Shown: piece by piece, positions 1 to 64,000 of the stretch
Numbering within the stretch: position 1 is the first letter of the stretch
Layout of the letters: the number at the start of each line of letters is the position of its first letter
Source: Cordylochernes scorpioides
Taxonomy: Eukaryota; Arthropoda; Arachnida; Pseudoscorpiones; Chernetidae
Assembly: GCA_030710605.1 (NCBI GenBank)
Contig: CP092863.1
Span: 64,417,572 to 64,481,571 of the forward strand
Direction: 5' to 3'
Length of the DNA: 64,000 nt
Translations under genes and position numbers: made by a program
Notes under the pieces: model-generated
Databases searched by the model: none
What the model was told of the DNA's origin: nothing
What the model saw: only the letters and a program-made list of their open reading frames with translations

Positions 1-1389
1 AGGAGACAGAGGCAATTTTGTTTTCACTTGTTTATCTCGTGTGTCTACAAATTATAGCCTTATAGGAAACCAAATTAAATGAAAAGTACAATCTCAAATA
101 TAAAAACTATAATATCCTCAGAAAAGACAGAAATAAAGAAGGGGGTGGCCTTGCATTTTTAATCAAGAATTTGTACTATGAAGACATAGCCATTAATATT
201 CCAAATACATCAGACCTCGAAGCCCAAGGTATCAAAGTCTACCTCAGTCAAAACAAAACCATCAACATATTCAATATGTATCACCCACCAAACAATAAAC
301 TTATTGATGATGGAACAATGGCTCAATTTCTTACAAACAACACTGTTATTGTAGGTGACCTTAATGCCAAACATCAACTATGGGGATGTTCCATGCCAAA
401 CCCAAGAGGCAAAATACTTTCAAACTTATTTGACGACAATGCCTTCATGTGCTTAAATGATGGGAATCCTACCCACCATTCCTACAGCTATAATACTGCA
501 CAAGCACTTGATATAAGTTTCTCCAGTCCTGACATTTTTCACAAATGCAAATGGCAAATATTAAAAAGTATTGGAAGTGATCATTTGCCTATTTTAATAG
601 AAATTAGCACCAAGACCAAAACCAGCTCAATTAAAGAAAAATTCTGGAACTTCAAAAAGGCTAATTGGAATCTTTACCAGCAAAACACCAATTAAGACTT
701 TAGAAAAGCACCCACTAGAATAAAAGATCTGGAACAAAATTGGATATCTTTCAAAAACACCATTATTAAAGCAGCCAAAGTTTCAATACCAAGAGGTAAT
801 ATTAAGAAATGGATTCCAAATTATACACACCAGGCAAAAGATATTCAAACACTTATAACTAAAAGAAATGAACTACAAAAAAAGTGCACCCAAAACCAAA
901 CAAATTGTAGAACTGAACTGAACATTGTGAATGCAAAAATAAAAAGGTTATACGTAAATATGAAAAGGGAAAAATGGAAACAAACTTGTGAAAACCTGAA
1001 CCCAAGAAACCCAAATACAAAACTTTGGCATTTGGCAAAACAAATTGACAGAGCCCAGCCACAAACTGAAAACACAAATATGATTAAGAATACAGATGGT
1101 ACCCCAGCAACTAATGGCAAAAATGCTGCTAATCTTTTAGGTAATTCATATCAAATAAGTAGTAAAATCAAATTTGAAATAAAAGATAAGAAAGTTGAAG
1201 AAAAGGCCCGAATGATTATTCATGACTGTAAAAATTTCACCAGCACTCATAATATTTTCCATGAAAAAATCAATATGAAAGAGCTAGATTATGCATTAGA
1301 AAACACTGACCTAAACAAGACTCCTGGGCCAGATGGAATCCATGGCCAAATGATATCAAACTTGGGCAAAAATGGCAAAGAAATACTTC
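1..1389 (+). pseudogene. LINE-A ORF2, N-terminal part (endonuclease and start of RT), broken
   Basis: Non-LTR retrotransposon protein, read in one frame with in-frame stops (TAG near 63, TAA at 693-695). The first ~650 bp encode an APE-type endonuclease: the motifs GDLNAKH and GSDHLPI, which contribute catalytic residues in this family, are visible. After the stop the same frame (from 927) continues through a basic linker into the RT N-terminus (NKTPGPDGIHG). The reading ends where the poly(T) of an inserted LINE begins and resumes near 3574. With the C-terminal RNase H this fits the I/Jockey-like group that carries RNase H. The window edge cuts the 5' end. A dead copy. Confidence 0.85.
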
Positions 1390-3574
1390 TTTTTTTTTTT
1401 TTTCAATTCAAAACGCTATGTCCCCCTAGGGACACTTGCGCTAAATGTACATACAAATATATATAACAGAAAATATTCAACATGGAAAGATACACAGAAA
1501 GCGACTTAGAAAGATTCAAAAATGTTATTTACATATAGAGATATTTTTTGAATTTTATTTACAGTTACATCATTAAATTAAAAAAAAAAACATACATATG
1601 TACACACATATACACGCATACACCTATATATTGTTTACAACCATATAATATGTCCAATATTTCCATGAGATCGTTACATCAAAGACCATTTTTCTTAATG
1701 AAGTCCAAAATATATTTACAAAGGAAATTAAATTTTATATATGTGTCCTTACTTGAAATTAATTCACTAGGGCCTAAAGCAATTAAACCGTTGTTGACTC
1801 TGTACTCTTGAAAGACAGGGCACTCCAGCAAGAGATGTATTGAAGTTTGTTCCCCCAATCCGCAGAAACATGTCGAATCTTGCACAGCCTGAATTTTCTT
1901 AAGAAAAAACCTGAAATTTCCATGATCTGTGATAAATTGTGAATTATAATAGTTTGGTCGAAAATATTTCGGAATATCATAAGGAAAGAAACTTTGAAAT
2001 GTTTGATTAGTATTCTTTTTCAGTAAATTAATCCTTGATATAATGAAATCTTTGAGTATACCTGGAATATACAAATCATAAAATTGTTTATCTTCTGTTG
2101 ATAAATTATTCAACTCATAACCTATAATTCTAGATTCCATATAATCAGTGATCAAAGGAATATTGGCTAAGGTGTGAACACAGTAATAACTGGTTGTTTT
2201 ATATGTTTGGGTACACCATAGCAGAATTTGATATTGCATTGAGTTCAGTTTGTACATATATTTTTTGCTAATAAATTCAAACCATATTTCTGTTCCGTAA
2301 GTTAACGTTGGTCTTATTATAGATTTATAAAGTGTAAGCCTTTTTTGGATGCTAAGACCCCAAGATTTTCCACAAATTGAAAAAAGAAGATTTTTTAATC
2401 TTTGAATTTTGTTTAGTATAATGTTAAGGTGAGGGCCAAAATTCAATTTGTTTTTCCTTCTGTGATTCGCAATCGTAATTCCAAGAATTTTAATTTCTTC
2501 TACGGGCACAATAATATTGTCTCTAAAATTAATTGATATTTTGTCTTTATTGTGCAAGTGTAAAATACTAGTTTTATCAAGATTGATATTTAGCTTATTA
2601 TCATTACACCATTGATCTATCTTTTCCAAATTAAACTCAATCGACTTTTTTAGATTTGTTAGCTCATTATCCCAACATATAATTGTTACATCATCAGCAT
2701 AGCAAATGATTTCAGAGTTTGGTGATTGCAAATTAATTAGCAGATCATTTAAATATATCAGCCATAACAACGGAGACAATGGTCCACCCTGAGGACAGCC
2801 CTTTGTTAATATTTTTGAAACTTTCATATTATTATACTTGAAAATCGTTTTTCTATTTTTCAAAAAAGAACGTAAAATTTTGATCAATTCAACTGGTAAA
2901 TTGTCTTCGTCTAATTTTTTAAACAAGGCTGGCCACCATGTATTATCAAATGCTCCTTGTATATCAATTGCAATCAGCGTAACTAGTTGTTTCTGTCTAT
3001 GTTCCATTATGATCTTTGTGATTTCTTTCAAACAGGTAATTGTTGACTTATTCTTCAAGAACCCATGTTGTCTGGGGCTAAGGAGATCATTATTTTCATA
3101 GTATTCGTATATTTTATTTTTCAAAATTTTTTCAAATATTTTTGATAAGTTAGAAATTAATGAAATAGGTCGATAACTCTTTACTAATTCTAAATTCGTT
3201 TTGTGAGGTTTTGGAATTATTCTGAGAGCTGCCTCTTTCCATCTATCTGGATAGTATCCGAAGTGAATGCATTTATTAAATAAATCGCATAATAATGGTA
3301 AAATTTTTGGAAGGGCATTTTTGATCATGTTATTACTTATACTGTCTACCCCAGGAGCTTTTTTAATGTCTATGTTAGATATTAGGTTCACTATTTCCCC
3401 TCCCTCAACAAAGACCTTATTCTTGTTAATCATTTTTAGTTTGTGATTTCTAATTAGTTGATGGTAAGAATCATCCGTATCGAAATTATCATCTGGTACC
3501 AACTCATTTAACAAATTGCTCATTGATCGTTCTTTTAGGTGTTCTGGGGCATTGTCAATTAAGGGTATTCCCCT
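1390..3574 (-). mobile_element. LINE-B, 5'-truncated R1-like LINE nested in LINE-A
   Basis: On the minus strand this unit has an open RT frame, a ~275 bp 3' UTR (1404-1678) and a poly(A) tail (T run 1390-1403 on +). LINE-A is interrupted at 1389 and resumes in its RT at about 3574. TTCTT occurs at both edges and may be a short target duplication, though the T run blurs the left side. The 5' end is truncated inside the reading frame, as usual for target-primed insertion. Confidence 0.85.
1679..3565 (-). CDS. LINE-B reverse transcriptase (5'-truncated)
   Basis: From the first internal Met (3523) the frame gives 614 residues; it is open upstream to about 3565, where the element is truncated. 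RT motifs in order: SYRPISLISN (~116-125), DIQGAFDNTWW (~187-197) with the first catalytic Asp, CPQGGPLSP (~243-251), and the YADD box (275-278). A C-terminal CCHC-like knuckle (C-x-C near 552, H and C to 568) is typical of LINE ORF2. The GAFDNTWW wording suits the R1/LOA group. No endonuclease remains. The frame is open, so the copy is young, but it lacks the N-terminus and cannot be autonomous. Confidence 0.85.
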   Translation of the reverse strand, partial: PLIDNAPEHLKERSMSNLLNELVPDDNFDTDDSYHQLIRNHKLKMINKNKVFVEGGEIVNLISNIDIKKAPGVDSISNNMIKNALPKILPLLCDLFNKCIHFGYYPDRWKEAALRIIPKPHKTNLELVKSYRPISLISNLSKIFEKILKNKIYEYYENNDLLSPRQHGFLKNKSTITCLKEITKIIMEHRQKQLVTLIAIDIQGAFDNTWWPALFKKLDEDNLPVELIKILRSFLKNRKTIFKYNNMKVSKILTKGCPQGGPLSPLLWLIYLNDLLINLQSPNSEIICYADDVTIICWDNELTNLKKSIEFNLEKIDQWCNDNKLNINLDKTSILHLHNKDKISINFRDNIIVPVEEIKILGITIANHRRKNKLNFGPHLNIILNKIQRLKNLLFSICGKSWGLSIQKRLTLYKSIIRPTLTYGTEIWFEFISKKYMYKLNSMQYQILLWCTQTYKTTSYYCVHTLANIPLITDYMESRIIGYELNNLSTEDKQFYDLYIPGILKDFIISRINLLKKNTNQTFQSFFPYDIPKYFRPNYYNSQFITDHGNFRFFLKKIQAVQDSTCFCGLGEQTSIHLLLECPVFQEYRVNNGLIALGPSELISSKDTYIKFNFLCKYILDFIKKNGL

Positions 3575-5771
3575 TTCTTGATATTTTCAATAACTCCTGG
3601 AAAACTGGAAAATTGCCTCAAGACTGGAAAACTGCAACAATAATTCCTATTAAAAAACTTGACAAATCTGCTGATAACCCAAAAAACTATCGACCTATCT
3701 CCCTCACAAGTATTTGCTGCAAATTAATGGAAAAAATTATACTCAGACGACTTACCTACCACCTTGACACAAGAAATCTCTTACCAGAAGAACAATATGG
3801 ATTTAGGAAAGGACATGGGACAATAGACAATAGACCAACTCTTATTTTTCACACAAAAGGTAAAAGATGCACAAAACAGAAAACCAACTAACCACAGACC
3901 TTAGACCTTACACAACCATTTGATAAAGTATGGAAAAACAAGTTAATTACAAAATTATACAAGCATTTCAAAATTGATGGAAAAGCTATCACTTTGATAA
4001 ATGGATATAATGGAACTCTATCTAAAACCTTCAAATTGTACCAAGGATTACCACAAGGATCAGTCCTTAGCCCAACTCTCTTCACCCTATTTATTGCAGG
4101 CATAGAAGAAAAAATTTCACATAAAACCCATATTGGACTTTTCGCTGATGACATTATTCTATGGAGCAGTAACACTAACTGGAAAAAAGCTGAAAGGGAT
4201 TTGAACAAGACTCTTCTCCACCTAGAAAAATTTGCTAATAAACATAAATTAGAATTTAACCCCCAAAAATCTGAAACCTGTCTTTTTACTACCGATAAGA
4301 AACTATACAAAATAAGGCCAAAAATTATTCTGAAAGAACAACAATTACAATATAATAAACATCCTAAATATCTTGGCTACACCCTGGATCCAGAAATTAA
4401 CTACAGTAAACATATTGAAGAAGTTATTAGAAAAGGAAGAGACCGACTAAAAATCCTGAAATATATTTCAGGAAGAGAGTGGGGAGCCGATGCAACCACA
4501 CTAAAATTAACTTACACATCTCTAATTAGACCTATCCTGGAATATGGATATCAAATCTATCGTACAGCATCTGAAACAAATCTAAAATCACTGGAAAGGA
4601 TACAACTAAGTGCAGCTAGAATTATTACAGGTCTTCGAAATACCTGTCCTAACGATATTGTACTTTACGAGGCAGACATTATGCCCTTAAAGGATAGAAG
4701 AAGCTACAATCTGCCAAAATATATAAACAAAATCAAGAGTTATGGAAACAAACACAGAACTTCCAATTACATACTTAATTGGGAATCCAATCTAAGACTC
4801 AAAAAAGAAGGCCCTCTCCACCTGGCCAAAAGAAATGGATTTTTAAAATATACAGTAGAAAAAAATTATTTAGCAGAAAAAATTTCTCCATGCGAACCAC
4901 TACAAAATGTTATTTTTAATGCCACTTTAAATGAACCCACCAACAAACAATGCCAAAATCCAGAATACTTAAAACAATTATCATTAGAAATAATTAATAA
5001 CATTCCTAAAAAGGCAATAACTATTTCTACCTATGGTAGCAGAGATGAGTTGGGACACACTGGCAGTGGCTGTCTCATCAAAACCACAAATGGCATTGAG
5101 AAAATGTACAGAAGAAACCCGGTTTTTGCTCAGTCTTCAGATCAGAACTTATAGCCATCTATGAAGCCTTAAAATCAATCAGAAATACTAATTATCAAGA
5201 TATCTGGATTCTTACTGATAGTAGAAGTGCCATACAACACTTGAGTCACACAGGGGAACTTGGAGACAAAGTAAGCAGGAACATAATTGGCTATCTCCAA
5301 AAACTCTCAAAAACCTCAAAAATTCACCTTCAATGGATACCCTCACATGTTGGAATTGAAGGCAATGAAGCTGCTGATGTGCTAGCGAAAAAAGGCACAA
5401 AAGAACCCTTGCCACAGAAAAATAAACTTACTTTTAAAGAAATAGAAACAGTAGCCAAAACAAAAATAAACAAGAACTGGACGATCCCACCTAAGCACAG
5501 TTGGTACAGTGGAGTGAACCCAGGAGGAGCTCTGAACATCAGAAATAGACAGCATCAAACAACACTAACAAGATTTAGAACAGGCCATCTCAAGCCATTG
5601 AAGATAGAAAATAATAACAAAATCTACCCCACTTGCCCAAAATGTAGCTTGGCACCTGCAGCTTCAGAACACATTTTGGCTTGCATTAGATGCACTAAAC
5701 AGGACCTTTGGGAGAGGCCGCTGCTCATCATAAAACAGCTCGAGGAGCATGAACTCATGGAATTTGTGTAA
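3574..5771 (+). pseudogene. LINE-A ORF2, remainder: RT, RNase H, zinc knuckle (frameshifted)
   Basis: Continuation of LINE-A after the nested insertion. RT motifs: NYRPISLTSICCKLMEKI (~3690-3745), a frameshift near 3830-3900, LDLTQPFDKVW (~3900), GLPQGSVLSPTLF (~4045) and FADD (~4140). RNase H begins near 5020; its first catalytic Asp motif reads TYGS where TDGS is expected, so the Asp is Tyr. A frameshift near 5120 moves the rest to another frame (LTDSRSAIQHL, WIPSHVGIEGNEAADVLA). A C-terminal CCHC knuckle (CPKCSLAPAASEHILAC) closes the protein; the stop is at 5769. Inactive. Confidence 0.85.
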
Positions 5772-5860
5772 TCTTTACACAAGGGGATAAGAAACAACAA
5801 CAACAACACAATAAAGGTCACTGTAATATCTTTCAGAGTTATTGTCTGAATCCAGCTATA
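5772..5860 (+). repeat. LINE-A 3' tail with (CAA)n, joined to a 100-bp satellite fragment
   Basis: After the stop comes GGGGATAAGAAA and a (CAA)n tail (~5796-5808). The same tail ends other LINE-A fragments at 16.2, 25.6, 26.2, 27.5 and 53.7 kb. It is followed by a piece of the 100-bp satellite monomer (GGTCACTGTAATATCTTTCA), also seen at 20.2-21.4 kb. Confidence 0.7.
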
Positions 5861-6199
5861 CAGTATAACCTCGTTAATTCGACACTGTACCTTAATTCGA
5901 CCCTATTCTGATGTCCCCACCTCCGGCTTATCAAATAACAAACCGTAATTCGACAGTATCGATAATATGAGTTCCGATAGTTCGACCATTTTAAAATTCG
6001 AATTTCGACAGTTGAATGTTTTTTTAAATATAACTTTCCTACTAAAAAGGTATTACAGCGGCGAGGATCAGTGGGCAGCGATAGAATCGCTTTCTGTTAG
6101 ATTAAGTTTTACTTTGCAATGCCGTTGCACAATGTCGCGAGTGTTATTGGTTTGCTTTTTTTTTTTTACGTAGGAATTTAGGCTTCGTGCGCTCTAATT
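5861..6199. mobile_element. Tigger/pogo-like DNA element, 5' part, cut by the assembly gap
   Basis: Starts right after a TA with CAGTATAACCTCGTTAATTC, resembling the CAGTNNAACC termini of the other Tigger-like elements here. Repeated ATTCGAC words follow. No coding frame was recognised before the gap. Confidence 0.45.
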
Positions 6200-6299
6200 N
6201 NNNNNNNNNNNNNNNNNNNNNNNNNNNNNNNNNNNNNNNNNNNNNNNNNNNNNNNNNNNNNNNNNNNNNNNNNNNNNNNNNNNNNNNNNNNNNNNNNNN
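6200..6299. other. Assembly gap, 100 N
   Basis: Exactly 100 N, a conventional unknown-size scaffold gap. It lies next to the inverted-duplication arm and upstream of the first visible RAP1GDS1 exon, so it may hide the gene's 5' part or mark a join. Confidence 1.
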
Positions 6300-6500
6300 A
6301 TAAACATAGTTTGAATTGATTTTTGTACATATCATTCCATTTTTTCTGTAAATGGATGTCAGCAAGAGAGAGAAACAGTTAAAATAATGGTGATCTATAG
6401 ACGGAGGGCCCCCGCATGATGGGCATTGTTGTTCACTAAGGCGTTTTGGGTATGGTAATGCTTGTAATATCAACCTCCAGACTAGGTCTTCAAATTGCTG
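6300..6500 (-). pseudogene. LINE C-terminal fragment, antisense, abutting a RAP1GDS1 splice acceptor
   Basis: Minus-strand reading contains CPSCGGPPSIDHHYFNC, a CCHC knuckle as at LINE ORF2 C-termini. The fragment ends within ~15 bp of the exon at 6512. The same arrangement is in the inverted copy, where the LINE extends to 52919. Confidence 0.6.
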
Positions 6501-6511
6501 GGATGTGGCAG

Positions 6512-6769
6512 GGCTGGAGAGACAAGCTGTGGTGGACTTCTTAGTCCAGTCTGGGATGATTGAGTCCCTGGCCGTGCTGCTGAGGAGTCCAGACCCCGCT
6601 GTGGTGTCCCACTCCGCACAGCTGGTGGCGGAGGTGGCTCGCTCTGATGTGGGACGGAGGGCCTGCACTGACCTGAAGCTGGTGGCTCCCCTGGTGGAAG
6701 CTCTGGATGGGTCCGGGGAGGTGGTGGTCCAGGCTTGCCGGGCCCTGGCTCACATCTGTCATGACAATG
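6512..6769 (+). CDS. RAP1GDS1: RAP1GDS1 exon a (first visible, 258 bp)
   Basis: Encodes the stretch from GLERQAVVDFLVQSGM through CRALAHICHDN, about two ARM repeats, aligning with the vertebrate region that ends in GRALGNICYDS. The acceptor is GTGGCAG/GGCTGG and the donor AATG/GTATTA; both keep phase 1. The Met just upstream of GLERQ lies in the intron and is probably not the start, because the acceptor fits better and the family has a further N-terminal segment. This exon is duplicated in inverse orientation at 52357-52614, with TTC to CTC (Phe to Leu) among the few changes. Confidence 0.85.
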
Positions 6770-6796
6770 GTATTATAGTTTGTTCTGGTCCATTTT

Positions 6797-7110
6797 TTTT
6801 TGCTTATCCCTAGTACACGTGATACAGGCCATGATAATCATGGTGAGTAGAAGTAGGAAACTGCTTTTACTGTAAGTGCACCACATGTCTACACATGTGA
6901 AAGCAGTTCAACTTTACACTTACAAATATGCCAGAGCCTCGTTTGGTTACTTGTACTCGCTGGTGGGGTTGAACTTTTGCAAGAATCGGGAGCCATTGGA
7001 GCATTATTTTTTTTTAATCAGAAAAAAGTGTCCAATGCAGAATAGAACCCGGGTCGTACAGTCAAAAACTAATGGTTTAGATCATACTTCCACAGACCGC
7101 CTTCTTGTCC
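6797..7110 (-). repeat. SINE-2 copy (tRNA-like head), antisense
   Basis: Family marked by CACCACATGTCTACACATGTG and CCATGATAATCATGG and, at the head, a tRNA-like segment with CCCGGGTCGTA. Read on the minus strand the head comes first and the T/A-rich tail lies near 6790. Mirrored at 51997-52337. Confidence 0.6.
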
Positions 7111-7160
7111 ATATACACTTATGGACAAAACTTAAGGAAGTTGTACCTTTTAGCATGTAC

Positions 7161-7692
7161 AGTCGAACCTCTTTAATTCAACACCCCAAGGGATCAGAGC
7201 TTTTGGTTGAATTAAAGGAAGTGTTGAATTAAATTAGATGATTAGCTAATCATCTAACTCACTAAAATAATATTTTTAAAAAATTGCTTTGTAATATAAA
7301 TTAATGATATTAATTGAAACCATTGTGTATGTACTTTTTTGTATTTATTTTTTTTATTTTCATGATTAACTTTTAGTATCAGGGACAAAATGGCAATAAT
7401 ACATATTTTTAAAACATAAATAATTACAAATAATATTTTTTTCTAATCAAAGAATATAGCAGTTGAAAGGAAAAATATGGAAAATAAAAAGAAAATTTAA
7501 AAATAATAATGAAGATCTTTTTAAAAATTCCTTTATAGATGTCAGATTTTGCACAGAAATCCAATTCAGGACGTATTTCAGATGGTCTATTTTAAAAAAA
7601 CATGCATGTCTTTCTTCCTCTGGAATGTGTTTTAAATAACAAAGAGCTTTTATTGTATTAAAGACATCCACTGCTGCTGCAGGTGTTATTGA
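7161..7692. repeat. Tigger-like terminus and AT-rich intron
   Basis: Begins at a TA with CAGTCGAACCTCTTTAATTC, a Tigger-like end. A partial inverted match (GGTTGAATTAAAGGAAG) follows, then AT-rich sequence without a frame I can assign. Confidence 0.4.
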
Positions 7693-8215
7693 TGATGAAA
7701 ATTTATGAAAAAATCACTTTTAATTTCAAAGAGAAATATTTAATATTTCTAACTTTTGGATGACGTATGAAAAGGTTGAATATATGAAGAGTGATGGTCT
7801 ATATATGGTCTTTCATAAATAAAAAGAAACTTATGCGGTTAAACTGTTTGTATAGCTTTATAATTATACGCCGCAGTCATTTATAAGTATTATTAGTCAG
7901 TTTAAATATTAGTTACGAACGGAGAAATACGTCCAGGTTAGCCTAGTGGACATGGCACCTGCCCGGTAAGCAGAAGGTTGTGGGTTCGATTCCTGCTCCT
8001 GGACACTTTTATTTTTCCGTTCGCCATTACTCTTCATATTTTTCACCCTTCCATACGTCATCCATTCATATATAGACCATCACTCTTCATATATTCAACC
8101 TTTTCATACGTCATCCAAAAGTTAGAAATATTAAATATTTCTCTTTGAAATTAAAAGTGATTTTTTCATAAATAAAAAGAAACTTATGCGGTTAAACTGT
8201 TTGTATAGCTTTATA
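7693..8215. repeat. Foldback element with a tRNA-like core
   Basis: Two arms match as inverted repeats (left TTTGGATGACGTATGAAAAG near 7755, right CTTTTCATACGTCATCCAAA near 8100) and also share direct words (AAACTTATGCGGTTAAACTG). The tRNA-like sequence at 7931-8004 sits between them. The same architecture occurs at 17.15-17.48 and 23.4-24.06 kb. Confidence 0.65.
7931..8004 (+). ncRNA. tRNA-like sequence in foldback, copy 1
   Basis: Acceptor arms GTCCAGG/CCTGGAC pair; the D-arm region has AGCCTAGTGGACATGG (A-box-like) and the T arm has GGTTCGATTCC (B box). The anticodon stem CTGC/GCAG closes the loop CCGGTAA; position 33 is C instead of the near-universal U, so it is more likely a tRNA-derived insert than a working tRNA. 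Anticodon by position would be GGT. Confidence 0.55.
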
Positions 8216-8520
8216 ATAAGTTTATTGTTTGGTGGGTGATATATATTGAATATGTTGATGGTTTTGTTTTGACTGAGGTAGACTTTGATACCTTGGGCTT
8301 CGAGGTCTGATGTATTTGGAATATTAATGGCTATGTCTTCATAGTACAAATTCTTGATTAAAAATGCAAGGCCACCCCCTTCTTTATTTCTGTCTTTTCT
8401 GAGGATATTATAGTTTTTATATTTGAGATTGTACTTTTCATTTAATTTGGTTTCCTGTAAGGCTATAATTTGTAGACACACGAGATAAACAAGTGAAAAC
8501 AAAATTGCCTCTGTCTCCTT
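8216..8520 (-). pseudogene. LINE-A endonuclease fragment, antisense
   Basis: Reverse complement of positions 1-305, nearly base for base, translating to IIALQETKLNEKYN and on. Here the codon that is TAG near position 63 is CAG, so this copy is intact at that site. It ends abruptly at the foldback. Confidence 0.8.
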
Positions 8521-8568
8521 CAAAAAAAAAAAAAAAAAAAAATACACTGGGTGATTTATATCAAAATA

Positions 8569-9781
8569 CAGTAAAACCCCTCTATACTAAACCCCAAAGG
8601 GACAGAGCTTTTGGTTCACTATAGCCCCGGTTTGACTATTTTTTTTTTTTGCTTTTCAAAATTTTTAGACCGTATAATTAAAGGACGGCCATACACACTG
8701 GAAGAGGCTGCCTCTTAATAGTGGTCACTTTGTTTTAATTCTCTTAATTGACCAATTTCCTTACATTAATACTGAATAATAAAATAAATTATTTGATGAT
8801 AGGTTCTTCTTATCATTGACGTATGTGTACCTTTATGTCTAATATATATTCAAAGATAAAAAATGTTTTTAAAACATCTTTACCACATTATATAATACAT
8901 TGTTTACTTGGAAAAATGGCTCTAACACCATGTTTCTTCAAAGCACTCTTCAAGCATTGCACCATTCAAATAAAGTTAATAAATGTTTTTCTTTCATTTT
9001 TTGTTTCCACATATTCTTCTTAAGTCTAGATTTCTTTTTTGAAACTGTCACGCAAACCATTGATGGCCTTAACCTTAAAATCGCCATAGTTCATGGCATA
9101 AAAAATAAATTTAGTTGCATCACGGGCCCGTTTATTTGGACTTTTTTTATTTTTTAGCCCTAACACGTACAATCGCGGCAAAAGTTGAAATTGATTCCTC
9201 TTTGTAAATAATTTTTAATAGCTTTATATTTTATCTTTTATAATAAAAAGTGATATTTTCTTATTTTAAAATGTTCTGAAATTTTGCCTGTGTTGTTTCA
9301 CTTTGAAAAGTTTTGAAAATGGCCTTTTTTTTAGAATGCCTTTGTTTCCTTTATTTTGGAACCATTTGCATTTTTTCTATTTCAAATTTGATGGTTGCAA
9401 AGATATTCTATTTAATCAAAAGTATAATGTGTAAAAATGTATGTAACATAGAGCAAAAATAGAATGTAAATGAAAATAAACAATGCCGCTAAATTTATTG
9501 TTTTGAAATCACGATCCACGAGCTGAAACATGCACAAAATTTTGTTGTTTTAATTTTTTTTAAATTACAATTTTAAATTTGTTATAAGCGTAGTATTTTA
9601 AATAGATTTTATTATTTTGGGACCTAAAATAGGTTCGTTATAGGGGTAGTTTGTTATTTTAAAAATCGCAAAGTTCGTTATAACGATGGTATTTTCAATG
9701 GAATGGAATCAGGAATCATCTTAGCTTCGTTATAAGGGAAGGTTCCCTATATCCGGGGTTCGTATTAGCGGGGTTTTACTG
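8569..9781. mobile_element. Tigger/pogo-like non-autonomous DNA element, 1.2 kb
   Basis: TIRs CAGTAAAACCCC and GGGGTTTTACTG flanked by TA on both sides, the target of Tc1/mariner/pogo transposases. The interior has GGTTCGTTATAGGGG-type words but no transposase frame. A sibling lies at 12242-13889. Confidence 0.75.
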
Positions 9782-9830
9782 TATATAACTTTTGTCAAGT
9801 TTTGTCCATTAGTGTGTGTCATGAAACTAA

Positions 9831-10082
9831 GGGATACAGGATGAGCAGCATTTATACTCCATGTTAGGAGTGGCTGCACATGGCGTCTTTTTCTCTTGTC
9901 AGAGGCGGCCATTTCTTTTGGAGCTAAGTCTGCCTGCCACTGAGTAGTGCTCCCAATCTTAATGACAAAGGCAGACGCATTCTACTTCACCCAGTCATGA
10001 TGGTTGTCAAGCAGACCCCATCAACAAGCTTTACAAGCTTGATACCCTAATATGATTGAGTGGAGATAAGAAAGAAGAAGAT
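9831..10082 (+). repeat. SINE-1 copy, 5'-truncated
   Basis: From GGGATACAGGATGAGCAG to GAGTGGAGATAAGAAAGAAG. The family consensus starts with AACTCCGCC and ends in (GAA)n; here the head is missing. Confidence 0.7.
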
Positions 10083-10269
10083 GAAACTGGTATTGGACCC
10101 TCCGTTGTAGTTCATTCAGGACTGTACAAGAGTTGAGTTGGGGTAATTTAAAACAAATTTATTTCAGGTTCCTAAAAACATCCGTCGTAACAAAAAGTAT
10201 TCATTTATACCCACAAACCTATTACTGTAAATATTTCTATGAGTATAACAAATGGAAATTTAAGTGATA

Positions 10270-10425
10270 AAGTATTAGAAAGAACCATGTGATAAGGCAC
10301 AATTTGGATTATAGATTATAAACACAAGGTAATAAGACCAAATGTCACACACTATATATTTATTTGGATTTGTTCTTATTACCTTCAATTGTAAAGTTGC
10401 CCATGAAACCATCATCTTTCTCAAA
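10270..10425. repeat. HHR-A family remnant at the edge of a minisatellite
   Basis: GGCACAATTTGGATTATAGA and AACACAAGGTAATAAGACC are the 3' end words of the HHR-A family (antisense), followed by a sense copy starting ATGTCACACACTAT. The hammerhead core itself is lost here. 10083-10270 holds nothing I recognise. Confidence 0.5.
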
Positions 10426-11553
10426 CTCAATACTGTGAGCTTTCACTGCAGTCTTATACTGAGGTCTTGGTGTGATAAACATAGTCAGGGTCATATTCCT
10501 GTGTCCCAATGTGAGTGTGCCATGATACTTCTGTGCAAGTTTTACATGGACTGCCATTGTAAAGATGCCCATGCCACCATCAGCTTTGTCCTACTCAATA
10601 CTGTGAACTTTCACTGCAGTCTTATACTGAGGTCTTGGTGTGATAAACATAGTCAGGGTCATATTCCTGTGTCCCAATGTGAGTGTGCCATGATACTTCT
10701 GTGCAATTTTTACATGGACTGCCATTGTAAAGTTGCCCATGCCACCATCAGCTTTGTCCTACTCAATACTGTGAACTTTCACTGCAGTCTTATACTGAGG
10801 TTTTGGTGTGATAAACATGGTCAGGGTCATATTCCTGTGTCCCAATGTGAGTGTGCCATGATACTTCTGTGCAATTTTTACATGGACTGCAATTGTAAAG
10901 TTGCCCATGCCACCATCAGCTTTGTCCTACTCAATACTGTGAACTTTCACTGGAGTATTATACTGAGGTTTTGGTGTAATAAACATGGTCAGGGTCATAT
11001 TCCTATCTCACAATGTTACTGTGCCATGATACTTCTGTGCAATTTTTACATGGACTGCAATTGTAAAGTTGCCCATGCCACCATCAGCTTTGTCCTACTC
11101 AATACTGTGAACTTTCACTGCAGTCTTATACTGAGGTTTTGGTGTGATAAACATGGTCAGGGTCATATTCCTGTGTCCCAATGTGAGTGTGCCATGATAC
11201 TTCTGTGCAATTTTTACATGGACTGCCATTGTAAAGTTGCCCATGCCACCATCAGCTTTGTCCTACTCAATACTGTGAACTTTCACTGCAGTCTTATACT
11301 GAGGTTTTGGTGTGATAAACATGGTCAGGGTCATATTCCTGTGTCCCAATGTGAGTGTGCCATGATACTTCTGTGCAATTTTTACATGGACTGCAATTGT
11401 AAAGTTGCCCATGCCACCATCAGCTTTGTCCTACTCAATACTGTGAACTTTCACTGGAGTATTATACTGAGGTTTTGGTGTAATAAACATGGTCAGGGTC
11501 ATATTCCTATCTCACAATGTTACTGTGCCATGATACTTCTGTGCAATTTTTAA
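10426..11553 (+). repeat. 168-bp minisatellite, about 6.7 copies, intronic
   Basis: Units begin at 10426, 10594, 10762, 10930, 11098, 11266 and 11434 (CTCAATACTGTGAAC), spacing exactly 168 bp. Units 3-4 match units 6-7, so there is a 504-bp higher-order step. As 168 is divisible by three and the unit has no stop, one frame is open for 403 codons (10342-11553), giving a Cys-rich 56-residue repeat. It lies ~30 bp before exon b, with no splice or start signal of its own, so I treat it as non-coding. Confidence 0.9.
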
Positions 11554-11583
11554 CATGTGAATCTTCTCTTTGTCCCATTCCAG

Positions 11584-11727
11584 AAGCTGCCCAGATGCTG
11601 GTGAAGCAAACCGGCATGCCCAGAATAGTACAGTTATTACGTCGCATCATGCTCAACAACACGGATGACGAGTCACTGAGAGCTGTGGCCGCTGGTTGTC
11701 TCTTCCATCTTGCCTCGGATGCCACCT
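11584..11727 (+). CDS. RAP1GDS1: RAP1GDS1 exon b (144 bp)
   Basis: Acceptor CCCATTCCAG/AAGCTG, donor CACCT/GTAAGT (strong). Joined to exon a it reads HDN-E-AAQMLVKQTGMPRIVQLL to CLFHLASDAT, the counterpart of vertebrate HEGRSAVDQAGGAQIVIDHL. One ARM repeat plus part of the next. Phase 1 on both sides. The 168-bp minisatellite ends just upstream of the polypyrimidine tract. Confidence 0.88.
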
Positions 11728-11884
11728 GTAAGTCACTCACTTCTGGGTTCACACAGAGCTTAAAAATAATGGTAATAACATTGCTGAATGTAAAACTTTC
11801 AACCTTATTTTTCTAATTTCAAGGTTGGTATCACTCTTTTGTCATTTCAAAACTTCATGGTGAAATAATATGAAAAATCATACA

Positions 11885-12105
11885 AATGAGAAATTTTACT
11901 GGGATAAGGTGGATAAATTAAGAAATAGGCATCTCCTTATACCTGAAACACATATGTGGTTAGATTTTTCTTGAATAAACAAGAATGGGTATTTGGCTAA
12001 TTCTGGAATAATAAAAAATCAACAGAATAGTTGATGTTTATTATGATAGATGATGCAAGCCTTCAGAAACTTTCAGCTGCATGATAAGGAGATGTCTTTT
12101 ACTCG
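11885..12105. repeat. Foldback remnant of the HHR-C family
   Basis: Ends carry AGGCATCTCCTTAT and ATAAGGAGATG as inverted repeats; the middle has GAAACACATATGTGGTTAG and TTTTCTTGAATAAACAAG, matching the 3' half of the hammerhead-tipped foldbacks at 45.6, 56.9 and 58.6 kb. The CTGATGA half is missing. Confidence 0.5.
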
Positions 12106-12241
12106 AAATAATAATGTTTCTTTAATAAACAAAAAATAATAAACAAGTTTTTTTGAACGTAAAATAAAACCTAAGGCTATATAGGTCAAGTAGTAGAAGA
12201 ACAAATTATATTTGAAAGCCTGCATTTTTAAAAATAAAATA

Positions 12242-13889
12242 CAGTAAAACCGCTCTATAGTGAACCCCAATGGGACAGAGCTTTTGGTTCACTATAGCCA
12301 CGGTTTGCCCATTTTTTTTAACTTTTCAAAATTTTTAGACCGTATAATTAAAAAACAGCCATACAAACAGGAAAAGGCAGCCACTTAATAATGGTCACTT
12401 TGTTTTAATTCCCTAAATTGACCTTTTTCTTTACAGTAATGCTGAATATCAAAAGAAGTCATTTGATAATAGGTTTTTCTTATCATTAGCATACATGTTT
12501 ATATATAAACCTATGTATTATAAAACTATTTTAGAGGCGTAATATTCTTTTTAAAATAAAACAATTTCTACTGTCCTTACTGCGATGGAAAAATTAAAGG
12601 GAGGGCCTGGCTGTCCTTACTGCGATGGAAAAATTAAAGCCAGGCCCTCCCTTTAATTTTTCCATCGCAGTAAGGACAGTAGAAATTGTTTTATTTTAAA
12701 AAGAATATTACGCCTCTAAAATAGTTTTATAATTTGATAACAGATGGCGCTCTAGTACATATAAACCTATGTATTATTTAAAAATTATGCCAAATTCCCT
12801 AGGCAAAACATTATTAATTATATATTTGAAAGGTATAAGAGTATTTTAGAACATCTTTCTCAAATAACATAATACTAAATTTATTTGAAAAAATGCCTCT
12901 AATACCTTGTTGTTTGAAAGTGAAAAGTAAAATTAGAAAATCAGAATTATCTTAAAATATCGTTATTTCCATCAAAGGAATAAAGCTCCGTGTATTCTGA
13001 ATCAATTGAAGATGAATCAAAAGTATCCAATTAAAAAAAATCGGACGCGAAACATGTTGATACGATAGCCCGATCGGTAAAATTGCGAATAAAAAAGGCC
13101 AATTTGAAAATATCAAATCGGTAGGGAAATGGCAGGCCATATACCTAACAAGAATTCGATTCTAAAAATAGAACTGTAGTGGTAGTTTTACAGACTTTAT
13201 AAGTCGATTTGTTTGTGGCCCATGAGACACGGGTTGGGGGAACTATTTTTTTTTTCTTCTTCCAATTCCAGTTTCCACATATTCTTCTAAATTGTATTTT
13301 AAATTTTGTTTTTAACCTGTTATTCAAACCATTTCTGGCTTTAAAATTATTTGGTATTATTTTTTATCCTAGGTTAATCTTGATATAGAACACTTCTAAA
13401 AGGGCATGCTGCCACTGTTTTTTTTTAGAACGCCATTCTTTGTTTCTTTTCTTTATTTTGGAAGCCATTTGTCTTTTTCTTCTATTTCAAAATTGTCGAA
13501 TGCAAATATATTCTATTAAATAAAAGCATAATGTGTAAAAATTTACACAACATACAGCAAAAATAGAATGGAAATGAAAACAAACAATGCCGCTAATTTT
13601 TTGTTTTGAAATCGCGATCCGTGAGCTGAAACATGCTCAAAATTTTGTTGTTTAAAAAAAAAAAAAATTAAATCACAATTTCAAGTTCGTTATAAGCCTA
13701 GTATTTTTAATAGATTTTATAATTTTGGGACCGAAAATAGGTTCGTTATAGGGGTAGTTCGTTATTTTAAAAATCGCAAAGTTCGTTATAAGGATGGTAT
13801 TTTCAATGGAATGGAATTGGGAATCGCTGTGGGTTCGTTATAAGGGAAGGTTCGCTATATCCAGGGTTCGTATTAGCGGGGTTTTACTG
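12242..13889. mobile_element. Tigger/pogo-like element, 1.65 kb, with nested foldback
   Basis: TIRs CAGTAAAACCGC and GGGGTTTTACTG with TA flanks; sequence follows the 8569-9781 copy. A foldback (12524-12750) inserted inside explains most of the extra length. No transposase frame. Confidence 0.75.
12524..12750. repeat. Palindromic foldback element (family D)
   Basis: Long arms: TTTTAGAGGCGTAATATTC on the left, GAATATTACGCCTCTAAAA on the right, with TACTGTCCTTACTGCGATGG and its complement inside. Same family as 61320-61690, but without the CTGATGA/GAAA tip. Right flank carries AACAGATGGCGCTCTAG. Confidence 0.8.
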
Positions 13890-13924
13890 TATATGAGACA
13901 TTGCAAAATTTTTCAAAACAGTTA

Positions 13925-14300
13925 ACCGATAAGGTACAATTTGGATTATAGATAACAGCGTTGTTACCGGAACGTCACACACTATTTATTTATTTGAATT
14001 TGGTCTTATTACCTTATGTTTAAAACGGTTAACCCTTTGAAAAATAGTACATACGTGAAATAGTACTGGGATCTCTCAGGTGGGTAGGGTGAGATACATT
14101 CCGCTGTATGATCAGGTGGTGTCTTATTCTCAACACAAGGTAATAAGACCAAATCCAAATAAATAAATAGTGTGTAAAAAAAAAGATGCCAAAACCCTAG
14201 ATTGAACCAGGAACTTTTAGATCTTCAGTATAACGCTCTCCCAACACACTATTTATTTATTTGGATTTGGTCTTATTACCTTGTGTTTATTATCTATAAT
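13925..14300. repeat. HHR-A family remnants
   Basis: Pieces of the family in both orientations: ACAGCGTTGTTACCGGAACG with CACACACTATTTATTTATTTG near 13955-13990, antisense words at 14117-14175, and a sense 3' end at 14240-14310. No complete core: CTGATGA is absent. Confidence 0.55.
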
Positions 14301-14369
14301 CCAAATTGTGGCTTATCGTCTTATTCTCAAGTCGTGATGTTTCCTAAAGGAAGGGGCTTGTTGTTACAG

Positions 14370-14492
14370 TCCATGAAGGAGCACTGAAGGCCGGCATCCT
14401 GGATGTGGTGATGGGATATCTGCAAGGTCCCATCCAGGAGCTGAGCCTGGGGTCTCACTGCTTACTGCTGCTGGCTTCTCTGGCTTACACTG
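14370..14492 (+). CDS. RAP1GDS1: RAP1GDS1 exon c (123 bp, one ARM repeat)
   Basis: Acceptor TTGTTACAG/TCCATG, donor ACTG/GTAGGT. Reads F-HEGALKAGILDVVMGYLQ to LLLLASLAYT, matching the vertebrate LINMGVIPTLVKLL...GNLAEL repeat. 41 codons, one ARM repeat. An alternative donor 4 bp downstream (GTAG/GTACTG) would change phase and suit a different start of exon d. Confidence 0.85.
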
Positions 14493-14590
14493 GTAGGTAC
14501 TGGCAATACATTATAGCATTCTAGTTCAGTGATACATTACAGTCCACTATAGCATTCTGGTTCAGTGATACCTCAGAATTGGCACTATAG

Positions 14591-14897
14591 GAGATTTGAC
14601 AACCATCATGATTGGATAAAGTAAAATGCGTCTGCCTTTGTCATAAAGACTGGGAGCACTACTCAGTGGCAGGCCGACTTAGCTCCAAAAGAAATGGCCG
14701 CCTCTGACATGAGGAACAGACGCCATGTGCAGCCGCTCCTAACATGGAGTACAAACGCTGCTCATCCTGTATCCCTGGATCAGGAGCCCTTACAGGGTAT
14801 TATCAGCCAGGCCAGCTGAGCCCAGGTTTTTAGCGAGCTTGTTACTGCTCCCCCTCCTCCTTTTTCATCCGGGCTTGGGACAGCCAAAGGCGGAGTT
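14591..14897 (-). repeat. SINE-1 copy, antisense
   Basis: GACAACCATCATGATTGG through AGGCGGAGTT; the (GAA)n tail end is missing. Confidence 0.7.
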
Positions 14898-15044
14898 AAG
14901 AAAATGCCAAAACCTGGGATCAAACCAAGGACCTTTAGATCTTCAGTCTAACGCTCTCCCAGCTGAGCTTTTTCGGCTTGTTGTTCGGAATTGTTACTAT
15001 ATATCCAATGTAAATCAAATGATTTACACACAAACGCTGTTAAT

Positions 15045-15150
15045 TAAAAGGTAATAGGACCAAATAGATAGTGTGTGACATTTCAGTAACAGTGTTGTTA
15101 CCATCATCAGACAAAATAATCTATAATCCAAATGGTACCTTATCAACACC
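15045..15150 (-). repeat. HHR-A element, single antisense copy
   Basis: Minus strand: GGATTATAG-type end, hammerhead core (15071-15116), then the CTATTTGGTCCTATTACC end. Confidence 0.65.
15071..15116 (-). ncRNA. Hammerhead-like motif HHR-A, canonical core
   Basis: On the minus strand: TTTTGT, core CTGATGA, helix II GGTAACA/TGTTACT (7 bp with one G-U, loop ACAC), GAAA, then TG-T-C and ACACAC. Helix I could be TGT/ACA. Helix III would be a single A-U pair. One of the few copies here with both core strands unmutated. Confidence 0.55.
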
Positions 15151-15587
15151 GTTAATCAAAATATCATATATAATATACTTATTTGGGATTTGGTCTTTAC
15201 CTTGTGATTTCATTCAGGATTAGTCAACATCCAAAAATATTTCCTTATCTCTCTAGTTACAAAGAAATGGCTGTAAAATTATTTCCAATTTATACAAGAG
15301 AGGTCTCTATGAGCATAATAAAACTAGTGAACCGTGTGACACTCCTGCATTGTGTGACCAGGCTTGCCCCCCTAGCGGAGTTTTCCACCTTGAAGGAGGT
15401 ATAGGTCATCTAATCCTGTTGTTTTTCCTACTAACAACTTTATTTCCTGTCTTTACCTCCTTGTGGTGTCTTGTCCAGACTAGTGACAGCTATGTCTATT
15501 GTGGATTCTGTACCATGAGTTCTTGAGAGATAGCTCATTTCTCCTGTATTCACAATGGCAAGGTCTTGATCATTGATCTTCTTCTTT

Positions 15588-15941
15588 CTTATCTCCACTC
15601 AATCATATTAGGGCATCAAATTGTGACCCTTGATGGTGTCTGTTCGACAACCATCATGACTGGGTGAAGTAGAATGCCTTTGTCATTAAGACTGGGAGCA
15701 CTACTCAGTGGCAGGCTGACTTAGCTCCAATATGAAATGGCCGCCTCTGACATGAGGAACAGACGCCATGTGCAGCCGCTCCTAACATGGAGTACAAACG
15801 CTGCTCATCCTGTATCCCTGGATTAGGAGCCCTTACAGGGTACTATCAGCCGGGCCAGCTGAGCCCAGGTTTTTTACAGAGTTTGTTACTGCTCCCCCTC
15901 CTCCTTTTTCATTTGGCCTAGGGACCGGCAAAGGCGGAGTT
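15588..15941 (-). repeat. SINE-1 copy, antisense, near full length
   Basis: From CTTCTTTCTTATCTCCACTC (the (GAA)n tail on the minus strand) to AAAGGCGGAGTT. Confidence 0.75.
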
Positions 15942-16144
15942 TTGGTCATTGATGAGGTCTTCAAGTTGTTCTCTCTTTGAGTCTAGAGTGTCAGATCCCA
16001 TGTTGGAATTTTTTTGCATTAAAATCTCTGAGAAGTATTTTTTAATTTACCTCCTTGTACAGTCTTAGATAAATGTCTTCTGACAGTGTGAGAGAGGAAT
16101 AACCTATATGGGATAATATTCCTTATCAGTAGTTCATTTCTTTG

Positions 16145-16440
16145 CTCCACAAGCTTGATACCTTAATATGATTGAATGGAGATAAAAAAGAAAAAAGATT
16201 CATTTCTTGTTGTCGTTGTTTCTTATTCCCTTGTATAAAGATTACAAGAATTCAATGAGTTCATGCTCCTTGAGCTGTTTTATGATAAGCAGCAGCCTCT
16301 CCGAAAGGTTCTGTTTAGTGCATCTAATGCAAGCCAGAATGTATTCTGTAGCTGCAGGTGCCAAACTACATTTTGGGCAAGTGTCTTTGTCTTCAAAAGG
16401 TCAATTTTGAATATTCTTCTTCTTTTCTCTTTTGTGCAAG
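16145..16440. repeat. SINE-1 tail (+) abutting LINE-A 3' end (-)
   Basis: 16150-16198: ACAAGCTTGATACC...GGAGATAAAAAAG, the SINE-1 tail in sense. 16205-16400: antisense LINE-A C-terminus (CTCCTTGAGCTG, AAGCCAGAATGTATTCTG) ending in the inverted (CAA)n tail. Confidence 0.65.
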
Positions 16441-16474
16441 TTTCTTCTAATCCTCTTCTTGACAAAACTTTATA

Positions 16475-16655
16475 CAGTAGAACTACCTTCCTGTAAAGGA
16501 CAACACCTAATTGCAGAGTCAAAGTGTCCTTTAGGGAGAGGTGTCCTCTTACCAGAGAGTTGCTGAATAGTAAAAATGGTAATTTTGTAAATGAAAACTG
16601 TTCTTTGTAGAGAGGTGTCCTCTAGCTGGGTGTCCGCTAAAGGGAGGTTCTACTG
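16475..16655. mobile_element. Tigger-like MITE (CAGTAGAAC family), 181 bp
   Basis: CAGTAGAACTACC and GGGAGGTTCTACTG termini, TA on each side; interior words AGTGTCCTTTAGGGAGAGG. Other copies: 17522, 24960, 57551, 57938. Confidence 0.8.
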
Positions 16656-16928
16656 TACCAATAATGAATCTAAAATGAGTATACTTTAATTCCAACAGTG
16701 TTTGTTGACATATATGGAGAGAAATGAAATTGTAGAGCACCTTCTCCAACTGTTCTTTACACCGACTGCTGGGAATGTAGTTAGTCTCTCTGTCACAAAG
16801 AGTTTTCTATGTTTGAGCTACCTTCAAACTTTGTCTTTTATGTTTTCCTCTCTAACCTTTCTCTAACTTTCCTCTCTTAACCTCCATATTCCCCTAAGTC
16901 AGCTAGCTAACTGAAAGTGTTTGTGAAG

Positions 16929-17054
16929 AATGTGGTCGTAACCGACTGTCAGAGCCGGAGATCCTCAAATCTCTGGTGGCTCTGGTCACTCTGGAGACTC
17001 CAGCTGACCTCCTGGAGTCTCTTCTGGAGCTGCTGGGGAATCTGGCAGAGAACG
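16929..17054 (+). CDS. RAP1GDS1: RAP1GDS1 exon d (126 bp, one ARM repeat)
   Basis: Frame reads E-CGRNRLSEPEILKSLVAL to ELLGNLAEN, aligned to the vertebrate repeat ending APLAEN. The donor AACG/GTGAGT is strong. The acceptor is uncertain: TTTGTGAAG/AATG keeps phase 1 like all other introns, whereas CTGAAAG/TGTTTG (exon from 16918) needs the alternative exon c donor and adds SVCE. Neither has a good pyrimidine tract directly before it. Confidence 0.75.
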
Positions 17055-17149
17055 GTGAGTCTGGGAGCTACAATGGGGTTTGTTTTTCTGATGGAGAGAG
17101 AAATATTTCTTTTTGAAAATAGAACCATCCATTATAATATAATGCAGCT

Positions 17150-17480
17150 TGTGATTGTAAAACGACATTTGAAAATTATCCCGCATGAGTTTCTTTTCAA
17201 TGAAAAATTAAAGTTTATATTCGAAGTTAGGATCAGACATGAGTTTATATGTCCAGGGTAGGCTAGTGGACATGGCATCTGCCCGGTAAGCGGAACACTG
17301 TGGGTTCGATTCCCATCCCTGGACACTTTTATTTTTCTGTTTATCATTACTCTTCACAATTCATCCTTTCATACCTCATCCTTAAGGTTAGAAATAATCG
17401 TTATTTCTCCTTAAAATAAACTTTGGTTTTTCATTGAAAAGAAACTCATGCAGGATAATTTTCAAATGTCGTTTTACAGA
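17150..17480. repeat. Foldback/MITE with tRNA-like core, copy 2
   Basis: TIRs of ~60 bp: GTAAAACGACATTTGAAAAT at the left and ATTTTCAAATGTCGTTTTAC at the right. The tRNA-like segment 17251-17324 lies in the middle. Confidence 0.75.
17251..17324 (+). ncRNA. tRNA-like sequence in foldback, copy 2
   Basis: Best-formed of the three: acceptor GTCCAGG/CCTGGAC, anticodon stem CTGC/GCGG with loop CCGGTAA, T stem TGGG/CCCA around TTCGATT, B box GGTTCGATTCC. The loop lacks U33. 74 nt, no intron. Confidence 0.6.
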
Positions 17481-17521
17481 AACATCCATGTTTAAATCTT
17501 TAGATAATAAAAAGGCATATA

Positions 17522-17680
17522 CAGTAGAACCTCTACGAGAGGACACTCCTGCTAGAGGACACTACCTTCACAAAATAACCATTTTTACTATTTTGATACT
17601 CTCCGGTAAGAAGACACCTCTCCCTAAAGGACACTTTGGGTTTGAAATTAGGTGTTGTAGTTTACATGGAGGTTCTACTG
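17522..17680. mobile_element. Tigger-like MITE, 159 bp
   Basis: CAGTAGAACCTC and GGAGGTTCTACTG termini between TA dinucleotides. Confidence 0.85.
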
Positions 17681-17734
17681 TATTGGCAAATAAATCTTGT
17701 TATTTTTGTTAATAATAAGCAAAATAGCTTTCTA

Positions 17735-17890
17735 GGATGAGATTTCCTTATTTTATTATAAATTGATCTCAAGCTTTCAGGTATCACAAATCCTTCAACA
17801 CGAGTATATGACACAATCATGCACTCCTGTAGAAGGATTTGTGATACCTGAAAGCTTGAGATGAATATACAATAAAGCATGAAACTCTCA
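17735..17890. repeat. Foldback with inverted HHR-B motifs
   Basis: CTCAAGCTTTCAGGTATCAC (left) pairs with GTGATACCTGAAAGCTTGAG (right). Each arm holds a degenerate hammerhead core: minus copy at ~17773-17810, plus copy at 17824-17860 with CTGTAGA, AGG/CCT stem, GAAA, GCTT. Confidence 0.7.
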
Positions 17891-17913
17891 TCCTCAGAAG
17901 CCATTTTACTTAT

Positions 17914-18271
17914 CTTCTTCTTTCTTATCTCCACTCAATCATATTAGGGTATCAAGTTGTGACCCTTGATGGTGTCTGTTTGACAACCACCATGACTGGG
18001 TGAAGTAGAATGCCTTTGTCATTAAGACTGGGAGCACTACTCAGTGGCAGGCCGACTTAGCTCCAAAAGAAATAGCCGCCTCTGACATGAGGAACAGATG
18101 CCATGTGCAGCCGCTCCTAACATGGAGTACAAACGCTGCTCATCCTGTATCCCTGGATTAGGAGCCCTTACAGGGTACTATCAGCCGGGCCAGATGAGGT
18201 TTTTTAGTGAGCTTGTTACTGCTACCCCTCCTCCTTTTTCATCCGGGCTTGGGACCGGCAAAGGCGGAGTT
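17914..18271 (-). repeat. SINE-1 copy, antisense, near full length
   Basis: Tail CTTCTTCTTTCTTATCTCC first, head AGGCGGAGTT last. The following 18272-18830 is intron sequence in which I see nothing assignable. Confidence 0.75.
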
Positions 18272-18830
18272 CTACTTATTATTAACATGTATTGCAGAGG
18301 ATTTTACTTTTCCATAATCTTTTTAATCAATCCAATCTATGTGTTTTTTTAATTATCTGAAGAAATATTTGTCACAGAATCTCAACTACATGACTGGCAC
18401 ACCAATAAATGGCTAGCCTATAATCCATTTGAGTTTCTTCTTGTCATGAAAACCAAGTCGCCCTTCCCAAAAATGTAAGGTTTTTTGGAGGTGCCTCCAG
18501 TGTGTGAGGGATGTTACACCACTTCCCATTTGTCAAAGTGATATTACAATCAATTATATGTGGAGAGAGTTTCTAAACATTGTAGTCAAGTCCTTGGTTG
18601 GAGGGGACAGCCTCTGGAAGACTGTTGCTGTGGCAGCAAGATTCAGCTCCCTAGAGAAGACACAGAAGTGATTGTCAGAGAATTTCTAAAATTTCACCTG
18701 CCCCAACGTTTGGTCTCTAAACTCCAGAATACAATGTTTTTTTTTTTTACTTATCCTTTTATTAGTGTAAATTAGACAATATCTTGGAGGTCGTGTTCAT
18801 AAAGAAGTTCAAGAATTCTTCTCCAGATGT

Positions 18831-18996
18831 AAAAGGAGGAGGGGGAGCAGTAACAAGCTTGTTAAAAAACCAGGGTTCAATTGGCCCGGCTGATAGCACC
18901 CTGTAAGGGCTCCCATCCTTGGGTTACAGGATAATCAGCAATTCTCCATGTTAGGAGCGGCTGCACAAGTTTCCTCCTGTTAGAGGCGGCCATTTA
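18831..18996 (+). repeat. SINE-1 fragment, sense, diverged
   Basis: AAAAGGAGGAGGGGGAGCAG to AGAGGCGGCCATTT; about half the family length. Confidence 0.6.
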
Positions 18997-19109
18997 ATAC
19001 CAGGTCAAAGTCCAAGTTACATCTCTCTGTAGGTGACCTCGGGGAAATGCTGGATAAAACCAGCGTAACTGGCATATAACCTATATGGAGTCATGCATCC
19101 TATGTTGTA

Positions 19110-19290
19110 AGATTATAAACTCAAAAAGGAACTTCTTCTATAGAACATGTTTATTTTGATAGCTTTCAAACGACATTGTTCTTCAATGGGCATAAAGACA
19201 AGGTGTGATGTGTGCAATTATATAGACGTACATTGATCACGTACAATAATCCTATGGATTATTAGGTGTTATTAAGAGAAAGACTCTAAC
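19110..19290 (-). repeat. HHR-B family fragment, antisense
   Basis: TTTATTTTGATAGCTTTCAA and GTTCTTCAATGGGC match the 22250-22330 copy. Minus strand gives TTGAAGAAC, a short stem, TTTGAAAGCT; the core is degenerate. Confidence 0.45.
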
Positions 19291-19334
19291 CATACATTGT
19301 CACCATGGCCTGGGTGAGCCCTAGGATTAAAAAG

Positions 19335-19665
19335 GCTTTCTCTGGGGGTTGGTGGAAGGATGGTCTAAACCGTTGGTTTTCAACTGCTACGACCTGGGAT
19401 CAAAATCCCGCATTAGACACTTTTTTTCTGATTAAAAAAATAAAAATACTCCAGTGGACCCTGATTCTTGCAAAAGACCAACCCCACTAGCGAGTGCAAG
19501 TAATCAAACGGGGCTTTGGTACATTTGTAAGTGCAAAAGTCAAACTGCTTTTCATATGTGTAGACATGTGGTGCGCTTACAGTAAAAGTAGTCACTAACT
19601 ACCTACCATGATTAACATGGCCTGTACCACGTGTACTTGGGTTAAATTAATAAAAAAAAGGCTTT
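19335..19665 (+). repeat. SINE-2 copy, sense, with tRNA-like head and poly(A)
   Basis: Head contains GATGGTCTAAACCGTTGG (A-box-like), TTTTCAAC at the anticodon position and GGGATCAAAATCCC (B-box/T-arm-like). The body has CATGTGTAGACATGTGGTGC; the tail ends TAATAAAAAAAAGG. Head resembles a tRNA with a TTC-type anticodon loop, by eye only. Confidence 0.6.
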
Positions 19666-19934
19666 CTCTAGGTTCTCTTTAGGGACACTGTGAAGACCGC
19701 ATGTTGGAGATTCTGAAGCCGGCTAGATGCTCAGAGTGGGCGGCTGTTTCGATTGAATTTTCATTTATTATTTATTTGTAAACCACTTGATATGTGCACT
19801 CATAGACAAAACTTAAGAAAGTGGAAAATCTTTGATGTCTTTTTTTTTTTGATGGAGACAGAGGCAAATTTGCTCACAATTGGTTTTCTTGTGTGCCTTC
19901 AATAAATGTTACTATGTATCAAATATCTTTCAGA

Positions 19935-20165
19935 ATTACAAGAAAATAAGACCTAATCCAAATAAATTAATAGTGTGTGACATTTTGGAAGCAGTGTTGT
20001 TACCTTCATCGGACAAAAGAATGAAATCATTTATAATAAATAATTAATAAATCATTTTATTCTTTTGTCTGATCATGGCAACAACGCTGTTACTGAAAGG
20101 TCACACACTAATAATTTATTTAGATTTGGTATTATTTTATTGTAGCTATGATCTATACTCCAAAT
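19935..20165. repeat. HHR-A foldback: two cores facing each other
   Basis: Minus core at ~19973-20018 (CCGATGA, helix II decayed) and plus core at 20063-20108 (TTTTGT, CTGATCA, GGCAACA/TGTTACT, GAAA, GGTC, ACACAC) separated by ~45 bp of AT-rich sequence. AAAAGAATGAAAT and ATTTTATTCTTTT form the inner stem. Confidence 0.65.
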
Positions 20166-20177
20166 TGTGCTTTATCA

Positions 20178-21436
20178 TCTTTCAGAGTTATTGTCTGAAT
20201 CCCGATATACATGCTAAAAGGTACAACTTAGTTTTGTCCATGAGTGTGTCTTCAATAAAGGTCACTGTAATATCTTTCAGATTTATTGTCTGAATCCTGA
20301 TATACATGCTAAAAGGTACAACTTCCTTTAGTCATGTCCATGAGTGTGTCTTCAATAAAAGTCACTGTAATATCTTTCAGATTTATTGTCTGAATCCCGT
20401 TATACATGCTAAAAGGTACAACTTCCTTAAGTTATGTCCATGAGTGTGTCTTCAATAAAGGTCACTAATATCTTTCAGAGTTATTGTCTGAATCCCGATA
20501 TACATGCTAAAAGGTACAACTTCCTTAAGTTTTGTCCATGAGTGTGTCTTCAATAAAGGTCACTGTAATATCTTTCAGAGTTATTGTCTGAATCCCGATA
20601 TACATGCTAAAAGGTACAACTTCCTTAAGTTTTGTCCATGAGTGTAACTTCAATAAAGGTCACCGTAATATCTTTCAGAGTTATTGTTTGAATCCCGATA
20701 TACATGCTAAAAGGTACAACTTCCTTAAGTTTTGTCCATGAGTGTAACTTCAATAAAGGTCACCGTAATATATTTCAGAGTTATTGTCTGAATCCCGAGA
20801 AAAATGCTAAAAGGTACAACTTCCTTAAGTTTTGTCCATGAGTGTAACTTCAATAAAGGTCACTGTAATATCTTTCAGAGTTAATGTCTGAATCCCGATA
20901 TACATGCTAAAAGGTACAACTTCCTTAAGTTTTGTCCATGAGTGTAACTTCAATAAATATCACTGTAATATCTTTCAGAGTTATTGTCTGAATCCCGATA
21001 TACATGCTAAAAGGTACAACTTCCTTAAGTTTTGTCCATGAGTGTAACTTCAATAAAGGTCACCGTAATATCTTTCAGAGTTATTGTTTGAATACCGATA
21101 TACATGCTAAAAGGTACAACTTCCTTAATTTTTTTCCATGAGTGTAACTTCAATAAAGGTCACCGTAATATATTTCAGAGTTATTGTCTGAATCCCGAGA
21201 AAAATGCTAAAAGGTACAACTTCCTTAAGTTTTGTCCATGAGTGTAACTTCAATAAAGGTCACTGTAATATCTTTCAGAGTTATTGTCTGAATCCCGATA
21301 TACATGCTAAAAGGTACAACTTCCTTAAGTTTTGTCCATGAGTGTGTCTTCAATAAAGGTCACTGTAATATCTTTCAGAGTTATTGTCTGAATCCCGATA
21401 TACATGCTAAAAGATACAACTTCCTTAAGTTTTGAG
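20178..21436 (+). repeat. 100-bp tandem satellite, about 12.5 monomers
   Basis: The word TTCCTTAAG recurs at 20423, 20521, 20621, 20721 and every 100 bp to 21421. The monomer contains CTTCAATAAAGGTCACTGTA, ATCTTTCAGAGTTATTGTCT and GCTAAAAGGTACAAC. Early units are more diverged. It ends ~90 bp before exon e. Single monomer fragments also occur at 5806, 7104, 9790 and 51975. Confidence 0.95.
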
Positions 21437-21524
21437 TGTAATTTTGGTGATGAAAATTGTTCATTGTTGAGGTGTCCTCCTCCCATGGAACTTCCACTAA
21501 GACAAATTGCTGTGTATCCCACAG

Positions 21525-21647
21525 ATGGAGTGAAGTACCAGCTCTCCAAGCTGCAGTTGAGTGAGACCTTGCTGGAGCTGGCCCAGGGCAGCGGGGAGAC
21601 TGTCCCCAAGATGGCATGTGACCTGGTGGTGTTACTGCTCACTGGTG
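21525..21647 (+). CDS. RAP1GDS1: RAP1GDS1 exon e (123 bp, one ARM repeat)
   Basis: Acceptor TATCCCACAG/ATGGAG, donor GGTG/GTAAGTG. Reads D-GVKYQLSKLQLSETLLELA to MACDLVVLLLTG, matching vertebrate ENDAIKLQLVEAGLVECLL...SDLMVLLLLG. Only a 50-bp intron separates it from exon f. Confidence 0.9.
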
Positions 21648-21697
21648 GTAAGTGTGGCTACCAGCCCAGTCCAGTCTCCCACAGTGACGCCACGTAG

Positions 21698-21817
21698 ATG
21701 CCAGCATGGAGGTCCTCTACCAAGGTCCTATCTACCAGCGCATCGTCCCCTGGCTCACTGCCTCCGATGATCTCCAGATTGCCGGAGCCCTAGCTGCTGG
21801 AAACTTTGCCAGGAAAG
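21698..21817 (+). CDS. RAP1GDS1: RAP1GDS1 exon f (120 bp, one ARM repeat)
   Basis: Acceptor CGCCACGTAG/ATGCCA, donor AAAG/GTGAGC. Reads D-ASMEVLYQGPIYQRIVPWL to IAGALAAGNFARK, matching vertebrate GDESMQKLFEGG...LAGALAIANFARN. An earlier AG in the 50-bp intron (CCCACAG) would put a stop in frame. Confidence 0.9.
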
Positions 21818-21904
21818 GTGAGCTTGTTGCATCCTATTGTCCCTCCATTCATCCAAAATGATATATCTTAAATTTATTATAAGATTATAAACTCTAAAAG
21901 GAAA

Positions 21905-22230
21905 ACACAAGGTAATAAGACCAAATCCAAATAAATAAATAGTGTGTGACGTTTCGGTAACAGCATTGTTACCATCTTCAGACAAAAGTACTGAATGAGA
22001 AACTGTAGTATACGGAGAGAAGGCACAATTTGGAATATAGATTATAAACACATGTAAACATTACACATTGATAACAGTAACTATTTAAAACATGCTGCGG
22101 TAAAATTTCTCATTCAGTACTTTTGTTTGAAGATGGTAACAACGCTGAAACGTCGCACACTATTTATTTATTTGGATTTGGTCTTATTACCTTGTGTTTA
22201 TAATCTATAATCCAAATTGTGCCTTATCAA
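21905..22230. repeat. HHR-A foldback, two opposed copies
   Basis: Minus copy: core at 21942-21987 (CTGAAGA, GGTAACA/TGTTACC with loop ATGC, GAAA, CGTC, ACACAC). Plus copy at 22121-22160 has lost the 3' strand of helix II (AACGCTGAAACGTC). Inner arms AAGTACTGAATGAGAAA and TTTCTCATTCAGTACTT. Confidence 0.75.
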
Positions 22231-22239
22231 ACTCAAAAG

Positions 22240-22330
22240 GAACTTCTTCTATAGAACATGTTTATTTCGCTAGCTTTCAAACGACATCGTTCTTCAACGG
22301 GCGTAAAGACAAGGTGTGATGTGAGATGGG
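22240..22330 (-). repeat. HHR-B fragment, antisense
   Basis: CTAGCTTTCAAACGACATCG and TTCTTCAACGGGCG; sister of 19110-19290. Confidence 0.45.
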
Positions 22331-22404
22331 TGCAATAATATAGATGTACATTGAGAGCCAAGATATATTAAAATTTGTAACTCAGGTAGAATTAGAAATT
22401 GAGA

Positions 22405-22590
22405 TTTTTTTTTTGTTTATCCCTAGTACAAGTGGTACAGGCCATGATAATCATGGTTGGTAGAAGTAGGCGACTGCTTTTACTGTAAGTGCACCACATG
22501 TCTACACATGTGAAAAGCAGTTCGACCTATTTCTACCCACTATGATTATCATGGTATTAGGGATAAGCAAGAAAAAAAAAAGAAGGTTTT
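22405..22590. repeat. SINE-2 tail pieces, head-to-head
   Basis: CCATGATAATCATGG and CACCACATGTCTACACATG on one side, the mirrored ACCCACTATGATTATCATGG on the other. 22590-22890 shows nothing I can assign. Confidence 0.5.
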
Positions 22591-22894
22591 GTTTGGTGTG
22601 GGGTCCATTAGGTCCTAGAGTAGGGTCAGGTCCAGCTTGACTTTGGGTTGGTCTTGATACACTGGTGGACATCCTAACTTGTCTCTTTTCTCTCTCCAAA
22701 ATAAATGATACAATCTCCTTAAGAATAAAAAAAGGATGACCAAGCAGAGACATGGTCCGTGGTCAACCCAGTCATTTCTGTGGTATACAACAGATTAATA
22801 ATGTGGATGGAATAAAATTTAAAAAAAATAGGTAGACAAATCAAACAATGAGATAATGTTCCTTGTTATATGACAATATTTTAGTAAAGAATTC

Positions 22895-23115
22895 TCTATT
22901 ACACAAGGTAATAAGACCAAATACAAATAAATAAATAGTGTGTGACGTTTCGCTAACTGTTTTTACAATCTTCAGACAAAAGTACTGAATGAGAATGCTG
23001 TGGTAAAATTTCTCATTCAGTACTTTTGTCTGAAGATGGTAACAACGCTGTTACCGAAACGTCACACACTATTTATTTATTTGGATTTGGTCTTATTACT
23101 TTGTGTTTACTGAAT
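22895..23115. repeat. HHR-A foldback, two opposed copies
   Basis: Minus core at 22938-22980 is damaged in helix II. The plus core is at 23024-23069. Inner arms AGTACTGAATGAGAA and TTCTCATTCAGTACT. Confidence 0.8.
23024..23069 (+). ncRNA. Hammerhead-like motif HHR-A, consensus form
   Basis: TTTTGT, CTGAAGA (23030-23036), GGTAACA/TGTTACC with loop ACGC, GAAA (23056-23059), CGTC, ACACAC. Helix II is a perfect 7 bp. The core differs from CTGATGA by A for T at N7, an unconstrained position, so the catalytic core is formally intact. Helix III would be ACGT, one A-U pair over CG. Confidence 0.55.
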
Positions 23116-23269
23116 GAGAAATTATACCACAGCATGTTTTAAATAGTTACTGTTTTCAAGTGTGTAAACAAGATAACAGATAAGAAAAAGATAGTTTACT
23201 AATAACCCTAAAATATTATTCTTAGAATTAGAAATGGAAATTTTTTTTTTTTAGATATAATTAAAAGTA

Positions 23270-23400
23270 TATCTGGTATAATATCTCATTCAGTACTTTT
23301 GTCTGAAGATTGTAACAATGCTGTTACAGAAACGTCACACACTATTTATTTTGGCTTGGTCTTATTACCTTGTGTTTGTAATCTATAATGCAAATCGTAG
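23270..23400 (+). repeat. HHR-A single sense copy
   Basis: Core at 23297-23341: TTTTGT, CTGAAGA, TGTAACA/TGTTACA, GAAA, CGTC, ACACAC, then CTTGGTCTTATTACCTTG. Confidence 0.7.
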
Positions 23401-23549
23401 AACGAAATTTGACAATTATACCGCAAATGTTTCATTTGAACGAAAAATCAAAATTTATCTTAAAGAGAAATAACGATTATTTCTAACCTTAGGGATGAAG
23501 TATGATAGGATGAATTGTGAAGAGTAATGATAAACGGAAAAATAAAAGT

Positions 23550-23623
23550 GTCCAGGGATGGGAATCGAACCCACAGTGTTTCGCCTACTGGGTAGATGCC
23601 ATGTCCACTAGGCTACCCTGGAC
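23550..23623 (-). ncRNA. tRNA-like sequence in foldback, copy 3
   Basis: Minus strand: GTCCAGGG/CCCTGGAC acceptor, GGTTCGATTCCCATC T arm intact. The anticodon arm is changed (CTACCCAGTAGGCGA), so the stem is poor. Orientation relative to the arms is opposite to copy 2. Confidence 0.5.
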
Positions 23624-23658
23624 ATATTTTTCCATTCGTAAATATTATATAAAGTAAT

Positions 23659-24018
23659 AACTCCGCCTTTGCTGGTCCCAAGCCTGGATGAAAAAGGAGG
23701 AGGGGGGAGCAGTAACAAGCTCGCTAAAAAACCTGAGCTCAGCTGGCCCATCTGTTAATACCCTGTAAGGGCTCCTAATCCAGGGATACAAGATGAGCAG
23801 TGTTTGTACTCCATGTTAGGAGCGGCTGCACATGGAGTCTGTTCCTCATGTCAGAGGCGGCCATTTCTTTTGGAGCTAAGTCGGCCTGCCACTGAGTAGT
23901 GCTCCCAGTCTTAATGACAAAGGCAGACTCATTCTACTTCACCCAGTCATGATGGTTCTCAAGTCTCAAGCTCTACAAGCTTGATACCCTAATATGATTG
24001 AGTGGAAAGAAGAAGAAG
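23659..24018 (+). mobile_element. SINE-1, full-length insertion with target duplication
   Basis: Flanked by the 12-bp direct repeat ATATAAAGTAAT (23647-23658 and 24019-24030). This defines the unit: head AACTCCGCC, ~360 bp, GA-rich (GAA)n tail. The tail region (TTGATACCCTAATATGATTG) is shared with LINE-C at 26.5-27.0 kb, suggesting LINE-C mobilises it. No clear A/B boxes seen in the head. Confidence 0.9.
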
Positions 24019-24184
24019 ATATAAAGTAATTTACATTTTCGGTGTAATTGTCAAATTTCATTCTATAATATATCATAAGCTGCAATATATTGTATTACAA
24101 ATTGTGTCTTATCAATTCACAATTACCATTTGCTTTTTTTCACTTGTGTGCATGTGTGTTGGCTAACCACTGGGCTATATACAG

Positions 24185-24322
24185 ACCAGCACTGCCTGGC
24201 CATGGTGGAGGATGGTATACCTCAGGCCTTGATGGAAGTCTTGCGGAAACACGTGGGGCCTGATGGAGACATCAGACTGCAGCATGCCTTGTTGGCTGCT
24301 CTCCGTAACCTGGCCATACCTG
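24185..24322 (+). CDS. RAP1GDS1: RAP1GDS1 exon g (138 bp)
   Basis: Acceptor GCTATATACAG/ACCAGC, donor CCTG/GTACTG. Reads D-QHCLAMVEDGIPQALMEVL to LLAALRNLAIP, matching vertebrate DANCIHMVDNGIVEKLMDLL...LSALRNLAIP, the most conserved stretch. One ARM repeat with a short insertion. Confidence 0.92.
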
Positions 24323-24439
24323 GTACTGTGGGATTACTCCATTCATATTTACATAGTCTCTCACTATTGTTTAATTGCTAAGGCACAATAATGGTTATAG
24401 ATTGACTAAATTAAACTCTTCGAATTAAAATAGCAATAT

Positions 24440-24600
24440 AAAGCGACGATTGAAGAGGAGTATCTTATACAGACTTCATTAGCAAGCTTTCGGATGCATG
24501 TATCCTTCTACAGGCTTTGTCATCGTAAAAGTCTGTAGAAGGACGTCCGAAAGCTTGCTAATGAAGTTCGTATAAGACACTCCTCTTCAATCGTCGCTTT
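24440..24600. repeat. Foldback with inverted HHR-B motifs
   Basis: Arms CTTCATTAGCAAGCTTTCGG and CCGAAAGCTTGCTAATGAAG. Minus copy 24483-24515: CTGTAGA, GGAT/ATCC stem, GAAA, GCTT. Plus copy 24531-24560: CTGTAGA, GGAC/GTCC, GAAA, GCTT. The core has T for A6 in both. Confidence 0.75.
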
Positions 24601-24614
24601 ATTTTGCACTGATT

Positions 24615-24790
24615 ATATATTATAAACACAAGGTAATAAGACCTAATCCAAATATATAGGGTGTGACGTTTCGGTAACAGCGTTTTGTATTTTTTTTTTG
24701 TATTCAGTACTTTTGTCTGAAGATGGTAACAACGTTGAAATGTCACACACTATTTATTTATTTAGATTTGGTCTTATTACCTTGTGTAAA
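24615..24790. repeat. HHR-A foldback, both copies damaged
   Basis: Antisense AACACAAGGTAATAAGACC to TTTCGGTAACAGCG, then sense TTTTGTCTGAAGATGG with a deleted helix II strand (AACGTTGAAATGTC). Confidence 0.65.
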
Positions 24791-24959
24791 TATTGTTTAC
24801 TTTAATCTTATCATTATCACTTTAGCCCAATATAACATCTAAGATAAAATAAATAATAGATAATATGCAAATACAAATTTAACTTAATAACATAATTTTA
24901 CATCAAGCAATATGCAAAATCTAGCCAAAATATATGCATTTATATAAATTTAGTTAGTA

Positions 24960-25115
24960 CAGTAGAACCTCCATGAGGACACTCACGCTAGAGGACACCT
25001 CTCCACAAAGAACAGTTTTCATTCACAAAATTACTCTCTTTACTATTTAGCAACTCTCTGGTAAGAGGACACTTTGGCTCTGCAATTAGGTGTCCTTTAC
25101 TGGGAGGTTTTACTG
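24960..25115. mobile_element. Tigger-like MITE, 156 bp
   Basis: CAGTAGAACCTCC and GGGAGGTTTTACTG. The right flank reads AA rather than TA. Confidence 0.8.
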
Positions 25116-25139
25116 AATCTAATGTCGTTTCATTATTGT

Positions 25140-25225
25140 TCATTCTTGTACACCTGCATAAGGGCAGGGTGATGCCCTGAAAGCTTGGGAGATTAAGAAT
25201 GAAACAAACTTTATTGACCTATCGT
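25140..25225 (+). repeat. HHR-B single copy, sense
   Basis: CTGCATA, helix II AGGGCA/TGCCCT (6 bp), GAAA, GCTT, then GATTAAGAATGAAACAAAC. The CTGANGA strand is mutated at two positions. Confidence 0.5.
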
Positions 25226-25314
25226 CAACAATGATCCAAAAAGATTCCAATAAAAATGAAAAGAAACTCACATCTCCAGAAAGTTGTTGCTAAGTAACTG
25301 GAGTGTGATGTCAG

Positions 25315-25530
25315 GGGAGAACAAGAAGGCCCTGGCATCTCTAGGAGTAGTGGAGCTGCTGCTGTCCATGCTGGATGTGGAGACATTCCCTGTGGTGTAC
25401 AAGCTGCTGGCCACCCTGCGCATGGTGGTGGATGGCCAGGCAGCTGTGGCTGATCAGCTGGCGGGGGACTCGCGCTTCCTGGCCCGCCTCGCCCACTGGG
25501 CCTGTACCCAGGACCACCCTGGAGTCACAG
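25315..25530 (+). CDS. RAP1GDS1: RAP1GDS1 exon h (216 bp)
   Basis: Acceptor GTGATGTCAG/GGGAGA, donor CACAG/GTCCTC (weak). Reads G-ENKKALASLGVVELLLSML, VYKLLATLRMVVDGQAAVA and WACTQDHPGVTG, matching vertebrate INKAKMLSAGVTEAVL, FKLLGTLRMLIDAQAEA and WCEAKDHAGVMG. About 1.7 ARM repeats; the largest exon after a. Confidence 0.92.
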
Positions 25531-25584
25531 GTCCTCCCTCTTACTTAAGTCAGAGTTGAAATATAAATTGTTGGAATCCTTCTT

Positions 25585-25655
25585 TAGCTCGAGGAACATG
25601 GACTCATGGAATTTGTATCATCTTTGCACAAGGCGATAAGAAACAACAACAATCC
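25585..25655 (+). repeat. LINE-A 3' end fragment
   Basis: TAGCTCGAGGAACATGG to GATAAGAAACAACAACAA. Confidence 0.65.
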
Positions 25656-25671
25656 CTCTACCAAATGGCCT

Positions 25672-25985
25672 TTTTTTTAATTATCCCTAGTACACGTGGT
25701 ACAGGCCATGATAATCATGGTGGGTAGAAGTTGGCGACTGCTTTTACTGTGTAAGTACACCACATGTCTTACACATGTGAAAAGCAGTTTGACTTTTACA
25801 CTTACAAATGTCCCAGAGCCCCGTTTGGTTACTTGCACTCACTGGTGGGGTTGGACTTTTGCAAGAATCGGGGGCCATTAGTGCATTTTTTTTTTAATTA
25901 GAAAAAAGTGCCCAATGCAGGAATCTAATCCGGGTCGTAGCAGTTAAAAGCCAACAGTTTAGACCACCCTTCCACCGACTCCCGA
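25672..25985 (-). repeat. SINE-2 copy, antisense, near full length
   Basis: CCATGATAATCATGG, CACCACATGTCTTACACATG, then the tRNA-like head at the right (ATCCGGGTCGTAGCAG, GTTTAGACCACCCTTCC). Confidence 0.65.
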
Positions 25986-26034
25986 CCTTTAAATATGAAT
26001 AGAATATCATAAGGAACAATTTGGATTATATATT

Positions 26035-26165
26035 AAAAACACAAGGTAATAAGACCAAATCCAAATAAATAAATAGTGTGTGACGTTTCGGTAACAGCGT
26101 TGTTACCGAAACGTCACACACTATTTATTTATTTGGATTTGGTCTTATTACCTTGTGTTTATGAA
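26035..26165. repeat. HHR-A perfect palindrome
   Basis: AACACAAGGTAATAAGACC to GTGTGTGACGTTTCGGTAAC, the loop of a shared hairpin (AGCGT), then the exact complement. Two copies fused inside helix II, so neither retains CTGANGA. Confidence 0.8.
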
Positions 26166-26290
26166 TAGAATATGTTATTGTTTCTTAAATCTCCTTGTGT
26201 AAAGATTACACAAATCCCATAAGTTCATGCTCCTCAAGCTGTTTAATGATAAGCAGCTGCCTCTCCCAAAAATCCATGAATAGAATAGGA
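26165..26290 (-). repeat. LINE-A 3' end fragment, antisense
   Basis: TCTCCTTGTGTAAAGATTAC and TGCTCCTCAAGCTG. Confidence 0.65.
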
Positions 26291-26505
26291 TGAGGGGGCA
26301 GGTCAAAGAAGAATGTGACAATGGTTTTATAATTTTGTGACTTGCACATGTAGTAGTGAAGTAATTTGTTCCTTGATAGATCACTTAGAAAAATTGGAAG
26401 CAAATCTGTAGAAGCATCTTGTGTTCCTCATTTCCCAAAATATCAAGGCTGTTATTGGAAATTAACCATAGGGGAAAAGTGGGTTGAATTGACTACGTGT
26501 CAAGT

Positions 26506-27045
26506 TTCTTCTTCTTTCTTATCTCCACTCAATCATATCAGGGTATCAAGCTTGTAGAGCTTGTTGATGGTATCTGCTGGGGATGTGTAGGCCTCATCAA
26601 TGGGTGAACCAATACAGTCAATAATGTGTTTTGGGGTTGCAGGTTGACATTTAGTACATAGTGGGAAAACCTTGCAACCATTCTGGAATGTTATTGTCCG
26701 TAAATGACCAGACTTATGTCTGGAAACTCAATCATATTATGATATCATGTCTGTAGAGCTTGAGATGATGTCTGCTGGGGATGAGTAGAGCTCATCAATG
26801 ATTGAACCAATACACAGTCAATAATGTGTTTTGGGGTTACAGGTTGACACTTAGTACATAGTGGGAAAACCTTGCAACCATTCTGGAAAGTTATTGTCTG
26901 TAGATGACCAGACTTAAGTCTGGAAATCAGAGACTGTTGTTCTCTTGGGAGGACAGAACCAGTGCTTGTCCCTCCTGTTCTGTACCTGCTATGTCCAATC
27001 CTAAAGATTATTATATTTGTGATTCTCTTCGCACCTGTGTAACAC
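26506..27045 (-). pseudogene. LINE-C C-terminus, two tandem copies, antisense
   Basis: Minus-strand translation gives SLISRLKSGHLQTITFQNGC and the knuckle CTKCQPVTPKHIIDC, a typical LINE ORF2 C-terminus. A second copy (~26506-26720) repeats the same 3' part and ends in inverted (GAA)n. The last ~60 bp equal the SINE-1 tail. Frame broken near 26800. Confidence 0.65.
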
Positions 27046-27344
27046 ACAGAATGAAAGGAACATTCAAAGCTTCTATATTGAAATGTTTTAATTTTACAAT
27101 TAAGAGGAAATATATATAAATATTTTTATCTATGCAGTGTCTTTTTAGAGTCTAAAAGTGTAGTAGCTTGGCCTGTCCACAGGATTCCACTTGGCTGCAC
27201 ATTTCTATCTTTTGTTCAATCTCAGATGTTGGACTGGCCCACAATCTTTCCTGGTCAAGAACTTCACCACTCCATTCTTCTCACTACTTCCTGTCTTCCT
27301 TGAGAATATTTTCAGCCTTCCCCATAAAAACTTACACTCAAAAC

Positions 27345-27532
27345 CTCTAAACCAAATGTAGCTTGGCACCTGCATCTGCAGAACACATTTTGGCTTGCAT
27401 TAGATGTACTAAACAGGACCTTTAGGAGAGGCCACTGCTTATCATAAAACAGCTTGAGGAGCATGAACTCATGGAATTGGTATAATCTTTGTACAAGGGG
27501 ATAAGAAACAACAACAACAACAAAATATTGCA
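27345..27532 (+). repeat. LINE-A C-terminus and (CAA)n tail
   Basis: AAATGTAGCTTGGCACCTGC to GGGATAAGAAACAACAACAA, 66 bp upstream of exon i. Confidence 0.75.
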
Positions 27533-27598
27533 TTTTGATATTTTCCTTTTCTACCGATACTGAAGCTGACCTAATGAATGTTATGTGTGACCCTCTAG

Positions 27599-27760
27599 GA
27601 GAGGCAGTGCGTCTCTTGGCCTGGGTGTTACACTCAGCCTCTGGAAAGGAAGTTCATCTGGCCGACCCGGCGGTATTGCCTCCCCTGGTGGGAATGATGG
27701 ACTGTGAACATGCAGTGATGCAGGGAGAGGCTCTGCAAGCTCTCAACCGTCTTGCCTTAC
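27599..27760 (+). CDS. RAP1GDS1: RAP1GDS1 exon i (162 bp)
   Basis: Acceptor TGACCCTCTAG/GAGAGG, donor CTTAC/GTAGGT. Reads G-EAVRLLAWVLHSASGKEVH and MMDCEHAVMQGEALQALNR, matching vertebrate GESNRLLSALIRHSKSKDV and MATSEHVIMQNEALVAL. Confidence 0.92.
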
Positions 27761-27815
27761 GTAGGTGTCTCCCATCTACTATCCCTACTTGAGAGAGTAT
27801 CCATGTGTGCCATAG

Positions 27816-27947
27816 GAGACTTGGAGCTAGGGCTGGAGAAAGGAAAGACTGACCTGGCTATAGCCATTCATAAGAAACTGGCTCCCAGCACTGCCCCAGA
27901 GCTGGCTCTACGAGCCATGGAGCTTGTCTCTCACCTCCTCTCTTCTG
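27816..27947 (+). CDS. RAP1GDS1: RAP1GDS1 exon j (132 bp)
   Basis: Acceptor GTGCCATAG/GAGACT after a 55-bp intron, donor TCTG/GTGAGC. Reads R-DLELGLEKGKTDLAIAIHK to RAMELVSHLLSS, matching vertebrate LELGTAEKDLESAKLVQIL...SMVLICALMGS. One ARM repeat. Confidence 0.88.
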
Positions 27948-28004
27948 GTGAGCTGCCAACTTCCTAGCTATTCCATAGTACTTTAAAACAACCATTTTCA
28001 TGTT

Positions 28005-28170
28005 CTTATTCACAAGATAAAATCCAAATAAATGAATAGTGTGTGACATTTCAGCATTGTTGCCATCATCAGACTAAAGTACTGAAGATGGTAACAGCGC
28101 TGTTACAGAAACGCCACACACTATTTATTTATTTATTTGGATTTGGTACTTTTTACCCTGTGTTTATAAT
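28005..28170. repeat. HHR-A foldback, opposed copies
   Basis: Minus core 28039-28077 has unmutated CTGATGA and GAAA with a short helix II (GGCA/TGCT, loop ACAA) and TGTC. Plus core ~28081-28122 has ACTGAAGA, GGTAACA/TGTTACA, GAAA, CGCC. Confidence 0.75.
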
Positions 28171-28171
28171 C

Positions 28172-28475
28172 TACTAGACGGGTGACCCGGGCTTCGCCCC
28201 GGGATTGACCCGTGTGCATATCTACCCGAGTGATATATATTTAGATAAGCAATTAATCGTTGATAGAGGGCGCTGTTCGTGAGCTAAGTAGAATAATTTG
28301 AATATATAGTTTTAATAATTGATTTATATATTTTTTAAAATAGCCTATCGTCTTACCCGTATTTTTTTTACCTATGTATGGAAATTTTGGTTTGAATTAG
28401 TGAACTACTGCGAATTTGTATACCGGACATACAAACAAACAAACATACAAACATTGATTTTTATATATATAGATA
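28172..28475. repeat. Dispersed repeat with GC-rich ACTAG terminus
   Basis: Starts ACTAGACGGGTGACCCGGG and TTCGCCCCGGG, becomes AT-rich and ends TTTTATATATATAGAT. A related GC-rich end starts the repeat at 53029. Class unknown. 28900-29480 shows only AT-rich intron and a short GGGATCGATCCC word. Confidence 0.5.
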
Positions 28476-29484
28476 ATCCAAATTATGCAGTATCATGTTT
28501 TTAATTAGGGAAGTATTGTACAACTGTTGTGGAATTGAATATCACTTTTGTAATAAGTCAAACTATTACAAACTCCTGGCCTCTAACATGAGCATTCTAG
28601 ATGGCATAGTGCCATCTAGTGGAACAAAGATCAACTAAACGTGGATTTAATTTGTTCTATGATATTTGGCCAACCTAACCAGACTTTACCTCTACACCAA
28701 AATTTTTGGTCCTAGAGGCTTGACATCAAGAAATGAGTATTTTTCAGGAAGCCCCTTGGTAGTAAGCAACAGCTTTTACTGTAAGTACACCACGTGTCTA
28801 CACAGGTGAAAAGCAGTTCAAATTTTTCACTTACAAATGTGCCAGAGATCTCCTTTGCCCAAAATGTAGAGCAAAGTATTTCGAATTGGAACAAACGACA
28901 TACAGTAAAACTCTAAGTGTGTTAAAATAAAAATAATCCACGGAAGCAAGCAAGGAAGGCTTCTTGAAAATAGTTCAGCTTGCTTCACCAAAAATGTTGT
29001 TTACAAAGAAATTTATTCATTGTAAGTTCACCTCTTTTAAAGTAAAAATGTTAATTAAAAAAAATATCAATAAAATGACCCGAAAGGTAAAATGTTGCAA
29101 CGCTCGGAAGGGGATCGATCCCTGACGACCATGAATGTTATTTTACCTCGAACGCTTCCGATTACATATTATTAAGTATCAAAAAGGAATGTGAGAAATA
29201 AAATTAGGAATCCACCTGCTCTAGCCGATCCCGTCCTTGGACGGGCCTTTATACTAGTTATGTTATATATGAACAATAAATTTGTGTAAGCTTACTATTA
29301 TATTAAGATTATTTTGTTGAGATAAGAGATTAATTGCTGGTTCTTTTGAGTACATGAGTACTTAATGGTATTGTTTGAAGTCTTATCATTCCCTGGATGA
29401 AATTCTTTTATCTCAAATGACATTAGGAACTTGTTAAGAAAAGAAAAGAGAGCTTTAAAGAAACTAATTTTAAATGTTGGGGAG

Positions 29485-29630
29485 AGATACTGAAGATGGC
29501 TGATGTGACAGCCATCCTCCGTAAAGAGCTGGTGGCGGTTGGAGTGCCAGAAGCCCTGAAGGAACTCAGCCTGGTTGGCAAGGGCCAGGTAAAGGAAGCT
29601 GCCTGTCGTCTGCTGGTCTCTTTCAACTGA
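29485..29630 (+). CDS. RAP1GDS1: RAP1GDS1 terminal exon k
   Basis: Acceptor TTGGGGAG/AGATAC keeps phase 1 but has a poor pyrimidine tract. Reads E-ILKMADVTAILRKELVAVG to KEAACRLLVSFN, stop TGA at 29628-29630. It corresponds to vertebrate ...LHKEVQDLAFLDVVSKLRS and the Gln/Ala-rich C-terminus, and ends about ten residues earlier. Confidence 0.85.
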
Positions 29631-30116
29631 GCTTCATTCTCCTCACTCCTGGATCACATTGGAGCTCTATATACTGGACTTCATCCTGGAATCTCTCTCT
29701 TTGAGATACTACTTCACCCACAGCGAGTTTCTCACCTCTAGGGAATTCTTTATTATTATGTTGTGTTGTTTATATCTCCCCCTCTCTTCTCTCAATGACA
29801 ACTTGAGATCTAGCTATAGTTACAATCTCTGATTCCTCTATCTCCCTCTCTACAGTTAAAATCCTCACTGGTAACAACTATTGTTAGACCTAGTTTCTGG
29901 AAACAAAGCACTCGCTCTATATTGTTATTATTTTGTTTGTGATGGTTGGCCAGGGGATCACATTTCTCTCTAAACTGCCACTTAAATCTGAGAAAGTGTT
30001 AGCTAACACAAGCTGACTCCCAAAGAGAACTAATGCTACAGGAGGAAAAAACACTTCCCAACACCTAATTGTACATATCTCACGCCTTGATCAAATAAAA
30101 TTATTTTGTTGAACTC
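29631..30116 (+). other. RAP1GDS1: RAP1GDS1 3' UTR with poly(A) signal
   Basis: Pyrimidine-rich (TCTCTCTTTGAG, CTCTATCTCCCTCTC), with AATAAA at 30094-30099 followed by TTATTTTGTTG. No repeat interrupts it, unlike the surrounding sequence. Confidence 0.7.
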
Positions 30117-30414
30117 ACCTTTCTTTGCCTATCTTTATTTTAAACCAACATTATCTCAATGTGGGATCATTGTTTCAGTATTATGATTTGATCCTTTTTT
30201 TCTAATTTCTACGGATCTAGAAGCTTCATACCTATGGGTACATGATCCACTGCATCATCTTTGGACCAACCTCTTTGAGCTCGTAGAGTATCACAGTTGA
30301 TGCCTTCTTCAAGAAGCCAGACCTATTGCCATCTAGAAGGCTTCCACTGAGTAGAATCCCAGCTCTGAATTGTGAGTGAACTGTCCTACCTTGTCTGAGG
30401 AGACTTATGTTGTT

Positions 30415-31000
30415 TCTGATCCCCTTGTGTAAAGATCACACGAATGCCATGAGTGATCTCATGGAATGGGGTGCAGCTTTCATTGATCATGTCACCATGA
30501 TCCAGGCACACTTTGGTGAAAGTCTGACTTTGCCTGTAATATGAGGCCGTTCCTAACATGTGATCTCATGGAATGGGGTGTAGGGGTACAGCTTTCATTG
30601 ATTATGGCACCATGGCACACTTTAGTGAAACTTTGCCTGTAATTTGAGGCAGTTCTTAACATGGAACCCTTTTCTGCTGACTGACATGAGTAGAGATGTA
30701 TCAGAGTATTTCTTGCTGTTGTTTCTTATCCCCAATGAGCAAAGATTACATAAATTCCACGAGTCCAACATGAAATGGGATGTAGGGGTGCAGCTTTCAT
30801 TGATCATGGCACCATGATCCAGGCACACTTTGGTGAAACTTTGCCAGTAATTTGAGGCCGTTCCTAACATGGAAGCCTTTGCTGCTGACTCTAACATGAG
30901 TACAGAAGCAGCTCCTCCGTATCCCTGGAGAGGAACCCTTGCTGAGGTCCATCAACCAGGTCAGTTGAACTCAGGATTCTCAAAGAGGTCTAGTCCTCTA
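30415..31000. repeat. LINE-A tail pieces and a degenerate ~110-bp triplicate
   Basis: GCAGCTTTCATTGATCATG and TTTGCCTGTAATATGAGGCC recur near 30470, 30585 and 30790. Antisense LINE-A tail words sit at 30415-30450 and 30718-30765. Confidence 0.5.
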
Positions 31001-31406
31001 GCTTATAGTTTTCTTAGGTGGAAATTTCTGGTTTTTCATTTCCTGTATCATACAACTGAAAATTAGTGATGACTTGCACCATCTATCATAATAAAAAATC
31101 AACTAAACCTTATTTTTTCAATTCCAAAAATACTGGCCATAAACATTTTCTTGATAAATTTTTATGATTTAGTATTGATACCTACACAAGAACAATGGTG
31201 TCTTCATGGTAGAGAAAAAAGAGGAACAAAAGTGTCCAATGGTTCAGCACCAGGATCTCCGCAGCTGAATCCAGGGTTTCAACAGCCTGTGATGATGAGT
31301 TAGAAGCCACTTTCCACCTAGAGGGACGTAAGCCATGCCCCACTCTCATCGAGCCATAGGTAAACGTTAAGGAATCCATGTAGCATAGCTTATACTTATA
31401 TTTAGA

Positions 31407-31710
31407 AACTCCGCCGTTGCTGGTCCCAAGCCTGGATTAAAAAGGAGGAGGGGGAGCAGTAACAAGCTCACTAAAAAACCTGGGCTCAGGTGGCCCGGCT
31501 GATAGTACCCTGTAAGGGCTCCTAATCCAGGGATACAGGATGAGTTTGTACTCCATGTTAGGAGCGGCTGCACATGGCGTCTTTTCCTCATGTCAGAGGC
31601 AGCCATTTTTTTGGAGCTAAGTCGGCCTGCCACTGAGTAGTGCTCCCAGTCTTGATGACAAAGGCATTCTACTTCACCCAGTGTGGAGATAAGAAAGAAG
31701 AAGAAGAAGA
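31407..31710 (+). repeat. SINE-1 copy, sense
   Basis: AACTCCGCCGTTGCTGG to GGAGATAAGAAAGAAGAAG; small internal deletion near the tail. Confidence 0.8.
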
Positions 31711-31972
31711 TACGCCAGTCTTAGCTGGCGACTTCGACAGAATTCGAGGAGACCAAAGCCACCCACAGTGACAGGCAGCGCTAGGACAACGGACCAGTTG
31801 GGCTATGATCTTGGAGATGGTGGAAGTCTGTGGGGCTTCCCCTATACATATAAATATGGAGTACAGCAGAGGAAATCACTAGGGAGTTGGCTGCTCTCCC
31901 CAACCATACCAAGGAGAAGTTGTAGACAAATGGGGACCAGTTCAATAACTACATTAAGTGTTTCTCCTAGAC

Positions 31973-32181
31973 CAATGGTTGGAAAACTGCGGCTCACGAG
32001 CCACATGCGGCTCTTTGAATGTGAAGCTGCAGCTCTTTATATAGTTCCATACGTAAATATTATTTATGCGAGTGCTATTTATTGATGGTAAGTAAAAAAA
32101 AAATTTAGCTCTTTAAAAACTTTAAAGTTTTGTAAATTGTAATTTTTGACTCTTCTGACTCAAAAAGTTTGTGGAACTTTG
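31973..32181. mobile_element. hAT-like MITE, 209 bp, with 8-bp TSD
   Basis: Flanked by TCCTAGAC on both sides (31965-31972, 32182-32189). Ends CAATGGTTGGAAAA and TTTGTGGAACTTTG (imperfect TIR). Subterminal CTGCGGCTCACGAGCCACAT is familiar from non-autonomous hAT elements. Confidence 0.8.
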
Positions 32182-32521
32182 TCCTAGACTAAAGTTCTTA
32201 TCTTAAGGTTACAAGCCAAGCTCATAATCCCAACGGAATGTCAATTTGATTTCATAACATCCTTCACCAAAGGCCTTCATACAGAGATTAAACTAGATTC
32301 CCGACGCATGAAGGAACTCGTCGAATAAGTAGGACAATGTCCTCAGCTCAGCCTGGATATTTCCGCGGCCGAGCAGCTCCTCCAGGCGACATGAAGAAGA
32401 ATTATGGTAAGTCTGAAGAAGACAGTGCTAGCAGTGCAATTTTTCTTTACTCAATCGAGTAAGTGGAAAGTTATGTAAATGACTGAGTAGCGGTGTCAGC
32501 ATTGGCTTACATTAGGATGAA

Positions 32522-32650
32522 TTATGTTGAACTGCTTTTCACATGTGTATATATGTGGTGTACTTACAGTAAAAGCAGTCGCCTACTTCTACCCACCATG
32601 ATTATCATGACCTTTATCACATGTACTAGGGATAAGCAAAAAAAAGGATG
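32522..32650 (+). repeat. SINE-2 3' part, sense
   Basis: CTTTTCACATGTGTATATATG to ACTAGGGATAAGCAAAAAAA. Confidence 0.6.
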
Positions 32651-33019
32651 AATCATTCAAAGAAAGTTGTCCGCATCCAAAGAATGGGAAACACCAGGAA
32701 ACTCTGGTTCAGGGTATTAAAGGCAGATTCCAGAGATCTGTGACAACTACATCCAGCGGTAAACAATTCCTCGTGGAAATGGTTAACTCGCCAGCCACTC
32801 ATGAAAAGTTCCAGGAGAATGACCTTCCCAGAATGATATATGACTAGCATTCCTGGGAGCAAGGTGAGACTGCAGTCGCTCACGGAGGATTCTGCTGAAG
32901 ATCCGGTATTCTGCTGTTGTGATGGAGAGGAGCCGGTAGCCATTGATGCCCGAACTACCGTTCGTTTTTGTGACTAAGCAGATATTACTCTTCACACAAT
33001 ATAAAATAATTCCTTGTAT

Positions 33020-34370
33020 CAATATAGAGTTAAAATATCCGACCTCCAGGGAAAAGTATCTTTTCAAAAACGTTTTAATCTTTTTTCCACACTCTACCCC
33101 ATCCTGCACATCCTGCCTCTGCTCGAGGGACCTGTATCGCCTGTGGTTCTAGCGACCTGACGTTGGCCCACCGCTACTGGTCCTGCAGCTCCATCAGGCC
33201 CCTCATATGGGAGGCCTTCAACATCATACACCCGACCTGCAGGGCTACTGGCTCTTCGGTCAAGGGCTGGATGACAACGTCATCCTTGCGTCTGCCAAGT
33301 CATCAATTCACAGGTTCTTTCTGAGCCTTGAGATGAGGGGAGAACGTGACTTACTGTCTGGACTCTCTGTCGTTGGGGGAATCTCCTCGACTGTACATAA
33401 CTGTAAATATTTTACCCTTTTATTTTATCCCTCTTTTTATAATTATTATATAATACTACCATTGACTTGTGTATGAGGTCAATAAAATATTTTTAAATAT
33501 CTAAATCTCTAGCTTTCAGGTACTAATGCTCTTCTACGGTAGAATCGCCAATAGAACACAAATTAAAATATAATCAAATACTATTTTACATAATTTTATT
33601 AAAATCCTGTAGATTTTTCTGTAGAATTTTCATATTTAACTATTATACAAATGGAGACAAAATATTTTAAAATATATATCTATGGTAATTTAAACCAACA
33701 ACCCCATATTGTATATAACTTATAACAAGATTTTCATGTTGTATAATAGAAACACATCTGTAAATGATTATACGCATGATTGACATGTGTCATTACATCA
33801 TCATATGTATTGTACTTTGTACAAACTGAGGATAAATAAATAAAACTCTGTAATAGATTAAGAGTTGAGCTAAAGAGATAGAAGTCAAAAACGTCTAAAT
33901 TCGAGATGGAAGTCACAAACAACATCTAAAGATAGATTGGAAGCTGTCAGGAAGGCGCCAGTTTAGAATGTCACCAGACGATCCACACTCTTCACATCTG
34001 GTGAAATGCAAAACTCCCTTTCTCAGAAAAGGTATATAAAGCCCCCGTTTTAACCTAAAAATACAGTCACTTGACAGTTACTTCACCATCTGTGTGAGCC
34101 CTCGTCGGTTCCTCTCGGTCAACACAGTATAGCGAGAGTTACAGGGACTCACACATAGTTTTAGTCGACATTATTCTACAAGAGTCAACAGGACCCTCAC
34201 ATCACATTTCTAGTCGACAGGATTCTACAAGAGTCAACAGGACTTCATCACATATCTATATAGATATATACGCCCTACTGTTGAAGGGCGTTCGTGCCCG
34301 AAAGCTAGAGATTAAAAAGTTTCTAAAAAGATACTTTTCCCTGGAGGCCTGATATTTTTACTCAAGATAT
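33020..34370. repeat. Foldback with HHR-B arms enclosing an LTR-like unit
   Basis: Outer arms: CCTCCAGGGAAAAGTATCTT near 33045 and AAGATACTTTTCCCTGGAGG near 34325. Inner arms: AATCTCTAGCTTTCAGG (33500) and CCCGAAAGCTAGAGATT (34298). Plus motif at 34278-34306: CTGTTGA, GGGC/GCCC stem over GTTCGT, GAAA, GCTA. Confidence 0.65.
33682..34260 (+). repeat. Diverged relative of the 40-45 kb direct repeats (LTR-like)
   Basis: TGGTAATTTAAACCAAC at the start and CTGAGGATAAATAAATAAAA match the reverse complement of 40680-40858. A TATATAAAG box (34030) and the repeated AGTCGACAGGATTCTACAAG near the end also correspond. Orientation opposite to the two younger copies. Confidence 0.65.
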
Positions 34371-34677
34371 TACTCTGATGCGATGATGGAGGCAAGGGCC
34401 CACAGAATGGTGACAATCGAAGAAACATTGAGAAGGGCTCAAACAAAAGATTTTCAAAGGCCAGCATCAGTTCGCAGATCTTTCCACCCAAGTGCTCTCT
34501 CGAACGAAAAACAGCGGATGACTGCAGCGATTTCTTCTGCAGAAATGTCGAAGCGTTACAGGAGCTTCCAAGATAGTCAGGGTGCCGCGTATTAATCCAG
34601 CAATGGCATTTGGATCACTCAATGTGCGGACGAAATGTTCCTTGAAATTTTGTTTCCTCTCTTGATATAAATGATTG

Positions 34678-35106
34678 TTATATCGTAGCGTGTCGTAACC
34701 GAAGGGCGCTCTCGAAGTTTGACAGTGATGAATTGTCAGCCTTCATTGACAAAGCCTCGAGCTGGGCTTGCAGAAACTGATTAGTTCTGATGACGTAGCG
34801 ATCATTAAGGGGAAGAACGTTGAAGGACTTGATCTTCAAAACAAGAATTGAATGTTCATCCAGATTTTCCAATAATCTGTTTGACATATCCACTTTGCCC
34901 ATGGAAGATGGTGTTGTCGTTGAGAGTCGCCATTCGGTTAATGATGAGTTTAGAGCGAAACATGCTCCAGAAACAAAATGGTCAAGGAGCAGTTTGATAA
35001 TTGAGCAAGATGATTCTGTAGTGGTGATGCTCCTAGGAAAGGGGAGGAGGGGGGTACCATTGCCCCGTTGGTCAACCACATTTAAGAGTTCCCTGTAGGC
35101 CTTCAC
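34678..35106 (-). CDS. Hypothetical ORF, 142 codons, unrecognised
   Basis: Minus-strand open frame starting MKAYRELLNVVDQRGNG and ending LRLRHATI. Further open but unassigned sequence lies downstream to ~34380. No domain or motif recognised; it follows an LTR-like unit, so it may be a retroelement relic. 35110-36265 holds nothing I can assign. Confidence 0.25.
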   Translation of the reverse strand: MKAYRELLNVVDQRGNGTPLLPFPRSITTTESSCSIIKLLLDHFVSGACFALNSSLTEWRLSTTTPSSMGKVDMSNRLLENLDEHSILVLKIKSFNVLPLNDRYVIRTNQFLQAQLEALSMKADNSSLSNFESALRLRHATI

Positions 35107-36264
35107 GGTTACCGTAGCGGCTCGGGGCTCACGACACCGTACTTCGCCCTACAGGGCAGTCCCCTACTTGTGCTACTTCTCCCGCTCACCACGTAAAGGA
35201 GGGTTTGGATTTCTGAGTGGGTGGTTCTGTAGTAAAGAGTCCATTAGCAGGTAAAACGACTGAAGGGCTTCGATGAAAGTAAGACCCGATCTAGATGACT
35301 GACGTCAATCCAGGTTCCGCAATAATTGATCCTTTTGGAATATTCGCGGCATTGAAGATTGTGTCAGCGTCGACGAGGACTGCACAGTCTAAGAAATATG
35401 TGATTACTCGCTCGCAGATTCCTCAGAGATGTTTAAATTACTCAGGACTCGCACATAATCTCAAAATATAACATCTGCAATGCGGTACAACTACTGCATT
35501 CATTTTTTGGGGCATCGAAACGATGGCATTTGATAAATTATTTCTTTTGACCACGGAAGTTTATGGAGATGTGAGCGATGTTGCCCGACCACAGGAGCCG
35601 TCTAGCGAGATGATATAGCCTTGGCTGGATCCCCTGACGTCTGTTGGTGACACAACGATAAACAAAAAGGTAGAGGTTTTCAACGCAAGGGGGAGGTTTC
35701 CTTATGTTTTTGGGTGTATACCATTATACAAATTTGTTCGAGGGAAATGTGTCCTGGTTAGATACATTTGAAACATACCGGTCTACAATGCTCGATTTCT
35801 AGTCTTAGTTTCCAGTGGTTTTCTATCAGTGTTTAATAAAACTGTGCTTGAAAAGTATTTTGTAAGAAAAAATAGAAATTGAAATATTTCATTTATATCT
35901 TTGAGTGTCCAGTATATTAGCGACGAAAGAGAGACGTTCTTCTTAAAGGTAAACGAAAGCCAATTTACTTCAGTGTAAAGTATTTTGTTGTGTCTTTGCA
36001 TATTTGCTTTGTGCATATTTGTTCTTTGTTGTAGCCCGATTTACATATTTTCAGTTTAACTAATTTTTGCTATAAATAACACGTAAAGTTGAGGAATCCA
36101 GTCTAGCGGTAGAAGTCCAGTAGTCTTGTTACTTTAGATGTCTACTGTAGTTGTTAGCTTGGCAATATGTATAATACTTGTTCAAGTATAAGAGTTGTGA
36201 CAAAAAATATTTTCATTTAAAATCGAAATTGTATACAGAGACTGCAGGCACAATGGGTATGAAT

Positions 36265-36385
36265 GTTTTTTTTTTGCTTATCCCTAGTACACGTGGCCAT
36301 GATAATTATGATGGGTAGAAGTAGGCGACTGTTTATACTGTAAGTGCACCACATGTCTATACATGTGAAAAACAGTTTGGTAATA
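36265..36385 (-). repeat. SINE-2 tail, antisense
   Basis: GCTTATCCCTAGTACACGTG to CACCACATGTCTATACATG. Confidence 0.6.
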
Positions 36386-36504
36386 AATGATAATTGTTCA
36401 AGAGAGGTTTCGTGACCCAGAGCGACACGACATATTTTAACCAGCGCCATATCAAGTCGAATGTTTGCTCTGTCCCTATATAACTTTTACAAAGCAGTAA
36501 GTAG

Positions 36505-36945
36505 GAACTTTTCTCCTCCACTACATGATGGTGATTGTGAGGATATCGTTGTAAGCCGGTAATGAGAGAGGAGAAGCTGACTGGTGTCTTAATAACGGCT
36601 TTGTGTGTATTATACTAAATAGGATTTGCTGCTTTTTCAAAGAAGTAAATAGAAAAAATAACTTGGAATCTTCGTTTTCTCCTCCACTACATAATGGTGA
36701 TTGATCATCGTGAGGAGCCGGCAATGAGAGAGGAGAAGCTGACTGGTGTCTTATTAAAGGCTTTGTGTGTATTATACTAAATAGGATTTGCTGCTTTTTC
36801 AAAGAAGTAAATAACTTGGAATCTTCGTTTTCTCCTCCACTACATAATGGTGATTGATCATCGTGAGGATATCGTTGTAAGCCGGCAATGAGAGAGGAGA
36901 ATCTGACTGGTGTCTTAATAACGGCTTTGTGTGTGAAAAGTATTT
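36505..36945. repeat. Tandem triplicate, 153-166 bp unit
   Basis: TTCTCCTCCACTACAT at 36511, 36677 and 36830; each unit also has AATGAGAGAGGAGAA and GACTGGTGTCTTA. Units differ by small indels. Confidence 0.85.
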
Positions 36946-37226
36946 TATGGAGTATTTAAGGAGAAATTGTTGATAGTTTTATGAAATGGCTTACCTTGAA
37001 AATGCCTTGTCTGGGAGGGGATCTTGTTTTCTTGGTTGGGGATAGGAAGGGTTCCGTGGCGGATTCGTTTAAAAATGTATCTTGCGCCTTTTTTCTAATC
37101 TATATATATTATTTTCAAATGAATACAATTTCTTTAAAGTTTTCTAAATTGAGTCCACAGCTACTATCACAATACGTTACTCTATTATTTTAATACGTGT
37201 ATATATATATTCTTTTAATATATATA

Positions 37227-38548
37227 CAAGGTGCGTTCATTAATTTCCAGGACTGGTTAAAAAATAAAATAAATAAAAAAGCTAAAGAAATTTTTTTATA
37301 CAGAGTTAAATATTGGACATTCGACCACACCTGACTGAAAGCACGAGTCTCGTGGCGCACGCGCCGATCTAAAAATAGAACAAAACAACTTCCTTGTAAG
37401 GTTCGCATTTCTAATTTTAAAATGGCCATTTTCGAAGAGCAGAGAATCTGCATTAAGTTTTGTTTTAAATTGAAAAAAAAAAGTGCTACTGAGACGTATG
37501 GATTGATTAAAGAAGCTTTTGGCGATGCAGCTTTATCCCGTTCAAGAACTTTTGAATGGTTTTCACGCTTCCTAAAAGGTCGGGAAAAGGTAAACGATGA
37601 TCAGCATACTGGGCGTCGAAGATCATTACGTTGCGAGGAAAACAAGCTCAAAATAAAGGAATTAATTAAATCTAACAGAAGAATTTCTATTAAAGACTTA
37701 TCTTCAGAGACTGGACTATCTGTAGGACTGTGTCATCAAATAGTAACAAAAGATTTGGACATGATCCGGACGTCTTCAAAATTTGTTCCCCGGATTCTAA
37801 CAGAGGAACAAAAGGAGGTTAGAATGGATATCTGCAAAAACATGGTTGAAATGACTCGGACCGATCCAGAATGGATGCAAAAAATCATTACCGGGGATGA
37901 GACATGGGTGTATCAGTATGACCCGGAAACCAAACGTCAACCCAGCCAATGGATTGAAAGAGGGGAACCGAAACCCAAAAAGGCAAGATTTACAAAATCC
38001 AAAGTCAAGACATTGCTTGTTACATTTTTTTATATTAATGGTTTGGTTCACCATGAATTTATTCCTTTCGGACGTACAATTAATCAAGAGGTTTATTTGG
38101 GGATAATGAGGCGCTTAAGGGAGGCAGTGCGCCTTAAAAGACCTGAAAGATGGCAAAACAATGACTGGATACTTCACGTCGATAATGCGCGGCCGCACAC
38201 CCATGTTGTTTTGCAGTTCTTGGCCAAGCATTCAACCATACAGATCCCTCATCCACCCTATTCCCCCGACTTAGCCCCCAATGACTTTTTCCTCTATCCT
38301 AAATTGAAAATGAAGTTAAAAGGAAGGAAATTTGACAACGTTGATATGATACAAGCTGAATCGAAGGCAACCTTGAGGAACCTCTCAAAAAGTGATTTTA
38401 TCTCCTGCTTCGACAATTGGAAAAAAAAGATGGAACAGGTGTATTGAGGCAGGAGGGACATATTTTGAAAAATATTAAATTAGTTTTTTTTATTTGTTTT
38501 ATTTTTCAAAGATACAGAGCAGTCCTGGAAATTAATGAACGCACCTTG
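37227..38548 (+). mobile_element. mariner element 1, complete, 1.32 kb
   Basis: Perfect TIRs of at least 28 bp, starting CAAGGTGCGTTCATTAATTT and ending with its complement, flanked by TA (37225-37226, 38549-38550). One uninterrupted transposase. By structure a recently active copy. Confidence 0.93.
37422..38447 (+). CDS. mariner transposase, 341 aa, intact frame
   Basis: Cuts and rejoins the element at TA targets in the nucleus. N-terminal paired-like HTH region (residues ~1-115; RICIKFCFKLKKKSATETYG, then RRISIKDLSSETGLSVG), then a DDE/D catalytic domain: GDETW with D159, HVDNARPH with D254, PPYSPDLAPNDFF with D288. By my count 33 residues separate the last two Asp, against 34 in classic mariners. 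N-terminal wording matches the GVQW3/SETMAR-like mariners common in arthropods. ATG at 37422 is ~195 bp inside the left TIR. No stop or frameshift; full length for the family. Confidence 0.92.
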   Translation: MAIFEEQRICIKFCFKLKKKSATETYGLIKEAFGDAALSRSRTFEWFSRFLKGREKVNDDQHTGRRRSLRCEENKLKIKELIKSNRRISIKDLSSETGLSVGLCHQIVTKDLDMIRTSSKFVPRILTEEQKEVRMDICKNMVEMTRTDPEWMQKIITGDETWVYQYDPETKRQPSQWIERGEPKPKKARFTKSKVKTLLVTFFYINGLVHHEFIPFGRTINQEVYLGIMRRLREAVRLKRPERWQNNDWILHVDNARPHTHVVLQFLAKHSTIQIPHPPYSPDLAPNDFFLYPKLKMKLKGRKFDNVDMIQAESKATLRNLSKSDFISCFDNWKKKMEQVY

Positions 38549-38687
38549 TATATACAGTTAAACGTGTCTATAGCGCCCCCTCTTGGGACTCACCAAAATA
38601 GGATGCTATAGACAGGTCACTTTTAATGTAACTCGCATCGTACTACGTATTTAAAATCGGGCGCTATAGAGAGGAAGGCGCTATTTA

Positions 38688-39973
38688 CCAGGTCTATTAG
38701 TATGAAACGCGAAAATTTTCAGTGAATTCAAAAGTTCACCAATTCCATAGAACAAAAGATTTTTTATTCAAAGTAACTGCCCTGATTAGCTATACACTCG
38801 GACCACTTTTCAGGCAATTTTCGAATTCCTTGTCTGAAAATTTCTATTCCTTTTGAGTCGAACCAGTCAACAAGTCATTTTCGGAGTATGTCTGAGTTCG
38901 ATAATTCCTGTTTTTTTAGGGCGTGTCCTAAAGATGTGAAAAGGTGGTCGTTCGACGGCGCTAAGTCTGGTGAGTACGGCGGGTGGGGTTAGAGTTCCCA
39001 GCCCAAGTCTTTTATGGTGTTTTTGACCACCGTAGCGTTGTGGGCTGGAGCGTTGTCATGCTGCAGTATCAGGTTCTTGTGCTTTTCACGCCATTCCGGT
39101 CTTTTTTCATTCAACGCCTCTCTCAAACTGTGCATTTGTTGTTCGTAGCGACTAGTATTGACCATTTTGCCAGGTTTCAGGAGCTCGAAATATACTACGC
39201 CGGTCTGGTCCCACCATATGCAAAGCATTGCCTTTTTTCCGAAGCGATTGGGCCTAGGCGTCTGTTTTGGAAATTGGCCGGGCAGGCCCCACGACCTTTG
39301 GCGCGTAGGATTGCTGAAGTGGATCAATTTCTGATCAGAAGTTACGATTCGGTGCAAAAATGACTTCTTTTCATGCCTGGCGAGCAGCCCTTCGCAGGTT
39401 ACCAGACGCCGTTATTGCTGCCTTTCGCTCAACACGTGGGGGACCCATCTGGAAAGCTTTTGGGTCATTCCGAGGCTGTTTAAACGTAGAGAAACAGCAC
39501 CTTGAGACACCTGGAGCTGTTTAACGAGTTTCTCCTGCATTTGGGTACTGTCCTCATCCAAAAAAGCTTGCAGTTCAGCGTCCTCGAAATTTTGGGGCGG
39601 TTTTCCATGTGGTTTATTATCAAGTTCAAAATCGCCACTTTGGAATTTTTTAAACCACCTGTAACACTGCGATTTGCTCAGAGGGTGGTCGCTGTAAACT
39701 TCCTCGAGCATTCGGTGGGCTTCAGTGGCACTTTTCTTCCAGTTGAAGGCGAACAACAAAACTTCCCGCAAATGGGCACTTTTTGGCTCGGAAATCGCCA
39801 TTTTCCACGGGCTCCAGAAAATTTTCACGATTTGAATTTTTCTGAAACTGCACGCATGCTGATGCCACGTGAGTCAAAGAACAAAACGCCTACAACAGCG
39901 CCACCGTCGGCTCAAATAAAGTTGCACAGCGGCCTCTGGAGCCCATTTTCGCGTTTCATACTAATAGACCTGG
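38688..39973 (-). mobile_element. mariner element 2, nested in a MITE
   Basis: TIRs CCAGGTCTATTAGTATGAAA and complement, TA on each side, 1286 bp. The transposase is on the minus strand and broken. Confidence 0.9.
38730..39828 (-). pseudogene. mariner 2 transposase, frameshifted
   Basis: 39828-39412: N-terminal HTH region (HLREVLLFAFNWKKSATEAH; SKSQCYRWFKKFQSGDFELD). A break near 39400 with loss of frame, then 39357-38989 with SDQKLIHFSNPTRQRSWGLP, LILQHDNAPAHNA (second Asp) and GWEL, then a stop. PHPPYSPDLAPS continues past the stop near 38970. Different subfamily from mariner 1. Confidence 0.85.
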
Positions 39974-40023
39974 TAGAGGGGGCGTTATAGACAGGTTTAA
40001 CGGTATATATTTATGTAATAATT

Positions 40024-40859
40024 TGTTGAATCGACTTATCTGTGATTAGGGATCCTGTCGACTCTCTGTAATATTGCGTTGAGGATCCTGACGACTCTCT
40101 GTAATAATATGTTGGGATCCTTATCTGTGATTAGGGATCCTGTCGACTAGCTGTAATAATGCGTTGAGGTTTGGTAAGCCTGTTGTAGGACCTCGTCGAC
40201 TCTCGCTATAAGTTGTGGCAACCGAGGGTCAAACCTGTAGTAACCGCGAGGGACAGTCAGGGGTGGAGAGTTTTCCAGTGCCTCTCTGCACCTTGTAGGA
40301 CCTTTAACAGTTCTCACAAAGTACAGGCAGTCGTGGTCGAGGCAGAGTGGAAACTTGGAGTGTCCACACACACAAAACGAAGAGACACAGTTGAAAGAAA
40401 GTTCCTTGAATAGATAAAAAGTTGAGCCAAGAGCAAAGATGGAGATAGAAGATTCCTTACTGTTTTACATGGTGAATGAGGGTGAACTTGGAGACAACCG
40501 GCGACGCGCTGATGGGGAACTGGACTGAACTGGCTGTTGCTACGCGGCCTTTTTATACGACCGCTCTGACTAAGAGAATTGGGTCATGCACGTGTCGATG
40601 GACACCGGACACTGGCGACAGACTGTCGGGGTCCAATCTATCTTTAGAAGTCACTTGTGATTCTCTCTTTGGCTCTTAACTTAGCTTTTAGTCTATTATA
40701 TTTTATTTATTCATCCTCAGTACATTACATCTGGAGATACAAGGACACACGTCAATTATGCGTATAATTAGTTGTAGTTTATAATTAGTTCTATATACAA
40801 CATGACAATCTTGTTATACGTATTACATAATATAGGGTTATTGGTTTAAATTATCATAG
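40024..40859 (-). repeat. Direct repeat copy 1 (LTR-like)
   Basis: Ends at TTATCA (+ strand). From ~40078 to 40859 it matches 44261-45042 with no difference I noticed. The outer 40024-40078 part differs through variable numbers of a GTCGACT-containing tandem unit. Confidence 0.75.
40147..40440 (-). CDS. ORF inside direct repeat, copy 1
   Basis: Minus frame open for ~98 codons with no clear ATG (upstream ATG is followed at once by TAA). Contains FCVCGHSKFPLCLDHDCLYF and PRGYYRFDPRLPQLIARVDE. Several Cys/His, no domain recognised. It lies downstream of the TATA box, so would be transcribed. Identical in copy 2. Confidence 0.3.
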   Translation of the reverse strand: MFALGSTFYLFKELSFNCVSSFCVCGHSKFPLCLDHDCLYFVRTVKGPTRCREALENSPPLTVPRGYYRFDPRLPQLIARVDEVLQQAYQTSTHYYS

Positions 40860-41864
40860 ATGGGCCCCGTGAGTGAAAGGGTTTATCCGGGTTTAAGCGG
40901 GTAAAGCCTCTCTAACACAGGTAAGTAATTAAAATTTCTTTTAATTAATTGAAACTGTGAGGGAAAAAGGGCTATAACAAGATGTTTATTTGGCTATATC
41001 TGAAAATTATAAAAATAAAACTTATGTTTAATTTAAAAGTTATGATATCCATTATAAAAGAGAACTGTAGGTAAACCTTTGTTTGCTAAAAAAATAATGA
41101 TGATGTTCTAAGAGATTATTGGCGGGCGTTGGAAAGGGTTAGGGGTTGAAGAATATGCAATTGTAAGTGTTGCACAGACAATCAAATACTGAGATCCAGG
41201 TGCAAAGCGAGGATATAGACTTGTGCGTCTTCCTAGGCAATGTTTCACCTGTGATCCTGTATAAGGTTACAGTGCTTTGACACAATTGTAGGGTTATTGG
41301 GTTGAAAAGTTGTTGAAGAAAAGACTTAATATGATTGAAAGGGATGGTAGAGCCATGCGATACGTAGAATTGTTATAGCGACAGTAAGTTGTCTGACTTG
41401 ACTTGAAATCAAAGGTTGATTGTGGTCCGCTAGAGCTGAAAAAAATTGAAAATTGAAAAATGTGAACGCTTTGTGCATGCGTTGGTGATGTGCTCTGCGG
41501 ATGATTGAAATAAACTTTTGAAACGTGTTCAGACCAAAAAGTTGAGACTTGTACTTCTGGGGAACGGTGTTTTCAAAGAGTTTGTTGATTTACGAAATCA
41601 AAAGAAAAATTGTCAAGCAGTACTGTCGTTTCTACCAATGGCTGAAATAGGTAGTGAGAAAGTATAGGGAATTAGTTAAAGAATATGATTGTTGAAAACG
41701 ATTGTTGTAGATGCCCGATAGTTGATGATAAACATTGTCATATAATAAAGTTATTTAAACAAAAATATAGTGAATAAAAAGATAGAAATATGATTGCGGA
41801 TAACAACAGTATAAGGGGATAAAATCAAACATGTAATATACAAAAGACATAATAATGAATTAGC

Positions 41865-42015
41865 ACAATATAAAAGATATAATAATTAGAATTAGTAATA
41901 TATAAAAGAAATAATAATGATTTAGCAAAATATAAAAGATATAATAATTAGAATTAGTAATATATAAAAGATATAATAATGAATTAGCAAAATATAAAAG
42001 ATATAATAATTAGAT
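41865..42015. repeat. 62-bp tandem repeat, ~2.5 units, in the element interior
   Basis: TAAAAGAT recurs at 41871, 41933 and 41995 in AT-rich units with AATAATTAGAATTAGTAAT. Confidence 0.75.
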
Positions 42016-44204
42016 AAATGTTAAGTAGTAACAAATGGAGCAAAAAATGTCTCTTTTGAAGAAAAGTTAAAAGAAAGCAAAAAATATTCGTTCCTGAAAA
42101 AAAAAAGAAAGGAACATATTCACACAATGTCTAGGTGTAGGTCCAAGATTATTGGTGTCTTTAGTTTGACCTATGGGGAGGCAATGTGGTCCTATGTCGC
42201 TTTGGTCCGGTCTGAGAAGTTGGTCTATACCAGATCTTCCCGATTATATTATGTGAGACCAGACGGGGAGCGATCTTGATTCTTAAAATTGGATGGTATT
42301 GACGAAGATGATTGTAATATATAACAATAAAGGGTTAACATCATAAAAGATGGCGTTCTAGTTTAGAAAAATATTCCATACTGGGCGTGAAAATAATGTA
42401 AAAGTTGTAAAACACATAATGATAATTAAAGATATAAAGTGTTATAATATTTCAATATTAAAGTTCAAATTAATAAGTAAATGGGGTAATGATTGGTAAG
42501 TCAATTAGTTTTTAGGTGCTGCAATCTATCCGTCCCGCGAGTTGGATCACGTGTTTCTAGTACAGGCGAACTGGAATTGGAGGTGTCATGTCAACATGGC
42601 GGCTGTAACTGGAGATGTCAACATAGCGGCCATAATTGTTGTTCTTTCCGACGCAGCGGTCGTCATCTCCTGATTTATGTTGCTTACACAAAGTAATAGG
42701 ACGTATTAGGTTATTTAATTGGGTATTTGAAAGATATAGTTTTCTTGGTGTTCGTAAGCGTTGTGTCTCGACGATGTTGCGGACTTAATAAAAAATGTTA
42801 TTCAATGATGTCAGGTTTAGATGTGAATAAAAGTGCGACTTCAACGTAGACACGCTTTGGTGAGGTGTCACAGGCATGAAGGCGTCTTGGGCCTGTTTAG
42901 TGAGAAAATTGTTGTGGTGCGCTGTGTAACACTAGTGGGTGTTGTATGGAAAGGTGCCACGTGAAGTCTTCGTTTTTGGGTACAGCATCTATCTAGTTTC
43001 CGAATAAATAACAAATTTATTAGTCATGGGTGGTTGTTGTACGAAACACATCGAGAATTTTCAGATTGTTATAAAGGTGGCATGTTTATCGTGAAGTCTT
43101 TGTGTTCGCGACGATATGGAGCTCGTGTGGTTCGAAATTGGACGTGTTGTTAAATCGCGTGTTAATAGATGTGGCCAATTGGAGAAAGTGATGTGGGAGT
43201 GTGTTGAAGTTCGTTCTGAGAGATGTGTGAATTATTAATAATTATGCATGTAAAAAGAAAAGGACGAGGGAGTGTAGCTATGCTGGAATTTTTAACTTGT
43301 TTTGGGGAAGGACAGTTACATTTCTAGTTGTGCTTTTGAAGATATTGTATCTTTCGATTTTTGTATTTTTAAAAAATGCGTTTCACCTATGTTTATTAAA
43401 TTTTGAATATATTTTTTAAATCGTTGCTTATGTTAGTGCGAAAATTATACTTGTAAAAGGGCAATGGCATGATAGTGACTTAATTTGAATGGGGCGTGTA
43501 CATAAAATAGTGAACATTACAATGATTTTTTGCAAAGTTTTGTGTATTTAATTAAGACATTGGTGTTTTTTGGTATAAAAATAAGGTATTAAGAGAAACA
43601 CACAAATAAGTTTAGAATTATGATTCGAGTAATTTAAATATAATATGATTTTTTTAAAACTGTAAGATTGCAAGTAATGAATTAAAATTTAAAAGTTGCT
43701 TAAAATAAAGTAAAAAATGATAAATGAGGGTGTACAATATTTAAAATTTGAATTGAAATGCTATAAAAATGGTAAAATTTGATTTAAAAATAATTACAGT
43801 AAAAATAAACATTATATTTATGGAAAATCAAGTTGTTAGCATGAAGAGAGAGTTAAGTAGATTTTTTTAAAAACTCACAGTTTTTATGTTTGTTCAGTCA
43901 GGAGACTTGGTCTTTGGTTGTTGTCCTGATGACGTGGAAGGCGTCTTGTAGAGCTTGTAGAAGCTTGTGACTTCTGTTTGGCGATGGTGGCATGTCGTCT
44001 GGATGGTAGCGTTGTAAGGTCGAAGGTGGGTAACTTCTCACCGGCTTATTTTGCGGGATGTTCGGCTGTGTCGTTGAGGGGAAGATTGCTTGGTCGTTTT
44101 GTTGGAATGGCGTGCTTGTTCCTCCATCTTGCTTCTTGGCTCTTTTCTATCTATCTGGACAGTCTTTTTACCTTCTTCGTTGTGGTCTCCTTCGTTGTGG
44201 TAAT

Positions 44205-45042
44205 CCTGTCGACTATCTGTAATAATGTGTTGTGTATCCGGTCGACTATCTGTAATATTGCGTTGAGGATCCTGACGACTCTCTGTAATAATATGTTGGG
44301 ATCCTTATCTGTGATTAGGGATCCTGTCGACTAGCTGTAATAATGCGTTGAGGTTTGGTAAGCCTGTTGTAGGACCTCGTCGACTCTCGCTATAAGTTGT
44401 GGCAACCGAGGGTCAAACCTGTAGTAACCGCGAGGGACAGTCAGGGGTGGAGAGTTTTCCAGTGCCTCTCTGCACCTTGTAGGACCTTTAACAGTTCTCA
44501 CAAAGTACAGGCAGTCGTGGTCGAGGCAGAGTGGAAACTTGGAGTGTCCACACACACAAAACGAAGAGACACAGTTGAAAGAAAGTTCCTTGAATAGATA
44601 AAAAGTTGAGCCAAGAGCAAAGATGGAGATAGAAGATTCCTTACTGTTTTACATGGTGAATGAGGGTGAACTTGGAGACAACCGGCGACGCGCTGATGGG
44701 GAACTGGACTGAACTGGCTGTTGCTACGCGGCCTTTTTATACGACCGCTCTGACTAAGAGAATTGGGTCATGCACGTGTCGATGGACACCGGACACTGGC
44801 GACAGACTGTCGGGGTCCAATCTATCTTTAGAAGTCACTTGTGATTCTCTCTTTGGCTCTTAACTTAGCTTTTAGTCTATTATATTTTATTTATTCATCC
44901 TCAGTACATTACATCTGGAGATACAAGGACACACGTCAATTATGCGTATAATTAGTTGTAGTTTATAATTAGTTCTATATACAACATGACAATCTTGTTA
45001 TACGTATTACATAATATAGGGTTATTGGTTTAAATTATCATA
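44205..45042 (-). repeat. Direct repeat copy 2 (LTR-like)
   Basis: Same as 40024-40859 apart from the tandem-unit end. Being identical over ~780 bp, the two repeats are young or gene-converted. Confidence 0.75.
44331..44624 (-). CDS. ORF inside direct repeat, copy 2
   Basis: Same open frame and translation as 40147-40440. Confidence 0.3.
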   Translation of the reverse strand: MFALGSTFYLFKELSFNCVSSFCVCGHSKFPLCLDHDCLYFVRTVKGPTRCREALENSPPLTVPRGYYRFDPRLPQLIARVDEVLQQAYQTSTHYYS

Positions 45043-45462
45043 TTTATATATTCATATATGTTGTACATATATTAATTAATTGTTACCACAGAGTGTGTAT
45101 AAGCTCACAGGTAAATAGGCGCTAACCGAAAGAAAAAAAAATCCTTTGTTAAATATTAGTTTCCCTTTTATATTTTGTTCTCTCTGTTGTAAATCAATAA
45201 ATATAATGTTTCATTAATAATTCTTGGAATCATTTTCATTAAAAATTCTAAGCAAAGTCAACAATCTAAAACAATAATCAGTCCATTTCTCTCTATTTAC
45301 CAAGTTCATCAACCTTTTCATATTTGATTCTTTAAAATGTTCAATTAAGTTCAAATTATTTCATTGATCCTTCGTGCACAATATCGCGTCATAGTTACTT
45401 AAAATATAATGTGATATGAAAAAACAATAGAAAAAAAATAATAAAAGGGTCAGGTGTTGATA

Positions 45463-45814
45463 TTAAAAATAAATAAAGCATATCCTGACCAGGAGGAGTA
45501 CATGTGCTTTTTAGATGGCAGAGTACTATCTAGTGAAACAGAAATCAACTAAACATTGATTTAACCTGTTCCCTGATATTTGGTCAACCCAATTTCTTGA
45601 TAAATCAAGAAAAGTATAGCTTGTCCCACGCTGACGAGTGCCAACAGCGCGAAACGCGTTCGTGGATGGCTTTTCTTGATTTATCAAGTTTGGGTTGGCC
45701 AAATATCAGGGAACAGGTTAAATCAATGCTCAGTTGATTTCTGTTCCATTAGATGGCGCTCTGCCATCTAAAAAGCACACGTGCTCCTCTGGTCAGGATA
45801 TACTTTATTTTTAA
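45463..45814. repeat. Foldback element with hammerhead at its tip (HHR-C family)
   Basis: Arms of ~150 nt: AAGCATATCCTGACCAG/CTGGTCAGGATATACTT, TTTTTAGATGGCAGAG with its partner, CTTGATAAATCAAGAAA/TTTCTTGATTTATCAAG. The arms are imperfect, and the 40-nt hammerhead is in the apical loop, so they extend its helix I. Confidence 0.85.
45626..45665 (+). ncRNA. Hammerhead ribozyme, type I, complete by inspection
   Basis: Self-cleaving RNA motif. Helix I CCACG (45626-45630) with CGTGG (45661-45665), 5 bp. Core CTGACGA (45631-45637) fits CUGANGA. Helix II GTGC (45638-45641)/GCGC (45647-45650) around loop CAACA, 4 bp including one G-U. GAAA (45651-45654). Helix III is the palindrome ACGCGT (45654-45659): A-U and C-G over two bases, or six pairs in a dimer. 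Position 17 is T45660, so cleavage is predicted after 45660 at GUU, which satisfies NUH. All invariant residues are present. Short helix III is typical of hammerheads in Penelope-like elements. Confidence 0.75.
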
Positions 45815-45949
45815 TAGTGCGATATATTTTGATAATTTTAATAATACTGGCGCTTTGTTTCGCAGATTCTTCTGACAACCAAAATTTAATGCAATTTATT
45901 ACAATCCAAAATAAGCCTTATTTTTAAAATATACATATATTATGGATTG

Positions 45950-46120
45950 TGTCGTATTTTATTTTTCAATACTCTGTGTGAAAGCTAGATTTGGAATAGG
46001 AACTAACCGGGAGGTTTTGGTTTTTTCCGTGTTTGTTTTTGTTTTCTTCTTGTCTTGCTAAATGCAATAAATAATTCTTTTGTTGCTTTAAAGAGAGTTG
46101 TAATTATTTAAAATACTACA
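45950..46120 (+). repeat. Copia 5' LTR (171 bp)
   Basis: TGTCGTATTTTATTTTTC to AAATACTACA; AATAAATAATTC may be the poly(A) signal. Confidence 0.95.
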
Positions 46121-46389
46121 ATTTATGGTAGCAGAGCTTGGTTCAATTTAAAACTTGAGAAATAGCGAAAATATTTTATCAGAAGTTTGATACGTTTATT
46201 CTAATCGGTAAACAAAGATCTCTTCTGCATCAAGGTATGTAAATTTTGAAATATGTTTCAATAGAATTTAAATTATATTGATAAAAGAAAGTTTTAAATA
46301 GGAGGATTGAAAAAAAAAACATTTTTGAATTATAAACTACCTTTAAACTATATTGTTTAATTTTTAAAAAGTTGAAAAACAAGGCTAAA

Positions 46390-47942
46390 ATGGATTGCAA
46401 TTTTTCGCCAACGACAAAAATTGAACCTTTAACAGGAACAAATTATCCGATTTGGGCTTTAAAAGTCGGAGCACTTTTACGTGGAAAGAAATTATTTAAA
46501 TGCGTAATTTCGGATCCCGAGCCTGATATAAAAGATGAAGTCGCTTGGCAAATATGGAGTGAAAAGAATGACGAAGCCTTTGGAATTATAGTTACAACTC
46601 TATCAGATGAACAAGCAGGGATGTTTCTAGATGAAACTAAAGCAAAGAAAGTATGGGATGAATAAAAGAAAATCTACACGGGCAACCTAGAAGATAAGAT
46701 CATTGATATTGGACTTGAACTTAAGAATATCAAGATGAAAAATAATGAATCCATAAACGAATATATGGCTAGAGCCAAAAATATTGCCTCTCAAAGTTCT
46801 TCACTCGGACACCAAATATCCCAAAGAGAACTAGCGTTTCATATTGTGCGAGGTATCCATCCAAGATTGGAAAATATCGCTGTTGTACTGAGAACTAGAA
46901 GAGAATTAACTCTTGATGAAATTCGGCAGTCACTTAGAGAGGAAGAGAATCGAATGAATTCTAAGATGAATGGGAGTCATTCTGATGAAATTTAACAGGC
47001 TTACGGAAGTAAAAACAGAAGAAATCACTATCAACAGAATCGACAAAAGGAGTGTTTTGTTTGCCATAAAAAATGAAATTTAGCTAAAGATTGCTGGTTC
47101 AAAAATAAGCGAACTCAAGAACAACATGGGAGAAGAAATGCAAATTCAAATACGAACTATAACAAACAAAATTTCAGAAATAATGCGAATACCGTCTCAA
47201 GCGAGCCTGCGGAACAAACTTTCAATACCAGCACAGATCGAGTTTTTGAAAACTCCTCAAATAATTATAGTCAGATGCAAACCTGGTGTCTTGACTCAGG
47301 GTGTACTACGCACTTATCTCCACACTTGGACTGGATGGAAAATGTAATGCCTTATGAAAGTGAGATAAATTTGGCAGAAGAAGGTAAAGTTACACATGCT
47401 ACAGCTAAAGGTGATATCAAGGTTTCTACTTGTACCGAAAACGGAATTGAGAATGTTCAAATTAAAGGAGTTCTGCATGTACCTAACTTAAGGTCTAATC
47501 TTTTATCAATATACGAATTAACTAACAAAGGAAATACTGTAATTTTCAATAGAGATGGAGCAAAGATTTACAATGAACAGGATGATTTAATTGCAGAGGC
47601 TCAAATCCAGGATAGGATGTATGTAATGGAAACAAGGTCCAGAGATGAATACTCGGAAAAGACGGAGAATGTCATGACCACAAAAGATGATTTCTCTAAT
47701 GACAATATCAGCTTGTGACATAGAAGACTGAATCATTTGAACGAAGCGTACATGAAAGAGATAATTCAACGGAATGTGGTATTGGGGTTTAATGTTAAAT
47801 TTAAGAACTTGCCAGAATGTGAAGCTTGTATAATGGGAAAATTGACTCGACAACCTTACCATCCCGTTACCACCAACTGTACAACCAAACCCCTTGAATT
47901 GGTGCATATGGATTTGTGTGGTCCAATGCATACCAATCTCTA
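46390..47942 (+). pseudogene. Copia gag, protease and integrase N-terminus, with stops
   Basis: One frame from ATG 46390 with stops at 46663, 46993, 47074 and 47716. Gag reads KIEPLTGTNYPIWALKVGAL (UBN2-like). The zinc knuckle CFVCHKK-stop-NLAKDC has lost its Gly to TGA and has Asn where His is usual. Protease: WCLDSGCTTHLSP with the catalytic Asp. Integrase zinc region: HRRLNHLN and CEACIMGK. A frameshift near 47940 moves the rest to another frame. Confidence 0.92.
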
Positions 47943-50273
47943 GGTGGATCAAAATACTTTTTTGTTCTGGTTGATGACTTCAGCCGAAGAACCTTTATCT
48001 ACTTTCTGAAAAACAAAGATGAAACTTTGGGGAAGTTTGAAGAATTTAAGGCAAGAGTGGAAAATGAGCTAAACCTGAAAATAAAGGATGTGCGAACTGA
48101 TAATGGCACAGAGTTCACTAATCACAGATTCAAGAATTTCTTAATTAAAAATGGAATACACCACCAACTCTCCACCACCTACTCGCCACAAAGTAACGGA
48201 GTTGCGAAGAGAGTAAACCGAACCCTAATTGAAACAGCAAGGACATTATTGTTTGATTCAGGATTACCCATGACTTTCTGGGCGGAGGCAGTCGCTACTG
48301 CATCATATGTCAAAAATTGTATTCCACATAGGTCAATCAAGCTTGATACACCAATGGAGAAATGGAAAGGAAGAAAACCCTCCATTCGACATTTAAGAAT
48401 ATTCGGTTGTTTGGCGTTTTGGCCCATTACACAACAACATAGAAGTAAATTTATGCCTAAGAGTCGAAAAGGTATTTTTGTAGGCTATTCTCTGAAAAGA
48501 AAGGCTTATCGAGTGTATGACATAATCACTAAGAAAATAGAAGAAGTAAGATCAGTAAAATTTGTCGAAAATGAGAAAGGAATCGATTATGCAAAAAATC
48601 TTCAAGAAGACACAAATTACGACCATTTTGCATATAAAAAGGAAGAGGAAAATGATAATGAAATCGACCTTCGGACGCGTCCAGAAACCTCAGAACTAAA
48701 TGAAGAAACGATTCCCACGCTGGACGAACCTAACGAAGAAAGAATTGTAAGGTCAGGTTGCAAAAAGGGAGATACTCAAAAAGTTTTAGAGGAAAAACAC
48801 AGAGCAAAACTGAGAGAAGAAGAAATGAAATTGCTTGAACAAGGCGTTCGACGTTCGCAAAGAATAAAAGAAAGAAATAATGTGAATTTTATATTAGAAC
48901 CAGAAGAACGTATTCCCGAAAATTATCAGGAGGCGATTAACTGCGAGAATAAATATGAATGGCTCGAAGCAATGAAAGAAGAACTTTACTCTATTAACAA
49001 GCATAAGGTATGGACTCTCGTTCAAAGAGAAAAGAATATGAAGACCATAAACTGCAAATGGATCTTTAGCATAAAGAGTACGCCTGGTGAGGGTGTTTAT
49101 AGAAGAAAAGATAGATTAGTTGCTATTGGTTGTAATCAAAAATATGGCGTAGAATATGAGGAATCTTTTTCACCAGTGATCAGAAAAGAAAGTCTTCGTG
49201 CAATTGTAGCCCTAGCAGCTCAGTTGAATTTGGTTATAACATCATATGATGTGAAGACCGCCTACCTTTACGGAGAATTGAAGGAAACTATTTTTATGAA
49301 ACAGCCGGAAGGATTTGTTGAAAAAGGTGAAGAAGACAAAGTTTGCAAATTGTTAAAAAGTATATATGGACTTCCACAATCGGGACATTGTTGGAATAAA
49401 AAGATCACACACAACGAGATACTGATACAACTGGGAATGGAAAGATCGCAATATGATCCATGTGTGTACACTTTTAGAAAAGGAAAGGAATATGGAATAT
49501 TGGGTTTATACGTGGATGATCTAATAATAGCCGGAACGGATAAAACCTTTAATGAAAAACTAGCATCAGAGATAGGAAGATTTGTTACTTTAAAAGAAAA
49601 AGGGGAGAATGAACCTTTCATTGGTATAGAGATAAGGAAAACAGAATACGGTTTTGATCTATCACAAGCCCATTATATCGATAAAATCTTGAAGAAATTT
49701 GCACTCGAAGAATGTAACATTGTACAAACTCCGGGAGATCGAGACCAAAGTTTTGATGAATGTCAAGACTCCAAACCAGTAGACAGGACATTGTATCAAG
49801 AGATGATCGGATCCCTGATGTATTTGGCAACCGGAACTCGTCCAGATATTTATTTTAATGTGAGCAATTTATCCCGTTTTTGCAATGATGCAAGAGAAGT
49901 ACATTTAACAGGAGTTAAGAGAATATATAGATATCTGAAGGGCACCAGAGATAAAATGTTAAGATACAAGCCATCAGAAAATAGCATTCTTGTCAGCACA
50001 GATGCAAGCTGGTGTTCAACAAGTGACGCAAAGTCCTATTCCGGATACACAGTTAAACTGGGAAACAACCTGATCAGTTGGAGAAGCAAGAAACAAAGTT
50101 TGGTGGCTCTGTCAACATGCGAAGCCGAACTGATTTCGATATGCGAAGGGATCTGCGAAGTAAAATGGATTAAAGGACTTTTAGAAGAACTATGTAAGGA
50201 TATGCGAACTTTCCTACAACGCTTAAAACAGATAGTCAATCTGCTATCAAGTGGATTAAATCTGAAAAAATAA
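47916..50273 (+). pseudogene. Copia pol: integrase core, RT, RNase H
   Basis: 785-codon open frame. Integrase: VDDFSRRTFIYF (D), VRTDNGTEF (D), then SNGVAKRVNRTLIE where the catalytic Glu is Lys. RT: NCKWIFSIK, YDVKTAYLYGEL with an Asp, PQSGHCWNKK, GLYVDDLIIAG (YVDD). RNase H: VSTDASW, SLVALSTCEAELIS. A frameshift near 50205 removes the last ~80 codons, which continue in another frame to TGA at 50444. Integration would fail through E to K alone. Confidence 0.93.
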
Positions 50274-50472
50274 CTTTCCGGACGAAACATATAAACCGAA
50301 AATTGTATTTTATAAAAGATGCTGTGGAAGAAGGAACAATCGACCTTGAATTTGTTAGGAGTGACGAAATGGAAGCGGACTTATTAACAAAGAGTCTTCC
50401 CAAGGAGAAACTTAAAAACTGCATAAACTCTCTCGGACTTGTTTGATAGAAGCTTCCACACAGGGGAGGGAT

Positions 50473-50644
50473 TGTCGTATTTTATTTTTGAATACTCTGT
50501 GTGAAAGCTAGATTTGGAATAGGAACTAACCGGGAGGTTTTGGTTTTTTTCCGTGTTTGTTTTTGTTTTCTTCTTGTCTTGCTAAATGCAATAAATAATT
50601 CTTTTGTTGCTTTAAAGAGAGTTGTAATTATTTAAAATACTAAA
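50473..50644 (+). repeat. Copia 3' LTR (172 bp)
   Basis: Differs from the 5' LTR by about three changes (C/G near base 22, one T in a T run, terminal ACA to AAA). 50650-51157 is AT-rich with nothing recognised. Confidence 0.95.
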
Positions 50645-51157
50645 GATTGCTCTATATTCATAATATTATAATCTATAATCCAAATTCTAAAATGGCACAT
50701 TTTATAGAATACATTCTGATTATAACAGAGAAAGGTTTAATAAAATAAGTTTTTTAAAAAATATTTTGGCAGTATTAGTTTGTCATCAATATTGCCTGTA
50801 CATATAGCTTCATATTACTACACATAAAAGAGCCATTATTTGATTTTTTAGTTGGAAGAATTCATCTCCGATTTCGTTTCAAAAGAAAAATCGATTAGAA
50901 TTTTGATTAGGATTACTTTTTGAAATCAATTTATAATAAAAAATTTTAATTAAAAAGGCATATATTGGATCAAAAAATCATTTTTTTCAAAATAATAAAA
51001 ATTATATTTCAAATTGGCTCAAATCTTCTGATTTTTTTAGTTGTTTTTTAAAATCGGGTGACTTGTTCGATTTCCATGAATCATAATCCAACAAGTTTGA
51101 CGCAATAAAATTTCTATTTTGATAGTCAATAATACGCACAGCTATTGAATTTGATGA

Positions 51158-51257
51158 NNNNNNNNNNNNNNNNNNNNNNNNNNNNNNNNNNNNNNNNNNN
51201 NNNNNNNNNNNNNNNNNNNNNNNNNNNNNNNNNNNNNNNNNNNNNNNNNNNNNNNNN
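51158..51257. other. Assembly gap, 100 N
   Basis: Second fixed-size gap, ~175 bp from the inverted-duplication arm. Confidence 1.
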
Positions 51258-51996
51258 AATAATATTATTTTCTTTTTTATTTTCAGCATTGAAATATTTT
51301 AGTTATTTTAAAGTTTACAAATAATTTCCTTTTAAATAAATAAATCTTCATAAAATGTAGCCACAATGATTATGATAACACTTTATTTCAATATTCCATT
51401 TCCGTGTTATTATAAAAGATTTAAACACAAAATCAATAACACCTGCAGCAGCAGTGGATGTCTTTAATACAATAAAAGCTCTTTGTTATTTAAAACACAT
51501 TCCAGAGGAAGAAAGACATGCATGTTTTTTTTTAAATAGACCATCTGAAATACGTCCTGAATTGGATTTCTGTACAAAATCTGACATCTATAAAGGAATT
51601 TTTAAAAAGATCTTCATTATTATTTTTAAATTTTCTTTTTATTTTCCATATTTTTCCTTTCAACTGCTATATTCTTTGATTAGAAAAAAATATTATTTGT
51701 AATTATTTATGTTTTAAAAATATGTATTATTGCCATTTTGTCCCTGATACTAAAAGTAAATCATGAAAATAAAAAAATAAATACAAAAAAGTACATACAC
51801 AATGGTTTCAATTAATATCATTAATTTATATTACAAAGCAATTTTTTAAAAATATTATTTTAGTGAGTTAGATGATTAGCTAATCATCTAATTTAATTCA
51901 ACCCTTCCTTTATTTCAACCAAAAGCTCTGATCCCTTGGGGTGTTGAATTAAAGAGGTTCGACTGTACATGCTAAAAGGTACAACTTCCTTAAGTT

Positions 51997-52337
51997 TTGT
52001 CCATAAGTGTATATGGACAAGAAGGCGGTCTGTGGAAGTATGATCTAAACCATTAGTTTTTGACTGTACGACCCGGGTTCTATTCTGCATTGGACACTTT
52101 TTTCTGATTTAAAAAAAATAATGCTCCAATGGCTCCCGATTCTTGCAAAAGTTCAACCCCACCAGCGAGTACAAGTAACCAAACGAGGCTCTGGCATATT
52201 TGTAAGTGTAAAGTTGAACTGCTTTCACATGTGTAGACATGTGGTGCACTTACAGTAAAAGCAGTTTCCTACTTCTACTCACCATGATTATCATGGCCTG
52301 TATCACGTGTACTAGGGATAAGCAAAAAAAAAATGGA
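51997..52337 (+). repeat. SINE-2 copy, sense (in arm 2)
   Basis: tRNA-like head (GTATGATCTAAACCATTAG, GACCCGGGTTCTATTC) to poly(A) GATAAGCAAAAAAAAAATGG. Confidence 0.65.
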
Positions 52338-52356
52338 CCAGAACAAACTATAATAC

Positions 52357-52614
52357 CATTGTCATGACAGATGTGAGCCAGGGCCCGGCAAGCCTGGACC
52401 ACCACCTCCCCGGACCCATCCAGAGCTTCCACCAGGGGAGCCACCAGCTTCAGGTCAGTGCAGGCTCTCCGTCCCACATCAGAGCGAGCCACCTCCGCCA
52501 CCAGCTGTGCGGAGTGGGACACCACAGCGGGGTCTGGACTCCTCAGCAGCACGGCCAGGGACTCAATCATCCCAGACTGGACTAGGAGGTCCACCACAGC
52601 TTGTCTCTCCAGCC
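52357..52614 (-). pseudogene. RAP1GDS1: Second copy of RAP1GDS1 exon a, inverted
   Basis: Same 258 bp with the same splice acceptor (GGCAG/GGCTGG) and donor (AATG/GTATTA) on the minus strand; the frame is intact. No other RAP1GDS1 exon is near it in this orientation. Either a real segmental duplication of one exon or a haplotig joined in reverse; it cannot be part of the + strand transcript. Confidence 0.8.
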
Positions 52615-52623
52615 CTGCCACAT

Positions 52624-52919
52624 CCCAGCAATATGAAGACCTAGTCTGGAGGTTGATATTACAAGCATTACCATACCCAAAACGCCTTAGTGAACAACAA
52701 TGCCCATCATGCGGGGGCCCTCCGTCTATAGATCACCATTATTTTAACTGTTTCTCTCTCTTGCTGACACCTATTTACAGAAAAAATGGAATGATATGTA
52801 CAAAAATCAATTCAAACTATGTTTATGATCAAAGTAGATTCGTCTTTAATAAAGAAACAATTAAAATAATAAGGATTTTTGATATTACTAAATACGTCAT
52901 ATACAACCTATGGTGTTGA
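52624..52919 (+). pseudogene. LINE C-terminus next to the exon copy
   Basis: QYEDLVWRLILQALPYPKRL, CPSCGGPPSIDHHYFNC and on to the stop after YVIYNLWC. Extends the fragment that the gap cuts at 6300. Confidence 0.65.
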
Positions 52920-53028
52920 TTTTATTAACAAATATGATACAGAAAAAGAGCTCGACTTAATTTTAGCGACTCAAATATAACTCTGTACATATTCTCTCTG
53001 ATATGATTATTGTCATTTTATGTAAATA

Positions 53029-54980
53029 ACTAGCGGACGTACCCGGCTTCGCCCGGGTTTTACCCGAGTAAAGGTTTGTCTAACGAATTTCTCGATAAAG
53101 TGAACATTTTTTCCCGGTCCCTTGAAAATACTCGATAAGTTGAATAAAATTAATATTAATTGGTAGCCTCGGTAATTGGAACGGGTTTCACCCGAGTAAA
53201 GGTTTGTCTAACGAACATTTGTTAAAACAATTCTCTATAAACTTATAAAAAAAAAAAAAAAGATATATTTTGATAATTTGAAACTCGTAAATTTGAATCT
53301 CTCGATAAAGTGATCATTTTTTCCCGGTCCCTGTGTGCCATGTCATCCTGAATTTTGTCGTTCCTAATTTTCTACATTACAAAATCATCGTTTTATCTAG
53401 TGAACATTTTTTCCCGGTCCCTTGAAAAATACTCGACAAGTTGAATAAAATCATGGTCGTTTATGGAAGATGGACGAAGCTCCCGGAGGTCACCTGCAAG
53501 GCTTTTTTCTTGTCTACTTGGCACAGCTGTGTAATCCCATCTCTTTTAAAAGCTATATTTTTGTGTTTGAAATCTTTTAAATTAGAGGCCAACAAATATA
53601 TTGTAGAGAGAATCATTTTGATAATAAAAAGAAAGGTTACCTCTTCTGTCAAAAATAGACGGCATTTAGTTGTTACTTGGGATTCCCATCTATAATCCAA
53701 ACCACATTTAACCATCGTTATAACAAGTCCTGGTCCCAATTGATGTTATTTCTTATCCCCTTGTGTAAAGATTACATGAATTCCATGAGTTCATGCTCCT
53801 CGAGCTGTTTTATGATAAGCAGCGGCCTTTCCCAATGTTCCTGTTTAGTATATCTAATACAAGCCAAAATGTATTCTGGAGCTGTAGGTGTCAAGCTACA
53901 TTTTGGGCAAATGGGGTAGATTTTGTTGTTGTTTTCTATCTTCAATGGCTTGAGATGGCCTGTTCTAAATCTTGTTAGTGTTGTTTGATGTTGTCTGAGG
54001 TTCAGAGCTCCTCCTGGGTCCACTCCACTCTGTACCAACTGTGCCCAGCTTATGGACCTAAAGGTCTGGATACCATCTGCTTCTAGGATGTACCAGCTGT
54101 GCTTAGATGGGATCCTCCAGTTCTAATTTATTTTTGTCTTTCCCCCAATAGATGTTTAGTGAGGTCACTGCTTTACATTTTCCTTTGTTCAGTTAGTTCT
54201 ACACATATATGGAAGAACCTGCTTATTTTTTGTCAATCATCAGGTATGAATGGAATGTTATTTTCAGTAAATTTTTGCATTAATTTAGTTAACTTTTACA
54301 TTTTTTAAAGGACATGTTTAGAGGATCAAGTAAAAGAATGATGAATCCACCGTACCTTCCTTCTGTACCAAGTTGTCCAGTACAGAGTCCAGGCTGGCCA
54401 GCTTGTTCTGATTGCTGCTTGTCAGCTTTAATTCTGAAATGGACTTTGTAAGTTCCTCTGGACACACACATAGGAGGTCTTTGTTAATTTGGACACAGTT
54501 TCAAGTAATTTGACACAACATCCACATTTAGCTGAATTTATGACAGCACAATTTGGATTATTCTATATACAGTTACGAGCGTCATCAATTCTTTTCATCT
54601 CTGTCACCGTTTGCTTTTTTTTTTTGGAATGGCGCACTCCTATTGGTTGGCTACGATCACGCCACCTTTGCCCCCCCCCCCCATCATGCCCCCCCACTCG
54701 CTTTGTTGTTTTTGTAACTATTGTGTTGGAGCGGGTCGCTCCTTAAATGAATGCATATATTAGTTAATAACTAAATGGAATCCTCTCTTTCTTTTACCCA
54801 GTAAGAGACACCTACGGAAGCCAACAGTACATAGACAGATAAAGCACATAGGGTTTAGTTATTAACTAATATATGCATTTATTTAAGGCGCCAATTTATA
54901 ATTGTAACAAATAGTATTTGAATAAAAACATTCAATCGGGTAAAACACGGGCGTTGCCCGGGTCATTCGGCTAGTAGATT
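53029..54980. repeat. Composite repeat with inverted GC-rich ends
   Basis: Left end ACTAGCGGACGTACCCGGC, right end GCCCGGGTCATTCGGCTAGT, roughly inverted. ACCCGAGTAAAGGTTTGTC occurs twice at the left. Inside are a LINE-A fragment (53745-54130), a C-rich tract (54670-54705) and an inverted pair ATGCATATATTAGTTAATAA (54752 and ~54865). Class unknown. Confidence 0.45.
53745..54130 (-). pseudogene. LINE-A C-terminus, antisense
   Basis: Minus reading: VDPGGALNLRQHQTTLTRFR, CPKCSLTPTAPEYILAC, LLIIKQLEEHELMEF; frame mostly open over 88 codons. Confidence 0.75.
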
Positions 54981-54984
54981 AGAA

Positions 54985-55100
54985 ACACGAGAGGTCACTC
55001 CTGCTAGAGGACACCTTTCTACAAAGGACAATTTTTATTTTTAAAATGACCATTTTTTTACTATTTTGATACTCTCCGGTAAGAGGACACCTCTCCCTAA
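54985..55100. repeat. Partial Tigger-like MITE
   Basis: GTCACTCCTGCTAGAGGACA to CCTCTCCCTAAAGG; one end missing. Confidence 0.6.
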
Positions 55101-55114
55101 AGGAAACTTTGTCT

Positions 55115-55220
55115 CTGCATAGTGTGTGACATTTCGGTAACAACGCTGTTACAGAAACATCACACACTATTTATTTATTTGGATTTGGTCTTATTACCTT
55201 GTGTTTATAATCTTTAAACC
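55115..55220. repeat. HHR-A palindrome
   Basis: GTGTGTGACATTTCGGTAAC joined directly to ACGCTGTTACAGAAACATCA, as at 26.1 kb; no CTGANGA strand left. Confidence 0.65.
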
Positions 55221-55423
55221 AAATTGTGTCTTATTATACCCATAATATAACTTTAATATTCTAATTAAATATACACCACACATAAGGATATTTAACCTCA
55301 GAAATATCATTCAAATCTTATAAAAGGAGAGAGAAAGTTCAAAACATTGTGTTGAGAGACAGTCGTCAATAAACAATCTAAAAATATAAATAAATGATAT
55401 ATTTTTATTGTATCTCATCTCCA

Positions 55424-55720
55424 CTCAATCATATTAGAGTATCAAGCTTGTAGAGCTTGTTGATGGTGTCTGCTGGGGATGTGTCTTCTTCTTTCTTATC
55501 TCCACTCAATCATATTAGGGTATCAAGCCTGTAGAGTTTGACAACCATCATGACTGGGTGAAGTAGAATGCCTTTGTCATTAAGACTGGGAGCACTACTA
55601 AGTAACAGTCCACTGTCTTAGCTCCAAAAGAAATGGCTGCCTCTGATATGAGGAAAAGACACCATGTGCAGCCGCTATTAACATGGAGTACAGACTCATT
55701 CTGTATCCCTGGATCAGGGT
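55424..55720 (-). repeat. SINE-1 with a LINE-C tail fragment, antisense
   Basis: A LINE-C tail piece (to ~55483) is followed by a second (GAA)n complement and SINE-1 body to TATCCCTGGATCAGGG; the head is missing. 55720-56360 holds nothing I recognise. Confidence 0.65.
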
Positions 55721-56363
55721 TTGATGCAGGTTTGGAAACCTTGGGTTCAAGAGTTTTCTGGAGGAGCATTAGTTGCTTCAGCTGCATCTTGGTACAGAAG
55801 AGGTATCCCAGGAGTCTACTGTATGAGAGTAATCTATGGCTGATGTTGGTGCATCATAACTGTATGAGAGTGGAAGGTAGGCAAAAAGGGGGGAAGATCA
55901 GCACAGGACCATGTTGGTTATTGGCTTGGTTCAAGGATCATTTTGACTATTCCATTCCTAAATGAATACCTGTATATGGTAATTCTATCATATCCATTCA
56001 TATCTTTTCTCTTCATTTCAAATTTAGTAGACAACTGAGCCTCACCAGTGGATAACACAGTTTGTGTATATGAAAATCTCACAAAAAAAAAAAGAGAAGC
56101 TGCAAGATGGCAATGATATCTTCATCAAAATGAACACAAAGGGCAGATTGTTGATTATCTTTTCTACTCTTTTCTTGTATGGAAGGGGGCTTATAACAGA
56201 ATATCTTTTCCATGCTCATGAACCCAACCAGAACCTGGTCCAAATTTTCCTTAGCTGGGGTTCAGCCTCATCCTGCATCTGCATGTAATCTACAGGTCCA
56301 AAGTATGTGCAATGCTTGACAGAGCTCTCCTAAAAATTGGATTGACATCAAGATTTGTATGAA

Positions 56364-56724
56364 TCTTCTTCTTCTTTCTTATCTCGACTCAATCATATTA
56401 GGGTATCAAGCTTGTAAAGCTTGAGATTTGACAACCATCATGACTGGGTGAAGTAGAATGTGTCTGCCTTTGTCATTAAGACTGGGAGCACTACTCAATG
56501 GCAGGCTGACTTAGCTCCATAAGAAATGGCCGCCTCTGACATGAGGAACAGATGCCATGTGCAACCGCTCCTAACAATAGAGTACAGATTCATCCTGTAT
56601 CCCTGGATTAGGAGCCCTTACAGGGTACTATCAGCCGGGCCAGCTGAGCCCAGGTTTTTTAGTGAGCTTGTTACTGCTCCCCCTCCTCCTTTTTCATCCG
56701 GGCTTGGGACCGGCAAAGGCAGAT
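56364..56724 (-). repeat. SINE-1 copy, antisense, near full length
   Basis: CTTCTTCTTCTTTCTTATC to GACCGGCAAAGGCAG. Confidence 0.75.
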
Positions 56725-56749
56725 TTATTAGTATGAATAAATAGTACAA

Positions 56750-57190
56750 ATTAAGAAAAAGGCCATCTCCTGATCATGCAACTAAAAGTCACTGATGGTT
56801 GGCTCCATGTGTAGGAATAAATACTAACTAAGCGTTGACTTTTAATTATCCAGAATTGACCAAATACCCATTCTTGATTAATCAAGAAAGGCTAACCATG
56901 TATGTATTTAAGGCTGTTGGCCCTCATCAACGTGGTGAAAGCCGTACCTCAATGACCAAAAAGCTGGTAGACATCCTGAAAATTTCATGATGAGGGTCAA
57001 CAGCCCGAAATGTGTATATGGTTAATTTTTCTTGATTAATCATGAATGGGTACTTGGTCAATTCGGGAATAATTAAAAATCAACGATTAGTTGATATTTA
57101 TTCCTACAGATGGAACAAGACGTCAACAACTTTTAGTTTCACAATCAGGAAATGCCTATTTCTTAATTTATCTACCTGATCCCAGTACAA
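56750..57190. repeat. Foldback, HHR-C family, with a core in both halves
   Basis: Outer arms AAAAAGGCCATCTCCTGATC and GATTGTGAAA-side AGGAAATGCCTATTTCTTAA; inner CTTGATTAATCAAGAA and complement. Minus half (~56905-56942): TTGATGA, GGGC-type stem around CAACA, decayed GAAA. Plus half (56968-57010): ATGATGA, GGGTCAACAGCCC, GAAA, TGTGTATATGG. Confidence 0.65.
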
Positions 57191-57550
57191 TTTCACTTCT
57201 GTACTATTTTTTCAAATAGTGCTAAAGTCACAAATTGTACTGAGATCAGGAAATGCCTTTTTTCTTGAGAATAGTATCAGAGAAGAATGTCTATGGTGTG
57301 ACCCATCTTATTACTTGGTTAATATATTTGATCCCAGAGGCACCCTCTGGAATAAATGGCATTTTTATTTGTGGAAATAGCTTGAGAACAATACATTAGC
57401 TATGCTGATGACATTGCAATTATTACAAGGGGAAGAGAAAGAAGGATCTGATGAAGGCATTAAACAGAAATAAAAGCTCACAAGAAACATTTATGGAATA
57501 TGGACTTGATCCAAGAAGATCCTGTCTTTCAATAACAAACAAAAGTAGTA

Positions 57551-57725
57551 GAGTAGAACCTCTCTGTAAAGGACACCTAATTGCAGAGTCAAAGTGTCCT
57601 TTAGGGAGAGGTATCCTCTTACCGGAGAATTGCTAAATAGTAAAAATGATTATTTTGGCGATGAAAACTGTCCTTTATAGAGAGGTGTCCTCTAGCATGA
57701 GTGTCCTCTCATGGAGGTTCTACTG
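57551..57725. mobile_element. Tigger-like MITE, 175 bp
   Basis: GAGTAGAACCTC (first base changed) and GGAGGTTCTACTG, TA at the right flank. Confidence 0.8.
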
Positions 57726-57794
57726 TATTTATGGTGTGCAAATTGACCAAGTAAAAATCTTTACTTATTTTACCAAATACAAAAGTTACTTTTT

Positions 57795-57935
57795 AGATAA
57801 AATAGAGGTCTAAGAAATGGAAGCATCAAAGCACGAATGTTTCTTTTTAAATATAAAACAATTGTAGTAAGGACAGTAGAAGTTTGTTTTATATTTAAAA
57901 AGAAATATTCGTTCTTTTGGTGCTTCCAATTCTTA
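57795..57935. repeat. Foldback related to family D
   Basis: GGAAGCATCAAAGCACGAAT and ATTCGTTCTTTTGGTGCTTCC, with GTAAGGACAGTAGAAG in the centre as in the 12.5 and 61.3 kb foldbacks. Confidence 0.65.
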
Positions 57936-57937
57936 TA

Positions 57938-58110
57938 CAGTAGAACCTCCCTGTAAAGGACAACACCTAATTGCATAGTGTTCCTTTAGAGAGAGGTGTC
58001 CTCTTACTGGAGAGCTGCTAAATAGTAAAAATGGTATTTTTAGCGATGAAAACTGTCCTTTGTAGAGAGATGTCCTCTAGCACGAGTGTCCTCTCATGGA
58101 GGTTCTACTG
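57938..58110. mobile_element. Tigger-like MITE, 173 bp
   Basis: CAGTAGAACCTCC and GGAGGTTCTACTG, TA on both sides. Confidence 0.88.
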
Positions 58111-58469
58111 TATATAGATGGTACATTATCACCTTATAATTAAATATAGGTCTTTTAAGGAGATTTAAATAGGTGAACTATATAAAGAAAAGGATGCTTA
58201 AGGTGTTTTGTTTGGCCAGTTTTCCTGTATAAATATAAAACTTTGAGAATGGCCAAAAAATGGAGCAGAAAAAATCATTTTTGATATCTAGTGTGGGAGA
58301 AGAGTTATCAGGATCAAATGGGACAAACAGAGAAGTTTGGATAAGAGAGATTTAATGAAGAGCACAGTCTTCTAAATGGAATATTTAAAAGGAAATGGAA
58401 GTTTGCAGGACACATTTATGTAGTATATTTTGAATTGTAATCTAATAACATTGCTAGTAGGAAAAAATA

Positions 58470-58765
58470 GTGAAAAATGATATTGTACTGGGATAAGGTG
58501 CATTAATTAAGAAAAAGGCATCTCCTTATCGTGCAACTGAAATTTTCTGATAGCTTGCGCCATCTATCGGAATAAATATATTACACAACATATTAATATA
58601 AACGCGTCCATGGTTAGCTTTTCTTGATTAATCAAGAATGGGTATTTGGCTAATTCTGGAATTATTAAAAATCAACGAGAATAGTTGATATTTATTCAGA
58701 TAGATGGCGCAAGCCATCAGCAACTTTCAGATCACGATAAGGAGATGCCTTTTTCTTAATTGTTA
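58470..58765. repeat. Foldback, HHR-C family, one half lost
   Basis: AAAAAGGCATCTCCTTATCG and CGATAAGGAGATGCCTTTTT arms, GCGCCATCTATC and GATAGATGGCGC. Only AAACGCGTCCATGGTTAGC remains of the hammerhead. Confidence 0.65.
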
Positions 58766-58950
58766 GTAGGGTTCATTTCTTTTAATTAGTTAAGAACATA
58801 CCTCCCCTCCTTTTTAAAATATATACTATCCCTATCTGCTATCATCCTTGTGATGGCCAGGAGTAAAGTTGTCCTACTCCCTGTTATTCACAGCGGCTAT
58901 GATGGGTGAGACACTCACACCTTCAATACCTACAAATCACATTGCATTCT

Positions 58951-59293
58951 AACTGCACCTTTGCCGGTCCCAAGGGGGAGGGGGAGCAGTAACAAGCTCT
59001 GTAAAAAACCTGGGCTCAGCTGGCCCGGCTGATAGTACCCTGTAAGGGCTCCAGGGATACAGGATGAGCAGCGTTTGCACTCCATGTTAGGAGCAGCTGC
59101 ACACAGCGTCTGTTCCTCATGTCAGAGGCGGCCATTTCTTTTGGAGCTAAGTCGGCCTGCCACTGAGTAGTGCTCCCAGTCTTAATGACAAAGGCATTCT
59201 ACTTCACCCAGTCATGATGGTTGTTAAGTCTCAAGCTTTACAAGCTTGATACCCTAATATGATTGAGTGGAGATAAGAAAGAAGAAGAAGAAG
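58951..59293 (+). mobile_element. SINE-1 insertion with target duplication
   Basis: Flanked by ACATTGCATT (58939-58948 and 59294-59303). Sense copy with a short internal deletion in the head. 59304-59925 shows nothing assignable. Confidence 0.85.
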
Positions 59294-59929
59294 ACATTGC
59301 ATTTTTCCATACTCTCACGTCTCCAATTTCATATAAAAAAAGATCCATAAATTTGGTATTGCTACCTTCTATAATTCTCCTAACCTAGGCACAAAACAGA
59401 AATCCTCTAACAAAAGCCTCTACCACTCCAGACTCCTTATCCATAACTAACGAAGTTTACTCTGTAAACTGATCACAATGCAGTAGGTAAGACCAGTCTT
59501 ACAATAGGTATCAGAATAAATGAACATCAAAGATGCGTTTGAAACCAGGACAATAGATCCCAAATTTTCCAACATATAAATTCCATCGGACGCTCATTCA
59601 ACTTTTTCCCAAGCCACTTTCCACTACACAAATATCAAAAACAAACACCAAAGCTTAATATTAGAGACAATGGTGCCCAAAGGACTCAATGGCATCAATA
59701 GAAGTATTGAACTGTCTGCCTGACCAATATATTTCCTTTTTAGTTTAACACATAGCTTTCTAGTTCCTGTCATAGGCTTCAATGATTTTTATTTATTTGT
59801 ACAACAAAATAGCAACTATTGTATAATTTTCTCCAGAGTTCATTTTCTACTAAATACAATTCTGTGTATATACTCTTATTATATATTTCTGTGGTTCCTT
59901 CTTCTTTAAACGCAAATCTCCTTCTTCTT

Positions 59930-60300
59930 CCTTATTTCCACTCAATCATATTTGGGTGTCAAGCTTGTAAAGCTTGAGACTTTGATGGTTGAGATTTGAA
60001 AACCATCATGATTGGGTGAAGTAGAATGTGTCTGCCTTTGTCATTAAGACTGGGAGCACTACTCAGTGGCAGGCCAACTTAGCTCCAAAAGAAATGGCCG
60101 CCTCTGATATGAGTAACAGACGCCATTTGCAGCTGCTCCTAACACGGAGTACAAGCGCTGCTCATCCTGTATCCCTGAATTAGGAGCCCTTACAGGGTAC
60201 TATCAGCCAGGCCAGCTGAGCCTAGGTTTTTTAGTGAGCTTGTTACTGCTCCCCCTCCTCCTTTTTCATCGGGGCTTGGGACTGGCAAAGGCGGAGTTCA
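59930..60300 (-). repeat. SINE-1 copy, antisense
   Basis: Complement of (GAA)n at the left, AAAGGCGGAGTT at the right; CGCAAATCTCC flanks both ends and may be the target duplication. Confidence 0.75.
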
Positions 60301-60374
60301 CAATGTTGCGCAAATCTCCTAATATATGTAAATATGCAGATATGTATAAACAAATCATCTTCTTATACGTTTTC

Positions 60375-60450
60375 TATTTTTCTCCTGTAGAAGGGCAGTA
60401 ATGCTTGAAAGCTCAGCAAAATAAAAAAACTTTAAAAGAAACCTTTTGGC
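60375..60450 (+). repeat. HHR-B single copy, sense
   Basis: CTCCTGTAGA, helix II AGGGCA/TGCTT, GAAA, GCTC, then AATAAAAAAACTTT. 60450-61310 is AT-rich with no feature seen. Confidence 0.5.
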
Positions 60451-61319
60451 TTATGATTTTGCGCTTTTTATAAAAAATGAGTATTTTTCCCCCAATTAAT
60501 TTAAATACTACTAAAGGCATGTTCTATCTAAGTAGTCTATACTTTAGACGATTTGATGATATTTGGATGGGATATTAATATTTTGCGATTCTTACCTACA
60601 ATCAAAAATGATATAACCTTTATATTCCTCTTATTAGCGTTGGAATTAGAGTATTTAAAGTCATTAAATCCATATAATAAATGCACAAAATTATATTCAT
60701 TTAATTTTGTTCTATTTTGAAATGTTTAAAATTGAATATAGATTAGTTGTGTTAAAGGTAAGTTAAATATCTAATAATGATTATTCTGAAAGAAAAAAAA
60801 AATTGCATTTAAATATTGCGCACATACCCATTTTTAAGTGTATCAAAACTAATTTGCTGAGCGATTATTGCAGAAAAAGTGAAGTATTTTGAAGAGAATG
60901 TTTATACTGAGAGAAAAAGAAGAAAGTGGATAGTAGTTTATTAACCACAGAGGTCGTAAAAAAAATTTTTTTTCTGTGATTTTTTTTTTAATAGTACTTA
61001 AAAGATATCAATTTCAATGAAGAGACAAAATATAAATGTGTACTAAGCTTTGAAGAAAGTAATAAGCTTTTTTTTTTTCTTTTGTTAATGAATAATGCAT
61101 AATTCTAATGTTGTCTATACCACCGCAATTTCTAGCGAATAAACTTGTAATTAAAAACTTCAAGTATATTCGCATATCAAATGAATATGTTCGAAAATAA
61201 TTATGTAAATAGAACTCGACAGAAAACTATGTAAAAGGCGGAGTACCCTAAATATTAAATTAGGGAAACCAACCAAAATAGGGTATACCTATGATAGAAC
61301 TCTAATTATCATAACTCTG

Positions 61320-61690
61320 ATTATCAAATTACAAAACTATTTTTGAGGCGTAATATTCTTTTCAAAATAAAACAATTTCTACTGTCCTTACTGCAATGGA
61401 AAATTAAAGGGAGGGCCTGGCTCATCAGTGGTGAACCCTCCCAGCGGTTTCGCCAGTTTAATCTACCATACCGCTGTTATATTGCATTTTTGGAACTTCC
61501 AAAAATGCAATATAACAGTGGTATGGTAGATTAAACTGGCGAAACCGCTGGGAGGGTTCACCACTGATGAGCCAGGCCCTCCCTTTAATTTTCCATTGCA
61601 GTAAGGACAGTAGAAATTGTTTTATTTTAAAAAGAAATTACGCCTCAAAAATAGTTTTGTAATTTGATAACAGATGGCGCGCTAGTGCAT
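61320..61690. repeat. Large foldback, family D, nearly perfect palindrome
   Basis: Arms of ~150 nt match almost base for base (TTTTTGAGGCGTAATATTC with GAAATTACGCCTCAAAAA, through GGAGGGCCTGGCTCATCAG and its complement, to the short central loop GGAACTT near 61494). The right flank has AACAGATGGCGCGCTAG as at 12.75 kb. Degenerate ~30-bp TTATCAGAGCTCCAATTAT repeats follow (61760-61860). Confidence 0.88.
61536..61575 (+). ncRNA. Possible circularly permuted hammerhead core (HHR-D)
   Basis: CTGGC (61536-61540), GAAA, ACC...GGT as a possible helix III, T61558, then CACCA, CTGATGA (61564-61570), GCCAG (61571-61575). Helix II CTGGC/GCCAG would be 5 perfect bp with the motif opened at helix II. No helix I is visible in CACCA. 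Its mirror is on the minus strand at 61417-61456. Confidence 0.25.
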
Positions 61691-62209
61691 CGTAATATAA
61701 TAACTCTGATTATTTGATATCACACTCATCAGCGAAACTAAAATTATAAGCACAATAATTAAGCAAAACTCCTATTATCAGAACTCAAATTATTCTAAAT
61801 TCCAATTATCAGATCTCCAACTATTCTAAATACCGATTATCAGAGCTCCAATTATTCAAATCTAATTAAATTATTTTTTTCTTATTGAAGAATGAAAGGC
61901 GGGCTGCTAAAATCACACACCTTTGAATAACTTGAATATATATTAGTATTTTATTTAAAAGGGTTTATTGTGTAATGTATAGAACCATATAAAGTAGCTA
62001 GAAGTAAGCATGCGTATATTTTACCTGGTCTCTCAGCTGAAAAGACCAAAACTAAATTAACCTAACTGGTATGGATGGTGAAAGACAGACGGCCGATATA
62101 ACCCTTTATATTTATGACAAGGCTTCACGAAATAGTGGAGGTCTGACCTTGTCAACCAAGAGGACCCAACTTCAAGAAATCAAAGCGACAGATTCAACGG
62201 GTTGCCTAG

Positions 62210-64000
62210 ACCATGGTAATACAACAATGGAGTTCCCTCGATAGCTGCTTCTATGTGGAATTTTGCCTTGACTTCATCAAACTGCAGTACCCTCAAGCGT
62301 TAGACAAGCTCTTAGGGGGTAAAGAGGCCATCCTACAGCTGGCCAAGATGAACGGCCACGTCCTCGTCATCCTGTCAACCCTCACCCTCACGGAGCGCCT
62401 GATCGATGAGGATTATACAATCGAGGACTGCCAGCAACACCCATGAGATTCCGCATTGCGATGCTCAACGTGCGTGGTCTCGCCACTCGCCATAGAAGCA
62501 TGGAGCTCTACTGCTTTAACTGTGTGCCATGCTGTTGACTTCGCATTCGTGCAGGAGGCCAACGTCACGGCCCCTGAAAATGAACAAGATATCTGTGTTG
62601 GTTACAGAGAAACCATCGCGCCATCGATGTCTACCATTGTATCTGGGCTTGCCTGTGTCGCCGCTCCTGGCGTAACCATCCTGTGGCAGCGAATATTATG
62701 GCAAAGGACGATCGCTGTGGTCAGCGTCCGCAGTCGCCAAATGGCTTTAGTAAACTGTCACCTTTTCATGCTCTAGGCGAGCGGCTCCTACAACTGCAGA
62801 CCATCGCGGCTGAAGTCATCAGAGAAGATGCCTGGGTCCTTAGTGAGCTGAATATCTCAGGGGAGTCCACAAATGACATTAGCTCTTGTTGAGTGGAAGA
62901 ATTCACAGAACTCCTGGAACGAGCTGACCTTGTGGATGCTGCGTGCATCTTCGAGGCCACGCACCTACCAGCTAGGGTCGCCACACTCGAAAGCTGGATC
63001 GATGCGAGTCGTCTTGCTTGATTCCTTTAACCATTCAGGCTCTTTTACCACGTCTCACCCATTTCTGAACAATTAATTATAGGCTGTCGGACTACCATGT
63101 TTTGATCATGCATCGCTGCCATGCTTCGCTCGAGGACCGCTATTGACAGAGTAGCGACGCTCTTTGACTACTTACACAGACATGAGATTTCTTCAGAGCA
63201 TATTACCACAGCTATCTGCCACTGCCGCTCGAAAGAGCACTTGAAAGCATACTGATGAAGGCCTTCGATGAGTTCTTCATTGGTACGCTACAGCGAGTCT
63301 TCGAGTCATGGAGGATTTGCTAGCCCTTACTTTCTTCATCACGAAGCAACTCCATCTGCCTCATGCCCAAGTCGCACGGTGGTGGTCGTCCGGCCTCAAC
63401 GGCTACAGACTTATCTCCATTCCAACAATGGGTATCGGGTCCTCCGCAGCGTTCTCCTAGAGCGACTACGACCTCATCTTCCTTGCCTAGTGCCAAGTGC
63501 CAGACCTACGCTGTTCCAGGACGGTCCTCCTCTTGGAATATAGTCCGCGTTTCTGACGAGGTCGCCGCAGCCTCAAGGAACAGTACATCACTAGCTGTCA
63601 TCTCCACAGACCTTGAGTCTGCCTTCAATACTTTAGACTGCAGTCTCCTGATTTCTCTACTAGTGTCACTTCGGCTGCAATCAGCCTTCATCGGGGCAAA
63701 CGCTATAGTCAGAGTAAACACCACTACACACATCCTTTCACCTTCTAAAACGGAGTCAAAAAGGGCTGCGCCACCTTGTTCAGCCTTGTGATAAGACCAC
63801 TCCTGCGTCGTCTAGAGCGGATTCTCGGCCAAGGGAACGTTCTGGCAATACCAACATCACCCTATTCATCCCGAATGATGAACAATTCCAACACGTCAAA
63901 AACATCTACGAATTCCAGCATGCGTCGCGAATACAAGCGAACTACAACAAGACCAAAGGTATTTGGTGTGGTGCCTGGAGAAACAGAGTATAACCCTTTG
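62210..64000 (+). pseudogene. Tx1-like LINE: endonuclease and RT, degenerate, runs off the window
   Basis: 62213-62446 encodes a short N-terminal piece (LDKLLGGKEAILQLAKMNGH). From 62445 FRIAMLNVRGLATRHRSMEL starts an APE endonuclease, with FVQEANVTAPENEQ and, after frame changes, LNISGESTNDI. RT words follow in shifting frames: LNGYRL-type GYRVLRSVLLERL (~63435), STDLESAFNTLDCSLL (~63603), KKGCATLFSLVIRPL (~63755), NYNKTKGIWCGAW (~63940). Many frameshifts. Related to debris at 31.7-33.5 kb. Assignment to Tx1/L1-like is by wording only. Confidence 0.65.

What the first reader, a model, noticed from the sequence alone, without database searches (positions are those of the whole stretch)
45626..45665. 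Complete hammerhead ribozyme at the tip of a foldback element
All invariant positions of a type I hammerhead are present: CTGACGA, GAAA, a 4-bp helix II, a 5-bp helix I (CCACG/CGTGG) and an NUH site (GUU, cut after 45660). Helix III is the palindrome ACGCGT, giving 2 pairs alone or 6 in a dimer. The ~150-nt arms of the foldback extend helix I, so a transcript of the element would present the ribozyme in a very stable stem.
Basis: partly seen in the sequence, partly recalled or inferred. Interest (0 to 1): 0.85.

Follow-up and report, generated by a model that had tools for sequence, protein, structure and literature searches.

The report
Hammerhead retrozyme inserted head-to-head
The sequence is a real hammerhead ribozyme motif belonging to a roughly 350-base mobile RNA element (a retrozyme) present in very many copies in this genome, and the way its copies are inserted points to the helper enzyme, a Penelope-type retrotransposon, that probably moves such elements.

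Summary
The hammerhead at 45626-45665 is real: its core is intact, and the family pattern has 25,108 genome-wide matches (up to 2 mismatches) against 0 reversed. The foldback is not the unit. The unit is a ~350-nt, 39-40% GC tandem repeat with one type I hammerhead, like animal non-LTR retrozymes; the foldback is two copies joined head-to-head, the junction leaving one ribozyme at the tip.

Of 40 sites chosen for an exact hammerhead, 18 are head-to-head, 1 complex, 21 one-directional, none tail-to-tail (arms over 84% identical). Without that cut six tail-to-tail contacts appear, five between copies of clearly different identity. Outer ends fall at two fixed positions ~45-50 nt apart, one of each in 15 of 16 assigned head-to-head sites. 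Flanks are TA-rich. Penelope-like elements here carry hammerheads in 4 of 12 fetched loci, pair head-to-head (11 of 11 close pairs listed) and show a one-sided tail (3 of 3 read). A published Penelope enzyme extends both DNA strands from two internal RNA sites. Complete units in opposite arms of two insertions are identical, suggesting one circular template.

Penelope mobilisation and circular templates are inferred; cleavage is untested; Rfam thresholds are not met.

The parts
45626..45665 (+). type I hammerhead core; predicted cut between 45660 and 45661
   Evidence: sequence; family pattern 25,108 genome-wide; pair counts
45654..45659 (+). palindrome ACGCGT: helix III, one pair plus CGCG loop alone, six pairs in a dimer
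   Evidence: sequence; same 6-mer in 32 of 40 motif copies
45618..45671 (+). possible distal helix I: AGCT 45618-45621 with GGCT 45668-45671 (AGCC/GGCT in family), beyond a small internal loop
   Evidence: 73% of cells paired, 3 of 4 pairs with both-side changes; the least well paired of the four helices
45416..45614 (-). antisense arm: retrozyme unit from outer end s2 (unit ~205) to about unit +10
   Evidence: blastn to the 351- and 346-nt units
45615..45815 (+). sense arm: unit from ~300 through the hammerhead to outer end s1 (unit ~156)
   Evidence: aligned to 45810-45811; last bases to 45815 read by eye
45411..45417 (.). left half of probable target-site duplication, GTGATAT
   Evidence: read by eye; the duplicate locus L002 reads GTGCGATAT
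45817..45825 (.). right half of probable target-site duplication, GTGCGATAT
   Evidence: read by eye; L002 reads GTGCAATAT
56757..57161 (.). diverged related foldback with degenerate hammerhead remnants in both arms, on opposite strands (by eye)
58505..58761 (.). second diverged related foldback; keeps the 3' part of a hammerhead with a GTC site (by eye)
28586..28678 (.). fragment of one arm, 81-82% identical

Best explanation
A non-autonomous animal-type (non-LTR) retrozyme. Tandem ~350-nt units are transcribed; each type I hammerhead cuts, probably mainly as a dimer or with protein help because helix III is one pair and the site is GUU; monomers become circles. A Penelope-like RT-endonuclease binds this RNA, opens both strands of TA-rich DNA and primes copying from the DNA ends at two internal RNA sites (s1, unit 149-160; s2, unit 196-208). 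The two cDNAs run around the template, sometimes several times, and join head-to-head. At 45626 the join fell just upstream of the hammerhead, leaving one ribozyme at the tip of a foldback. Shown: motif, family, tandem unit, head-to-head geometry, two fixed outer ends, identical complete units in opposite arms of two insertions, TA-rich flanks, co-resident Penelope elements with minimal hammerheads and one-sided tails. Inferred: transcription, cleavage, circularisation, Penelope as the helper, circular template.
For: 25,108 motif matches against 0 reversed. A ~350-nt tandem unit with one hammerhead, GC 0.39-0.40. Both-side pair changes 8 cells against 2.3 shuffled, 0 of 500 as high. Among 40 sites: 18 head-to-head, none tail-to-tail among arms over 84% identical, 15 of 16 fully assigned pairs s1 plus s2. 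With no identity cut: 24 distinct head-to-head contacts, arms within 5 points of identity except L035, against 6 tail-to-tail contacts, five of them 7-23 points apart, as expected of separate insertions. Arms of one locus agree at 0.821 of variable-column comparisons against 0.524 permuted, 0 of 2000 as high; the window copy 17 of 18. Complete units are 100% identical across both arms in L008 (4 units) and the L042/L045 site (5 units); between insertions 86-97%. ATAT or TATA in 39 of 45 3'-end flanks against 18.5% of window 20-mers. GIY-YIG: the 11 pairs within 10 kb among 146 listed matches are all head-to-head. Penelope-type hammerheads in 4 of 12 fetched GIY-YIG loci; one-sided tail in 3 of 3 read. 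PMC11167929: two internal initiation sites, both strands cut and extended, AT-rich targets. PMC3846280: head-to-head pLTRs, one-sided tail, 8-10 bp duplications (passages). PMC7229834: retrozyme features and the Penelope proposal.
Against: No Rfam hammerhead above threshold. The isolated core folds otherwise: -18.9 against -4.1 kcal/mol for the hammerhead fold. Consensus GUU is a poor site (recalled). Target duplications are clear in only part: shared stretch >=10 in 9 of 40 against 5.1% of mismatched flanks, >=8 in 11 of 40 against 11.1% (stretches of A and T only counted at half length). Six tail-to-tail contacts exist if older neighbours are counted; L090 and L051 are nested. In the foldback-query set a left arm's own partner is strictly its best right-arm match in only 4 of 25 loci, with 4 ties; later private changes could explain this. 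Arms do not agree fully at variable columns (0.821; L035 1 of 23), and incomplete units of L008 differ slightly (antisense arm 99.0-99.8% to the unit). The 40 sites were chosen for an exact ribozyme in the first 15.3 Mb of one contig. No clear homology between retrozyme and Penelope ends (two weak places at 64-69% over 70 nt). No RNA data.
Confidence: 0.75

Rival explanations
1. A foldback or MITE-like DNA transposon that picked up a hammerhead and is copied as an inverted-repeat unit.
For: Long inverted arms with short flanking duplications in some copies.
Against: Arms do not separate into left and right lineages. Inner junctions range over the unit; one-directional and tandem forms occur. 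No transposase was searched for specifically.
Confidence: 0.07
2. Solo pseudo-LTR pairs of a Penelope-like element whose coding part was lost, rather than a separate retrozyme mobilised in trans.
For: Head-to-head pairs, one-sided tail and a hammerhead are Penelope pLTR features.
Against: No clear homology of the unit with the 12 fetched GIY-YIG loci (two weak places). Penelope hammerheads here differ in sequence and helices (by eye). Complete ~350-nt tandems without long reading frame. Only 12 of 146 listed GIY-YIG places were fetched.
Confidence: 0.15
3. A retrozyme mobilised by a LINE-type enzyme, the head-to-head form being twin priming.
For: LINE-like RT reading frames lie in the window (by eye); twin priming can invert segments (recalled).
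Against: Two fixed 3' ends paired in 15 of 16 assigned head-to-head sites; no poly(A) tail seen by eye at the printed ends. No LINE copy was compared.
Confidence: 0.1
4. A chance or decayed motif without ribozyme function.
For: No Rfam hit above threshold; another fold favoured in isolation.
Against: 25,108 matches against 0 reversed; pair changes above shuffles; identical motifs in tandem arrays.
Confidence: 0.04

Closest known systems
Non-LTR metazoan retrozymes (Cervera and de la Pena 2020, PMC7229834)
   Same: type I hammerhead, ~350-nt low-GC tandem unit, high copy number, co-resident Penelope elements with minimal hammerheads
   Different: many copies head-to-head with two fixed outer ends; GUU commonest site; the terms inverted, head-to-head and foldback do not occur in that paper's main text (supplements not seen)
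Amphibian satellite hammerheads (HHR_Amex1, as described in PMC7229834)
   Same: helix III of one pair with a palindromic tetraloop; expected to prefer dimers
   Different: unit sequence and insertion form not compared beyond the description
Penelope-like elements with pLTRs (PMC3846280, PMC11167929)
   Same: head-to-head pairs, one-sided tail, AT-rich targets, hammerhead
   Different: no RT or GIY-YIG frame in the unit; no clear sequence likeness; longer tail interval (~45-50 against ~33 nt in the three Penelope copies read here)

Membership tests
type I hammerhead ribozyme | CUGANGA, GAAA, NUH site and three helices with helix I open | tested here: met
   helix III is minimal
type I hammerhead ribozyme | pairing kept through sequence change | tested here: met
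   6 pairs with both-side changes; shuffle mean 2.1, 2 of 500 as high; related copies, so modest weight
type I hammerhead ribozyme | self-cleavage at the predicted site | not testable with these tools
   needs RNA work
type I hammerhead ribozyme | loop 1-loop 2 tertiary contact | not testable with these tools
   an internal loop in helix I and a CAACA loop exist; contact unknown
Rfam hammerhead families (detection score, not a defining feature) | score at or above the gathering threshold | tested here: not met
   best RF02275 17.5 bits against 52
non-LTR retrozyme | 170-400-nt tandem unit with one type I hammerhead, low GC | tested here: met
non-LTR retrozyme | non-coding, no LTR/PBS/PPT | tested here: inconclusive
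   longest stop-free run in the tripled units is 97 codons; PBS and PPT not searched
non-LTR retrozyme | target duplications longer than 4 bp when present | tested here: inconclusive
   7-13 bp by eye in several; matched-against-mismatched control weak at some cut-offs
non-LTR retrozyme | expressed as linear and circular RNA | not testable with these tools
   no transcriptome
Penelope-like element | RT plus GIY-YIG reading frame | tested here: not met
   unit carries no frame over 97 codons; so not filed as a Penelope element
Penelope-like element (insertion mode only) | head-to-head arms, tail on one end | tested here: met

The most novel reading that the evidence does not exclude
Animal retrozymes are hitchhikers of Penelope-like enzymes: both DNA ends at a TA-rich break prime on one circular retrozyme RNA at two fixed internal sites and copy round it, leaving palindromic head-to-head arrays of identical units. 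The genome thus records the circular RNA intermediate and names the helper.
Probability: 0.6. Interest if true: 0.75.

Novelty: new variant of a known kind. Interest (0 to 1): 0.55.

Why it matters
Which machinery moves animal retrozymes was left open between LINEs and Penelope-like elements, with Penelope called a strong candidate, in the 2020 paper, and between the same two in passages of a 2024 review. Paired end points at two fixed internal sites and head-to-head arms tie this family to the published Penelope biochemistry, and identical units in opposite arms suggest a single circular template. Both ideas become directly testable with a purified Penelope enzyme and this RNA. I found no description of head-to-head retrozyme insertions in the listings, which cover open-licence PubMed Central papers only; most of the papers listed were not opened.

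Tried and rejected
Clustering of the inner junction at the ribozyme cut site: in the 30 loci fetched with the foldback query, antisense arms end mostly near unit +6 to +20, which first suggested that copying ran off ribozyme-cleaved ends. In the sites fetched by ribozyme pattern the inner ends range over the unit, so the clustering came from the choice of query; the idea is dropped.

A single foldback lineage copied as a unit: rejected by the arm tree. 'Head-to-head only' held only under the 84% identity cut, made while checking this report, shows six tail-to-tail contacts without it (L051, L060, L077, L078, L089, L090). Palindromic flanks (L051, 98% over ~250 nt; short ones by eye in L020, L021, L081) may reflect nested insertion; not resolved. 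A probe of one arm alone gave 0 candidates, which shows nothing because very common words are skipped. A genome-wide search with Rfam RF00163 did not complete and was not repeated later.

Full report
Observation. The sequence at 45626-45665 has every position of a type I hammerhead core, with the predicted cut between 45660 and 45661. A loose core pattern occurs once in the window, with 0.04 expected from shuffles. Rfam does not call it at gathering thresholds in the window or in any of 8 loci scanned, Penelope loci included; a local scan gives RF02275 at 17.5 bits against 52. Folded alone the core prefers another structure, -18.9 against -4.1 kcal/mol. Helix III, ACGCGU, has one pair alone and six in a dimer.

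Not chance. The window's own genome is held: 2.62 Gb in 24 contigs, unnamed. The foldback query returned 80 matches in both strand orientations, from 5,950 candidates of which 40 were scored. A 35-base family pattern with up to 2 mismatches has 25,108 matches, and 0 when read backwards. A tolerant scan of the first 30 loci found 40 motif copies, none of them in L022; CUGANGA is intact in 30, GAAA in 36, and the site is GUU in 34. In 32 of the 40 (three duplicates and five repeated L008 copies dropped) the 15 pairs show changes on both sides in 8 cells against 2.3 in shuffles, 0 of 500 as high. The copies are related, so this is supporting, not decisive.

The unit. L008 shows what the element is: 351-nt head-to-tail repeats, one hammerhead each, in one array meeting a second array of opposite direction head-to-head. 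GC is 0.39-0.40 and the longest stop-free run in the tripled units is 97 codons. As a circle the L023 unit pairs 62% of its bases, and in both units helix I forms in the predicted fold. These are features given for non-LTR retrozymes in PMC7229834 (parts 1-4 of 6 read; term search).

The foldback. On the unit (+1 is the first base after the cut), the copy at 45416-45815 is an antisense arm from unit ~205 to about +10 joined to a sense arm from ~300 through the hammerhead to ~156. Probable target duplications GTGATAT and GTGCGATAT flank it; L002, 85 kb away with like flanks, has GTGCGATAT and GTGCAATAT (by eye). A tree of 70 arms does not separate left from right arms: 21 changes, shuffled mean 20.0, 386 of 500 as low. 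Mean identity of the two arms of one locus is 0.934 against 0.897 between loci (25 loci; duplicates L002, L006, L011, L015 dropped, and L029 for want of one arm). Against a close tie: a left arm's own partner is strictly its best right-arm match in only 4 of 25 loci, with 4 ties.

Sample chosen without regard to foldbacks. Forty sites were taken as consecutive exact pattern matches in the first 15.3 Mb of C1: 20 sites from loci L031-L060 after merging overlaps, and 20 more. They require an intact ribozyme, so they lean to young copies. A script joining arms over 84% identical and within 40 nt found 18 head-to-head, 1 complex (L090), 21 one-directional and 0 tail-to-tail. By eye two of the one-directional ones (L032, L086) have a short second arm. 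Without the identity cut there are 25 head-to-head rows (24 distinct, as L042 and L045 are one site; some loci have two) and 6 tail-to-tail rows, in L051, L060, L077, L078, L089 and L090. Head-to-head arms lie within 5 points of identity of each other, L035 excepted (9.3). Five of the six tail-to-tail pairs differ by 7-23 points and all six are 12-30 nt apart, so I read them as separate insertions of different age beside each other; L090 (3.3 points) stays unclear.

Outer ends. They fall at s1 (unit 149-160) or s2 (196-208). Of the 18 head-to-head sites 15 are s1 plus s2, 1 is s2 plus s2 and 2 have an unassigned end; L035, one of these, looks like s2 by eye, which would make 15 of 17. With even odds, 15 or more of 16 has a probability of about 0.0003. 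One-directional: 14 s1, 5 s2, 2 other. ATAT or TATA occurs in 39 of 45 flanks of 3' ends against 18.5% of window 20-mers (30 of the 40 sites entered; flanks cut at the alignment ends, so a few hold element bases). Target duplications are mixed: shared stretches of 10 or more in 9 of 40 against 5.1% of mismatched flanks, 8 or more in 11 against 11.1%, 7 or more in 18 against 15.7%.

One template. Complete units are 100% identical within L008 (4 units, both arms) and within the L042/L045 site (5 units, both arms), while units of different insertions are 86-97% identical. Incomplete units of L008 differ slightly. At 28 variable columns the two arms of one locus agree at 0.821 (646 of 787; 42 of 46 loci had both arms) against 0.524 permuted, 0 of 2000 as high; the 16 sites not fetched by foldback agree at 0.770 against 0.549 between sites. 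L035 agrees at 1 of 23 and is probably two insertions. A single circular RNA copied repeatedly from both DNA ends explains this; later array amplification or assembly error is not excluded.

Penelope-like elements. The GIY-YIG model gives 146 matches of 150 scored from 17,015 candidates; the 11 pairs closer than 10 kb among these 146 are all head-to-head. Of 12 loci fetched, an exact-core scan shows a Penelope-type hammerhead in 4 (L062, L064, L065, L071). Three of these (L062, L064, L071) have readable inverted ends, and each has a ~33-nt tail on one end only (by eye; L065 could not be assigned). PMC3846280 (passages) describes head-to-head pLTRs, a one-sided tail and 8-10 bp duplications. 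PMC11167929 (parts 1-3 of 4) reports that a Penelope protein cuts and extends both strands at AT-rich DNA and starts copying at two adjacent internal RNA sites, which define the tail. The retrozyme's paired s1/s2 ends and head-to-head arms have that form. I found no clear sequence homology between retrozyme and Penelope loci (two places at 64-69% over 70 nt), so the link is by form, not by sequence. Of PMC7761336, PMC6431247, PMC8490949 and PMC11722881 I saw passages only.

Verdict. A genuine type I hammerhead motif in a very abundant retrozyme family, of which the foldback is an insertion product. Penelope-type mobilisation from a circular template is the best reading, partly shown and partly inferred.

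Noticed in passing
45950-50642: copia-like LTR retrotransposon just right of the foldback (by eye); LTR stretches repeat near 45950-46118 and 50473-50642, 98% over the best 104 nt.
   Followed up: partly
L030 minus strand, sites 2833 and 2516; L015 minus strand, site 1274 (coordinates on the locus): other hammerhead-like families: one in a pair 317 nt apart with GUC and palindrome ACCATGGT, one with CTGATGA and helix II GGGC/GCCC.
   Followed up: no
L061, L063, L066-L070: a second GIY-YIG element type with the endonuclease motif ahead of RT-like sequence (order read by eye).
   Followed up: no
L051 flanks; L020, L021, L081 flanks: insertions lying at the centre of inverted flanking DNA, 98% over 250 nt in L051; the short ones were seen by eye.
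   Followed up: partly
37335-38447: long mariner-like transposase frame (by eye).
   Followed up: no
10386-11557 and 20177-21434: tandem repeats of 168-bp and 100-bp units; the 168-bp array is open as one long frame, 10336-11553.
   Followed up: no
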